DNA of 43,499 nucleotides from a virus. Below the pieces are notes generated by a model. The model was given only the letters and a program-made list of their open reading frames with translations, did no database searches and was not told the DNA's origin. The stretch covers positions 1 to 43,499 of IMG/VR virus record IMGVR_UViG_3300033148_002445. The stretch is one strand, 5' to 3'. The position numbers and the translations under genes are program-made. This document shows, piece after piece, positions 1-43,499 of the stretch (position 1 is its first letter; every line of letters starts with the position of its first letter).

Positions 1-134
1 GGCCAAAGTCGATCATACTCCCGGCAGAACACATTGTAATCCTCCCGGGTCCAGGGGCCACCATGCGATCGGGCAGAGGCATTTGCGGCGTCCCAGGAAG
101 CGGCACGAGCAAGCTCTTCAGTCATTCGCATCAT
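1..134 (-). CDS. Small hypothetical protein, 3' end cut by window edge
   Basis: The minus strand reads from an ATG at 134 and stays open to the window edge, giving at least 44 codons that start MMRMTEELARAASWDAAN. A GAGGAGG ribosome site lies about 10 bases upstream. The ATG overlaps the TGA of the upstream gene in an ATGA arrangement, so it is probably translationally coupled to it. The visible part is charged and helix-prone with several Trp and Arg residues (GGPWTREDYNVFCREYDRLW). I recognise no domain. It is the last visible member of the minus-strand small-gene array transcribed from the promoter at 698-726. Confidence 0.6.
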   Translation of the reverse strand, partial: MMRMTEELARAASWDAANASARSHGGPWTREDYNVFCREYDRLW

Positions 135-277
135 TTCGATGTTTCCTCCTCGGCGAAATCTTCAAAAGCAAACGCAATCCACTCTTGATACATCACATTC
201 CAGGCTTGCGTACCGCGCTTAGGAACAAGGGCACAACGTTCCCTTTGCCAGGCTTCAGCGTGTTCTGCAAGCGTCAT
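131..277 (-). CDS. Small hypothetical protein (48 aa)
   Basis: This 48-residue product starts MTLAEHAEAWQRERC and ends FEDFAEEETSK. The start at 277 is chosen because AAGGGGG lies 10 bases upstream and because it falls one base after the stop of the preceding gene. Longer in-frame extension would overlap that gene almost completely. The protein is helical, aromatic in its middle (WNVMYQEWIAFAFEDF) and acidic at its C-terminus. The alternating Trp/Tyr/Phe pattern suggests a compact helical bundle or protein-binding peptide. No function is recognised. Its downstream neighbour starts inside its stop codon. Confidence 0.6.
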   Translation of the reverse strand: MTLAEHAEAWQRERCALVPKRGTQAWNVMYQEWIAFAFEDFAEEETSK

Positions 278-278
278 G

Positions 279-503
279 TCAATACGTCCCCCTTGGCCAG
301 CATTTGCGCAATTCTTCTCGCGGAACCCGGGCCAATGTAATGCCGGGAATCTTCCGCGCCTCAGCAAGCCTTGCTTCTGGTATCTCGGCAAATACCCCAC
401 CGTGCTGAAACGTCCAGTAGTATTGCGGCCATTCATCGAGGAGATAGCAAAGCCTATCTCTCGACCGATGCGATTTAGTCCGAACAAAGACCATGTTGGT
501 CAT
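279..503 (-). CDS. Small hypothetical protein (74 aa)
   Basis: The start at 503 (MTNMVFVRTKSHRSRDR) is preferred because AGGGGA stands 8 bases upstream and the ATG overlaps the upstream TGA (ATGA). The frame stays open upstream to 614 (MPSIIYVETVRSAEA), so a longer 111-aa form cannot be excluded. The 74-aa product is basic at its N-terminus, has an aromatic core (DEWPQYYWTF) and continues GGVFAEIPEARLAEAR. I recognise no family. It is the second gene of the unit driven by the promoter at 698-726. Confidence 0.55.
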   Translation of the reverse strand: MTNMVFVRTKSHRSRDRLCYLLDEWPQYYWTFQHGGVFAEIPEARLAEARKIPGITLARVPREELRKCWPRGTY

Positions 504-664
504 TTCGATGTTCCCCTGCGATTCGGCGATACACCTTGCAGGCGTATATTTCGCTTGTTCGGCCGTTCGGGCCTCGGCGCTCCGCACGGTTTCCACATAA
601 ATAATGCTGGGCAATCCAGGCGTGGTTTCTGCTGCGAGAATTCACCTATTTTGTCATCTTTCAT
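500..664 (-). CDS. Small basic hypothetical protein (54 aa), first gene after promoter
   Basis: The ATG at 664 follows AAGGGGA at 9 bases and sits 34 bases downstream of the -10 box at 698-703, a normal leader length. The 54-aa product begins MKDDKIGEFSQQKPR and contains CPALFMWKPCG and an Arg/Pro-rich C-terminus (APRPERPNKRNIRLQG). The two Cys are nine residues apart and could pair, but there is no zinc-ribbon pattern. The stop forms an ATGA overlap with the next gene, which supports both reading frames. Function unknown. Confidence 0.5.
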   Translation of the reverse strand: MKDDKIGEFSQQKPRLDCPALFMWKPCGAPRPERPNKRNIRLQGVSPNRRGTSK

Positions 665-697
665 CTTCACTATTCCCCTTGAAGGTTGCGCTACTGA

Positions 698-726
698 AGT
701 ATACCATACAATTCGGCAATCGTCAA
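698..726 (-). promoter_or_regulatory. Sigma70-like promoter for the leftmost small-gene unit
   Basis: On the minus strand TTGACG (721-726) and TATACT (698-703) are separated by 17 bases. Both hexamers are 5/6 matches to consensus. The predicted start is near 691, about 27 bases before the first ATG at 664. The spacer shares the core AATTGT with the promoter at 3797-3825. Confidence 0.75.
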
Positions 727-737
727 CAAGATAGCCG

Positions 738-996
738 GGAGGGGACTTTCGTGTCAGAAATAATTGATTCAGGCACATCACTCCGGTTCGACTACGAAAG
801 CATACCTCCGAACGATTCGGGGCAAATTGGAGCAACATAAGTTACCCTTGCCGTGTGCCCCGAATGGGAAATCATCGGCAGGGGGCGATTTTTGTGCCTG
901 AGAACGCATTTCCTCAATTCCCAAATCGACATAGGCCGATTCAAGATGACACTAATCGTTTTATGTGAACTCTCGACAATCAAGTGTGTGAACACG
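738..996 (-). other. Intergenic stretch with a doubtful 43-codon ORF (778-909)
   Basis: About 260 bases separate the 47-aa zinc-ribbon gene from the promoter at 698-726. On the minus strand an ATG at 909 opens a 43-codon frame (MRSQAQKSPPADDF...) ending at 778, with GAGG only 3 bases before the ATG. An overlapping 46-codon frame starts at 932 without any ribosome site. Neither looks convincingly coded. No terminator hairpin was seen here, so read-through from upstream genes is possible. Confidence 0.25.
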
Positions 997-1140
997 CTAG
1001 TTTCCTTTCGATCGACGACACGAGAGGCACAATCGCCTGGCCTTCTCGTCCCATTTGCCAGTTTGCTTATTCCTGGTAGCCCCCTTGAGGCGCTTCGTGT
1101 AGCGCACTTTACGCTTTCCACATTCGTCACATACCTTCAT
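997..1140 (-). CDS. Mini zinc-ribbon protein (47 aa)
   Basis: The 47-residue product starts MKVCDECGKRKVRYTKR and ends with a second pair, CLSCRRSKGN. The CxxC...CxxC arrangement with 34 residues between the pairs and many Lys/Arg residues is typical of small zinc ribbons that bind nucleic acid or protein. The start at 1140 has GGGAG about 7 bases upstream. The intervening stretch RLKGATRNKQTGKWDEKARR is strongly basic. Zinc binding is inferred from the cysteine pattern only; target and role are unknown. Confidence 0.65.
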   Translation of the reverse strand: MKVCDECGKRKVRYTKRLKGATRNKQTGKWDEKARRLCLSCRRSKGN

Positions 1141-1179
1141 TTTGCTACTCCCTCTTTCTCGAAATTCAGGGTTTCCAGT

Positions 1180-1362
1180 TCAGATGGGCTCGTACTGTAA
1201 GCCCTCGAATTCCCTTTTCAAGTTTCGATGCGCTTCCAATTCGATTGTGTCCATCTCATCCGGCTCAACGTTGTCGTAATCGAGAACAGCAACGGAAATA
1301 TCCGTTGAATCGGAACGTACGGCCTGAACCACACCACCACGAACCATGATGACAACTCGCAT
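1180..1362 (-). CDS. Small acidic beta-rich hypothetical protein (60 aa)
   Basis: The product starts MRVVIMVRGGVVQAVRSD and continues with TDISVAVLDYDN. The start at 1362 follows GGAG and is far better than the upstream in-frame ATG at 1560, which would run inside the neighbouring gene. The N-terminal half alternates hydrophobic residues in strands ending in an acidic LDYDN turn. The C-terminal half (DEMDTIELEAHRNLKREFEGL) is an amphipathic helix. Small phage proteins of this kind, with an N-terminal xVxxxGGVVQ strand, are common but have no known function, and I assign none. Confidence 0.65.
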   Translation of the reverse strand: MRVVIMVRGGVVQAVRSDSTDISVAVLDYDNVEPDEMDTIELEAHRNLKREFEGLQYEPI

Positions 1363-1444
1363 TTTCGCTACTCTCCTCTCCTCGGAACAAGTGAAAACGG
1401 TAACCGAGTCTGCGCCCCATGTTGGGGCGCATGGTCGGGTATCG

Positions 1445-1843
1445 TCAGTCGTCAAGAACATCGGCGTAGTATTCAGCCCACAATTCGACAACCTCCCTAC
1501 TCGCAGTGAGCCCTCGGACAAAACCGCTGAGCCCCTCCCTGGAAATCTCATCCTGGACATACTCCACCCCGATCAAAGTCAGTGGATTTTCGAGCCACAC
1601 ACCGATCCTGCGTCCACTGGATAGCTCGATTGCATTGACGCAATTCGGTCCTGCCCCGCAATGCTGGGGGTAATCAGACTCCCCACCCCCGTTCGAGTAT
1701 GGGCCTTTCGGAAATTCGTCGGAATCGTAGGTATCTTCCATATCAGGATGCGCCGGCGATAGGTCGATTTCGGCAAGATTCTCCTGAATTGTTTCCCCGC
1801 AATCCTTGCAATACAGATTACCTTGGTAAACGTACACTTGCAT
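1445..1843 (-). CDS. Cys-rich hypothetical protein (132 aa)
   Basis: GGGAG precedes the ATG at 1843. The product opens MQVYVYQGNLYCKDCGE, a CxxC knuckle, and later carries YSNGGGESDYPQHCGAGPNC, a second Cys cluster (HCGAGPNC) that may complete a metal site. The C-terminal half (residues about 75-132: RRIGVWLENPLTLIGVEYVQDE, then EVVELWAEYYADVLDD) is non-metal and helical at the end. The pattern suggests a zinc-binding module of about 70 residues followed by a helical tail. Function not recognised. It lies 51 bases downstream of the 139-aa gene in the same direction. Confidence 0.7.
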   Translation of the reverse strand: MQVYVYQGNLYCKDCGETIQENLAEIDLSPAHPDMEDTYDSDEFPKGPYSNGGGESDYPQHCGAGPNCVNAIELSSGRRIGVWLENPLTLIGVEYVQDEISREGLSGFVRGLTASREVVELWAEYYADVLDD

Positions 1844-1894
1844 GGCAATGTCTCCCTTGGTTAATAATGCAGTGGCCGGCTTAGTCGTAGCCGA

Positions 1895-2314
1895 TCAGAG
1901 AGGACGACAATACGGGGGCAAGAGGTTTTCGTCAAGACAAGCATGGTCGTAGCAATCAGTTCGCCCACAAGCATCGCAACGCGATACGGCCGGGTTTTCG
2001 GTTTTGCCCTCATTCCAGCGAATGGAAATGAAGTAATAGATTTCGTCGAGAGTGTCGTATATGGCCTGGACACTGGGGTTTTCAGGCAGCGCTTCCCATC
2101 CCTCTTGCTCCAGAATCCGCGCTTCCATGTCCTCTACGTCAAAATCATTCATTGCCATTTGCTCTAGACAATCGTCAATAGCTTCAGCCGGGTTGTCACC
2201 GATGCCCGTAATGACATTCTCAAACCGGGTAAAGACAACCCCGCAGCCCTGGAAGTATTGGGAATGCTCTATCCCGTGGTCGATCAATTGAAACTCGTCA
2301 ATTTGTCTCGTCAT
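1895..2314 (-). CDS. Hypothetical protein with C-terminal Cys cluster (139 aa)
   Basis: AGGAG lies 8 bases before the ATG at 2314. The N-terminal part (residues 15-50) reads GIEHSQYFQGCGVVFTRFEN followed by TGIGDNPAEAIDDCLEQ, a strand-turn-helix pattern seen in many small phage proteins of unknown role. The C-terminus carries CDACGRTDCYDHAC, four cysteines and a histidine that resemble a zinc knuckle, after IYYFISIRWNEG. The protein is acidic. Its role is unknown; zinc binding is inferred from Cys spacing. Confidence 0.7.
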   Translation of the reverse strand: MTRQIDEFQLIDHGIEHSQYFQGCGVVFTRFENVITGIGDNPAEAIDDCLEQMAMNDFDVEDMEARILEQEGWEALPENPSVQAIYDTLDEIYYFISIRWNEGKTENPAVSRCDACGRTDCYDHACLDENLLPPYCRPL

Positions 2315-2355
2315 AGCTCATTCTCCTAGATTGAAACGTTTGCGAAACCATACGA

Positions 2356-2371
2356 TGCGCCAATGGGCGCA
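2356..2371 (-). other. Short hairpin in leader of the 139-aa gene
   Basis: TGCGCC and GGCGCA form a 6-bp stem around a 4-base loop, 42 bases upstream of the ATG at 2314 and 17 bases after the previous gene. No T-run follows, so it is not a classical terminator. It may be an RNA processing or stabilising hairpin. Confidence 0.35.
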
Positions 2372-2387
2372 CTAGCACCTACAAAGT

Positions 2388-2594
2388 TCACACTGCATCA
2401 GCGCAGCCGTACCCTTTGGCGAATTGCCCTAAGTCTGCAAGTAGCTCTGCTTTGCTGGCATAAGGTGGGCCGGTTCGGGGCCAAAACCCGGCAATATTAC
2501 GCCCGTCGGCCACGGAAACAATTCGCCATAGGTTAGGTCCGTCGTGAACATACCCCAGTTCGGGGAAGCGTGTCTTTCTGTAGTTATCGGACAT
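2388..2594 (-). CDS. Small hypothetical protein (68 aa)
   Basis: AAGGAG sits about 7 bases before the ATG at 2594. The 68-aa product starts MSDNYRKTRFPELGYVHD and continues NLWRIVSVADGRNIAGFWPR, two likely beta strands with a turn, then ASKAELLADLGQFAKGYG, an amphipathic helix. This looks like a compact alpha/beta fold. No family is recognised. It is separated from the upstream gene by 42 bases without an obvious promoter, so it is probably co-transcribed. Confidence 0.65.
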   Translation of the reverse strand: MSDNYRKTRFPELGYVHDGPNLWRIVSVADGRNIAGFWPRTGPPYASKAELLADLGQFAKGYGCADAV

Positions 2595-2636
2595 GGCATT
2601 CTCCTTGCAGGCTTCCTAAGGTCATAATTGGTGCCA

Positions 2637-2819
2637 TTACGCTTGCGTTCGCTGAATGGTTCTGACCATATATTTGGCCATATCCACCGCTACCTTGGGA
2701 TTCGGGACAAGTAGTACGGTTCCGTCAGGCTGCGCCCCGTCGGCGTACCTATTCTCGTGAAACCAATACTCAATTACATCACGGTTACGGCGATAATATC
2801 CACCTTTGTAGCTTGGCAT
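2637..2819 (-). CDS. Small basic hypothetical protein (60 aa)
   Basis: The ATG at 2819 follows an AGGGGGGG ribosome site. The 60-aa product starts MPSYKGGYYRRNRDVIEYW, which is Tyr/Arg-rich, then GTVLLVPNPKVAVDMAKYM and a basic C-terminus (RTIQRTQA). The first third could bind nucleic acid, but nothing diagnostic is present. It starts 13 bases after the stop of the 58-aa gene. Function unknown. Confidence 0.6.
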   Translation of the reverse strand: MPSYKGGYYRRNRDVIEYWFHENRYADGAQPDGTVLLVPNPKVAVDMAKYMVRTIQRTQA

Positions 2820-2832
2820 CGCACGCCCCCCC

Positions 2833-3009
2833 TCATAGGCTTCTCAGAATGCGGTTGCAGGATTCAAGTTGCGCTTCGAGCGCTCGCAAGTGGTGTACTA
2901 TTGCCATGCGTGATCCACGCAACGCGATGGGCGCCATGTACAAACGTTGCTTCTCAAGCTGGATTGCCGACAACAGGCGGTTGCGATTGTCTTTGACGGA
3001 TTGAAGCAT
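2833..3009 (-). CDS. Small coiled-coil hypothetical protein (58 aa)
   Basis: The start at 3009 is chosen because GGAG lies 9 bases upstream and because it begins 4 bases after the preceding stop. An upstream in-frame ATG at 3069 would overlap the neighbour. The product starts MLQSVKDNRNRLLSAIQLEK and is almost entirely helical with heptad-like Leu/Ile spacing (LLSAIQLEKQRLY, HHLRALEAQLESC). It is probably a short coiled coil or dimerising peptide. No function is recognised. Confidence 0.6.
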   Translation of the reverse strand: MLQSVKDNRNRLLSAIQLEKQRLYMAPIALRGSRMAIVHHLRALEAQLESCNRILRSL

Positions 3010-3013
3010 CGGT

Positions 3014-3235
3014 TCATTCTCCGTGATTACAGTTAAGGGCAACCGCTTCCCCGCCAATGTCAATACCATTTGGTAGGGGGCGCGTGTTTAAGTGTACTCT
3101 CATGCCACATTTGGTACACTCTCCAGACTGAAGACTTCCGTATTCTCCATGCCAGGGAGGAGTAAAGCGCATGATATGACCCCGCAACCCGCAAGCTTCC
3201 CGTGCTTCTACGCGTAACTGATCAAGTGATTGCAT
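3014..3235 (-). CDS. Small zinc-finger-like protein (73 aa)
   Basis: GGAG precedes the ATG at 3235, which lies 14 bases inside the end of the upstream gene. The 73-aa product has ACGLRGHIMRFT near the N-terminus, SGECTKCGMRV in the middle and LNCNHGE at the end. The CxxC knuckle plus flanking C/H residues (C15, C39, C42, C69, H71) suggest a single treble-clef or ribbon zinc site. The sequence PLPNGIDIGGEAVALNC is a distinctive signature of small phage proteins I have seen annotated only as hypothetical. Metal binding is inference. Confidence 0.7.
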   Translation of the reverse strand: MQSLDQLRVEAREACGLRGHIMRFTPPWHGEYGSLQSGECTKCGMRVHLNTRPLPNGIDIGGEAVALNCNHGE

Positions 3236-3404
3236 AATTTTGCTCCAATCTTGCAGCTAACACTAAACCAAGCGTCATGGTCGATACGTTTGTGCAAAGT
3301 TCTATCTCAATCCAGGTCATGTTTCCATCGGGGTCTTTCTGCTCTTCGCAAATCGCACGATTCACAAGGCGCCTCAGCGTTTCCCTGAACTCTTTGACTG
3401 TCAT
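3222..3404 (-). CDS. Small hypothetical protein (60 aa)
   Basis: The product starts MTVKEFRETLRRLVNRAICE, an amphipathic helix, and ends MTLGLVLAARLEQNYAIT. AGGGGA lies 8 bases before the ATG at 3404. Its 3' end overlaps the start of the 73-aa gene by 14 bases, which suggests coupling. No domain is recognised. The 118 bases between it and the next upstream gene hold an open frame without a standard start (see rejected items). Confidence 0.55.
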   Translation of the reverse strand: MTVKEFRETLRRLVNRAICEEQKDPDGNMTWIEIELCTNVSTMTLGLVLAARLEQNYAIT

Positions 3405-3522
3405 GGCGTGTCCCCTGAGGTTTTGAGGTTAGTGTGACGGTTGTGCGATTTCGACTGCTTTCGCAAACTGAAAATACACCGCAGCAGGGTATGCCTCTCC
3501 AATGAAGTGATTGCCTGAACTA

Positions 3523-3747
3523 CTAGAATCCCTCTGCGTCGCCAAGTGGAACAATTGCTTGCCAGTCTAAGCGATGGGCGGCCCGCTTCTGTTGCATTCT
3601 GATTGTCTTGGCCATAGCCTTGCGATTGCTCCAAACTTGAAACCGTACATCGTCCCCTGAGGGACGCTTTGCGGTACACTCAGGGTATTGCGGTTTGTGT
3701 GTCGATGCTTGGTAGAATGGCAAGACGTAGGAAGAGGGGCATGCCAT
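3523..3747 (-). CDS. Basic hypothetical protein (74 aa), first gene of the minus unit
   Basis: The start at 3747 is chosen because GGAG lies 7 bases upstream. An in-frame ATG at 3792 would lie at or before the predicted transcription start. The 74-aa product begins MACPSSYVLPFYQAS and continues with a strongly basic middle (DDVRFQVWSNRKAMAKTIR, then MQQKRAAHRLDWQ). The pattern of strands followed by a basic helix is compatible with nucleic-acid binding, but this is not proven. It is the first gene after the promoter at 3797-3825. Confidence 0.6.
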   Translation of the reverse strand: MACPSSYVLPFYQASTHKPQYPECTAKRPSGDDVRFQVWSNRKAMAKTIRMQQKRAAHRLDWQAIVPLGDAEGF

Positions 3748-3796
3748 AGCAATTCTCCAATTTGTGAAACCCCGGGTGTTTGCTTGATCCAATTCA

Positions 3797-3825
3797 AGCC
3801 TAACTCACAATTGGCCAGCCGTCAA
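3797..3825 (-). promoter_or_regulatory. Candidate promoter for the 3747-997 small-gene unit
   Basis: On the minus strand TTGACG (3820-3825) is separated by 17 bases from TAGGCT (3797-3802), a weak -10 with 3/6 consensus matches. The spacer contains CCAATTGTGAG, sharing AATTGT with the promoter at 698-726. The predicted start near 3790 leaves a 43-base leader before the ATG at 3747. Confidence 0.45.
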
Positions 3826-4014
3826 GCAAAACATGGGAAATAGCCGAAAAAACGCAAAGACGGGCTAGATATAGACTTGCGCTCAATTTGACGCGCCATG
3901 ATCCAAAATTGACCAAGAAGTGGTGGGGTTGTATGGCCAAAACGGCCTGTTGGTGGGGTGTATGACGAGAAGCGTCAAGCTGAACTATGCTACATGCCAC
4001 CCAATTATACTAGA
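3826..4014. other. Intergenic region with near-repeats
   Basis: No credible gene lies between the promoter at 3797-3825 and the terminator at 4015-4045. Two similar GT-rich segments, TGGTGGGGTTGTATG (about 3921-3935) and TGGTGGGGTGTATG (about 3951-3964), repeat 30 bases apart. GCGTCAAGCT occurs at 3972-3981 and again at 4093-4102. These could be binding sites for a regulator of the minus-strand genes, but the sequence alone cannot show this. Confidence 0.35.
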
Positions 4015-4045
4015 AAAGCCTCCCTGGAAGTATCAGGGAGGCTTT
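4015..4045 (-). terminator. Rho-independent terminator after the 202-aa gene
   Basis: AAAGCCTCCCTG and CAGGGAGGCTTT form a perfect 12-bp stem with a 7-base loop. Read on the minus strand the stem is followed by TTCT, and the A/T ends of the stem make the hairpin usable in both directions. It lies 107 bases after the stop of the 202-aa gene at 4152. Confidence 0.75.
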
Positions 4046-4151
4046 GTGGAGCGCTGGGTGGGATTGTCGGCCATCCAATGCAGTGGACCGTTGCGTCAAG
4101 CTTTAGAAAGGGCACGGAATGACTACGACATGAGCGCTCCGAGGGTGAAGG

Positions 4152-4760
4152 CTACTTTACCTGCCAGGGCAGCACAGGGGCCGCAGGAGGAAGCGGTTCG
4201 GGTTCGTGTGCTTCGGATGCCGCATGGGCACCTGGAACTGTTATATCGGGCTCCTGAGGCTGTTGAGAGGGAAGGGCGTCTGCTTGTGCCTGCAGTGCCT
4301 CAATCTCTTCTTCTTCTGTAAACGTTGGCGCAACGGGTTCTGCTCGGCGTGCAGCGACACGTTTGCGGTGGGCCTTGCGATTATCCCGGGCCGCTCGGCG
4401 TTCGGCCAATTCGGCCGCCTCTCGTTCTCGGAGTGCCCGGTCGGCGGCCACGACTTGCGCGTCAACTTGCGCGTCAACTTGCGCGTTGATTGTATCAGCG
4501 GCCGGAAGGTCGGCCAACTCGGCGCCTTGTTCCCGCATCTTGTTGGCGAGCGCAATGGCAAATGGGCCGGAGATTGGCCGGCGCTTGCGACGCGTGGGCA
4601 GGGTGAGTCCCATTTTCTCTAATTCTTCCCAAGTTATTGTGTTGCGCCTTATTTCCCTTCTTGCAGTTTGATAGCATGCAACACAAATACCACGAGTGCT
4701 AGCATTGTTATCACAACCCGGCGTCAGACATTTAGGGAGTGGCGGAATCGGAACTGTCAT
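4152..4760 (-). CDS. Zinc-knuckle protein with Ala/Glu-rich helical tail (202 aa)
   Basis: AGGAAGG precedes the ATG at 4760, which lies about 43 bases after the predicted start of the promoter at 4810-4837. Residues 11-29 read CLTPGCDNNASTRGICVAC, a CxxxxC...CxxC zinc-knuckle pattern followed by a basic helix (YQTARREIRR). A basic patch (PTRRKRRPISGP) comes next, then a long Ala/Arg/Glu helix with an internal repeat (INAQVDAQVDAQV) encoded by a 12-bp tandem repeat. The tail is Pro/Ala/Glu-rich and ends VLPWQVK. The layout suggests a nucleic-acid-binding early regulator, by inference. It stands alone between its own promoter and terminator. Confidence 0.75.
   Translation of the reverse strand: MTVPIPPLPKCLTPGCDNNASTRGICVACYQTARREIRRNTITWEELEKMGLTLPTRRKRRPISGPFAIALANKMREQGAELADLPAADTINAQVDAQVDAQVVAADRALREREAAELAERRAARDNRKAHRKRVAARRAEPVAPTFTEEEEIEALQAQADALPSQQPQEPDITVPGAHAASEAHEPEPLPPAAPVLPWQVK
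4453..4487. repeat. 12-bp tandem repeat inside the 202-aa gene
   Basis: ACTTGCGCGTCA occurs twice in succession (4453-4464, 4465-4476), followed by a third partial copy to 4487. On the coding strand it adds in-frame (D/N)AQV units to a helix, so copy-number change keeps the frame. Confidence 0.8.
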
Positions 4761-4809
4761 ACTGTTTCCTTCCTAATACTGGGAACACGAAGCGAAGACC
4801 ATATAATCA

Positions 4810-4837
4810 AGTGTATCATACTTAATAGCGCTGTCAA
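4810..4837 (-). promoter_or_regulatory. Sigma70-like promoter for the 202-aa gene
   Basis: On the minus strand a perfect TTGACA (4832-4837) is followed 16 bases later by TACACT (4810-4815). The spacer is AT-rich. The predicted start near 4803 gives a leader of about 43 bases containing the AGGAAGG ribosome site. This is the leftward promoter of the control region. Confidence 0.7.
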
Positions 4838-5051
4838 TAGAAAAGAGAAGGAATTCGTAATAATTTCCGAGAATGTGAGGAAGCTGTCCAATAGAGGGGG
4901 TGGCGGGAAGTGTCATGTTATTATCGCCAATGGTGGGGATGCTTCGCCAGACACTTGATAGGTTAGCGAAGGAGTTATGTTTATAGTTACTGACAATAGG
5001 GTATATTTGGTTGATACAAGAAAAGAGAGAATAAAGCTTCTATAGTAGTAT

Positions 5052-5111
5052 ATGAGTGTGTGTGTATGTGTGTGTGTCAGTGTGTAACTCTACCCTCTCT
5101 CCCCTTTTTTT
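5052..5111. repeat. GT-rich low-complexity tract followed by a pyrimidine run
   Basis: An imperfect (GT)n tract (GAGTGTGTGTGTATGTGTGT and onward) is followed directly by a C/T-only stretch ending in eight T residues. Alternating purine-pyrimidine next to polypyrimidine can form unusual DNA structure. No coding explanation was found. Confidence 0.6.
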
Positions 5112-5199
5112 TCTAATCCCTACAATCGTTATAAGCTGGATGATCCACGTGTATTCCAGGAGTCTTTATAAGCGCGCACCGACATTGCAGACACTTGGA

Positions 5200-5228
5200 C
5201 CGGGTGCCCCCATGCCACCCGGGTTTTT
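5200..5228 (+). terminator. Terminator-like hairpin in the control region
   Basis: CCGGGTG (5200-5206) pairs with CACCCGG (5216-5222) and is followed by GTTTTTG. The stem is 7 bp, all but one G/C, with a 9-base loop. It would stop plus-strand transcription entering from the left, although no plus-strand gene is recognised upstream, so a small RNA could end here. Confidence 0.5.
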
Positions 5229-5305
5229 GCGGGGGTTAAATCCAATAGAGGGGGTGTGTATTATGCATGAGCCTGGGGTGACGGCGGAGCTAACTCAAGC
5301 TTGCA

Positions 5306-5327
5306 CATTTGGCCAATGCGCCAAATG
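5306..5327. promoter_or_regulatory. Operator-like inverted repeat
   Basis: CATTTGGC (5306-5313) and GCCAAATG (5320-5327) are perfect 8-bp inverted repeats around a 6-base spacer. Dimeric repressors often bind elements of this size. It is immediately followed by two GCATTTTGC direct repeats (5343-5351 and 5366-5374). No regulator gene in the window can be matched to it. Confidence 0.4.
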
Positions 5328-5840
5328 CCCAAGTATATAGTGGCATTTTGCAACGGTATACAGTTGCATTTTGCCTCTGTAGCCGGTACAGTACACGGTA
5401 TGGGTAGCATGGTTGGCATATGGCGTGTCCTCAAGCGCCATGATAGCAACGGGTTGCAACGATTTTGCGGCGAATAAGGGCCGGGGGGCCCCATCTAATT
5501 GTCAGAATCGGAATCACTTTGCCCCGCTTTTCTCTTTCCCGTACTACTTATCCCGTCTTCCCCTGCGCGCAATGTCACAAACTTCGATCGCTTTTTCTGA
5601 CATTACCATACTCCGTACTGCGCAATATAAATCGTAACATGGGGCCCCCTATATTATATAATTCCTAATAAGTTTCCAATAATGTGTCTCGCTATAATTC
5701 CAGAAAATAGACGAAGAATAATGTTCCGGGCTACTTCCTGAACTTCCGTCTCGGGGCCCCGGCGTACCCACTGGACAGCCAATGGATTCAGAAATGGGGT
5801 CCCACTTCCAAATCGCGTGTAATTGTTTTATGAATTTCTC

Positions 5841-5869
5841 TCGACAATCGCCCGGTCTCATGGTAAGAT
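5841..5869 (+). promoter_or_regulatory. Promoter of the rightward (late) operon
   Basis: TCGACA (5841-5846, 5/6 to consensus) is separated by 17 bases from TAAGAT (5864-5869, 4/6). TAAGATGGA is shared with the promoter at 36545-36572. The predicted start near 5876 falls at the beginning of the tRNA-like element, with the first gene at 5986. Confidence 0.55.
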
Positions 5870-5872
5870 GGA

Positions 5873-5946
5873 ATCTGGCCTCGTGTGGTAGCTGACTTCA
5901 AGTCAGCGATAAGGCGAATTGCAGGTCTGACTCCCGTCAGCGTCCC
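5873..5946 (+). ncRNA. tRNA-like element with UCA anticodon loop (degenerate or leader RNA)
   Basis: GCTGA-CTTCAAG-TCAGC (5891-5907) is a perfect anticodon-type arm: 5-bp stem, 7-base loop, U33, anticodon TCA and purine at 37. Upstream is a D-loop-like GTGTGGTA. Downstream is GCAGGTCTGACTCCCGT, which resembles a T-arm but has C and T exchanged at positions 55-56 and a mismatch in the stem. No acceptor stem pairing is visible and the 3' side of a D-stem appears missing. A second hairpin CTGAC-TCCC-GTCAG overlaps the T-arm region, and GCCT/AGGC can enclose the first hairpin. It could be a decayed opal-suppressor tRNA or a structured leader mimicking a tRNA. TGA is a normal stop throughout this genome. 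Confidence 0.35.
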
Positions 5947-5985
5947 TTATTGAATTCGTATTGCGAAGAAAGAGGAGAGCAGGTA

Positions 5986-6087
5986 ATGCATACGTGGTAT
6001 CATCAAGATGATGTGCTTGGGTATTGCATTCTGAGTGCGCTTACTGGTCTGATCATTGGCCTGCTGATCGGTGCCTATATCTGTTAA
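5986..6087 (+). CDS. Mini membrane protein (33 aa)
   Basis: A GAGGAG ribosome site lies 8-10 bases before the ATG at 5986. The 33-residue product begins MHTWYHQDDVLGYCILS and continues as a single hydrophobic span (ALTGLIIGLLIGAYIC) with small-residue GxxxG-like spacing, which favours helix packing in the membrane. It is the first gene of the rightward transcript. Short one-TM phage proteins like this can be regulators of host membrane enzymes or exclusion factors, but no specific role can be assigned. Confidence 0.6.
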   Translation: MHTWYHQDDVLGYCILSALTGLIIGLLIGAYIC

Positions 6088-6103
6088 CCAAGGGAGAAGA
6101 GAG

Positions 6104-6499
6104 ATGAGTTTAGTAGTGCAATGTGAACTTTGTGGCGCTACGTATAACAACCGCAATGAGGGAACAACAATTATTTCCGGGTATTACGCAATGGCAGCGC
6201 TTACTGAACCAGATTACATTGTTCATGCGCAAATAGATTGCTGCCCTAAGTGCGCCGAGACTCTTGGCCTTCTGAGTAACGAACATTGCGACGTTCAGGC
6301 AGCAAAGGATGCGATGGTAGCGCTTCTGGCTACGGCTTTTCATGCTCGTAGGCTGGACATGGAGTTGAAGGCGGCAGCGAAGCGAAATCCGATTTTGACT
6401 GAGAATCAGATCGAAAAGACGGAGGAAGAGATGTGGGGCAGTATGGACATTCCAGTAGTTACACCAATTGCGGCATCCGAAGAAGGAGAGAGACAATGA
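6104..6499 (+). CDS. Zinc-binding hypothetical protein (131 aa)
   Basis: The start at 6104 has GGGAG 9 bases upstream. The product opens MSLVVQCELCGATYNNRNE and later has DCCPKCAETLGL, so two CxxC pairs about 40 residues apart form a probable zinc ribbon (Cys 7, 10 and about 49, 52). The second half is a long helix (DAMVALLATAFHARRLDMEL) with an acidic C-terminus. The stop overlaps the next ATG (ATGA). Position at the head of the packaging operon suggests a regulatory or DNA-binding role. This is inferred from cysteine spacing only. Confidence 0.7.
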   Translation: MSLVVQCELCGATYNNRNEGTTIISGYYAMAALTEPDYIVHAQIDCCPKCAETLGLLSNEHCDVQAAKDAMVALLATAFHARRLDMELKAAAKRNPILTENQIEKTEEEMWGSMDIPVVTPIAASEEGERQ

Positions 6500-7023
6500 A
6501 GAGACAATTTGAAATTGAATTTCCCGACGATCCGAAGACCCTGGACGTTACCGCTCGCGATCTGGACGGTTGCATTAAAACGAAGTGTCATATCGACCCA
6601 TTTCTCGCTCGGGACGTTGTTGTTCGCGACATCACTGATTACGTCGCCGACATCGAGAAGGAAGCCGATGACAATTTCTACGATAGGGTTGATGAGCCGT
6701 CGCCGTCTGAGGCGCCCGTCTATCCATCCGAGGACGCCTTCAGGGAACTTCACGGACTGCTGGATCGCGCACACTGTGACGACAACGTTCATACCGCTGT
6801 CGAGGATTGGCTGTACGAGTACGTCTTTGTGGAGTGTCCTGATCCACCAGAAGAGTCTTCCGAGGAATATCCGTATACGCCTTATGGTGCCAAGTTGACT
6901 CCCGATCCCTCGCTTCTCAATAAGGAAGATAAATGGGACGCTCTCCAGCCGTGGGCCTTGAGTTTCTTTAATGGTTGTCTTGGAGCCCTCCACGGGCGCC
7001 TTTTCTTCTTCAGACTCCCGTAA
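6496..7023 (+). CDS. Acidic hypothetical protein (175 aa)
   Basis: AGGAG precedes the ATG at 6496, which overlaps the upstream TGA. The product starts MKRQFEIEFPDDPKTLDV and is very acidic through residue 140, with DVVVRDITDYVADIEKEADD and a Pro/Glu stretch (DPPEESSEEYPYTPYG). The C-terminus changes to hydrophobic and basic (CLGALHGRLFFFRLP), which is unlike the rest and may reflect an indel near the end or a membrane-touching tail. The acidity could mimic nucleic acid, but there is no direct support. Function unknown. Confidence 0.65.
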   Translation: MKRQFEIEFPDDPKTLDVTARDLDGCIKTKCHIDPFLARDVVVRDITDYVADIEKEADDNFYDRVDEPSPSEAPVYPSEDAFRELHGLLDRAHCDDNVHTAVEDWLYEYVFVECPDPPEESSEEYPYTPYGAKLTPDPSLLNKEDKWDALQPWALSFFNGCLGALHGRLFFFRLP

Positions 7024-7042
7024 TTGCGTAAGGTACGCTTGA

Positions 7043-7183
7043 ATGCCATTCAGATCAGAAGCACAACGACGGCTTCTCTGGGCAAGGCATCCAGAACTTG
7101 CGAAGCGCTGGACGGAGAAATATGGTTCGGCAATTCGTCCAAAGAAAAAGAAGAAACTCCCCGTCAAGAAGAAGGTGCCATAG
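7043..7183 (+). CDS. Small Lys-rich protein (46 aa)
   Basis: The 46-aa product starts MPFRSEAQRRLLWARHPELA and continues KRWTEKYGSAIRPKKKKK with a Lys-rich tail. The MPFxSxAQRRxxxAxHPEIAKRW pattern is a recurrent small-protein family in phage genomes, of unknown role. AAGG lies about 9 bases before the ATG. The TAG stop is immediately followed by the ATG of the small terminase gene, so translation is likely coupled. The basic tail suggests DNA or RNA contact. It is too short to place further. Confidence 0.7.
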   Translation: MPFRSEAQRRLLWARHPELAKRWTEKYGSAIRPKKKKKLPVKKKVP

Positions 7184-8041
7184 ATGGTCACTCTGCCATC
7201 TGAGGATCATTACGACTACCAGGCCAATACTCCACCGCAGGCACCGAGGCAAAAGAGGCTCGATGATGATCAATGGAGTGAGATCATTGAGAGGTATCTT
7301 TCAGGTGAACGTTGCGGGGATTTGGCTAAAGAGTTTAACGTATCACACAGTTGTGTTTCAAATCACATGAGGGAGCGCCTGATCCAGCGCGGATCAGTTA
7401 GCGGTAAGATTCGCGATACGAATTTGAGGAAGTTTTCATCCGAGGCAAGGAGTATACTCTGGAGGGAGGAAAACGGAATCAACGAGAGGCATCCGCTGTA
7501 TCATGGATGGAAGGATGCCGTTGAGGAGTTCAAGAGTAAACATAAGTGCTCGCTTGGCGCGGCGATCATTCAGGTGTGCAAAAACTACAAGCAACTCTGG
7601 CCGTTGTTCCGAAGGTACAACGTTGAACAATTTGATAAGTATCCCGAATCGCATCCGGGGATTACTGCATATCGGAATCTCAGGAAGAAGGAGAAGGCTA
7701 TCGCTAAAATAAGGAATGAGGGCGTCGAGCAGAGTCATAGGCAGAATTTGAGTTGGGCGATTTCTGCGGCCGGCGAAAATGCGCGAACGGGGGTTGATCC
7801 CGAATCCTGCCCGAATGACGCTGCATATTACCTGTATATGCAGGCGATTGAGTCACCGAAGGAGTTCTTGGCCCGATTTACCGCAATCGAATCCAAGGCC
7901 AACGATGGAGACGCACCGAATCGTCTAGCAAGCGAGCGCTCCATTGGAGAGTTGGATAGCATGTTGGACACTATACTTGATGATTCTGAAAATGATGAGG
8001 AGATTAAAGAGGAGAGAGAGGAAGCGCAGCGCATGGAATGA
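7184..8041 (+). CDS. Probable terminase small subunit (285 aa)
   Basis: The small subunit recognises phage DNA at the packaging site and hands it to the large subunit. Residues about 28-66 (DDQWSEIIERYLSGERCGDL and on to VSHSCVSNHMRERL) form a helix-turn-helix resembling resolvase/MerR-type recognition helices. A long helical middle and a strongly acidic C-terminus (LDDSENDEEIKEEREE) fit oligomerisation and large-subunit contact. The TGA overlaps the large-terminase ATG (ATGA), the usual gene order. The assignment rests on the HTH, size and position, since small terminases share little sequence. A different DNA-binding regulator is the alternative. Confidence 0.7.
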   Translation: MVTLPSEDHYDYQANTPPQAPRQKRLDDDQWSEIIERYLSGERCGDLAKEFNVSHSCVSNHMRERLIQRGSVSGKIRDTNLRKFSSEARSILWREENGINERHPLYHGWKDAVEEFKSKHKCSLGAAIIQVCKNYKQLWPLFRRYNVEQFDKYPESHPGITAYRNLRKKEKAIAKIRNEGVEQSHRQNLSWAISAAGENARTGVDPESCPNDAAYYLYMQAIESPKEFLARFTAIESKANDGDAPNRLASERSIGELDSMLDTILDDSENDEEIKEEREEAQRME

Positions 8042-9927
8042 AAACCCCATTCAAAGATCGGGTGCCTACCGATCTTGCCGAGAACATCAAGTGGCGCGTT
8101 GCGGTGCATCGGCGCACAATGAAAGACCCTAAGTTCAGGAATGCGCTTAGGGCCTGCTGTGCAGCCGATCCAATCTTTTTCCTGAACGGCTTTGGCTGGA
8201 CTTATGATCCACGGGGCTTGACGCCAGACAAGCAACGTCCGTTTCCAAAGATACCGTTCATTCTGTATCCGTTTCAAGAAGAGGCGCTTGCGTGGCTGAT
8301 AGACCATATTGGTCGCAGGGACGGGCTCATTGAGAAATCCCGCGACATGGGTGCATCATGCCTCTGCATCTCGGCCGTGTCATGGTATTGGCTGTTTCGG
8401 CCTCTGCAATCCTTCTTGCTGGTGTCTCGCGTCGAAGAGTACGTCGAGAAATCCGGCAATCCGAAAGCACTGTTCTGGAAGTTCGACTATCTGATCGACA
8501 ATCTTCCACAATGGCTTCGTCCACTCGGGTATAATCACAATGCGCATCGTATGAAGATGCACGCCGAGAACCCCGAGAATGGGTCCGTTATTGACGGCGA
8601 ATCGACGAACAAGCGGGTGGCTCGCGGCGACAGGCGTACTGCAATCATTCTGGACGAGTTTGCTGCCGTCGAAACCGGGGATCAGGTGCTTTCTTCGACA
8701 AGAGATGCTACGCCTTGTAGAATCTTCAATTCGACCCCCGAGGGTATCGCGAATGCATTCTACAAGATGAAGTGCTCGAATATTGACAAGCTTCGCCTCC
8801 ATTGGACGACACACCCGCTGAAGGCCGCCGGATTGTACTCAAAAGTTGGCGGAACTTACCAGATCCTTGATGAGGAATACTGGTCGAAGATTGACAATCC
8901 ATTTGAGCAGATGGCGGCACTTGATAAGTTAATTGTTGACAAGGAAGTTCCACTTCCTGACGATAAGTGCAGGAGTCCGTGGTATGCGAACGAATGTGAT
9001 CGCGCTGGATCAGCGAGAGAGATCGCGCAGGAAGTTGACATCGACTACGAGGGGAGCGGTCATCAATTTTTCAGTGCTGAGAAAATTCAGGAGTTGATTC
9101 TTAGTGGTACACGACCGCCGTTTGTTATTGGCGATTTAGAGATTGACGAAACGACCTGCGAGCCAATTCGATTTCGGGAAGATTCAAATGGGCGGCTGCG
9201 CTTGTGGTGTTTGCTCGATGCCGATGGCAATCCAACTTGCAAGAACAAGCTTTCGATTGGTATTGACGTATCAGCCGGCACGGGGGCATCGAATTCTTGC
9301 CTTGCTGGGATTGACATTAAGTTACAGGAGAAGGTTTTCGAGTTTGCGTCTCCGTATATGCGGCCGGAAGCATTTGGGAAATATGCCGTTGCAATTGCGC
9401 GGTGGTTTGCCGGAGATGCGAAGAATAGAAAGCCGTTTTTGATTTGGGAATCGGGCGGACCCGGGCGCCAGTTTGGTAGTGTGGTCATTGAGTCCGGGTA
9501 CTCAAATGTGTATTATCGAAAGAATGATACATCCATCACGAAGAAGGTAACCGATTTTCCCGGTTGGGCGGCCGTTCCCGAAGCAAAGGACGCCCTGCTT
9601 GGAAGTTATCGCGATGCGATTGAAAGTAAACGATACCAGAATTGGTCCAAGTTGGCGATGGAGGAAACTCTTGAGTATGTTTTTGGCGCCACTGGTCATG
9701 TAATGCATGCCAAGTCGGCAAATAAAGATGACCCATCGGGGGCGAAATCGAATCATGGCGATAGGGTAACTGCCGATGCGCTGGCCTGGAAGGGGGTGGG
9801 CGAGCGCGGGGCGAAACCGAAGAGAAGTAGGGAACCCGACATCCCAGTCGGTTCACTTGCTTGGCGTAGGAAGATGCGCGAAGAAGAAAAGCGACCATTG
9901 AATAGTGAATTAGGCCCTGGTTGGTAG
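8038..9927 (+). CDS. terL: Terminase large subunit (629 aa)
   Basis: This is the ATP-driven packaging motor and headful or site-specific nuclease. The ATPase part has an atypical Walker A, KSRDMGAS at residues 100-107, like the KSRQxGxS form of many terminases. Walker B is AIILDEF at 202-208 with catalytic E207, and motif III is NSTPEG at 231-236. The nuclease half carries IGIDVSAGTGAS, where the Asp is the first metal ligand, and ends with DRVTADALAW, which supplies the last acidic residues of the RNase H-like fold. At 629 residues it is longer than the common 450-600. The N-terminus holds an additional segment (CCAADPIFFLNGFGWTYDPR) seen in podovirus-type terminases. The gene is coupled to the small subunit upstream and followed by the portal. 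Confidence 0.93.
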   Translation: MKTPFKDRVPTDLAENIKWRVAVHRRTMKDPKFRNALRACCAADPIFFLNGFGWTYDPRGLTPDKQRPFPKIPFILYPFQEEALAWLIDHIGRRDGLIEKSRDMGASCLCISAVSWYWLFRPLQSFLLVSRVEEYVEKSGNPKALFWKFDYLIDNLPQWLRPLGYNHNAHRMKMHAENPENGSVIDGESTNKRVARGDRRTAIILDEFAAVETGDQVLSSTRDATPCRIFNSTPEGIANAFYKMKCSNIDKLRLHWTTHPLKAAGLYSKVGGTYQILDEEYWSKIDNPFEQMAALDKLIVDKEVPLPDDKCRSPWYANECDRAGSAREIAQEVDIDYEGSGHQFFSAEKIQELILSGTRPPFVIGDLEIDETTCEPIRFREDSNGRLRLWCLLDADGNPTCKNKLSIGIDVSAGTGASNSCLAGIDIKLQEKVFEFASPYMRPEAFGKYAVAIARWFAGDAKNRKPFLIWESGGPGRQFGSVVIESGYSNVYYRKNDTSITKKVTDFPGWAAVPEAKDALLGSYRDAIESKRYQNWSKLAMEETLEYVFGATGHVMHAKSANKDDPSGAKSNHGDRVTADALAWKGVGERGAKPKRSREPDIPVGSLAWRRKMREEEKRPLNSELGPGW

Positions 9928-9942
9928 AAAGGCACAATTAGG

Positions 9943-11646
9943 ATGAAATTTCCTGAAGAAAAATTTTCTCGTTTAACGAAGTCGATTGACTGGTCCATTC
10001 GGCAGCTTGGTTTGCCGAGAAGTAATCGAGTCGAGTCTGTAAAGCAACTTGTTGGGACTCATCATTCCGAAGGTGGTGCCGCGCGTAATCTTCCCGTCAA
10101 CATGATAAAGTTAGCGCACGATATTTACGTTCGCTCGCTTGCTGCGCGCGCTCCGAGAGTTTTGGTCACTACAACCGATCGTTCGAGGCGAGCGATTGCG
10201 GCGAGTTTTGAATTGGCCCTCAATCAGATTCCGAAGGAAATAGGGCTCAGTAGGACATTGAGGGAAGTTGTTTCTGAAGCGCTTTTCGGAATTGGCGTTG
10301 TGAAGATTGGACTGCATTCGGTTGGCGAGGCACTCGGACATTCATATGGTGAGCCGTTTGTTGATTGCATCACGTTTGATGATTACTTCTTGGATATGAC
10401 TGCGAAGCGTCTTGATCTTATTCAGTATGAAGGGAATGATTACTGGTTGACGGTTGACGAGATTCGCGAAAATGAGAGGTTTTATAAGGAAGCTAGAACT
10501 GATCTGACCGCGGAAGAGGATGCTTTCATTGGAGAGCAAGGCGAGGAGCGAGCCGAAGGTATTGCGGTTTCTGGGAACGCCCATGCGTATAGTGGGCGCG
10601 TTCCAATTCGAGACGTATGGCTCGTTGACGAAGGATTGTTGATAACGTATCTCATTCGATCAAAAAAGATTCTTGGCGTTGTTGAATGGAATGGTCCGAA
10701 GCTCGGTCCATATCGGAAGCTCGGCTATGCTAGCGTTCCCGGTAATTTGCTTCCGCTTGCGCCGGTTTCGGCATGGCGTGATTTGCACGACATCTCAAAT
10801 GCGCTTTTTCGCAAGATGGCCAATCAGGCTGATAGTCAAAAGAGCGTTCTCGGTTTCAGTGGGGACAATGATGATGAGGTCAGCGCCTTTAAGGGCGCAT
10901 CCGATGGTGGCGGGATACACTACGCCGGGCCAGAGCCGAAGAAGTTGATGGCCGGCGGTGTCTCACCGAACACTCTTGCGTTCTATCAGGTATGTCGAGA
11001 GCTTTCGTCATATTTCGGCGGTAATCTTGATGCACTCGGTGGCTTGGCTCCAATGACGGAGACGGTGGGGCAGGATAAATTATTGACTGAATCAGCAAGT
11101 GCGCAGATGCGCGATATGTCAAGCAAGACCATTGACTTCATTCGGTCTATTTTTGAAGACTTGGCATGGTACGAATGGAACGATCCAGTTAGAAAGCGTA
11201 TGCTCGAAAAGCAAATTCCCGGAATGCGTGAAATGTCCATTCCCGTGGTGTGGGATAGTGAAACGCGTCAAGGTGATTTTGATGCGTTTAATTTTGACAT
11301 TGACGTTTACAGCAGTCAGGATGATGCACCGAGCCTCAAGCTGCAACGGTTAGGTTACATCATGCAGACGTACATTGCTCCGCTGGCGCCCGAAATCGAA
11401 CGACAGGGTGGGCAAATAGACGTGCAGTTGATTTTGGATACTGTTTTCAAGCTTTCTGACTTTGAGGATCTCAAGGATATTGTGACGTTTGTTGAATCGT
11501 CACAAAATGATGCATCCGCTCAAGCGGCGCCGGGTGGCGGTGCCGAGGCTGTTTCCGGCCCCCCGCCTGGACGGCGACCTAGCGGTAGTGATTCTGATGT
11601 GCTTCAGCAAGTTTTATCTCGTGGCCAAACTTTGGAGGATGTGTGA
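9943..11646 (+). CDS. Portal protein (567 aa)
   Basis: The portal forms the dodecameric ring at the packaging vertex. Supporting evidence is position directly after terL, length (567 aa; podovirus portals are about 500-700), and typical features: an N-terminal helical region, repeated WxDPR-like turns, a central aromatic/hinge region (VSAWRDLHDISNALFRKMAN), GPEPKKLMAGGVSPNTLAF, and a helical C-terminal crown. The last 40 residues are Ala/Gly/Pro/Ser-rich and flexible (AAPGGGAEAVSGPPPGRR). TTAGG lies directly before the ATG. Its TGA shares a base with the next ATG. No single catalytic motif exists in this family, so the call depends on context. Confidence 0.85.
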   Translation: MKFPEEKFSRLTKSIDWSIRQLGLPRSNRVESVKQLVGTHHSEGGAARNLPVNMIKLAHDIYVRSLAARAPRVLVTTTDRSRRAIAASFELALNQIPKEIGLSRTLREVVSEALFGIGVVKIGLHSVGEALGHSYGEPFVDCITFDDYFLDMTAKRLDLIQYEGNDYWLTVDEIRENERFYKEARTDLTAEEDAFIGEQGEERAEGIAVSGNAHAYSGRVPIRDVWLVDEGLLITYLIRSKKILGVVEWNGPKLGPYRKLGYASVPGNLLPLAPVSAWRDLHDISNALFRKMANQADSQKSVLGFSGDNDDEVSAFKGASDGGGIHYAGPEPKKLMAGGVSPNTLAFYQVCRELSSYFGGNLDALGGLAPMTETVGQDKLLTESASAQMRDMSSKTIDFIRSIFEDLAWYEWNDPVRKRMLEKQIPGMREMSIPVVWDSETRQGDFDAFNFDIDVYSSQDDAPSLKLQRLGYIMQTYIAPLAPEIERQGGQIDVQLILDTVFKLSDFEDLKDIVTFVESSQNDASAQAAPGGGAEAVSGPPPGRRPSGSDSDVLQQVLSRGQTLEDV

Positions 11647-11966
11647 TGGAGGAGCTTATTAGATACTTGTTGGGCTGGCAAGAAGCTGCCGGCAAAGCGG
11701 CGCGGCCGCTGCCAAAGAAGCCGGTTCCAGAACCCGAGACTGGGTATCCGGCTGGTGCAACTGAGGAAGAAAAATTGCGCATAGCGCAAGAAAGAATTCG
11801 AGCGCAGAGGGAAGCTGAGGCAGCCGGGAAGCCGCGCGACATAGGGGGGCCATTTGGCAAATTGCCTGAGAGGATACGTGGTCAAGTTGAGGCGATTGCG
11901 GGGGAAAAGCCAAAGAAAGACGCTAAGAAGCCGTGGTACAAAAAGGGGCTTTATGACCTTTTTTAG
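11646..11966 (+). CDS. Small Lys/Ala-rich hypothetical protein (106 aa)
   Basis: GGAGG lies 6-7 bases before the ATG at 11646, which overlaps the portal TGA by one base. A GTG one codon upstream is less likely. The product starts MEELIRYLLGWQEAAGKAAR, has a Pro-rich segment (PLPKKPVPEPETGYP), a helical centre (EEKLRIAQERIRAQREAEAA) and ends KKPWYKKGLYDLF. It is basic at the C-terminus. Position between portal and scaffold suggests a head-assembly accessory protein. A consensus promoter begins 2 bases after its stop. Function unknown. Confidence 0.65.
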   Translation: MEELIRYLLGWQEAAGKAARPLPKKPVPEPETGYPAGATEEEKLRIAQERIRAQREAEAAGKPRDIGGPFGKLPERIRGQVEAIAGEKPKKDAKKPWYKKGLYDLF

Positions 11967-11968
11967 GG

Positions 11969-11997
11969 TTGACATGGTTATGCTGGCGTGGTACAAT
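11969..11997 (+). promoter_or_regulatory. Consensus promoter inside the head operon
   Basis: Perfect TTGACA (11969-11974), 17-base spacer, TACAAT (11992-11997, 5/6). It lies directly after the stop at 11966 and would start transcription near 12004, driving scaffold and capsid. The predicted start falls within the first codons of the next gene. Confidence 0.75.
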
Positions 11998-12002
11998 GGA
12001 AA

Positions 12003-12347
12003 ATGAAGGAGACGATCATTCCGACATACTGTTACAAAACGCAATCCGGCAGAGTGGTTGAGCGGGAGTTCCGCATAGGTGAGGCCCCCGCCGAAGTTTG
12101 GGTCGATGGGAAAATGGCCAGGCGCGACTACCAAGCGGAACAAGTGAAAGTTCCGTCCCTCGCCGGATGGCCAATGGAACCCTGCGTTTCCTCGGGAGTT
12201 CATGCTTCTCAGGCTGGCGAACTCAGGGAGTTCCTGAAGAAGAGTGGCGTCCCGACAGAAGTGACGCCTGGTGGTGATCCTGTGTATCGGGACAAGAATC
12301 ACAGAACGAAAGCACTGAAGGTGCGTGGTTTAGTCGATCGCAATTAA
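12003..12347 (+). CDS. FmdB-like fold hypothetical protein, start uncertain (114 or 109 aa)
   Basis: Two starts are possible. ATG at 12003 has no ribosome site and coincides with the predicted transcription start, so it would be leaderless. ATT at 12018 has AAGGAG with a perfect 6-base gap and gives a protein beginning (M)PTYCYKTQSGRVVERE. The PTYxYxT opening followed by FRIGEAP resembles the N-terminus of FmdB-type small proteins, which normally begin right at Met-Pro, although the zinc-binding CxxC is missing. Residues further on (AGWPMEPCVSSGVHASQAGE, then TEVTPGGDPVYRDKNHR) form a conserved-looking block seen in unnamed phage proteins. Located between portal and scaffold. Function unknown. 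Confidence 0.65.
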   Translation: MKETIIPTYCYKTQSGRVVEREFRIGEAPAEVWVDGKMARRDYQAEQVKVPSLAGWPMEPCVSSGVHASQAGELREFLKKSGVPTEVTPGGDPVYRDKNHRTKALKVRGLVDRN

Positions 12348-12369
12348 CACGAGAAGAGAGAGGTTCATT

Positions 12370-13350
12370 ATGGCGCTGAATGAAGAATTTGTGACCGAAA
12401 TCAACGAGGCCGTTGATGAAGTCGTTGAATCTACAGAACCAGAACAGACATCCGATAAGCTTGCCGAGCCTGCCGATTCGGTCGAGTCAACCGACGATAA
12501 AGTTGAAGCCGAGGTTTCCGCCGTTATTGCCGATGAAGCCAAAGAAGTAGAGAACGAAGAAATCAAGGAAGAAGAGAAGGAAGAGGGGGAAGTCAAAAAA
12601 GAGGAGGAGGAGCCAGTACAAATTAAGGCTCCCGAATCTCGTGATCCCGAATTGTTTGCTCGTGCGGTTCGGGCTGGCATGACTGTTTCTGAAGTTCAAT
12701 CGTTTCCGAGCGATGCAGCGCTTGCTGCCGTTTGCGGAGTAATGGAGCGTACGCAGTCTACCGAGACAAAACAAAAAGAAGATAAGGGGCCGGACCCGCT
12801 CGATGCTTTTGCCAATCTCGATCCAGATGTTTATGAAGCCGAGACTATCGAGATGTTCGGTGCCTTGGCTAATGAAATTAAATCTCAGCGCGAACAACTT
12901 CGCGCCCTAACGGAGAGTCAACAGCAATTTGCGACTGTCGGTAACGCGGCGGCAGCACATGAGATAGAAAAGTGGTTTGACGCCGAAGTCGAAGGTCTTG
13001 GTTCCGACTTCAGCGAATCCCTCGGCACGGGGGCGTATAGCTCACTTGATCGGGGAAGTCCGCAATTCGCCAAGCGTGAGGCGATTGCCGATCACATGGC
13101 AGTCACGCTAGCTGGCCTCCAGGCAACCGGCCGTCCGGTGCCTTCTCGCGAGGAGTTGTTCAAAGCTGCGGCCAGGCTTGTCTTGGGCGACGAATTCGCG
13201 AAGGTAAGTGAACGAAAACTTCAAGCTGCACTCAAGAAAAGAAGTACGCAGCATATCAGTCGGGTTAGAAAAACCGGCGATCAACCAACTAATAAATCAC
13301 CGGCAGAAGAAACCGCAGCTTTGCTCGATGAGAAATTCTTCAGCAAGTAG
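12370..13350 (+). CDS. Probable capsid scaffolding protein (326 aa)
   Basis: Scaffold proteins guide procapsid assembly and then leave. This protein starts MALNEEFVTEINEAVDEVVE and its first 85 residues are extremely acidic (Glu/Asp/Val/Ala), with runs such as EEIKEEEKEEGEVKKEEEE. A helical middle contains LANEIKSQREQLRALTES, and the C-terminus turns basic (ERKLQAALKKRSTQHISRVR), the usual polarity of scaffolds, whose basic C-terminus binds the inner capsid surface. It lies directly before the major capsid gene. AGAGAGG precedes the ATG. No protease motif was seen, so I do not propose a protease-scaffold fusion. Confidence 0.75.
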   Translation: MALNEEFVTEINEAVDEVVESTEPEQTSDKLAEPADSVESTDDKVEAEVSAVIADEAKEVENEEIKEEEKEEGEVKKEEEEPVQIKAPESRDPELFARAVRAGMTVSEVQSFPSDAALAAVCGVMERTQSTETKQKEDKGPDPLDAFANLDPDVYEAETIEMFGALANEIKSQREQLRALTESQQQFATVGNAAAAHEIEKWFDAEVEGLGSDFSESLGTGAYSSLDRGSPQFAKREAIADHMAVTLAGLQATGRPVPSREELFKAAARLVLGDEFAKVSERKLQAALKKRSTQHISRVRKTGDQPTNKSPAEETAALLDEKFFSK

Positions 13351-13384
13351 CGATTAGTCGTCTGCTGGTTCAGGAGGTCAGCAC

Positions 13385-14425
13385 ATGACATTGCAGTATT
13401 CCGACATCGACGACGCGGTGCTTTTGACTCAAGAGAATCTCGTCAAGAAAGGTGCATTCCTTGACCTGCAGACGGACTTGAGTGATCATGTCGCCGTCCG
13501 CGAAATGTGGAAGGAGCGCCAGCATAAATTCGAGGGCGGCCACCCCTGGGAGTTCCAGGCACAGACCGACCATAATCATAGTGCTCGCACCGTCGGCCTA
13601 TTTGAGACTGATGGCTCCGCGCTCACCGACACGATGGTCCAGGGCGAGGTTGACGTGCGTCACGTCAACGCTCACTACATCTACGATCAGCGGGAAAAGG
13701 CGTTTCAGCGCGGTGGCAAGGCGATCGTGGATCTTATTCAAACTCGCTACACGGGCATGATGATCTCGTTCTACGAGTTGCTTGAGGAGATTTTGTGGGG
13801 CAAGCCGGCAACCAGCGCCGACAAGAAGACTCCTTACGGAATCGAATATTGGATCACGAAGACTCTCGTTGGCACTGAGGGTTTCGGCGGCCTTAATCCC
13901 GTTGGTTTTGCCGATGGCAAGGCTAACATTAGTTCTACTGATTACCCACGCTGGGCCAATTGGACGGCGAACTATGTTGCCGTTACCAAGGAGGATTTGG
14001 TTCGGAAGATGCGCAAGGCACATCGGAATATTCAATTCCGATCCCCTGTATCCCATGCGCAGCCCGTTGTCGGTTCGATGAAAAACGGCATTTACTCGAA
14101 CGATAGTGTGATTGGCCTTCTGGAGGAGATCCTTGAGGATCAGAATATGAACCTCGGGAATGATCTTGACTCTAAGGGCGGTAAGACGCTATTCAAGAGT
14201 ACGCCCGTTACGTACGCTCCGTATCTTGATAACGATGCCGACAATCCGGTTTACATGCTGGATTGGAAGTGGCTTGCTGTTGGTGTGTTGGCCGGGTGGG
14301 AAAACCAACTCGGCAAGCCTTATATGCCGAAAGATAAGCATCTTGTGCGGCGCGTCGATCTCGATGCCTCTCTCCAGATGATCTGCACGAATCTCCGAAA
14401 GCAGGCGGTTATCTGTCTCGCGTAG
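13385..14425 (+). CDS. Major capsid protein (346 aa)
   Basis: This would be the shell subunit with an HK97-type fold. AGGAGG lies 7 bases before the ATG, the strongest ribosome site in the region, as expected for the most abundant virion protein. The 346-aa size and position after the scaffold fit. Features include an N-terminal segment with a conserved WEFQAQTDHNHSARTVGLFE, long helices (FYELLEEILWG), a central GIEYWITKTLVGTEGFGGLN region and a C-terminal domain with PVYMLDWKWLAVGVLAGWE and a final beta strand. No propeptide cleavage site is evident. A strong hairpin follows the stop. The assignment is by context and overall pattern, not a short motif. Confidence 0.85.
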   Translation: MTLQYSDIDDAVLLTQENLVKKGAFLDLQTDLSDHVAVREMWKERQHKFEGGHPWEFQAQTDHNHSARTVGLFETDGSALTDTMVQGEVDVRHVNAHYIYDQREKAFQRGGKAIVDLIQTRYTGMMISFYELLEEILWGKPATSADKKTPYGIEYWITKTLVGTEGFGGLNPVGFADGKANISSTDYPRWANWTANYVAVTKEDLVRKMRKAHRNIQFRSPVSHAQPVVGSMKNGIYSNDSVIGLLEEILEDQNMNLGNDLDSKGGKTLFKSTPVTYAPYLDNDADNPVYMLDWKWLAVGVLAGWENQLGKPYMPKDKHLVRRVDLDASLQMICTNLRKQAVICLA

Positions 14426-14443
14426 TTCCAACCCCGGGGATTT

Positions 14444-14468
14444 CCGCTCCGCCCAGCAGGCGGAGCGG
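14444..14468 (+). terminator. Hairpin after the capsid gene
   Basis: CCGCTCCGCC and GGCGGAGCGG form a perfect 10-bp stem with loop CAGCA, flanked by an outer CCCGG/CCGGG pairing. No T-run follows, so it is more likely an mRNA-stabilising or partial attenuating hairpin than a full terminator. Confidence 0.55.
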
Positions 14469-14513
14469 CCTCCGGGCTTATTTCGCAAATTTCAATCAAC
14501 AGGAGATTGAGGA

Positions 14514-15362
14514 ATGACAAGTTTTGCTCTTAATGGTCATCAGAAGCAAGAGAACCGTCGGCCCTTGTGGGTCTGGTTCAATGGCACAACTGCGCTCTTG
14601 GAAGGTCAGGGCGTGTGTTACTTGTGGGATGGCGTTGCAGCCGAGAGTCTGTCGGCCGCTACTGTTTCGGATGCGCGACGGTACAATTGGGTTGAGTTGC
14701 CGAGCGTTGACAATAACATGCACTTTGCCGGTGTTTGTGCTCGCGCCTATTCGGCTAAGGCCGGTGGCCAGTTGATTGAGATCAATGCGCCTGGCAGTGT
14801 TTGCCACATTCTGTTGAAGCAGGATGTGGTTCTCGGCACGACCTTGCGAGTCACCTGTGAGGCTGGCGGTACGTATGCGGGTTACTTCCGAGATCCTGGC
14901 TTCCAGGGCGAAGGTTCTGCATGTCCGCTTCAAACGGTTTCTGCGGCCGCTACGGCGGCATTGTGCCTAGCCAAGCTTGAGGAGGGGGAGCCTTCCGGGC
15001 TGGTCGAGAACGTAGTTACGAATACTGACGGCCTCCTTGACGGTGGCGCAACTACCATTATGGTTGGCGGTGTGACGTATTTCGATACGGACATTAGCAC
15101 TGGCGGGGATGCCACGGCCACTCTAGCCGATGGAACTGTTTGCGGCCTAAAAAAGGCATTTGTTGCTCGGGCAGCGCAAACCAATGATATGGTTATCAAT
15201 GTCACGAGTGGACTTGAAGGTGTGGCGAATGCTGACCCAACGGACGCCCTGGCTACCGTGAAGCTCGATGCCGACTTGGAGGAGACTTTCCTTCAATGGC
15301 GAGCGCTTGACACGAATGGTCTCTGGTACATCCAGCATACCGTTGGCGCGACCATTGCGTAA
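14514..15362 (+). CDS. Head-associated structural protein (282 aa), probably decoration or head fibre
   Basis: The product starts MTSFALNGHQKQENRRPLW and is Gly/Ala/Thr-rich with predicted beta strands throughout, for example GTTLRVTCEAGGTYAGYF and TIMVGGVTYFDTDISTG. Six or more Cys residues are scattered without a metal pattern. AGGAG precedes the ATG at 14514. It lies directly behind the capsid gene and between two strong hairpins, so it is produced under its own dosage control, as expected for a capsid decoration protein. The residue 150-282 half is a likely beta-sandwich. There is no recognised family, so decoration is inferred from place and composition. Confidence 0.6.
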   Translation: MTSFALNGHQKQENRRPLWVWFNGTTALLEGQGVCYLWDGVAAESLSAATVSDARRYNWVELPSVDNNMHFAGVCARAYSAKAGGQLIEINAPGSVCHILLKQDVVLGTTLRVTCEAGGTYAGYFRDPGFQGEGSACPLQTVSAAATAALCLAKLEEGEPSGLVENVVTNTDGLLDGGATTIMVGGVTYFDTDISTGGDATATLADGTVCGLKKAFVARAAQTNDMVINVTSGLEGVANADPTDALATVKLDADLEETFLQWRALDTNGLWYIQHTVGATIA

Positions 15363-15377
15363 GTGATACCCGCGCGG

Positions 15378-15427
15378 AGTCGGCGGCAGCGTTCTCTCTT
15401 CCGCTGCTGCCGACTATTTTTCTTTTG
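15378..15427 (+). terminator. Strong Rho-independent terminator
   Basis: AGTCGGCGGCAGCG pairs with CGCTGCTGCCGACT (14 bp, one G-T pair) around a 10-base pyrimidine loop, followed by ATTTTTCTTTT. It ends the capsid/decoration transcript before the connector gene. Confidence 0.85.
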
Positions 15428-15440
15428 TTAGGATTTGCTC

Positions 15441-16235
15441 ATGGCCGAAAGTTCCCTTACCCTGGGGTTTCCCGAATTACGCCAAGCAATTGGATTCTAT
15501 CTCGGTTACGGAAGCGTGATTGGCGATTGGACCGCAACCCAGATAGCGGTAATTGAGACCATTGTGCAGACAGGCTATCGACGTGTTCTCTATCCACCAG
15601 CAATTGATGCCTCGACAGTTGGGTATGAATGGTCGTTTTTGCGACCATCTACTACGCTTGACATCGAAACGGATATTGGCGATTATGATCTGCCCGACAG
15701 TTTCAATCGAATTGTCGGGGAGTTTCATTATGAACCGGATGAACATCGGTCGGCCGTAAAAATCATTGCACTTGCTGCACTTCTCGATATGCGGGCCCAT
15801 TCAGACAGGAACAGCGCTCCTTCTTTTGCGGCAACTCGTTACAAGTCTTCAGACGGTACGGCTGGGCAGTTGCAGGAAGTTCTTTTCTACCCGGAACCAG
15901 ATGCCGATTACACGCTTCATTACAGCTTCGATGCTTATACTGGTAAGCTAACTGACGCGGCTCCGTATCCGCTTGGCGGAATGGCCATGTCTGAGTTGTA
16001 CAAGGAAACATGTCTGGCTGTTGCGGAGATTCGCAATGGGGATGAAGTAGGAATTCATAACGCCCTCGCCCAGACTCTCCTAATCGACGCCATTGCCCGC
16101 GACAGGAAGAAAGGTGCAAGGAATTTTGGCAATATGGGTCAACCGGATGGGGTAACGGCTGACGCAAAGTGGCAACGCGGGAGCAAGTTACATGATGGGG
16201 CCTACGAAATCACTTACGCCGGGGAATATCTATAA
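15441..16235 (+). CDS. Putative head-tail adaptor protein (264 aa)
   Basis: The start ATG at 15441 has AGGA 9 bases upstream; a TTG two codons before it is unlikely. N-terminal helices (ELRQAIGFYLGYGSVI, IAVIETIVQTGYRRVLYPP) are followed by GYEWSFLRPSTTLDIETDIG and YDLPDSFNRIVGEFHY. Helices then a Tyr/Trp-rich YDLPxDFxR segment is the pattern of tail tubular/adaptor proteins that dock under the portal in short-tailed phages. The C-terminal half is again helical (LYKETCLAVAEIRNGDEVG). Location after capsid genes and before tail nozzle genes agrees. Exact family unconfirmed. Its TAA shares a base with the next ATG. Confidence 0.6.
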   Translation: MAESSLTLGFPELRQAIGFYLGYGSVIGDWTATQIAVIETIVQTGYRRVLYPPAIDASTVGYEWSFLRPSTTLDIETDIGDYDLPDSFNRIVGEFHYEPDEHRSAVKIIALAALLDMRAHSDRNSAPSFAATRYKSSDGTAGQLQEVLFYPEPDADYTLHYSFDAYTGKLTDAAPYPLGGMAMSELYKETCLAVAEIRNGDEVGIHNALAQTLLIDAIARDRKKGARNFGNMGQPDGVTADAKWQRGSKLHDGAYEITYAGEYL

Positions 16236-16534
16236 TGAAAGCTGGAGTAACTGCGCTTACTGGTGGATCGAGTGAACTCATTATTGCCGAGGATGAGCAC
16301 CGAGATCACTTGACTGTCCAACTTCATGGCACCGAGACGGTTGATCTTGCTTTTGGCGAAGCCGCTGCGGATGCGACTGGAATTCGTTTGCTGTATCCAG
16401 GTTGTTCCGTGCGGGTTCTCGGCGCCAAGGCAAGGTTGGCCGTGTACGGCTGGGCTAGTGGCGCCGTCAATGTCGGTACCGAGACTACCGAAGATGTTGA
16501 ATATCGACCCGGGTCTTTCGCATACGGGTATTAA
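16235..16534 (+). CDS. Small beta-domain structural protein, paralog of the next gene (99 aa)
   Basis: The product starts MKAGVTALTGGSSELIIAE and contains HLTVQLHGTETVDLAFGEAA, then VRVLGAKARLAVYG. The whole length aligns with residues 1-95 of the following protein, including the identical VRVLGAKARLA string and the FGE(A/D)A...TG pattern. It looks like an 8-strand beta-sandwich. Being small and next to connector and decoration genes, it is probably a virion accessory or decoration module. TAATG overlap with the preceding stop couples translation. The gene pair arose by tandem duplication. Confidence 0.65.
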   Translation: MKAGVTALTGGSSELIIAEDEHRDHLTVQLHGTETVDLAFGEAAADATGIRLLYPGCSVRVLGAKARLAVYGWASGAVNVGTETTEDVEYRPGSFAYGY

Positions 16535-16536
16535 GT

Positions 16537-17202
16537 ATGGCGGCCTATTCATGGGATGTTGAAGCCGATGTCGAGAAGCAACTTCTCGCGGCCGACGAGT
16601 ACCGTAACGAATACGTCCTGCAATTGCACACGCAAGCCGTGAATGGCGACAATCCGGTGTTCCTCGGTTTCGGTGAGGATGCAGTAACTGAAACCGGCCT
16701 CATGCTTGGTGGTATTGGTCATACCGTGCGAGTTCTCGGTGCTAAGGCGAGGCTCGCCTTGAATGCATTGAGTGCTGCTATTTCATCTGGCGGTATTGAG
16801 ACGCATACTAGTATCGAGTATCGGCATGTGCTAAATTACCCAATTTGGCAAAAACGACAGCCAACCGCAACGAAACCCATTATGATTCACCCGTCCCCAC
16901 TGGATGATTCAGTGGATGTAGCGACCGACTGGGACCCGTTTTTTCTCATGTTTGACATGGATGTACAGGCTGTCGCTGGTGATATAGTCCTCCACGAATC
17001 GGTTGGCGATGCCGTCGTGGAGACGATTGCGATAGGCGATACCAACATTGTTGGCGCCATAGTTGAGTTTTCCCTGACTGCTCCACTTTCGCCCTCGACT
17101 GGTTATTACTTTCTGATTGCCGCTGGCGTCATTGAAGGAACGAATACCGTCGATTGGGGTGGCATTGCTGATAAAACTGTTTGGAATTTCACAACCGCGT
17201 AA
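16537..17202 (+). CDS. Two-domain virion protein: duplicated beta module plus SbsA-type Ig-like domain (221 aa)
   Basis: Residues 1-95 are paralogous to the preceding 99-aa protein (HTVRVLGAKARLALNAL, then SIEYRHVLNYP). Residues about 110-221 read PSPLDDSVDVATDWDPFFLM, then AGDIVLHE..VVETIAIGDT and GYYFLIAAGVIEGTNTVDWG..WNFTTA. This is the classical layout of SbsA/Big_5 bacterial Ig-like domains, where such domains bind surfaces or extend structural proteins. The combination suggests an anchor plus Ig module exposed on the virion. The ribosome site is weak, so the gene relies on coupling to its neighbour. Confidence 0.7.
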   Translation: MAAYSWDVEADVEKQLLAADEYRNEYVLQLHTQAVNGDNPVFLGFGEDAVTETGLMLGGIGHTVRVLGAKARLALNALSAAISSGGIETHTSIEYRHVLNYPIWQKRQPTATKPIMIHPSPLDDSVDVATDWDPFFLMFDMDVQAVAGDIVLHESVGDAVVETIAIGDTNIVGAIVEFSLTAPLSPSTGYYFLIAAGVIEGTNTVDWGGIADKTVWNFTTA

Positions 17203-17217
17203 ACGGGAGAAAATAGG

Positions 17218-19053
17218 ATGATTAGTCGTGTCTGTTCTTTGATCAAGATGATGGTGCCAGAGCGCAATCGAGGGCTTTTGTGGGCCAGCAAGTCTCGCGT
17301 TCCATCGAATGTTACTGATGCCGATGGCTATCAAACTGGTTGTATCTGGCTGAATACGGCTGGTGCCGCTGGAACCTGCGTGTGGACCAATGAGGGTTCC
17401 GTGACCGCCGCATCGTGGGTTGCTGCGGATACCTCTGCGGGTGACGCGGCCGGTACGGTTCAGTTCGATGACGCCACCACTGGACCGCTGATTTCCATCG
17501 AGACGGCGGATCAGGAAGGGGATGCGTATTTGAACCCGTTCCTGATTACGGGGACTTATGCAAGTGAGTGCAAGAAGGGGATTATGTTAAGTGCGAGCAA
17601 TCCCCGCCCGGTGACTTTTCTGTTTGATAACCATTCTGTTGCCCTTGGAGCGGCCGATTATCGCGCCGTTCTTTCGCGCGTGTACATTTGCTCCGATCAG
17701 GCGAACATCATTACCTTGAATGCGTTACGTGGGCAGATTAAGCTTGCCGATCTTGTTGATGTCACTAGCGCAGATGCGATGGTTAATTCCGTTCGTGGGT
17801 ATCTGGAGCTTGCTGGTACCGGAGCGCGCACGGTCAATGGTCACATGGCGGGCGTCACGGCGTTCCTTGAGGAAGGCGCGTCTGGCACGACCACCATTGG
17901 TGACGTTCTCTGTGGGTTCGAGGCACAACTTAACTCGACGCGAACCTATGCCGGCGCTGGGAAACTGGCTGCGTACTATGCTGGCATTCATGGTGCGGGG
18001 ACTTCCAAGTGGCAGTATGGCCTATACGTCCCAGGTGGCGCCGTGTCGGCCGGAATTTGCCTTGGCGTGCAGGATACCGGCATTGGGTTGACTACTGCTT
18101 TCCCGTTTGCGGTTGAAGTCCAGTGTGAAGCGAATGCTGATATTGTGGCTGGCGACACTGGCTCGACTGCTGGCGTCTATGCTCGCTACGCCGTCGAGAC
18201 TGCGCAAACCTCGAACACTGCCCATATTGGCATGTTCGGCAAGTTGCGAGTTAAAGCCGATCTTGGCGAGGGTAATCATGCCGGCGTAATGGGGTGGGTT
18301 GAAATTTCCGGTACTACAGAACTAGGGGGTAGTGCGACCACCACGACTGCTGCTGGCAATTTTGCCGTCATTGCCGAAAGTGGTCTCGATCTCTCGACTG
18401 GACACTTGAACGGTGTTGTTGTTGATTGTAGTGTTGATGATGCGGCTACAATTACCGGGTCGCTGACTGGCGTTCGCCTCAAGAGTAGCGCGGGTTGCTA
18501 TGGCTGGGCTACTGGTATTCTGGTTGACCTCGGAACGAATGTTGACGCCGCCTTGGAGCTTAGTTCCACCGGAGTGTCGATCATCCTTCCGCAATCCACT
18601 AATGATGCCGCAAGTCCTGCGCTTCTGGGGCTTTCCATCGCTGCATCTGGTGCAATGACTGCGACTACGAGCGGCGATCCTACGTTTACGGGTATCAGTA
18701 TCACGACCCCAGCTTGCACGTGTACCCTAGACAGCATCGTATCCACTGGTCTCTCGATTACCACAGGTACGATTACCGAAACCGGCGGTACGATGACTTC
18801 TACTGCTGTGTTGCTCACTGGCGGTACTATTACTTCCGGTACTTCGCTGGGCATCAATCTGGCCGGTACTTGGACAACTGCGATTACCCTCGCTGAGGCC
18901 ACCAACTTATTCGCGTTTCCGGCGGACGGGACGGCTCCGGTTGCGGCTGGCAACTACGAAGTGCATGGTGGCACGATTGTTCGGATTTCCGTGACAGTGG
19001 GCGGTTCGCAGTATTACATGCTGGCGAGCACTGCGCCTACAACGCAATCGTAA
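17218..19053 (+). CDS. Large Thr/Gly-rich structural protein, fibre-like (611 aa)
   Basis: GGGAG and TAGG precede the ATG at 17218. The N-terminal segment (residues 10-75) includes ADGYQTGCIWLNTAGAAGTC and WTNEGSVTAASWV, common in phage fibre-head proteins. The rest is a long run of beta-prone Thr/Gly/Ala repeats such as GVSIILPQSTNDAASPALLG and near-tandem TxTGGT segments toward the C-terminus (TGTITETGGTMTSTAVLLTG). It ends VTVGGSQYYMLAS. The composition fits a trimeric beta-helix or decoration fibre. A terminator follows at once. No enzymatic motif is visible. Confidence 0.65.
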   Translation: MISRVCSLIKMMVPERNRGLLWASKSRVPSNVTDADGYQTGCIWLNTAGAAGTCVWTNEGSVTAASWVAADTSAGDAAGTVQFDDATTGPLISIETADQEGDAYLNPFLITGTYASECKKGIMLSASNPRPVTFLFDNHSVALGAADYRAVLSRVYICSDQANIITLNALRGQIKLADLVDVTSADAMVNSVRGYLELAGTGARTVNGHMAGVTAFLEEGASGTTTIGDVLCGFEAQLNSTRTYAGAGKLAAYYAGIHGAGTSKWQYGLYVPGGAVSAGICLGVQDTGIGLTTAFPFAVEVQCEANADIVAGDTGSTAGVYARYAVETAQTSNTAHIGMFGKLRVKADLGEGNHAGVMGWVEISGTTELGGSATTTTAAGNFAVIAESGLDLSTGHLNGVVVDCSVDDAATITGSLTGVRLKSSAGCYGWATGILVDLGTNVDAALELSSTGVSIILPQSTNDAASPALLGLSIAASGAMTATTSGDPTFTGISITTPACTCTLDSIVSTGLSITTGTITETGGTMTSTAVLLTGGTITSGTSLGINLAGTWTTAITLAEATNLFAFPADGTAPVAAGNYEVHGGTIVRISVTVGGSQYYMLASTAPTTQS

Positions 19054-19067
19054 CCAGAGATGTTCTT

Positions 19068-19106
19068 CCCGGCGCCCACTCGGGCGCCGGGTTCCTTTTC
19101 TTTTTT
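19068..19106 (+). terminator. Rho-independent terminator
   Basis: CCCGGCGCCC and GGGCGCCGGG form a perfect 10-bp stem with loop ACTC, followed by TTCCTTTTCTTTTTT. It separates the 611-aa gene from the 140-aa gene. Confidence 0.9.
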
Positions 19107-19120
19107 CGAGGAGAGATGCT

Positions 19121-19543
19121 ATGAAGTTGGGTGAAGTGTTTAATGCGATGAATTCGTGGCGCGCTCTGGCAGTTGTGAAGATGCAACCGCAAATGGCGTA
19201 TCGTGTGCTCAAGTATGTGAAGCTCGTCTCAGCCGAATGGGAGATTGTTGAGAAGCAGCGCGTAGCGTTGCTTTATGAGATTTCCGGGGTTGCCGAGGGG
19301 CTGGATGTCAGGTTGGAGCCAGGTACGCCAGAGCTTGAGGAATACGCTAAGCGATTTAATGAAGTGCTCCAGACGGAATCGGATCTTGAGCCGTTTGATG
19401 GATCACTTGAGGAAATCATGGCCGTCGTGAGAGATAATGAAAGTAATGTACTTTCCGTAAGTGACCTCGCGATGTTGGAAGGTTTCTTTGCAACCGAAGA
19501 CGAAGCATTGGAATCACCGGCCGTTGCCGGCAAAATCGGCTAA
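19121..19543 (+). CDS. Helical structural-region protein (140 aa), isolated between terminators
   Basis: GAGGAGAG lies before the ATG at 19121. The product starts MKLGEVFNAMNSWRALAVVK, then MQPQMAYRVLKYVKLVSAEW and EIVEKQRVALLYEISGVAEG, three amphipathic helices followed by an acidic C-terminal half. Small helical proteins of this layout occur between head and tail genes in several phages, with no settled role. It is flanked by a strong terminator on each side, so its mRNA would need read-through, and its amount is probably limited. A chaperone for the following large tail protein is possible, but that is a guess. Confidence 0.65.
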   Translation: MKLGEVFNAMNSWRALAVVKMQPQMAYRVLKYVKLVSAEWEIVEKQRVALLYEISGVAEGLDVRLEPGTPELEEYAKRFNEVLQTESDLEPFDGSLEEIMAVVRDNESNVLSVSDLAMLEGFFATEDEALESPAVAGKIG

Positions 19544-19556
19544 GAATTGAAGGCGC

Positions 19557-19599
19557 AAAACCCCGGCAGTCGAGGAGCGCCCCGACTGCCGGGGTTTTT
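19557..19599 (+). terminator. Rho-independent terminator
   Basis: CCCCGGCAGTCG and CGACTGCCGGGG form a 12-bp stem with a 10-base loop, preceded by AAAA and followed by TTTTT. It separates the 140-aa gene from the tail nozzle gene, whose ribosome site begins only a few bases later. Confidence 0.9.
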
Positions 19600-19612
19600 A
19601 TAGGTGAAGCAA

Positions 19613-21979
19613 ATGGCACGGCATAAAGATTTGCACGTACTCTTTCCGCTGGGGGGCTTGAATCGGAAGGGTGCATATCGGCAGCAAAAACCTTACACTA
19701 CTCCAGATGCAATGAACGTCAGGCCGTCTGGTGTGCTAGAGGGGCGCGATCGCGGTGGTAGCCGTCCAGGGCTTATTGAATCTCACATTGACGATATTGG
19801 TTCCAATCCGAGATTGCTTTTCCCGATGGTGCTTGCGCTGGGTGATAATTTTACCTCTTATTCGGATACGTTTAGTGGAACTGAATTCTCCACTGAATGG
19901 ACGCAGGCCGAGTGGGCTTCTGGTATTCCAAATATCTTGCCAGATGCACTTGCAAGTGTCGATACAGATACGGCCGAAGGTGAGGTTGTCCGTGATGCGC
20001 TTCCAATTGATGCAACCAATCCGTACACTGTCGAAATGTTCATTGTGCCTTGGGCCGGAGCATTTCACGGCGAATACCGATTGTATCTGAGGCTGGATGA
20101 CGGGACGCCAGCCATTGCAACCGATGGCGTAGAGATCGTCCTAACCATGACCGGGACGGACGGATCATATAGCTGCACTATGACATCCTACAAGGGAGGC
20201 GCCGGCCTCGGTTTGCTGGATACGGCCGAGGGAACTCTAGGGTCTGCACAGCCGGGTTGGCTGTCCGCCACTGTGGTCGGCGATGATGTTACAGTATATT
20301 GGAATGGAGTTCAGTTGATTTCTGAGACTGTCGATACTCCGGCGGCCGGGTTGCGCGTGGGTTTCGGGCTAAAGTGTTCCGTAGAGGGCGGCCTGAGTCT
20401 CGTGAACGTGTTTCGTGTGCAATATTACTCCACGAGCACGGTTGATGGCTCCAGGACTATGCTTATCGCCTCTGCGGGGGGGGATCTCTGGAGGGAGGAG
20501 ACGCACGGCCGCCTGACGGTCGTGGCGTCTGATCTGACGGTGCGGGACGATACCCTACTCACCGCAGCCCAGAGCGGTCAGGAGCTACACATCGCTGACT
20601 ACGGCGATCTGAGGGTGACTGGGACAGATGGCACAGTGGCCGGGGCCGATTTGGACGCCGCGGGAGTCGCAGATTGGACGGTCCTTGGGATCGACAAAGA
20701 TTCAGATGTGGTAGTCGTATCCAATGTGGGGGGGGCGACGGTAGCTCAGACATATGAGATTGATTCAGTTGCGGTCGGGGCCTTGACGCTTACGGAGGCC
20801 CCCGGAAATGGAACGTGTTCGTATCGAATAGAACGGGCACCCAAAGTATATGATCCAAGCGCGAATACGATTGTCATCCATACTGCATCTGACGGGCAGG
20901 TTCCAACTGGGTGCCCGCTAGTGTGTCGGTATCTTGACAGGATTGTCCTGGCTGGCGCTGACATTGCACCGCATGTCTGGTACATGAGTCGTCAGGGAGA
21001 TCCTAATGATTGGGATTATTCCCAGGATGATTCGCAGCGCGCCGTGGCCGGAACGTCGAGTGAAGCCGGAATGCCGGGCACGGCCATTTTAGCGCTGATA
21101 CCGCATAGTGATGACTACTTGATAATGGGGTGTCGCAATGAATTGTGGCGACTTCGTGGCGATCCCGCATATGGTGGCAAGTTGGATGCCTTGAGTCACA
21201 CGATTGGAATCATCGGCCCCCGGGCCTGGTGCCTTGGTCCATCCGGGGAACTCATTTTCCTCTCGCTGGATGGCCTCTATGTCCTCCCTCCTGGTGGAGA
21301 TTCGGCACCGATTTCCCTATCGCGCGAAGTACTCCCGCAAGAGTTCCTAAATTTGAATCCCAACACGCTGACTGCGCTGCTTGAATTCGACACTCATGGG
21401 CGCGGCGTTCATATCTTCCTGACGCCGGATGCCTCTAGCGTTCGCACTCATTGGTGGTTCGCCTGGGAGACAAAGACGTATTGGCCTGTTTCGCTCGCGG
21501 CAGACCACGATCCACTAGCAACATGTGTGTTGTACTCGACGGCGATTGAGGATTCGAGTGTTATACTAGGTTGTCGAGATGGAATTTTGCGAAGGTTTAG
21601 TGCGCTTGCCGGAACCGATTGCGGAACTGCTTATACGACTTATGTGACGATAGGTCCAATTCCGCTTGCGAAGGACGGGATGCTTGGTTCACTTTTGTCG
21701 ATGGAAGGCGTGATGGCCGAAGGTGCCGGTGGCACGATAGCGCTTGGCGATAGTGGCGATGTAACTTGGAGTTTGCATCCGGCATCAACATTTGAGGGAG
21801 CCGTAAATGCGAGCGAATCGGATTCAGGAACTTGGGGTAATGGCTTGAATGCGAAGGATTACCCGGCCTGTCGGGGGCAAGCTGCTATGCTGAAGGTTAC
21901 TGGTTCGTCTGGTCGTAAGTGGGCATTTGAGCAATGTGTTCTGGCAGTAAGGGAAAGCGGACGTAGGAGACTTTCGTGA
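19613..21979 (+). CDS. Tail nozzle/hub-like protein (788 aa)
   Basis: Start ATG at 19613 follows AGGTG; a GTG at 19604 is the alternative. The N-terminus reads LHVLFPLGGLNRKGAYRQQK and DAMNVRPSGVLEGRDRGGSR, a signature of short-tail nozzle/stabilising proteins such as the P22 gp10 group, which form a beta-propeller around the tail tube. Residues about 80-280 form a concanavalin-like insert (TFSGTEFSTEWTQAEWASG, GDDVTVYWNGVQLISETVD). The C-terminal half has propeller-blade repeats (VCRYLDRIVLAGADIAPHVW, NELWRLRGDP, GELIFLSLDGLYVLPPGGD, HWWFAWETKTYWPVSL). The 20450-21300 part uses more GGG/AGG codons than its flanks and holds two G8 tracts, which hints at a swapped segment. Confidence 0.7.
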   Translation: MARHKDLHVLFPLGGLNRKGAYRQQKPYTTPDAMNVRPSGVLEGRDRGGSRPGLIESHIDDIGSNPRLLFPMVLALGDNFTSYSDTFSGTEFSTEWTQAEWASGIPNILPDALASVDTDTAEGEVVRDALPIDATNPYTVEMFIVPWAGAFHGEYRLYLRLDDGTPAIATDGVEIVLTMTGTDGSYSCTMTSYKGGAGLGLLDTAEGTLGSAQPGWLSATVVGDDVTVYWNGVQLISETVDTPAAGLRVGFGLKCSVEGGLSLVNVFRVQYYSTSTVDGSRTMLIASAGGDLWREETHGRLTVVASDLTVRDDTLLTAAQSGQELHIADYGDLRVTGTDGTVAGADLDAAGVADWTVLGIDKDSDVVVVSNVGGATVAQTYEIDSVAVGALTLTEAPGNGTCSYRIERAPKVYDPSANTIVIHTASDGQVPTGCPLVCRYLDRIVLAGADIAPHVWYMSRQGDPNDWDYSQDDSQRAVAGTSSEAGMPGTAILALIPHSDDYLIMGCRNELWRLRGDPAYGGKLDALSHTIGIIGPRAWCLGPSGELIFLSLDGLYVLPPGGDSAPISLSREVLPQEFLNLNPNTLTALLEFDTHGRGVHIFLTPDASSVRTHWWFAWETKTYWPVSLAADHDPLATCVLYSTAIEDSSVILGCRDGILRRFSALAGTDCGTAYTTYVTIGPIPLAKDGMLGSLLSMEGVMAEGAGGTIALGDSGDVTWSLHPASTFEGAVNASESDSGTWGNGLNAKDYPACRGQAAMLKVTGSSGRKWAFEQCVLAVRESGRRRLS

Positions 21980-22440
21980 GACGACATTTGCCTCATACCG
22001 ATAGCCCAATTGAGATGCGTCGTGCAATCCAGCGATTGACGGATGCGCTTGATAGCGAGGAGGCGGAGGAGGTTTATGCGGCAGAAGCGAATGAAGCCGT
22101 GGCCTTCGGGTTGCCGGTGTATGTCGTTGCTGGATTCAAGAAAGTCGGTCTCGCTCGATCGGATACCCAGGCAAAGTCAAGGGTGGAGGGGATTGCCTTG
22201 GCCACTGCGCTTTCGGGGAATTCGGTGACGTATCTCGTTAGCGGGCGCGTCTTTTTTACGGACTGGACTACCATTATTGGCGCGGCATTATTAACGCCTG
22301 GGGCAGTTTATTACCTCGCCGATACTGGTGGACTCACGGCTGTGGCGCCAACGGCAGCCGGGAAGATTGTAACGGAAGTTGGGTTGGCTGTGGAATCGAC
22401 TGTACTCAATTTGCATATCAAGAGACCTGTCTTATTGTAG
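21976..22440 (+). CDS. Fibre-module protein 1 (154 aa)
   Basis: The GTG start at 21976 overlaps the preceding TGA (GTGA) and has TAGGAG about 7 bases upstream. The core, AFGLPVYVVAGFKKVGLARS followed by LLTPGAVYYLADTGGLT and VGLAVESTVLNLHIKRPVLL, is the same module that forms the C-terminal half of the next two proteins. Modules with PVYV..A.AD..., LTPGAVYYL and a final PxLL strand are frequent in phage fibre and decoration proteins. The N-terminal 40 residues are a helix (MRRAIQRLTDALDSEEAEEV) instead of the anchor peptide found in the next genes. Likely virion-surface protein. Confidence 0.65.
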   Translation: MRRHLPHTDSPIEMRRAIQRLTDALDSEEAEEVYAAEANEAVAFGLPVYVVAGFKKVGLARSDTQAKSRVEGIALATALSGNSVTYLVSGRVFFTDWTTIIGAALLTPGAVYYLADTGGLTAVAPTAAGKIVTEVGLAVESTVLNLHIKRPVLL

Positions 22441-22450
22441 GAGATAAAAT

Positions 22451-22933
22451 ATGGCACTCAGAAAGCCCCTCGTAATGGCATCTGGGCAAATTCAGCAACT
22501 TCAATCAGGTGATACCCTCGATGCGCCGGTTGCCGCTATTGACGTAATTCAAGTTACCAACAATAATGCAGGTGCGATTACGATTTGCCAGGCTGTGTAC
22601 GTCGATGCGGCAGGTACGGTCGATCTCGCAAAAGCCGATGCCTCTGGTACGGCGAGGGCAATCGCTCTTGTTCGTGCTGCGTCTATTGCTAATGCGGCGA
22701 GTGGCGGTGCGGTAACGGATGGAGTCTTGACGGCAACGACGGGGCAGTGGGATGGAATTGCTGGAACGACTGGTGGGCTTACTGCCGGGGCGGTGTATTA
22801 CCTCAGCAAGGATACGGCTGGCAGTTTGACGGAGACCGCACCCACTGCCATTGGTGATCTCGTTGTAGAAGTTGGTACGGCATTGAGTTCAACCGAATTG
22901 GAAGTTACCTTCACGCGGCCCGTTCTCTTGTAG
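22451..22933 (+). CDS. Fibre-module protein 2 (160 aa)
   Basis: AGGAG precedes the ATG. Residues 1-26 (MALRKPLVMASGQIQQLQSG) are nearly identical to the N-terminus of the next gene and related to that of the one after, so this looks like a common virion-attachment peptide. Residues about 40-160 repeat the C-terminal module: ICQAVYVDAAGTVDLAKADA, GQWDGIAGTTGGLTAGAVYY and a final ELEVTFTRPVLL. Ala/Gly/Thr-rich with alternating strands. No enzymatic residues. Likely one of several interchangeable fibre or knob subunits. Confidence 0.65.
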   Translation: MALRKPLVMASGQIQQLQSGDTLDAPVAAIDVIQVTNNNAGAITICQAVYVDAAGTVDLAKADASGTARAIALVRAASIANAASGGAVTDGVLTATTGQWDGIAGTTGGLTAGAVYYLSKDTAGSLTETAPTAIGDLVVEVGTALSSTELEVTFTRPVLL

Positions 22934-22941
22934 GCGAAGTC

Positions 22942-23868
22942 ATGGCATCTAGAAAGCCACTAGTGATGGCCGCTGGGGTTATCCAGCAATTACAGGCCGG
23001 GGATGCTCTCGATGCTTCGGTCGAAGGTTTGCCGACTTCCCTGACTGCCGGGTCGGTTGTCTTTTCGGACGGGAGTAATCTTTCACAGGATAATGCGAAC
23101 TTTTTCTGGGATTCAGGTAATGCCCGGTTGGGCATCGGAACAGCGGCCCCCGGAGTGAAACTAAGCGTTTTCCCGGATTCGGACATTTCTGGTGTTATCG
23201 GACGTGCGCATATTGGTTACATAGGTGCGAATGATTTTGCAGGATTTTCGCATGTAGATCAAAATGCCGTTGGGTCATACGCACTTATACAGTATTACAA
23301 TGGGAAGACGCAATTAAATTGCGCCACCGGACAAGACATTACGTTTCGGATCAATAATGTAATCAGGGTGTCATTGACGAGTGCCGGTCATCTTGATCTT
23401 CATGGTAATAATCTCCTGAATCCCGGGACGGGGCACGATGCCTTTTCGGATTACGTTGCTGCCGAACATGTTCCATTTTCCTTTCAGAGAGATAACGCTG
23501 AAGCTGGTGCAATTACGATTGGAATGCCCGTTTACGATTACGATATAGATGAAGTTAAAAAGGCAAAGGCAGATGCAGATGGAACTTCAAAAGTTCTCGG
23601 ATTAGTTTCTGACGTATCCGTTGACGCAGCTGCAACAGCAAACATACAATTTTCTGGCATTCTTACCGCGACAACCGGGCAATGGGACGCTATTACTGGC
23701 GGCGCAGGAGGACTCTTGGAAGGGTGGTATTATTACCTCGATGAATCAACCGCCGGCCACATGACCGCAGCCCCTCCATCTACTACCGGACAGTATATAG
23801 TACGGATAGGAATTGCGCTAAGCACTACCAAAATGCGATTACTACTCAGACAAAGGATACTTTTTTAA
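22942..23868 (+). CDS. Fibre-module protein 3 with inserted beta region (308 aa)
   Basis: Shares MASRKPLVMAAGVIQQLQAG with fibre protein 2 at the N-terminus and the same C-terminal module (residues about 190-308: GMPVYDYDIDEVKKAKADAD, TGQWDAITGGAGGLLEGWYY, LLLRQRILF). Between them lies a 140-residue insert (SQDNANFFWDSGNARLGIGT, AHIGYIGANDFAGFSHVDQN) whose NARLGIGTAAPGVKLSV string is the widespread fibre-knob connector found before intramolecular chaperone or knob domains in tail fibres. The ribosome site is weak (TAGGCGAAG). The stop overlaps the next ATG (TAATG). Probably a longer fibre isoform. Confidence 0.7.
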   Translation: MASRKPLVMAAGVIQQLQAGDALDASVEGLPTSLTAGSVVFSDGSNLSQDNANFFWDSGNARLGIGTAAPGVKLSVFPDSDISGVIGRAHIGYIGANDFAGFSHVDQNAVGSYALIQYYNGKTQLNCATGQDITFRINNVIRVSLTSAGHLDLHGNNLLNPGTGHDAFSDYVAAEHVPFSFQRDNAEAGAITIGMPVYDYDIDEVKKAKADADGTSKVLGLVSDVSVDAAATANIQFSGILTATTGQWDAITGGAGGLLEGWYYYLDESTAGHMTAAPPSTTGQYIVRIGIALSTTKMRLLLRQRILF

Positions 23869-24791
23869 TGTCCGAGCCAACAGGAACAAGGCGACTTCCC
23901 ATCGTACTGGACAGCAGTGCGGATCTTCAGCAGTTGCGATCCACCGAAGTTCTGCAAGTTCCCTCTATTGTGGCCGGCGCAGTGGCGACGAATCTTCCAC
24001 TTGTCCTGACTCCGACTGGGACTGGAGCTTTCCAGGTATCCGCAGGTGGCAATGTGCGGGGAGACTATGCGTTAGATTTGCAAAGTAGGAGGGCCGGTGG
24101 TGATACGCAGGTGGCTTCTGGATTCGGCTCTGCCTTGATAGGGTGCCTGAATAGTACGGCATCCAATACCGGGGCATTCGTGTGCGGCGGGTCGACTAAT
24201 GTGGCGAGTGGACAAAACGCTTTCACGCTTGGCGGATACGGGCATGTGAATGCCGGAAATCAATCCGGGATTATTGGCGGATATAAACATTGGATACTTG
24301 CTACTGGATACAATTCGATCGCCCTTGCTGGGCGCTATGCGAAACTGGTTCACAGGAATTGTATAGTACAGGGAACGGAGGGCTTTCTGGAAGAATATGG
24401 CAGGGCGCAAAGAGAGATAGCCACATTGATGTGCAAGACTGCCGCGGAAGATTCAGAAGAAATGTTTACCGATGGTGACGGTGGTTCGGGTACGCTCAGC
24501 ATGTCATACGGGGACGTGTGGTATTACACGATGAAGATACTTGCAGTGAGAGAGGATTCCGAAATTAACTCGTATGCGGAAACAATCGAGGGAGTCATTA
24601 CGAGGACCGCGGGGGGGACTCAGCATGTCGCTGGCCCGACGGTAGTTCGCACTCTTGGTGCGTCACTCGGTACGATTGTCGTCGATGATCCGAATCACTA
24701 CCTCAGAGTTACGGTGACACCGAATACAGCTAATTCGATTTTTTGGCTTGCTTTTCTTGACATGGTTTGCATCAACGGGTATACCGCATAA
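23868..24791 (+). CDS. Trimeric adhesin-like fibre protein (307 aa)
   Basis: The N-terminus (RRLPIVLDSSADLQQLRSTE) is a divergent form of the attachment peptide of the two preceding proteins. Residues about 79-160 show short repeats with alternating small residues and Gly (VASGFGSALIGCLNSTASNT, VASGQNAFTLGGYGHVNAGN, NQSGIIGGYKHWILATGYNS), the pattern of the left-handed beta-roll head of YadA/Hia-type trimeric adhesins. A C-terminal knob (residues 170-307, WYYTMKILAVREDSEINSYA) follows. The likely role is receptor binding at the tail. A TAATG overlap links it with both neighbours. Confidence 0.7.
   Translation: MSEPTGTRRLPIVLDSSADLQQLRSTEVLQVPSIVAGAVATNLPLVLTPTGTGAFQVSAGGNVRGDYALDLQSRRAGGDTQVASGFGSALIGCLNSTASNTGAFVCGGSTNVASGQNAFTLGGYGHVNAGNQSGIIGGYKHWILATGYNSIALAGRYAKLVHRNCIVQGTEGFLEEYGRAQREIATLMCKTAAEDSEEMFTDGDGGSGTLSMSYGDVWYYTMKILAVREDSEINSYAETIEGVITRTAGGTQHVAGPTVVRTLGASLGTIVVDDPNHYLRVTVTPNTANSIFWLAFLDMVCINGYTA
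24757..24785 (+). promoter_or_regulatory. Weak candidate promoter inside fibre genes
   Basis: TTGACA (24757-24762), 17-base spacer, TATACC (24780-24785, 5/6). It lies within the end of the adhesin-like gene and would start transcription almost at the ATG at 24791. The match may be chance in a coding sequence. Confidence 0.35.
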
Positions 24792-25375
24792 TGGCAACTA
24801 CAAACGTAAAAACACACGGAACTGATGTAGTTTACCTTGAGGACTACGGCGCCGATCCAGCGCTAATCGGCGGGCGTGTGGCGATCTACCAGAAGGGCGG
24901 CGACTTCATGGTCAAGGATAATGATGATATTGTATCAGTCGTGAAGGACGTTTATGGTGGAATGTATTTGCATCACGGATCATTAACCATCACGGTTAGT
25001 GTCCAGAGTACAGATTATGAAATTGACTCTGGAGTCACGACTGGCAGTGCACTTCAGGGGTGCACTTTTGGCGGAGATCATTATGTTGCCGTGGATCATC
25101 CCGGGACGTACTTAATCTCGTGGTCTCTTGCGGTTGATACTGCGATGGCAAACGATGAAATTGAGGGCGGCTTTATGATTGATGGCGCCGCCCAAGATGC
25201 GGGAAGTTCGCATACATGCGTCGTAGCCGCGTCAAAGAGTTCGGCAATGGCTGGAACCGCAATTGTGGCATTGACTGCCAATCAGCAAATTAGCCTATTT
25301 GTTGCAAATGAGTCTGCCGCGAGGGATATTGTTGTCGAGCATGTGACCTTGACAGTCGTGAGGGTTGGCGAGTAA
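24791..25375 (+). CDS. C1q/jelly-roll-like tail protein (194 aa)
   Basis: The ATG at 24791 overlaps the previous TAA. An in-frame start at 24767 lacks support. The N-terminal part (VVYLEDYGADPALIGGRVAI) is a short anchor. Residues about 65-194 contain GDHYVAVDHPGTYLISWSLA, VDTAMANDEIEGGFMIDGAA, and QISLFVANESAARDIVVEHV followed by TLTVVRVGE. The ...GTYLISWSL...ANQQISLFV...L.VVRVGE order is that of TNF/C1q-like jelly-roll domains used as trimeric knobs in phage fibres. Probably a receptor-binding or structural knob next to the fibre set. Confidence 0.65.
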   Translation: MATTNVKTHGTDVVYLEDYGADPALIGGRVAIYQKGGDFMVKDNDDIVSVVKDVYGGMYLHHGSLTITVSVQSTDYEIDSGVTTGSALQGCTFGGDHYVAVDHPGTYLISWSLAVDTAMANDEIEGGFMIDGAAQDAGSSHTCVVAASKSSAMAGTAIVALTANQQISLFVANESAARDIVVEHVTLTVVRVGE

Positions 25376-26265
25376 TGCCAGGCGCGTATACTTCAACACC
25401 GATAGTCGCAGCAGACCCACCGGATGTCCCGGATGGCTGGGATGCTGATTGGGACTTTCCAGGGGCGTTCCCACCCGGATACACGCCGGAGTATTCATTA
25501 AACCTCTCGGCAACTGGATCAATCGCGTATGACGGGGTGGCAACGGCAACTGTATCTTTGCGAGATCATGTGACCTATACGACAATGGAACCCTCAGGTT
25601 GCAGCATCATTTGGACGGCTACAATTGATGGTGAGGCGGTCAACTTACGCTTCTCGGGTGATGTGGATTACGAGTCCAGTATTTCGTCATCGTATTCGGA
25701 AGGCGAGACTTATTGGGGTGCCGCGCCGGAAATTGAGTTCGAGTTGACCGGGGGCAATGTTGGTGATACGATAATGTTGATGGCTACCAGCGTAGTGAAT
25801 GGAGACGATCTGGCGCAAAGTAGTGAGATTGCAATCACGGTCATCGGAATACTTGAAATTTTGTATTCCTATGTTGCCGATGGGGCGAATGATGGTATTG
25901 AAATATCTTGCTACATGGGAACAAATGATCCAAGTGAGGGGCATTATCAGGCAGATGCGAAAATTGGGAATCTTGGTGGTTTTCCATTTTCTTTTATTGA
26001 TGATCCGGGAACTGTTACAGATTTGATTTCAGGCAGCATTGATGGTGATAGTATTGATGCTGAATTTGCTTTGTCCAATTTGGGAGATGGGCAGTATATT
26101 TATCTCATCATGGAAACGGTAGCCTATAATGGTGCGACCATTTCAGCCGAAGCCGTCCTCGCGATTGGGGAGGAGGAATATACGAAATCACTCTCGAATA
26201 ATAGTGGTGAAATTATTTGGTTACAAATTTTCAACGACGGTAGCGTGACCGTCATTACTCCATAA
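25375..26265 (+). CDS. Ig-like-repeat structural protein (296 aa)
   Basis: Starts with TAATG overlap at 25375. A Pro-rich linker (PPDVPDGWDADWDFPGAFPP) precedes two or three beta-sandwich segments: YSLNLSATGSIAYDGVATAT..SLRDHV, then IEFELTGGNVGDTIMLMATS, then a second half with ISCYMGTNDPSEGHYQADAK and QYIYLIMETVAYNGATISAE. Several Ser/Asp-rich loops. The arrangement looks like tandem Ig/PapD-like sandwich domains, typical of fibre shafts. It ends FNDGSVTVITP. No family identified. By position it belongs to the host-contact apparatus. Confidence 0.6.
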   Translation: MPGAYTSTPIVAADPPDVPDGWDADWDFPGAFPPGYTPEYSLNLSATGSIAYDGVATATVSLRDHVTYTTMEPSGCSIIWTATIDGEAVNLRFSGDVDYESSISSSYSEGETYWGAAPEIEFELTGGNVGDTIMLMATSVVNGDDLAQSSEIAITVIGILEILYSYVADGANDGIEISCYMGTNDPSEGHYQADAKIGNLGGFPFSFIDDPGTVTDLISGSIDGDSIDAEFALSNLGDGQYIYLIMETVAYNGATISAEAVLAIGEEEYTKSLSNNSGEIIWLQIFNDGSVTVITP

Positions 26266-26276
26266 GGAGATTCGAT

Positions 26277-26858
26277 ATGGCATTTTGGGGTACTTCCTTT
26301 GGCGGAGGCGGCGGAGATATTTTCTCTAAAATTGCAGCGGGCGCAGGGCCACGCGTGACATCTATGCGGCAACCAACTCCAGGAACCCCCGGTGGACCGC
26401 CAACCGAGGAACAGATGGGCCAAATCAGGGGTGGTCTTGGTTCGTTAATTGAGAGCTATAATCAGGCATATCAGCAGGCAAGGAGTGCCAACGAAGCGCG
26501 GTATCAGCAAATGCTTGGGATAGCTGGCCAGACAACTCAGCAGCGAGCGGCTGATATTCGCAGTTCTTATGGTCAGCAGCAAGCGAACATGATGCAGGGC
26601 TTGCAGCGAACAGGTATGGCAGGTACTACGGTGGCGCCTACTATGCAGATGGGGATTCAACGCGAACAGCAAGCATCGTTAAACCGCCTTGCTGACCAGA
26701 TGCAGCAAACGCGACTTGGCATTATGGAGCGCAGAACTGATGCGTATCCAGAGCAAGGGGGACTCATGCAGGCAATCCAGGCTATTGGCGGCGGGATTGG
26801 CGGTGGTCAGGGACTCGGCATGATGTCTGAGTTACTTGGGCGAGTTAGGCAAGGTTGA
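26277..26858 (+). CDS. Gln/Gly-rich probable internal or ejection protein (193 aa)
   Basis: AAGGAG precedes the ATG at 26277. The N-terminus is Gly-rich (MAFWGTSFGGGGGDIFSKIA). The middle is a Gln/Ala/Arg helix (YNQAYQQARSANEARYQQML, QQRAADIRSSYGQQQANMMQ) and the C-terminus is Gly/Met-rich (AIQAIGGGIGGGQGLGMMSE). This layout matches the small internal virion (ejection) proteins that lie before the giant internal protein in podoviruses, where long helices line a DNA-ejection conduit. The assignment is by composition and order only. Confidence 0.6.
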   Translation: MAFWGTSFGGGGGDIFSKIAAGAGPRVTSMRQPTPGTPGGPPTEEQMGQIRGGLGSLIESYNQAYQQARSANEARYQQMLGIAGQTTQQRAADIRSSYGQQQANMMQGLQRTGMAGTTVAPTMQMGIQREQQASLNRLADQMQQTRLGIMERRTDAYPEQGGLMQAIQAIGGGIGGGQGLGMMSELLGRVRQG

Positions 26859-26875
26859 GTTGGAGGTTAAGGTAA

Positions 26876-27901
26876 ATGGCAATTGAAGTAAGGCATGATA
26901 TTGGTGGGGCTGCGCTGGCCGCTGCTGGCCTTGCTGGCGCCGCCCAACGTGCGGAGCGCGATCTTCGTGTGCAACAGCAGCAGTCAATGCAATTGCAACA
27001 GCTTGCGCAACAACGTGATATGCAACAGGCGCAAATTGCCTCTCAGGCGCAAATGCAGAGCCAGGCTGCCGAGGCCGCAATGGAGCGAACGGCTTTTGCT
27101 GCCGGGCTCCAGGGGCAAATGCAGGAGGAACACTTCCAGCGTTCCCTTACGCAGATGCGCGAGAGGGCCAAGGTTGAGGCAGAACAGTGGGATTACAGAT
27201 ATACTGCACAGCAACGGCAGGAAATTCAGAAAGACAACAATGCCATCCAGGCGATTAGACAGGCCGATTGGCTATCCGATGAAGAGAAGGGGAGGGCGAT
27301 TCTTGGTGTCCAAACTCATACCGCCGGCATCACGCCGAGCATAATTCCGGCAGACCCCAACAAAGTTAAGTTTCCTGAAGGGAGAGAACCTGGGAATTCA
27401 TTCCAGGGGCAAGATGGCGCCTGGTATATGTCGCAACCGGATGGTAGCTATAAGTTGATGGTTCGTCCTGATCAAACTGCTGAATATATGCGAGAACAGG
27501 CTGAAATTGAAATCAAGAAAGCCGAACTCACTCGCCAGCAAGCTACTGAGGATGCTGTAATCAAGGCGCGAACGACTGCTGCCATGAAGCAAATTGACGT
27601 AACCGATAAGGTGGGGGAGAAAATTGGTACGAGATTTGCGACCAAGGAAGAGGTCGATCAAATTATGAAGTCAATTTACCCAGAGGTTGCGGCGCAAACG
27701 AAATGGTGGGATGATGCCAAGAAGAATGGTATTCCAGTTACGGATGCCGAAAAATATATGGACCCGGCGGTTGGTTTCGCACAGGCTTATCTTCGGAAAT
27801 ATCCCGACTATCATAAAGTTCCCGAGGATCAGAGGAGAGCTTGGCTTGAGAATTTTAGGCTTTACTCGAATGCAGTTAATGCACAACAGCAAGGTGGATA
27901 A
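26876..27901 (+). CDS. Coiled-coil internal virion protein (341 aa)
   Basis: GGAGG precedes the ATG. Residues 10-110 are an Ala/Gln-rich coiled coil (RVQQQQSMQLQQLAQQRDMQ, MQSQAAEAAMERTAFAAGLQ). A central segment is WYMSQPDGSYKLMVRP, and the C-terminal half is again helical with WLENFRLYSNAVNAQQQGG. The TAA shares a base with the ATG of the 1555-aa gene. Together with the 193-aa gene and the giant gene it forms the three-gene ejection-protein block usual for short-tailed phages. Role inferred from order and helical composition. Confidence 0.65.
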   Translation: MAIEVRHDIGGAALAAAGLAGAAQRAERDLRVQQQQSMQLQQLAQQRDMQQAQIASQAQMQSQAAEAAMERTAFAAGLQGQMQEEHFQRSLTQMRERAKVEAEQWDYRYTAQQRQEIQKDNNAIQAIRQADWLSDEEKGRAILGVQTHTAGITPSIIPADPNKVKFPEGREPGNSFQGQDGAWYMSQPDGSYKLMVRPDQTAEYMREQAEIEIKKAELTRQQATEDAVIKARTTAAMKQIDVTDKVGEKIGTRFATKEEVDQIMKSIYPEVAAQTKWWDDAKKNGIPVTDAEKYMDPAVGFAQAYLRKYPDYHKVPEDQRRAWLENFRLYSNAVNAQQQGG

Positions 27902-30900
27902 TGCCATTTGATCCGCAAGTCATGGCTTCGTTAGGTATCAGTGCTCCGTTCCGGCCGGATGTTGCGCCGCAACTTGATCCAGATGTTATTGCAATTGCGC
28001 AACAAGCTGAAGAAGCGATAGCCCAGCGGCGCAGGTATATTAGCGACAAGTACATGGGTGGCCTCACTTCGCCGTTACTCGGTATCAGGTCTGGTGCATC
28101 CGAACGGGCAATGAAAGAAATTACTGACCCGAATGAACGACAGTGGTTGATTGAGGATGTCGCTAAGATGTCCAAGGCTATATCGTGGGCCAAAGAAAGG
28201 GAATACGGCAAAGCGGGATTTGTAGCGCCCGGTCTTGATGCGCCGGCGTTTATTGGCGGTAGATTCGGCAGGAGAGCCGAACAGGTTGGCGGTGCTTTTG
28301 CTGACGCGGGAACTGCGATGGTTGGTGCGGCAGCCGACTTTCGCAACTGGATACAGGGTCGCGGCAGAACAGAGGACGTTCAGTTCAGAAGGCAGCTTGA
28401 GGCCGCAAAGCAAGGTGGAGATCCTAGCTTAGGCAAAAATGCCCCATTGTCACTTCGAGCCGCTGCCGGCGCCGCTGGCATGGCGCCTGATCTGTCTGCT
28501 GGTTTACTTGCTGGAACCGTCGGCGGGCCCTATGCAATGTTCGCCTACTGGACGGCTAGGCTTTTCCCAGAACGGAATGAAGATTATCTTGCAATGGGAC
28601 TCGATCCGGCATTTGCTGCAACGGCCGGTGCCGTTACGGCTGCCGCCGAAGCTGCAATTGAAATGATCAATATTGATCCAACTGGAACAACGAAGGGTGC
28701 TATTGCGCAACCAGTGAAAGGGGTTGTGCGGCGTGGAATTTCTGATGCCATTAGAAAGTATGGCGGTAAGCGACTGATAAGCGTTATGGAAAAGAGTCCG
28801 GCTGTTCGCGTGGCGATTAGTCAGGCTCTTGATGCACTTGAGCGTACTGGTATTGAAATAACCGAGGAAGGGATACAACGTGGCGTGCGAGACGTTGGGC
28901 AATATCTCGCTGCGTTGACCGATGAGGAAATCGAAGGGCCGGTTTTCTCTAGTATTGCTCCGGCGATGTGGCAAGAGATGAAGGACGCGGCACCAGGTAT
29001 TGCTGCACTCAGTGGCGGAGCCGGCGCCGGCATGGCAATCGGAGAGTCGGCGATACGCAAACAGGAAGTAAGGCAAGCTAGGATAGAGAAGGAGATCCTT
29101 GAGTATGCCGATCAGGGGAAAGTTCCCTCGCGTCGTAAACGGGTGGAGTGGGGGCTTCCAGAGGAGGGGTGGGAATCTCGTGCACAGCGGAAGGAGGGAG
29201 TTCAAAGGTTGGCCGAGAATCTCCGTATGGAAGCTGCAATCCAGGAGCAGGCTAGGAAGATAGTCGAGATGCCACCCGGGGTTGCGCAGGAGGCCATTGC
29301 GCGGGTACCGGAAGTTGCTGCAGCCGTCATGCCGTCCATCGAGGAGGCGGTTCCTGCGGCTGAATTGTTTGTCATCCCGGAAGTCATGTCTGAACCCGGC
29401 GGCGCTCCGCTTCGGAGTGGTGAAGGAGTGCAGGCGGCAATGATGCCTGGTGAGCATGGCATGGCCGTGGAGGTTGTGGGAACTGGTGAAGTTATTGGCG
29501 GAAGGAAAGTTGTCGTTGGTTTGGAGGGAATATGGGATGTCCCGCTAAAGCTTGGTCGAGTGCGCGGGAAGGCAGCTGGAATCTACAAGCGCCATGAAGA
29601 GATTGCAAGACTTTCGCGCGGCCAGGAATCAGCACCCGCTGTTGCAATGCATGAAATTGCTCATCATATTGCGAAGAAGTATCCAATGCTAATGCGCTCT
29701 CTGTCCCAGGAAGAGAGAAGGGAATTGGGAAGTCTCGACTATGACCAAGAGAAGAAGAGGCCAAGCGAGGGTTTCGCCGAATTCGTTCGTGGATATGTTA
29801 CTGGGTCGACACACCTGGAAGAGGGGATTGACCTGAAGGCGGTTGCGCCTAATTTCCACGAGTCATTTCAGGCCGCAATCGAGAGCGACCCTGAAATGGT
29901 GGAGAAATTGGAGAATTCACGATTGCTGATACAGTCGTTGCGGAAGGCCGGTGCGGTTGGCCGCGTTAAGGGACAGATAGGTCAACCTGACCCCACGCTT
30001 GGATTGCTATCAACAAGGGGGCGGATTAAGCGCCTATTTGATATTGTATACACTAAGATCAAGGAAGAGGGTCTACCCATTCAGCGTTATGTTCAGGCGG
30101 CGAAGGCAAGGGGGTACACCCCCGGCCAGGGGACAACTGCATTCGAGGATTATAATGCACTTCGTAGGACTGGTGAACATTTTGCCGCTAGCGCATTAGA
30201 AGACGGTGTATTCCTCTTGAGTGAGACGGATAAGAAAGTTGGTCCATCGTTAAAAGAAGCATTAGCGGAAATAGGATCAGAAGAGGATTACGAAAATTTC
30301 CGTGCTTGGGCGTATGCCCGTCATGCCGTCGAATCATGGAGCAAGGGGAAAGATCCCGGCATTACTCTATCCGATGCACAAGAAACGCAAGCGAGGTTAT
30401 ATGACCCACGATACGAACGCGCTGCTGATGGGTTAACTGCATTTGGGAATGGATTGATCCTGGTCCTGGAGGATGTTGGAGAAATTAGTCAGGAAGAAGG
30501 CGCGAGGATGCGCGACTACTATAAGACGCACATTCCACTTGAGCGCGTCCAGGAGGGGAAGCTCACCGCTGGAACTCGAATGCGCGGATTACTTGGACGC
30601 AAGGGATTGAGGAAGCGTAAAGGGAGCGGCCTGCCGGTTACAGATCCGGTCGAGGCACTTATGGCTCGCGCTATCAGGACTTATGATCGCGCAGGCAGGC
30701 GTATTGTTTGCGACAAGATTGTGAGGACTGCCGAGACGACCGAAGGTCTCGGGGAATGGGTAGAACGAGTACCGCCTGACATGGTTCCTACGCAATTCAA
30801 ATTGGATGAAATTAAGAGTCAATTGTCACCAATGCTGGCGCGCGAAGGTATTGATGTGGATGAGATTTTTGATTCAATTGATCCAATGACCGCATTGACA

Positions 30901-32568
30901 ATTTGGCGCCCCGAGGCAATGCAAATTGACGGACAGCCAATTTTCAAGCGGACAGTCGAAGGGGTGACGGAGTATTATCAATTTCGGCCTGATCTATTTG
31001 AGGCTCTTGGTGGTCTCGAAACGCATCACAATCTTGATATTGCAACACATTGCGCACGGCACTTCATGGGTGCGCTCAAGATTGGGGCAACACGTTTCAA
31101 TCCTAGTTTCATATTATTCACGAATCTGGCAAAGGATTACCAGACATTCCTCATGCAAGGGGAAAGGGGGCTGGCCGGTGCAGTAGATCCGGCCGGTTGG
31201 GCCTGTGCGTGGGTGTACTCAGAGGTTATGCGCGTCACGGGACGAGGAGAAGGAGATCCCGTTGTGAGATCCTTCAAGCAAATGGGGGGAGAACTCTCTA
31301 CGTATGCAGGCTTGGATCGCCATCGCCTACGACAGGCGGCCCGTTACGCCAAGAAGGGGAGGCATGGCTGGGCAACTATTGGTGCAAACATTACCGGCAC
31401 TCCAGAAGTCGCTTCGCGATTGGCTGAATATGCTGCAGTATTAGAAAAACTTGGATGGCTGGAAAGAATCAGGAACGGCGAGACTCCACCAACTGAAGTT
31501 TTATTCAAGTGCATCAATGCTGCACATGACGTTACGGTTGACTTTCGTCGAATGGGGCCGTGGGGTAGGTATCTGAACTACTGGATTCCATTTTCTAACG
31601 CAAAACTAGAGGGCATGGATAAGTTTATCAGGACATTCAAGGATCATCCGGCTAGAACACTTTTGCGAGTTGGAACGCAAATTGTTCCGTTTGCGTTGAT
31701 GTATTGGTGGCTGCGTCACGATGATGATGACTACAAGGAGAGGCAGGAATGGCAAGATAATTTTTGGACTTTTACTAATTCCGATGGCAGGCCAATCATC
31801 CGAATACCGAAGGCGCATGAGTGGGGTTTGCTATTTAGTGGAATAGAGCGAATGCTTGATGCCGCTTATGATAAAGATCCCGAGGCTATTACCAGGTGGT
31901 TCAAGCAGGCATGGAGGACGGCAGTGCCAGATACATATCCGGTTGGTGTTACTACGCTTTTTGAAACAATGTTCAATTACGATCACTTTAGAAAACGTGC
32001 AATTGTTCCAGAATACCTCCAGGGACTTGAGCCGGTTGATCAGTCTTTTGAATACAATACCAAGTTGGTGAAACATGCCGCTAAATTTATGCATGATTAT
32101 AGTGGCGGCAGAGTGAATTTGAGTCCTGCTAAAATTGAACATCTCGTGAATGGCCTGACGGGTGGAATGTATTCGAGGGCAGCAAGGCCAATTGAAAAAG
32201 CAATCAGCGACGATCCTTGGGCGGTGCACGATGTCCCCGGCCTGAAGGGGATCACGCTAAGAAAGGAATATACAAAAAGCGTTGGTGATCTATACGATTT
32301 GCGCAGGAAACTTTCGCAACAAAAAAAATCAGCCGATAAGCATGGTGAAATATTTGATCCCCGGAAAAGGAGCGATTTGCGCAAATTGGAGCATGCCATC
32401 GGGTATCTTGGGAAGTTAAGAAAATATGCGAAAGACCAACCGAATGAAATTCGCGAACAAATTGAAAGAGCAATGACCGGCGTGGCGCGTTCGGCATTGA
32501 ATCGTCCGTCGCTCGAACGCTATCCAGATCCTCGGCTAGTGGAGGATGCCTTGCCGGAATTGCCTTGA
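27901..32568 (+). CDS. Giant internal virion protein with metallopeptidase-like site (1555 aa)
   Basis: At 1555 aa this is the largest gene and fits the large ejection protein of short-tailed phages, which leaves the capsid with the DNA. Residues 584-588 are HEIAH (AVAMHEIAHHIAKKYP), and a downstream ExxxxE at 623-627 (SEGFAEF) offers the third ligand, so a gluzincin-type zinc peptidase domain is likely. Regions before and after are helical. Hydrophobic segments (LSAGLLAGTVGGPYAMFAYW, GIAALSGGAGAGMAIGESAI, VPFALMYWWLRHDD) could insert in membranes. The C-terminus (KEYTKSVGDLYDLRRKLSQQ) is basic and coiled. No RNA polymerase or transglycosylase motif was found. The promoter at 32565-32593 overlaps its stop. 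Confidence 0.8.
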   Translation: MPFDPQVMASLGISAPFRPDVAPQLDPDVIAIAQQAEEAIAQRRRYISDKYMGGLTSPLLGIRSGASERAMKEITDPNERQWLIEDVAKMSKAISWAKEREYGKAGFVAPGLDAPAFIGGRFGRRAEQVGGAFADAGTAMVGAAADFRNWIQGRGRTEDVQFRRQLEAAKQGGDPSLGKNAPLSLRAAAGAAGMAPDLSAGLLAGTVGGPYAMFAYWTARLFPERNEDYLAMGLDPAFAATAGAVTAAAEAAIEMINIDPTGTTKGAIAQPVKGVVRRGISDAIRKYGGKRLISVMEKSPAVRVAISQALDALERTGIEITEEGIQRGVRDVGQYLAALTDEEIEGPVFSSIAPAMWQEMKDAAPGIAALSGGAGAGMAIGESAIRKQEVRQARIEKEILEYADQGKVPSRRKRVEWGLPEEGWESRAQRKEGVQRLAENLRMEAAIQEQARKIVEMPPGVAQEAIARVPEVAAAVMPSIEEAVPAAELFVIPEVMSEPGGAPLRSGEGVQAAMMPGEHGMAVEVVGTGEVIGGRKVVVGLEGIWDVPLKLGRVRGKAAGIYKRHEEIARLSRGQESAPAVAMHEIAHHIAKKYPMLMRSLSQEERRELGSLDYDQEKKRPSEGFAEFVRGYVTGSTHLEEGIDLKAVAPNFHESFQAAIESDPEMVEKLENSRLLIQSLRKAGAVGRVKGQIGQPDPTLGLLSTRGRIKRLFDIVYTKIKEEGLPIQRYVQAAKARGYTPGQGTTAFEDYNALRRTGEHFAASALEDGVFLLSETDKKVGPSLKEALAEIGSEEDYENFRAWAYARHAVESWSKGKDPGITLSDAQETQARLYDPRYERAADGLTAFGNGLILVLEDVGEISQEEGARMRDYYKTHIPLERVQEGKLTAGTRMRGLLGRKGLRKRKGSGLPVTDPVEALMARAIRTYDRAGRRIVCDKIVRTAETTEGLGEWVERVPPDMVPTQFKLDEIKSQLSPMLAREGIDVDEIFDSIDPMTALTIWRPEAMQIDGQPIFKRTVEGVTEYYQFRPDLFEALGGLETHHNLDIATHCARHFMGALKIGATRFNPSFILFTNLAKDYQTFLMQGERGLAGAVDPAGWACAWVYSEVMRVTGRGEGDPVVRSFKQMGGELSTYAGLDRHRLRQAARYAKKGRHGWATIGANITGTPEVASRLAEYAAVLEKLGWLERIRNGETPPTEVLFKCINAAHDVTVDFRRMGPWGRYLNYWIPFSNAKLEGMDKFIRTFKDHPARTLLRVGTQIVPFALMYWWLRHDDDDYKERQEWQDNFWTFTNSDGRPIIRIPKAHEWGLLFSGIERMLDAAYDKDPEAITRWFKQAWRTAVPDTYPVGVTTLFETMFNYDHFRKRAIVPEYLQGLEPVDQSFEYNTKLVKHAAKFMHDYSGGRVNLSPAKIEHLVNGLTGGMYSRAARPIEKAISDDPWAVHDVPGLKGITLRKEYTKSVGDLYDLRRKLSQQKKSADKHGEIFDPRKRSDLRKLEHAIGYLGKLRKYAKDQPNEIREQIERAMTGVARSALNRPSLERYPDPRLVEDALPELP

Positions 32569-32593
32569 CACAACTTTCGTAGCATAGTATATT
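32565..32593 (+). promoter_or_regulatory. Consensus promoter of the envelope cassette
   Basis: Perfect TTGACA (32565-32570), 17-base spacer, TATATT (32588-32593, 5/6). The start near 32600 gives a 25-base leader with GGAGGAGGAG before the ATG at 32625. It overlaps the stop of the giant gene, so this cassette can be expressed independently of the late structural genes. Confidence 0.8.
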
Positions 32594-32624
32594 AGAGAGT
32601 ATCACCCCGGAGGAGGAGAGCGAA

Positions 32625-33302
32625 ATGAACCTAACCATCACGCAAAAATTACCAGAATGGGATAGCGAACCGCATTGGGGAACAATCAAACCCGGTGACA
32701 TTATCGGTTTCAGCGGTGACTCATGGGTAAGTGCAACGATTAACATTGCGACTTACGGTATCCCGTACTGGGATCTCAGTCATGTTGGAATCGTGGCGGA
32801 GTACGATGTGATGTGGGATGGACCAGGGCGAGAGTATCCATATAGTGAATTTCGACACCGCCACCATGAATTGCTCCTGTTTGAATCCACTTTCGGCTGT
32901 CCAATGCCTTGCGAGATTCTGGGTAAGGTGACAAGCGGGGTACAGGCGCATCCAATCGCAAAGCGAATTGAGCAGTACGGAGGTAAGGTTTGGCATTATC
33001 CGCTGTATCGCGAACTGAGGCCACTTGAAACGCGGCGGATGACGGCATTTTTACTGGAGTATCTCGGGAGAAACTATGATTGGATTGGAGCCGTACGCGC
33101 GGCGGGCAGGGGCTTCTCCTGGTTGGAGTCACGTTTGCGTCGGGAGGATCTATCATCGCTGTTTTGTTCCGAATACTGCGCAGGAGCCCATAAGCATATC
33201 AACCTACTCGATACGCATAGCGCAAGTCGATGGAGTCCGAATTTGCTCACCCGCGTGGAGCGGCGGTGCGGTATCTTGCTAAAACCGAGGAGACTGAAGT
33301 GA
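32625..33302 (+). CDS. Permuted papain-fold (NlpC/P60-like) hydrolase (225 aa)
   Basis: Members of this fold cleave peptide or isopeptide bonds, often in cell-wall peptides. IKPGDIIGFSGDSWVS (residues 21-36) is followed by YWDLSHVGIVAEYD with His53, then LFCSEYCAGAHKHI with Cys181. A His-before-Cys order with a GDIIxF opening and a CSE motif is the permuted YiiX/LRAT-like arrangement rather than classical NlpC. YDWIGAVRAAG lies between. There is no signal peptide or membrane segment. It is the first gene of the cassette and has a GGAGGAGGAG ribosome site. It may be an endolysin-like peptidase or a virion or host-directed hydrolase. The next gene starts within its stop codon. Confidence 0.75.
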   Translation: MNLTITQKLPEWDSEPHWGTIKPGDIIGFSGDSWVSATINIATYGIPYWDLSHVGIVAEYDVMWDGPGREYPYSEFRHRHHELLLFESTFGCPMPCEILGKVTSGVQAHPIAKRIEQYGGKVWHYPLYRELRPLETRRMTAFLLEYLGRNYDWIGAVRAAGRGFSWLESRLRREDLSSLFCSEYCAGAHKHINLLDTHSASRWSPNLLTRVERRCGILLKPRRLK

Positions 33303-33517
33303 TTGATGGGGTAGAGGTTCCGAGATGCGATCCAGAAAGTAGCATCCTGGAAGGCGTGGAGATCCTGAGGCTGGATATTGTTGCTGCCATTACAGGTAAA
33401 CGATGGCTGTTGTGGACGACCGCGTACACCGAAATGGATAAAGCCGAATTGATTCGCAAGATGCGGGCAGCAATGAAGAAAATCAAATTCATGCCACCAC
33501 TCAAACCGGGAGAATGA
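33299..33517 (+). CDS. Small hypothetical protein (72 aa), GTG start
   Basis: The start GTG at 33299 is chosen because GAGGAG lies 6 bases upstream and because it overlaps the previous TGA (GTGA), as at 21976. An in-frame ATG at 33230 would overlap the hydrolase by 73 bases. The product begins (M)IDGVEVPRCDPESSILEG, then RLDIVAAITGKRWLLWTTAY and a basic helix (AELIRKMRAAMKKIKFMPP). No domain is recognised. The basic amphipathic C-terminal helix could touch membranes or nucleic acid. Confidence 0.6.
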   Translation: MIDGVEVPRCDPESSILEGVEILRLDIVAAITGKRWLLWTTAYTEMDKAELIRKMRAAMKKIKFMPPLKPGE

Positions 33518-33518
33518 A

Positions 33519-34160
33519 ATGAGATACGACAGTGATGGGTGGTCTGTGACAGCGCCGTTCCTAATGCTGATTGTATGGCTGGTGATAGTGTCCGTCGGAA
33601 TTCTATTCCTGACTGGTTGCGGACAATTCGACACGATCATGCCGAATATTGACGTTCCAAATACTTCACCGAAGGTTGTCATTTCCGAGCGCCCAGTTGT
33701 AAATATCCCATACGACCTTCGGCAAGAAAACTGGCTCGGTCGGAAGCGCGAGGGGTCGTGTACGTGGGCCACGACTATTTCTCTCTTGCGATGGCAGGGG
33801 AGGTATCGCACAGCCGATTGGGTCAGGAAAAATCGCGGAGATGGCGAGTGGCCAGAACACATGGCAGAGGGTCTGGACAGCGCCGGAATCCGATACGCAT
33901 ATACTACAGACGGGAATGTTGAATTTCTAGAATGGGCTTGCCGAACCCGGCGCGGCTGTGGAATTACGGTGAATGGCGGCGCCCATATGGTTGCGCTTGT
34001 GCATCTGGATAACCAATGGGCTGCGATTCTGGATAACAATGACATCGAGAAGTTTATTTGGATTCCGCGCGCTGCGCTGATTGCCGAATGGCAAGCAAGC
34101 TATGGCTGGGCCACGACCGTTTTGTACACCCCATGCCCCCCCCCACCAGTGAGGCGGTAA
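33519..34160 (+). CDS. Lipobox-bearing C39-like cysteine peptidase (213 aa)
   Basis: Residues 13-33 are a hydrophobic span (FLMLIVWLVIVSVGILF) ending in the lipobox LTGC with Cys34, so the protein is probably a lipoprotein, or otherwise membrane-anchored, with the rest outside. The domain from residue 65 has catalytic Cys81 in GSCTWATTISLLRWQ, His156 in VNGGAHMVALVHLD and Asp/Asn at 172-175 (LDNND), the order of C39-type papain-fold peptidases. A Pro-rich tail (CPPPPVRR) ends in a nine-C tract. C39 domains usually cut after double glycine, but that substrate cannot be inferred. In this cassette a surface or envelope-peptide hydrolase for lysis or exclusion is likely. Confidence 0.75.
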   Translation: MRYDSDGWSVTAPFLMLIVWLVIVSVGILFLTGCGQFDTIMPNIDVPNTSPKVVISERPVVNIPYDLRQENWLGRKREGSCTWATTISLLRWQGRYRTADWVRKNRGDGEWPEHMAEGLDSAGIRYAYTTDGNVEFLEWACRTRRGCGITVNGGAHMVALVHLDNQWAAILDNNDIEKFIWIPRAALIAEWQASYGWATTVLYTPCPPPPVRR

Positions 34161-34379
34161 ATGAGTGTTGTAGTTTTTGACACTGGCAGGAATGCCAATG
34201 CGACCAAGTATCTTCCGGTTATTCAGGCTTTTCTGGACAGCCGGCCAGACATTGAGGCGTATGTCCACGGTCGTGTTGACCAATTCATGTGCGATCTACT
34301 CACGACTGGCATGGCAACTATGCCCAATGAAAAGATTACCCCACTGTTCCGTTACCCCAATAGAAAGGGAAAGAAATGA
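34161..34379 (+). CDS. Small hypothetical protein (72 aa)
   Basis: GAGGCGG precedes the ATG, which directly follows the TAA of the peptidase gene. The product starts MSVVVFDTGRNANATKYLPV, an alpha/beta opening, and continues FLDSRPDIEAYVHGRVDQFM and a basic tail (YPNRKGKK). No signal peptide or TM segment. Its stop overlaps the next ATG (ATGA). Located between two exported proteins, it may be a cytoplasmic partner, but no function is recognised. Confidence 0.6.
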   Translation: MSVVVFDTGRNANATKYLPVIQAFLDSRPDIEAYVHGRVDQFMCDLLTTGMATMPNEKITPLFRYPNRKGKK

Positions 34380-35080
34380 AGAAGGTCTGTTTGTTTATGT
34401 TGCTATGGGCAGTGATGTTCATGGTGGTATTTTCGTTTGTGCAAGTTGTGCGGAGTGCAGAAATCAGCGCTCCTGGTGTGATTGCAAACGAGCGCGTTAT
34501 TAACCTCCCGAACGATAGCGAGAAGTGGTATCTCAGCGTCGTAGGTGTGGATGGAGAGGCTCGCTACGAAAAAATCCTCGCCTGGTTCGATGGTGACGAT
34601 GCACTAAAGCAATTGCGATTGCAGGTTCATTTTCGTAAGATCAATAACGACACGGTTATTTATCGAACGAGATACGCCTCTAATGTAAGGGGTTTGCCGA
34701 CGGTACGATTGCAAAAAAGCAAGGGAGAGGTCGTCTATGAAGCCAGCGGTAATGATTTGCCGCTGACGGCTGGTGGTCTCTATGGCGCTCTCGCCAATGC
34801 TTCCAGCCAGGCACAAGATTTTGGTATCTTCCGGCCGTGGGGAGGGCGGCGCAATAAGTGCCCGGATGGGCGCTGTCCCATTAAACCAGAACCCGTCAAG
34901 CCCGACAAGGAAGACCCCCCTCCGGCTCCGGTTGACGATGGTGGTGCCCCCGAAATGGCGGCACAATCTGGCTTCGACATGAATAGTGCTGGCATTGGCG
35001 CGGGTGTTGCGCTACTGTGCGCCGGTGTGGGTTCCGGCTTGAGTGTGTTTGTTCAGTGGTATCGAAAATATTGGCAGTAG
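34376..35080 (+). CDS. Secreted/membrane protein with CPDGRCP motif (234 aa)
   Basis: Residues 1-27 form a signal peptide (MKKVCLFMLLWAVMFMVVFS) with likely cleavage after VRSA. The mature part has a beta-rich domain (EKWYLSVVGVDGEARYEKIL, LQVHFRKINNDTVIYRTRYA), then NKCPDGRCPIKPEPVKPD, a Cys pair in a CPDGRCP turn followed by a proline-rich spacer, and a C-terminal membrane span (GIGAGVALLCAGVGSGLSVF) with a basic end. The topology (exported domain, Pro-rich spacer, C-terminal anchor) suggests an envelope protein crossing or tethering layers, perhaps spanin-like. This is inferred. The same CPDGRCP occurs in the 70-aa gene 1 kb downstream. Confidence 0.65.
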   Translation: MKKVCLFMLLWAVMFMVVFSFVQVVRSAEISAPGVIANERVINLPNDSEKWYLSVVGVDGEARYEKILAWFDGDDALKQLRLQVHFRKINNDTVIYRTRYASNVRGLPTVRLQKSKGEVVYEASGNDLPLTAGGLYGALANASSQAQDFGIFRPWGGRRNKCPDGRCPIKPEPVKPDKEDPPPAPVDDGGAPEMAAQSGFDMNSAGIGAGVALLCAGVGSGLSVFVQWYRKYWQ

Positions 35081-35113
35081 ATCAATTTGAATTTTACAAT
35101 TAGGAGATGTGAC

Positions 35114-35482
35114 ATGGGAATCGTTGGAAGTGTTAGTGTCGCCGCGCTTGTTGTTGTGGTCGGCTATCTTGCTGCGGAGTGGGCCTTGAAGGTCGATACT
35201 AAGGTCGAAGATCGTCGCCGCGCAGCTAACCGATTGGCTGGTGTGATGCGAAGTCTCGGATTGCGACAAACTCCTAAGTTCCTTGAGGACTACGGAGTTG
35301 GTGACTACAGTGGAATGGGAGACGAGATCATTCGGCTCGTCGAATTATTTGCGTCCGGTGAAGAAGCTGTTGTTGCCGAATTCGAGAAGGTCTTTGAGCG
35401 GTGTTTGGATGCAAAGCTGGCTACCGAGGAAGGGCGCGCCTATCTCGGCGCGAAGCTGACCGAAATGGACGTGCCTACTTAG
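35114..35482 (+). CDS. One-TM small protein (122 aa)
   Basis: TAGGAG lies 8 bases before the ATG at 35114. The in-frame start at 35087 has no ribosome site. The product opens MGIVGSVSVAALVVVVGYLA, one membrane helix, followed by a charged amphipathic region (KVDTKVEDRRRAANRLAGVM) and an acidic helical tail. N-terminal TM plus helical cytoplasmic or periplasmic domain fits a holin- or antiholin-like protein, as often found in lysis cassettes, but one TM and this length are not diagnostic. A GC-rich terminator follows. Confidence 0.6.
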   Translation: MGIVGSVSVAALVVVVGYLAAEWALKVDTKVEDRRRAANRLAGVMRSLGLRQTPKFLEDYGVGDYSGMGDEIIRLVELFASGEEAVVAEFEKVFERCLDAKLATEEGRAYLGAKLTEMDVPT

Positions 35483-35535
35483 CGCCCATGAGGAAGCGGG
35501 TTGAGCCCTCCCCGCCTAAACCGGGGCTCGTAGTA

Positions 35536-35582
35536 GCCGGCCCGGCCGTCCACTAATACCAGGCCGGGCCGGCAGGGTTTTT
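35536..35582 (+). terminator. Rho-independent terminator
   Basis: GCCGGCCCGGCC and GGCCGGGCCGGC form a perfect 12-bp stem around a 14-base loop, followed by AGGGTTTTTG. A weaker GAGCCC/GGGCTC hairpin lies just upstream (about 35501-35529). Confidence 0.85.
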
Positions 35583-35608
35583 GTTCAAATTCAATCGAGG
35601 AGAGCCCA

Positions 35609-35905
35609 ATGACAGAGACTGATTCCGTTAGGCAGGAACAACTCGCGTGCATGCTCGCAACATATGAGGCTGCCGTCAAGGACTTGGAGCGAGCGAAAGA
35701 AAATTTTCGATCCTGTCAGAGAAGTATGGCACGAACAATGAAACGATGGGATGTTCGCAGCTTAAAGCACGGTGACACGATATATTCCAATAGTGGATAT
35801 GCCGATGTTGTTGACGCATTTCGCGGTGTCCATGTTGATTTGATGGCGGCGAATAAGTTGGCGAAACCACGAAGGGAAAAGCACGATGAAGAAATGGCTC
35901 AATGA
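35609..35905 (+). CDS. Helical hypothetical protein (98 aa)
   Basis: GAGGAGAG lies before the ATG. The first 60 residues are a likely coiled coil (LACMLATYEAAVKDLERAKE, NFRSCQRSMARTMKRW), the rest is mixed and ends KLAKPRREKHDEEMAQ. No signal or TM. Its 3' end overlaps the next gene by 20 bases. Function unknown. Sitting after the terminator in the envelope cassette, it may be made at a lower level. Confidence 0.6.
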   Translation: MTETDSVRQEQLACMLATYEAAVKDLERAKENFRSCQRSMARTMKRWDVRSLKHGDTIYSNSGYADVVDAFRGVHVDLMAANKLAKPRREKHDEEMAQ

Positions 35906-36098
35906 ATTCGATTGGGAATCAGTAATTGCCTGCATGGCTTGTCTGGTCCTTGCTATTGTTGGCTATATCGTGATTTGCTTCGCCATAGCCATTTCGATCA
36001 TGTCGTTTGGCGGTTGTGATGTGCCGCGTGATGGCGACTGCCCGGATGGGCGCTGCCCGACATACAACGAATTCCGCTATCATGGAATGGATGAATAG
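35886..36098 (+). CDS. Small membrane protein with CPDGRCP motif (70 aa)
   Basis: AGGGAAAAG precedes the ATG at 35886. After a short charged N-terminus (MKKWLNEFDWESV) comes one long hydrophobic span (ACMACLVLAIVGYIVICFAI, AISIMSF), then GGCDVPRDGDCPDGRCPTYN. The Cys after the span is a possible but imperfect lipobox (SFGGC). The CPDGRCP hexa/heptapeptide equals that of the 234-aa protein and the surrounding 17 nucleotides are identical, so the two share a recent common element or strong constraint. Role unknown; a disulphide- or metal-forming exported loop is likely. Confidence 0.65.
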   Translation: MKKWLNEFDWESVIACMACLVLAIVGYIVICFAIAISIMSFGGCDVPRDGDCPDGRCPTYNEFRYHGMDE

Positions 36099-36407
36099 AT
36101 GTTGCGATCAGCTTACGCCTTCCTGCTCGGTACCGGGATGTTTACTGCATTCCCGGGGTCTTTAATCATTCAGGGCGGTGCGCTCGTCATCCTTGGCTGG
36201 GCGGTTTGGTATCTGCTCGCCAGGGCATTCCCAGCGCACTTCAAGGCTGCACAAGAAGAGAGGGAACTTTTCCTGAAAACACAAAAGAGAGAGCGGGAGG
36301 AGTTTCATAGGGCACAGGAGGACACAAGACGAGACTTCAGGGAGTCCATCAATGCCCTTGCCAGTTCGCTGGATTGCTTGACGGCTGCACTCGTAACGAA
36401 GAAATGA
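36099..36407 (+). CDS. TM plus coiled-coil protein (102 aa), Rz/holin-like layout
   Basis: The ATG directly follows the TAG of the previous gene. Residues 1-45 contain two hydrophobic stretches (YAFLLGTGMFTAFPGSLIIQ, GALVILGWAVWYLLARAF) and residues 46-95 are a charged coiled coil (FKAAQEERELFLKTQKRERE, EFHRAQEDTRRDFRES). Membrane anchor plus long coiled coil is the layout of i-spanin-like or holin-associated lysis proteins. No conserved motif proves this. It is the last gene of the cassette and is followed by a terminator. Confidence 0.55.
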   Translation: MLRSAYAFLLGTGMFTAFPGSLIIQGGALVILGWAVWYLLARAFPAHFKAAQEERELFLKTQKREREEFHRAQEDTRRDFRESINALASSLDCLTAALVTKK

Positions 36408-36496
36408 GATTGGTGAAATTTCCATACGACTCCCCGGAGTATGAATCCTAATCGCCGGATCAGATTGACGGCATGCTAAGGATCTCCTTCCGGTTG

Positions 36497-36523
36497 GGCC
36501 GGCCCGAAAGGGCCGGCCTTTTT
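36497..36523 (+). terminator. Rho-independent terminator ending the envelope cassette
   Basis: GGCCGGCCC and GGGCCGGCC pair over 9 bp with a GAAA tetraloop and are followed by TTTTT. It separates the envelope cassette from the replication operon promoter 22 bases later. Confidence 0.9.
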
Positions 36524-36544
36524 CTCTTCCTATTTGGAATGTGC

Positions 36545-36572
36545 TTGACATGCCGCCGTGGCAGTGTAAGAT
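36545..36572 (+). promoter_or_regulatory. Promoter of the replication operon
   Basis: Perfect TTGACA (36545-36550), 16-base spacer, TAAGAT (36567-36572). The -10 and following bases (TAAGATGGA) are the same as at the promoter 5841-5869. It follows directly after the terminator at 36497-36523. Confidence 0.7.
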
Positions 36573-36610
36573 GGAGTAAGCAACAATGGCATTTCAAAAT
36601 GGGAAATAAG

Positions 36611-36802
36611 ATGATGGATCAACTAGTGTATCTAATCACAGATTCGGACGAAATGTGCCTGGGAACGGTAGAGGAAATTCTCCACAGCGATGGGGCGATG
36701 TGCTTCAATTCGATACTTTCGGATGTTGTTGGTGAAATTTTTGGCAATCCGGTTGGGCATTACAAGCTATTCGCAATCGAGTTACGTCAACCCAGGGAAT
36801 GA
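36611..36802 (+). CDS. Small acidic hypothetical protein (63 aa)
   Basis: Start at 36611 (MMDQLVYLITDSDEMCLG) has GGGA about 6 bases upstream. An in-frame ATG at 36599 is possible. The product is acidic with TVEEILHSDGAMCFNSILSD and ends GHYKLFAIELRQPRE. It looks like a small alpha/beta protein. First gene of the replication operon, 6 bases before the recombinase gene. No family recognised. Confidence 0.55.
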   Translation: MMDQLVYLITDSDEMCLGTVEEILHSDGAMCFNSILSDVVGEIFGNPVGHYKLFAIELRQPRE

Positions 36803-36808
36803 CACATC

Positions 36809-37615
36809 ATGGCCTTCGACTTGAATTCAATTTCGACCGGCGCTGGCCTTCAGGCGCCTAGGATTCTTGTTCTCGGAACTCCAAAGATTGGAAAGTCCGA
36901 ATTTGCAGCAGGCTCCGATAGCCCGATCTTCATTCCAATTCATGGTGAAGAGGGGATTGACCAAATTAACGTTCCACAATTTCCGACATGCGACAAACTT
37001 GGCGATGTCATGGATTGCTTCAAGACGATCCGTGAAAGCGATTACTTCAAGACAGTGGTAATTGATTCCGCCAGTACACTCGAACCACTTCTTCATGCGA
37101 ACACATGCGCCCGCTGCCCGAACAAGGATGGCAGCTATCCAGTCGGTATTGAGACTGTTTACGGTGGATATGCGAAAGGGTACACGGAAGCGCTAACGGA
37201 ATGGAAGATGATTACCGATACGCTCGACATGCTGCGCACCGAGAAGGGGATGGCGTCGATTATCATTGGGCATGTTGTGGTAAAGAGATTCGACGATCCA
37301 ACTGGGCTATCTTATGACCAGTGGCAATTCGACATCAACAGTAAGGCGGCCAATCTTCTTTACAAGTGGTGTGACAGTATCCTATTCTGCAACAAGAAAA
37401 CTGCCGTTGCCAAAGAGGACGTTGGCTTCGGGAAGGAGAAAAAGAGGGGAATTGACGTCTCGGGTGGACAGCACTATCTCTATACGAAATGGCACCCCGC
37501 ACATCCCGGTGGTGGGCGTGGAGTATTCGGCCGTCTCCCATACGAACTTCCGCTTTCATGGAAGTCATTTCAAGATGCCGTTACGGCGAAGACTGCGGCA
37601 GAAGCAACTAAGTAA
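36809..37615 (+). CDS. Sak4-like RecA-fold ATPase, recombination/annealing protein (268 aa)
   Basis: Walker A is GTPKIGKS at residues 23-30 and Walker B is TVVIDS at 82-87. The order RILVLGTPKIGKSEFAAGSD, a central Cys pair (CARCPNKDG), IIIGHVVVKRF as motif 3 and a basic middle (NKKTAV) fit the phage nucleotide-binding RecA-core proteins of the Sak4/Sak3 type, which promote single-strand annealing together with a phage SSB. The next gene is a DUF669-type SSB-like protein, the usual partner. Length (about 250-280) is normal for the family. The alternative is a host-type RadA/DnaB-related ATPase, less likely at this size. Confidence 0.75.
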   Translation: MAFDLNSISTGAGLQAPRILVLGTPKIGKSEFAAGSDSPIFIPIHGEEGIDQINVPQFPTCDKLGDVMDCFKTIRESDYFKTVVIDSASTLEPLLHANTCARCPNKDGSYPVGIETVYGGYAKGYTEALTEWKMITDTLDMLRTEKGMASIIIGHVVVKRFDDPTGLSYDQWQFDINSKAANLLYKWCDSILFCNKKTAVAKEDVGFGKEKKRGIDVSGGQHYLYTKWHPAHPGGGRGVFGRLPYELPLSWKSFQDAVTAKTAAEATK

Positions 37616-37649
37616 CAATCGTTCCCGAGTTTCAACAGAAAGGCATTTC

Positions 37650-38243
37650 ATGTCAAGTTTTCAAGAGATTTTTGGACAGGGTGGATTTGTTACGAATTCC
37701 GTGGCACCGGCAACGGATTACGCAATCATTCCACCCGGCAAGTATCCGTGTACTATTGAGTCTGCCGAGGTTAAGCTTACAAAAAAGCAAGACGGGTACT
37801 ATCTCGAATTGGTACTCGTGATACTAGAGGGCGAATATGCAAATTACAAAATTTGGGACCGCATTAACATCGCCAATCCGAGTGCGCAATGCCAGAAAAT
37901 CGGTCGCGGTACATTAGCCGCGCTGAACCTTGCACTTGGTATTGCGAACTTAGAGAACGAAAGTCAGGTCGTTGGTGGCGTGGTTGTCGCGCATGTAAAG
38001 GTCAAGAATGAACAAAATGAGGTTCGCACCTATTCGTCGTTGACGGACTACCGCGCGGAGCAAGCCGCCGCACAGGCTCCAGTTCAGGCTCCAGTTGTGG
38101 CGCAACAACCTGTCCAGCAAGTTCAGCCTGTCGTGGTGCAACAACAGCAGGCAGCCGTACGAGAACAGCCGCAACCGCAGCAACAGTGCCCCGCTCAACC
38201 AGTACATGTGCAAGGGACTACCCCTTGGGCACGGCCAACGTAA
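37650..38243 (+). CDS. SSB-like protein of the DUF669 group (197 aa)
   Basis: The start ATG at 37650 follows AAAGGC. Longer in-frame openings run inside the upstream gene. Residues 25-135 (YAIIPPGKYPCTIESAEVKL, GYYLELVLVILEGEYANYKI, WDRINIANPSAQCQKIGRGT) resemble DUF669 proteins, which bind single-stranded DNA and accompany Sak-type recombinases. The C-terminal 60 residues are a Gln/Pro/Val-rich low-complexity tail (VQAPVVAQQPVQQVQPVVVQ) ending in TPWARPT. Such disordered tails in SSBs serve as protein docking sites. The role as recombinase partner is inferred from operon order. Confidence 0.7.
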   Translation: MSSFQEIFGQGGFVTNSVAPATDYAIIPPGKYPCTIESAEVKLTKKQDGYYLELVLVILEGEYANYKIWDRINIANPSAQCQKIGRGTLAALNLALGIANLENESQVVGGVVVAHVKVKNEQNEVRTYSSLTDYRAEQAAAQAPVQAPVVAQQPVQQVQPVVVQQQQAAVREQPQPQQQCPAQPVHVQGTTPWARPT

Positions 38244-38284
38244 TGACAGTCTCGGTTTTGAATCACTTTTCCGAGGAGAGTAAA

Positions 38285-39139
38285 ATGAAATATCGCTTCC
38301 TTTTGGTTATTGCGATTCTCGTATCGCTGACAACATACGGCATCGCGGAAACCAAGCAAAGCGTGCCCGAATACCTGCAAAGAATTAGTGTTACGGTTAA
38401 GGCCGGCAGGAACCAGGGCTCGGGAACTGTCGTCACTCGCATCGACCCCAATTCTCAGGAGCGACTCACATTCGTCTGGACGGCCGCTCATGTCGTAGAC
38501 GGCCTACGAAATGTGCGAAAAGTTGTGAACGCAGACGGCAGCACGAGGATTCTCATCGAGTTCAAAGATCCACGAATTGTTGCCGAGCGATACCAGGATG
38601 GAAGGCGCGTTGGTGAGCAGATTCTTGATTGCAAGGTCATTAAATACAGCGATGCCGATTACGGTGAAGATCTTGCACTTTTGATGATTCGCTTGCGAAA
38701 CTCGTATGACACTAATGCCTGCGCGAAATTCCCGGTCGATCCGGGCTACATCCCCCCGATTGGCGCAGATTTAAGTCATTGCGGTTCGCTACTCGGACAG
38801 TTCGGATCGAATAGTTATACGACCGGCGTACTCAGTCAAACCGGGCGATTGCTTGAGGGAAAGGGTGCCAGCAATAAAGTATTTGATCAAGTAACCGCCG
38901 TTGCGTTTCCCGGATCGTCTGGAGGCGGCGTATATCTCGCGGCCGACGGAACGTACATTGGAATGCTTACCCAGGGCGTCCAGATGCAAGGATTCAATTT
39001 CATCGTGCCTGCACGGCGAATGCGAGCATGGGCCGCAAGCGCTGGCGTCGAATGGGCAATCAACATAAATCTCCCCATGCCCCCGCTTAATGAGATCATG
39101 GAAATTCCAGTTGAGGATACTGGCACCCTTTCTGACTAA
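38285..39139 (+). CDS. Secreted trypsin-like serine protease (284 aa)
   Basis: GAGGAG precedes the ATG at 38285. Residues 1-21 are a signal peptide (MKYRFLLVIAILVSLTTYGI) with cleavage after the Ala. The catalytic triad is visible in order: His69 in WTAAHVVDG, Asp129 in DYGEDLALLMIRL, Ser212 in FPGSSGGGVYLAADGTYIGM. This is the DegP/Htr/glutamyl-endopeptidase class of trypsin fold. No PDZ domain follows; the C-terminus is a short acidic tail. An exported protease between an SSB-like protein and a nuclease gene is unusual. It may degrade host surface proteins or act in exclusion or lysis. Codon use is like its neighbours, so it is not clearly recent cargo. Confidence 0.8.
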   Translation: MKYRFLLVIAILVSLTTYGIAETKQSVPEYLQRISVTVKAGRNQGSGTVVTRIDPNSQERLTFVWTAAHVVDGLRNVRKVVNADGSTRILIEFKDPRIVAERYQDGRRVGEQILDCKVIKYSDADYGEDLALLMIRLRNSYDTNACAKFPVDPGYIPPIGADLSHCGSLLGQFGSNSYTTGVLSQTGRLLEGKGASNKVFDQVTAVAFPGSSGGGVYLAADGTYIGMLTQGVQMQGFNFIVPARRMRAWAASAGVEWAININLPMPPLNEIMEIPVEDTGTLSD

Positions 39140-39154
39140 TCCTTGTTGCCGCAT

Positions 39155-39187
39155 GACACGATAGCGCCTGGTCAGCGCTATCGTGTC
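39155..39187 (+). terminator. Strong hairpin after the protease gene, without T-run
   Basis: GACACGATAGCGC and GCGCTATCGTGTC form a perfect 13-bp stem with a 7-base loop, followed by TGGTGTAGG, which is the ribosome site of the next gene. No U-tract follows, so it may attenuate, stabilise the upstream mRNA or sequester the next ribosome site. Confidence 0.55.
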
Positions 39188-39205
39188 TGGTGTAGGAGAT
39201 TTCAC

Positions 39206-39628
39206 ATGCTGACAGATTCTGAATTGCAAGAACTTGCTATCTACTGTGTACGATATTTGAATGCCAAGCAGGGTGTCGACATGGCGAAGATGCAACAAAA
39301 CAAAGCGAAAGTTGAAATTGCAAATCGCATATCTACTGGCGGCGCATCCCAGAAAACAGTCACGCTTCATAATGGCACGAAGATAACGGTTGCCCGTGGC
39401 TTCAATACTAAGATAGATGCTGACGAAATCAGCAAACTCTTTGACACAGATGAAGAATTCGAGAACTTCCCGAAGCCACTTTTGACTAAAACAGAACAGA
39501 TACTTGATGCGCAAGGATACGAGTGGTATCGAGTCAACCATCCAGTGTTGTTCGCCAAGATTGCCGAACACGTCACACTTACGCCGAAGGCAGTCAGCGT
39601 TACTGTCAAGCCACCGAAGGGGGGGTGA
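39206..39628 (+). CDS. Hypothetical protein of the replication operon (140 aa)
   Basis: TAGGAG precedes the ATG at 39206. The product begins MLTDSELQELAIYCVRYLNA, then NRISTGGASQKTVTLHNGTK, FNTKIDADEISKLFDTDEEF and DAQGYEWYRVNHPVLFAKIA, ending TPKAVSVTVKPPKGG. The layout is N-terminal helix, basic beta region, then helices and a basic end. Such proteins often sit beside phage exonuclease and recombination genes, so a nuclease or recombination accessory role is likely. I recognise no named family with certainty. The next ATG directly follows its TGA. Confidence 0.6.
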   Translation: MLTDSELQELAIYCVRYLNAKQGVDMAKMQQNKAKVEIANRISTGGASQKTVTLHNGTKITVARGFNTKIDADEISKLFDTDEEFENFPKPLLTKTEQILDAQGYEWYRVNHPVLFAKIAEHVTLTPKAVSVTVKPPKGG

Positions 39629-40957
39629 ATGCCCAGTCTTAGTGACATTATTCCACGGCCGACTGATACCGAAACAGTAAGGGCCATTTATGCGCAATAC
39701 AAAAAACGCGGAGATGCTGAGCCGATACGTGGTTATCTTGGCGCGTCCATTATTGGCCACCCCTGCGAGCGTTACCTATGGTTCAGCTTCAGAGCTTGTT
39801 GCAAGGGCGACTTTAGCGGTCGCATGTATCGACTCTTCGAGACTGGAGACCTTGCGGAAGACCGTTTCGCAGATAACTTACGAAGCATTGGCGCAACAGT
39901 CCACGTAACTGATGAGCACGGAGAGCAATTTAGTGTATCGGCTTTTGGCGGTCATTTTTCTGGGCACCTAGACGGCTGCGCCCTGGGTATTCCAGAGGCC
40001 CCCAAGGCTTGGCATGTTTTGGAATTCAAGACGCACAACAGCAAAAACTTCAAGAAGCTGATCAAGGATGGCGTGGCTCTGGCTTTTCCGAAGCATCACG
40101 CCCAGATGATGATCTATATGCACTATACTGGGATGCCACGTGCGCTATATCTTGCCGTTAACAAGGATACGGATGAACTGTATTCGGAACGTGTTCGATA
40201 CGACACAAAACAGGCGGCTTTGCTCGTTCAGCGCGCAGAGCGCATCATTAGGGCCCAAGAGCCGCCGACCAGGATCTCGGATCGACCTGACTTCTGGCAA
40301 TGCAAGATGTGCAACGCCAGGGATATTTGTCATGGATCAGTTGCGCCGGCACCAGCACTCATAGTCCCAGCACTCTCATGTAAGCAGTGCTGCCACGCAA
40401 CGCCGACGATGGGCGGCGTAGATGGAAGGTGGGTCTGTGAGAAACACAAAAAGGCGCTGTCAACCAGTGCCCAAGAGAACCTCTGTGAAGATCATCTTGT
40501 TTTGCCGGGGTTATTGCCGTTATTTTCCCCCGTCGATACAGGCAAGGACGCCAGTGGTTCTGATTTCATACAATTTCAGGACGACAAGGGGAATGAATTT
40601 CGTCACGGTCGCGAAAAGGGGGCCTTTAGCAGTGTGGAACTAACCGTCCTGCCTGCGCCTCTTTTGGCAAATTCAATGGTTACAAGGGCTAAGGATGTCT
40701 TCGACGGAACCGCCATGACGTGTTGCGAAGACATTCTTGATCGCTATCCAGAGAAGGATTGCGAAATACTATGGAGGGGGAATATTGGCGGACTCATGGA
40801 GGCGTTGGTAATTCAATTGGGACATCCTTTCGTGGATGACGACATCATTGCACGCACTGTTTTATCAACTCATTGCGTTGCCGAATACGAAGGCGGCGTA
40901 ATCGCCATTGCGTATCCCGACACCGGACGAGCGGAAATCAAAAGGAGAAAAGCATGA
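39629..40957 (+). CDS. Cas4/RecB-like PD-(D/E)XK nuclease with Fe-S cysteines (442 aa)
   Basis: The nuclease core has the PD-(D/E)XK motif: Asp115 in FSGHLDGCALG, then Glu132 and Lys134 in HVLEFKTHNSKN. Cys46 (GHPCERYLWFSF) plus Cys225, Cys228 and Cys234 (WQCKMCNARDICHG) form the 4Fe-4S cysteine set of AddB/Cas4-type nucleases. Cas4 proteins are about 200 aa; here a C-terminal extension (residues about 240-442) adds another Cys/His cluster (CKQCCHATPTMGG, VCEKHKK) and a domain of unknown role. In this operon it probably makes or processes 3' single-stranded tails for the Sak4/SSB annealing pair. No CRISPR array or other cas gene is present. Confidence 0.8.
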   Translation: MPSLSDIIPRPTDTETVRAIYAQYKKRGDAEPIRGYLGASIIGHPCERYLWFSFRACCKGDFSGRMYRLFETGDLAEDRFADNLRSIGATVHVTDEHGEQFSVSAFGGHFSGHLDGCALGIPEAPKAWHVLEFKTHNSKNFKKLIKDGVALAFPKHHAQMMIYMHYTGMPRALYLAVNKDTDELYSERVRYDTKQAALLVQRAERIIRAQEPPTRISDRPDFWQCKMCNARDICHGSVAPAPALIVPALSCKQCCHATPTMGGVDGRWVCEKHKKALSTSAQENLCEDHLVLPGLLPLFSPVDTGKDASGSDFIQFQDDKGNEFRHGREKGAFSSVELTVLPAPLLANSMVTRAKDVFDGTAMTCCEDILDRYPEKDCEILWRGNIGGLMEALVIQLGHPFVDDDIIARTVLSTHCVAEYEGGVIAIAYPDTGRAEIKRRKA

Positions 40958-41268
40958 AAACAACAAATGAATTCGATCGTCCACTGAAGGTCGGTGATCT
41001 AATAGACACGGGATTCACATTTTGTGGATGCCCAATCTTAATCAAGACGATACACGATTGTCGCTTTAGGAGTATTCGAGCATTCAAAAGACAATTCGAG
41101 AGGCAGATGTATAAATTTCTGGAAGCCATTTATGGCGCAATGTGGAATGACAATGCCATGTGGACTGGACGAAATTTCGATCCTATGAACCGCAAAGCCG
41201 GATTGAAGCGCTCGCATTCCTTCAGGAGCGTGATGTACTTCCCCTACGAAACTCCACAAAAGAAGTGA
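40954..41268 (+). CDS. Small protein with C-terminus built from inverted helicase sequence (104 aa)
   Basis: GGAG precedes the ATG at 40954, which overlaps the nuclease stop. Residues 9-29 (RPLKVGDLIDTGFTFCGCPI) and RAFKRQFERQMYKFLE are paralogous to the next small protein (RLLRPGDQLDTGLTFRGHKI, VREQFVRKIVSCFPE). Residues 77-98 (PMNRKAGLKRSHSFRSVMYF) are read from a 64-bp inverted copy of part of the helicase gene and have no protein-level counterpart in the paralog. The gene is thus a fusion of its ancestral domain with antisense helicase sequence. No domain of known function. Confidence 0.65.
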   Translation: MKTTNEFDRPLKVGDLIDTGFTFCGCPILIKTIHDCRFRSIRAFKRQFERQMYKFLEAIYGAMWNDNAMWTGRNFDPMNRKAGLKRSHSFRSVMYFPYETPQKK

Positions 41269-42066
41269 AAAACATGAAAACAGCAGCCGAGGTATGCCGT
41301 GATTTAGTTGACTCATTCAAGGATGGCGATCTTGTTCCAATTGCATTCTGGAATAAAATCTTACAAGATGCCAAAAAGGTAGTTGCGACAGCGGAAGAGA
41401 GCGGCGAACTCGAACGCCTGCTGAGACCTGGGGATCAACTCGACACTGGCCTGACATTTCGCGGGCACAAGATCCTACTCGAAATTACAGATCGCTGGTC
41501 CGGCCATGCGGCCAGCACTCGTTACAGGGAAGGTGTTGTTCGCGAGCAGTTTGTTCGTAAGATAGTATCCTGCTTCCCGGAACTGTCAAAGTAATGATCC
41601 CGCGCCCCTACCAGCAAGAGGGACTTGAAGCGCTCCACGACCACATCTGCACAAAAGATACAAATCCCGGTGTAGTTGTGCCAACGGGCGGAGGCAAGAG
41701 TCTTATGATAGCATGGGCTATCCAAATGTGGTTACGGGAGTGCCCCTGGTTTCGTTGCGTCATCCTTGCTCACAGGAAAGAACTGGTAGAGCAAAATTAC
41801 GAAGAATTCATTAACGTCATACACGATGACGATTTCCAATTTTGCGGGGAAGTGGGGATTTTTTCGGCTGCGCTCAAGCGCAGGGATTACGAATCCCAAA
41901 TCCTATTCGCCTCGATCGACTCAATCTACAAGAAGTCTGGTGAATTTTCGCCGTTCGATGTCATCATGGTGGATGAGGCGCATCGAATACCGCCAGCCGG
42001 CGAGGGGAAGTACATCACGTTCCTGAAGGGATGTAAGCGCTTCAATCCGGCTTTGCGGTTCATAGG
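41182..42066. repeat. 64-bp inverted repeat: 41182-41245 versus 42003-42066
   Basis: The strand from 41182 to 41245 equals the reverse complement of 42003-42066 at 60 of 64 positions, starting CCTATGAACCGCAAAGCC. The four differences are all transitions. The right arm is helicase codons 137-158 just before the TATP motif. The left arm lies in the 3' part of the 104-aa gene. Arms are 757 bases apart. Confidence 0.95.
41274..41594 (+). CDS. Small protein, paralog of the preceding gene (106 aa)
   Basis: Start ATG at 41274 (MKTAAEVCRDLVDSFKDG) has only a weak AAGAAGTG upstream. An in-frame ATG at 41160 would run through the inverted repeat and is rejected. Residues about 47-67 (RLLRPGDQLDTGLTFRGHKI) and the C-terminal VREQFVRKIVSCFPELSK match the preceding small protein. 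A GDxxDTGxTFxG hairpin followed by an amphipathic helix suggests a compact alpha/beta fold. Its TAA overlaps the helicase ATG, so it may be a helicase cofactor, which is inferred from coupling only. Confidence 0.6.
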   Translation: MKTAAEVCRDLVDSFKDGDLVPIAFWNKILQDAKKVVATAEESGELERLLRPGDQLDTGLTFRGHKILLEITDRWSGHAASTRYREGVVREQFVRKIVSCFPELSK

Positions 42067-43216
42067 CTGGACAGCTACCCCCTACCGAATGGGCTGTGGT
42101 CCAATTTGCCATAAAGATCATATGCTACATGAAGTTTGCTACGAAGCCAGGGTGACTGATTTGATTCGCGATGGTTTCCTGTGCGGGTTGCGGTCCAAGG
42201 TGGGCGTCGCGATGCCGGATCTTAACGGGGTGAAGCGGCAATCGGGGGGAGATTATGTTATTACGTCCCTTTCAAAAGCAACAAATAAAAGAGATATTGT
42301 CGCCGCAGCAATACGCGAAGCCGTGGAGATCATTTGCAGAGAAAAACGATCTCACATCGTATTCTTTTGTGTCGATGTCGCACATTGTCAATCCGTTTCT
42401 GAGGAATTGGCCAAGTACGGAATCTATGCTCCGGCGGTTACGGGAAAAACAAAAGCACAAGAGCGCGCCAGAATAGGGGAGGCTTTCAAAAATGGAGACA
42501 TCCACGCTATATGCAATGTTAACGTATACACTGAAGGATTCAACGCAACTTGCGTCGATTGCATCGTCTTACTTCGCCCCACCCTTTCACAAGGGCTGTT
42601 CTCACAAATGGTTGGGCGTGGCCTCCGGCTGCACGCGCATAAGCGTGACTGCCTTGTTTTGGATTTTGCAGGGTGTATTGACGAACACGGGCCAGTTGAT
42701 CTTCTCGGGGGCAAACCGATTGTCATGGCTGTGTGCGGGAATTGCAGGGAGTCATTTTCCCGTGCCGTGAGAAAGTGCCCGCAATGCGGATGGGAAATTC
42801 CGAAAATCGAAATGGAACGACTTGAAGCAGTGGAGAGCAAACGTCGAATGCACGGTGACAAGGTATCGAAGAAATCCATTCTTTCCAGCGAACCGAGTAC
42901 GCACAAGGTTGATAATGTATTTGTCGGGAGGCACAAAAAAGAAGGCAAACCTGATTCGCTACTTGTTCGCTATCGTTGCGGCTTGTCGATGTTCCGTGAA
43001 TGGGTATGTCTCGACCATGAGGGTTACGCCGGACAAGCAGCGCACTCCTGGTGGACTAAGCGTTTTGGACCCTGGAAAGCCAGGGGTGGCTCAAAAGTAG
43101 ATGCAGCGCTTGAGGACTTGTTTCTTCAGCAGGCGTTGCAAGAGTACACGAAGACAATTACGGTGAAGCGCAATGGAAAATATACGGAAATCATCAATTA
43201 TAATCAACCACTTTAG
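41594..43216 (+). CDS. SF2 DEAH-box helicase with C-terminal zinc ribbon (540 aa)
   Basis: Motifs: Q-motif region RPYQQEGLEAL, Walker A PTGGGKS (residues 30-36), DEAH at 127-130 (MVDEAHRIPP), TATP at 160-163, and motif VI QMVGRGLRL. After the helicase core come CGNCRESFSRAVRKCPQCGW, a CxxC...CxxC zinc ribbon, and a domain of about 100 residues ending in NYNQPL. This is the SSL2/XPB-type helicase found in many phages, probably unwinding DNA for replication or recombination. Codons 137-158 are the source of the upstream inverted repeat. TAATG overlap with the small upstream gene. Followed 8 bases later by the prim-pol start. Confidence 0.88.
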   Translation: MIPRPYQQEGLEALHDHICTKDTNPGVVVPTGGGKSLMIAWAIQMWLRECPWFRCVILAHRKELVEQNYEEFINVIHDDDFQFCGEVGIFSAALKRRDYESQILFASIDSIYKKSGEFSPFDVIMVDEAHRIPPAGEGKYITFLKGCKRFNPALRFIGWTATPYRMGCGPICHKDHMLHEVCYEARVTDLIRDGFLCGLRSKVGVAMPDLNGVKRQSGGDYVITSLSKATNKRDIVAAAIREAVEIICREKRSHIVFFCVDVAHCQSVSEELAKYGIYAPAVTGKTKAQERARIGEAFKNGDIHAICNVNVYTEGFNATCVDCIVLLRPTLSQGLFSQMVGRGLRLHAHKRDCLVLDFAGCIDEHGPVDLLGGKPIVMAVCGNCRESFSRAVRKCPQCGWEIPKIEMERLEAVESKRRMHGDKVSKKSILSSEPSTHKVDNVFVGRHKKEGKPDSLLVRYRCGLSMFREWVCLDHEGYAGQAAHSWWTKRFGPWKARGGSKVDAALEDLFLQQALQEYTKTITVKRNGKYTEIINYNQPL

Positions 43217-43224
43217 GTGTCATT

Positions 43225-43499
43225 ATGTCTGTTCTTGAATACGCCTTGCGATATGCCCGACTCGGTTGGCATATCTTCCCATGTGCGCCAAATCAAAAGA
43301 CACCTCTCACCGCTCATGGAGTAAAAGATGCCACAATAGATGAAAAGACTATTACAAACTGGTGGACCGGACGGCCGAATGCCAATATCGCCGTCGCCTG
43401 TGGACGAATCAGCGGAATTCACGTTGTTGACATTGATGTGGGCAAGGGGCATTCTGGATGGGACTCCCTTAGCAGTCTCTGTTCGGGAAATACTGCGCT
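43225..43499 (+). CDS. Prim-pol (AEP) N-terminus, cut by window end
   Basis: AGGTG precedes the ATG at 43225. The visible 91 residues, starting MSVLEYALRYARLGWHIFPC, then GVKDATIDEKTITNWWTGRP and HVVDIDVGKGHSGWD, match the opening of the bifunctional DNA primase/polymerase (prim-pol, archaeo-eukaryotic primase superfamily). WxxxPNANIAVACG and VDID carry the first catalytic acidic pair of that domain. In phages prim-pol is usually fused to a helicase. The rest of the gene lies outside the window. Confidence 0.85.
   Translation, partial: MSVLEYALRYARLGWHIFPCAPNQKTPLTAHGVKDATIDEKTITNWWTGRPNANIAVACGRISGIHVVDIDVGKGHSGWDSLSSLCSGNTA

Follow-up and report, generated by a model that had tools for sequence, protein, structure and literature searches.

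An inverted helicase fragment in the tail of a neighbouring phage gene, probably inserted by template switching

Template-switch mutations that leave reverse-complement copies are an established class of mutation (PMC8794818, PMC8604942), and strand-displacement amplification frequently yields inverted chimeras (PMC9484634). In the mitochondrial genes of Nematomorpha, long inverted repeats are known whose two arms both lie in protein-coding sequence, as they do in the locus described here (PMC6649704). We analysed a virus record of metagenome type, the whole 43,499 bases of which are referred to as the window, in which 64 nt of a helicase gene recur in inverted orientation within the tail of a nearby small gene (Table 1). 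The kind of mutation is already known, and this example of it is clear but rare.

An inverted helicase copy in a variable gene slot

Self-BLAST of the window recovered the pair of arms at E 3.75e-21, and the coordinates, length and identity given in the original prediction proved exact: the left arm matches the reverse complement of the right arm at 60 of 64 positions, with 757 nt between the two. This is the sole strong non-palindromic inverted repeat in the 43.5-kb window. The other inverted match is just a self-palindrome at 19557-19598, an intergenic hairpin (-33.9 kcal/mol) followed by a T run that looks like an ordinary intrinsic terminator. Homology is lost abruptly at both arm ends, and the extension of a repeat-finder seed to 69 nt consists of chance matches beyond the 64 nt. 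All four differences between the arms are transitions, confined within 16 nt (left-arm positions 41213, 41214, 41218 and 41228), and they read in the helicase frame as F143L, G146E, a silent change at C147 and K148E, exactly as had been proposed. The inverted repeat is real, recent and lineage-specific among the sequences searched.

The arms lie within a module of replication and recombination genes. A similar gene order, ATPase or Sak4, DUF669/SSB, Cas4-like nuclease and helicase, recurs in cultured phages whose helicase is related, and in several of them the nuclease adjoins the helicase directly. The gap between nuclease and helicase ranges from -4 to 1652 nt in the 34 uncultured relatives with a recognised nuclease, and among the loci read it holds different, unrelated small ORFs; the slot thus varies among these phages and in the window is filled by the 104-aa and 106-aa genes. 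These two genes are paralogues. The first ~55 residues of the 104-aa protein align with the C-terminal half of its 106-aa neighbour (E 5.9e-4 within the window; hhalign E 8.8e-7 against a two-sequence profile), and the 104-aa gene retains the MKT start region and ribosome-binding stretch of the 106-aa gene (26 bp, 81%), so far as sequence can tell looking like a tandem duplicate of it minus about 40 internal codons. The 106-aa protein is a partial paralogue missing about 43 residues, in agreement with the earlier remark that the paralogue has no such tail. Elsewhere in the window, two 80-nt stretches at the starts of adjacent genes (22451-22530 and 22942-23021) are 72.5% identical and are probably another tandem duplication.

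Table 1 Coordinates of the inverted repeat, its junctions and the surrounding genes in the window
Feature	Coordinates	Strand	Remarks
Sak4-like annealing protein	36809-37615		
DUF669/SSB-like protein	37314-38243		
Cas4-domain (PD-(D/E)XK) exonuclease	39629-40957	+	Left border of variable slot
104-aa orphan gene	40954-41268	+	Apparent truncated tandem duplicate of next gene plus new tail; absent from closest relative
ACGAAA, left direct-repeat copy	41169-41174	+	Flanks inserted block
CGAAATTTCG, perfect 10-bp palindrome	41170-41179	.	Left edge; possible fold-back footprint
Left arm, derived inverted helicase copy	41182-41245	+	60/64 to reverse complement of 42003-42066; residues 77-97 of 104-aa protein
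ACGAAA, right direct-repeat copy	41246-41251	+	Abuts arm
106-aa gene, paralogue of 104-aa gene	41274-41594	+	Orthologue (55-57%) in L003/L012
SF2 helicase, 540 aa	41594-43216	+	ResIII/Helicase_C; phrog_16
Right arm, ancestral copy	42003-42066	+	Helicase codons 137-158, EGKYITFLKGCKRFNPALRFIG, just before WTATP; encoded in 39 aligned helicase relatives

An inverted insertion of this kind is rare in our sample of related loci and cultured phages. A scan of 590 kb around related helicases, in 96 loci that are partly redundant, detected one other non-palindromic inverted pair at E 1e-3, a 29-nt repeat of 93% identity with arms 680 nt apart (L013, 176-204 and 885-913); it may have arisen by a similar event on a smaller scale. 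Six regions of cultured phages, 206 kb in total, contain no non-palindromic inverted repeat larger than one of 53 nt and 81% identity, whose arms lie 18.5 kb apart. Separately, the helicase coding sequence of L003 (3193-3234), and also that of L012, L022, L023, L024 and L048, contains an unusual 14-bp perfect-stem hairpin (ATCGTGCAGAACGC...GCGTTCTGCACGAT, z -4.8), which may reflect homogenisation of its arms by a short-range template switch, an event of the same class; self-search found no hairpin of this type in the helicase of the window.

Polarity, source and coding value of the copy

Comparison with relatives bears out the proposal that the right arm is ancestral and the left arm a derived inverted duplicate lying in an open frame. 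The right-arm stretch is encoded throughout the 39 aligned helicase relatives, and the left arm sits in a young, lineage-specific gene absent from the closest relatives, L003 and L012, two contigs of nearly the same virus with 75% helicase identity to the window; the left copy is therefore the derived one. In both contigs the nuclease overlaps the start of the 106-aa orthologue, which is followed by the helicase, with no 104-aa gene between them. None of the 96 related loci has an inverted helicase piece near its helicase, and no second copy of the helicase stretch lies upstream of the helicase in any relative searched. Third codon positions of the window helicase are 46% identical to those of L024 (the same contig as L003), against 94% identity between the arms, so the copy is recent on that scale and, judged from these alignments, the insertion postdates the divergence from the nearest known relative. 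The closest relatives have no 104-aa gene at all, and a search by exact DNA patterns found no empty-site genome; the event therefore cannot be polarised directly.

The simplest reading of the four differences would be that the phage's own, or a near-identical, helicase was copied and that drift followed, mostly in the unconstrained copy. Read in the helicase frame, the left copy gives EGKYITLLKECERFNPALRFI, in which Glu 146 and the TGC codon at 147 are common among relatives, and these two states speak for the earlier suggestion of a different, related helicase allele as the source. Such a copy would have come from a co-infecting related phage by illegitimate recombination and might act as an antisense weapon against that phage. 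This origin is improbable: Glu occurs at position 148 in 0 and Leu at position 143 in 3 of the 39 relatives, the left copy outside the four sites is that of the window's own helicase, and the best nucleotide identity over the arm among the 20 closest relatives listed is 47/66. An exact scan for the arm core also matched no other contig, a weak argument given that near-identical records may lie outside the scanned set.

The left arm does form part of the C terminus of the 104-aa protein, as the original prediction had it, but just ~21 of the ~43 tail residues are arm-derived. No source could be traced for the 58 nt before the arm in window tests or related loci, and their derivation from the 3′ end of the 106-aa gene was rejected (P about 0.7). 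We found no homologue of the tail, and homologues of the 104-aa protein were detected neither in IMG/VR by peptide pattern, nor in 50,697 phage records by tblastn, nor with a three-sequence paralogue profile; exact DNA patterns from the tail matched nothing else. When read in the frame of the 104-aa gene, the four substitutions affect three codons; all (4/4) are nonsynonymous and all lead to serine, replacing RLHPFRNV with RSHSFRSV. Across the whole tail, codon usage suits the 104-aa frame about as well as that of a real gene would; within the arm itself a different frame has the higher score, as codon-aligned antisense of a gene should give. Selection on a new coding tail would leave conserved-tail homologues or an excess of synonymous change, and neither was found. 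The claim that the insert was kept as coding sequence gains no support from homology, from the nature of the substitutions or from codon usage in the arm. The tail is possibly expressed as protein, but it would be no more than an extension that the phage tolerates and would have no regulatory role as RNA. The left arm is crossed by two open forward frames, since the frame of the 106-aa gene continues upstream of its ATG as far as a GTG at 41160 (144 aa; window 41160-41594).

Junctions, proposed mechanism and competing explanations

The junctions add details beyond the original prediction, namely a 6-bp direct repeat and a fold-back palindrome. At the left edge, ACGAAA is followed by TTTCG, which completes the palindrome, then by AT and the arm; the left junction is therefore not clean, with 7 nt (TTTCGAT) between repeat and arm. 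A repeat of at least 6 at such a position is expected in about 0.4% of random placements (~0.004) and a 10-bp palindrome there in about 0.3% (~0.003), both features having been noticed post hoc. Collapse of the ACGAAA repeat removes 77 nt and places both paralogues in one in-frame ORF, which would run continuously through ...MWTGRNSTKEVKNMKTAAEV... and comprise the 104-aa protein to GRN, then STKEVKN, then the complete 106-aa protein. The insert may, we infer, have split such a fused duplicate into two genes by frame shift; an in-frame join is expected by chance alone about one time in three.

We infer that the left arm is probably a templated insertion produced by a template switch during this phage's replication or repair. 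Template switching is favoured because the insert is a reverse-complement copy, its source is intact, its ends are abrupt and its edge carries a repeat and a fold-back; retention of the source beside an inverted copy is what such a switch would leave. Of the original proposal of a template switch or inverted duplication, template switching stands as the best explanation. In the slot of small genes that separates the Cas4-like nuclease from the helicase, a growing strand would have come off its template during replication or repair, been extended by 64 nt with the helicase gene as an inverted template, and then gone back to where it had departed, leaving the ACGAAA repeat and the palindrome CGAAATTTCG at the edges. 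The insert, 77 nt counting the repeat, would have entered the end of a truncated tandem copy of the 106-aa gene, and the resulting frame shift would have given the upstream copy a new stop and a tail of helicase origin. Most described template switches bridge shorter distances than 757 nt, and this distance would therefore require a long exposed single-stranded region or another copy of the genome. The phage's own Sak4-like annealing protein and SSB-like protein could plausibly supply the single strand or the second copy.

Near the 5′ end of the helicase gene, TTGAAGCGCT at 41625-41634 has its reverse complement inside the right arm at 42036-42045, a 10-nt inverted match that could seed strand annealing. 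A shared 11-mer (TTGAAGCGCTC) also raised the possibility that a duplicated 5′ end of the helicase gene gave rise to the arm together with its 3′ flank; support for this is weak (arm P 0.001-0.003, post hoc) and the idea is not needed, the 11-mer being kept just as a possible annealing seed. A mosaic of the helicase 5′ end and the antisense middle is unsupported at the four differing sites.

Production of the inverted copy in the tube or by the assembler is unlikely. The record is of metagenome type, inverted repeats dominate the artefacts of strand-displacement amplification, and these chimeras, like the present locus, place an inverted copy of nearby sequence in one molecule (PMC9484634). 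Those copies are exact and mostly about half a read long, whereas the arms here are 6% diverged, differing at 4 of 64 bases where a chimera would be identical to its source, and are bounded on both sides. A chimera would also need two junctions within 64 bp, and the unique flanks on both sides run into intact, expected genes in the expected order.

A role for the arms as RNA, which the original prediction raised as an alternative, is unlikely too. Co-transcribed arms would form a 64-bp duplex over a 757-nt loop, attracting RNase III or limiting expression of the helicase or the 106-aa gene, and this duplex is predicted to be strong: 63 of 64 positions can pair, three of the four changes keep G-U pairing, and the stem dominates the predicted fold (MFE z-score -12.9 against 20 shuffles). 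Nothing independent favours a function. A strong stem follows automatically from the duplication itself, any recent inverted duplication pairing this well, and the chance that at least three of four transitions keep G-U pairing is about 5 in 16. Each arm is part of an open frame, so ribosomes would open the duplex; no Rfam family matched; and the repeat is absent from relatives, with no second example for pairing comparison in the 96 partly redundant loci, leaving no basis for covariation. We give still less credence to the idea that pairing of its transcript with helicase mRNA, from the phage itself or from a co-infecting relative, is what preserves the antisense segment; were this true, a single mutation would have created an antisense control element, acting in cis or between phages, within a protein-coding tail that conceals it.

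Inverted arms also have a suitable geometry for recombination that would flip the 757-bp segment and thereby switch helicase expression off and on, a reading we find hardly credible: the flipped form would truncate the helicase after about residue 137 and reverse the 106-aa gene, promoter-like matches around the arms are at chance level, and no inverted form occurs in relatives. A diversity-generating retroelement, which needs a direct repeat pair and adenine-specific changes, was rejected for an inverted repeat with mixed transitions.

Comparison with described inverted copies

The templated inverted insertion proposed here gives a phage gene a new C terminus, with source, target and junctions all within 900 bases. 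Such cases offer a way to test the share of template switching in making orphan small genes of phages, relative to point mutation and gene exchange; this case alone alters no established view. In the mitochondrial genes of Nematomorpha, both arms encode conserved protein regions and the repeats are numerous, whereas here conservation is confined to one arm, the other forms an orphan tail, and the arrangement occurs once, in one phage (PMC6649704). Known template-switch mutations, including quasipalindrome mutations of E. coli, likewise bring a nearby reverse-complement copy that replaces or enters a site, and they too can change coding sequence while the source stays intact (PMC8794818; PMC8604942; PMC7202029). 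By contrast with these, the source at this locus lies in another gene, 757 nt off, and about 30 tail residues are gained; the yeast study reports at most five neighbouring amino-acid changes within a gene.
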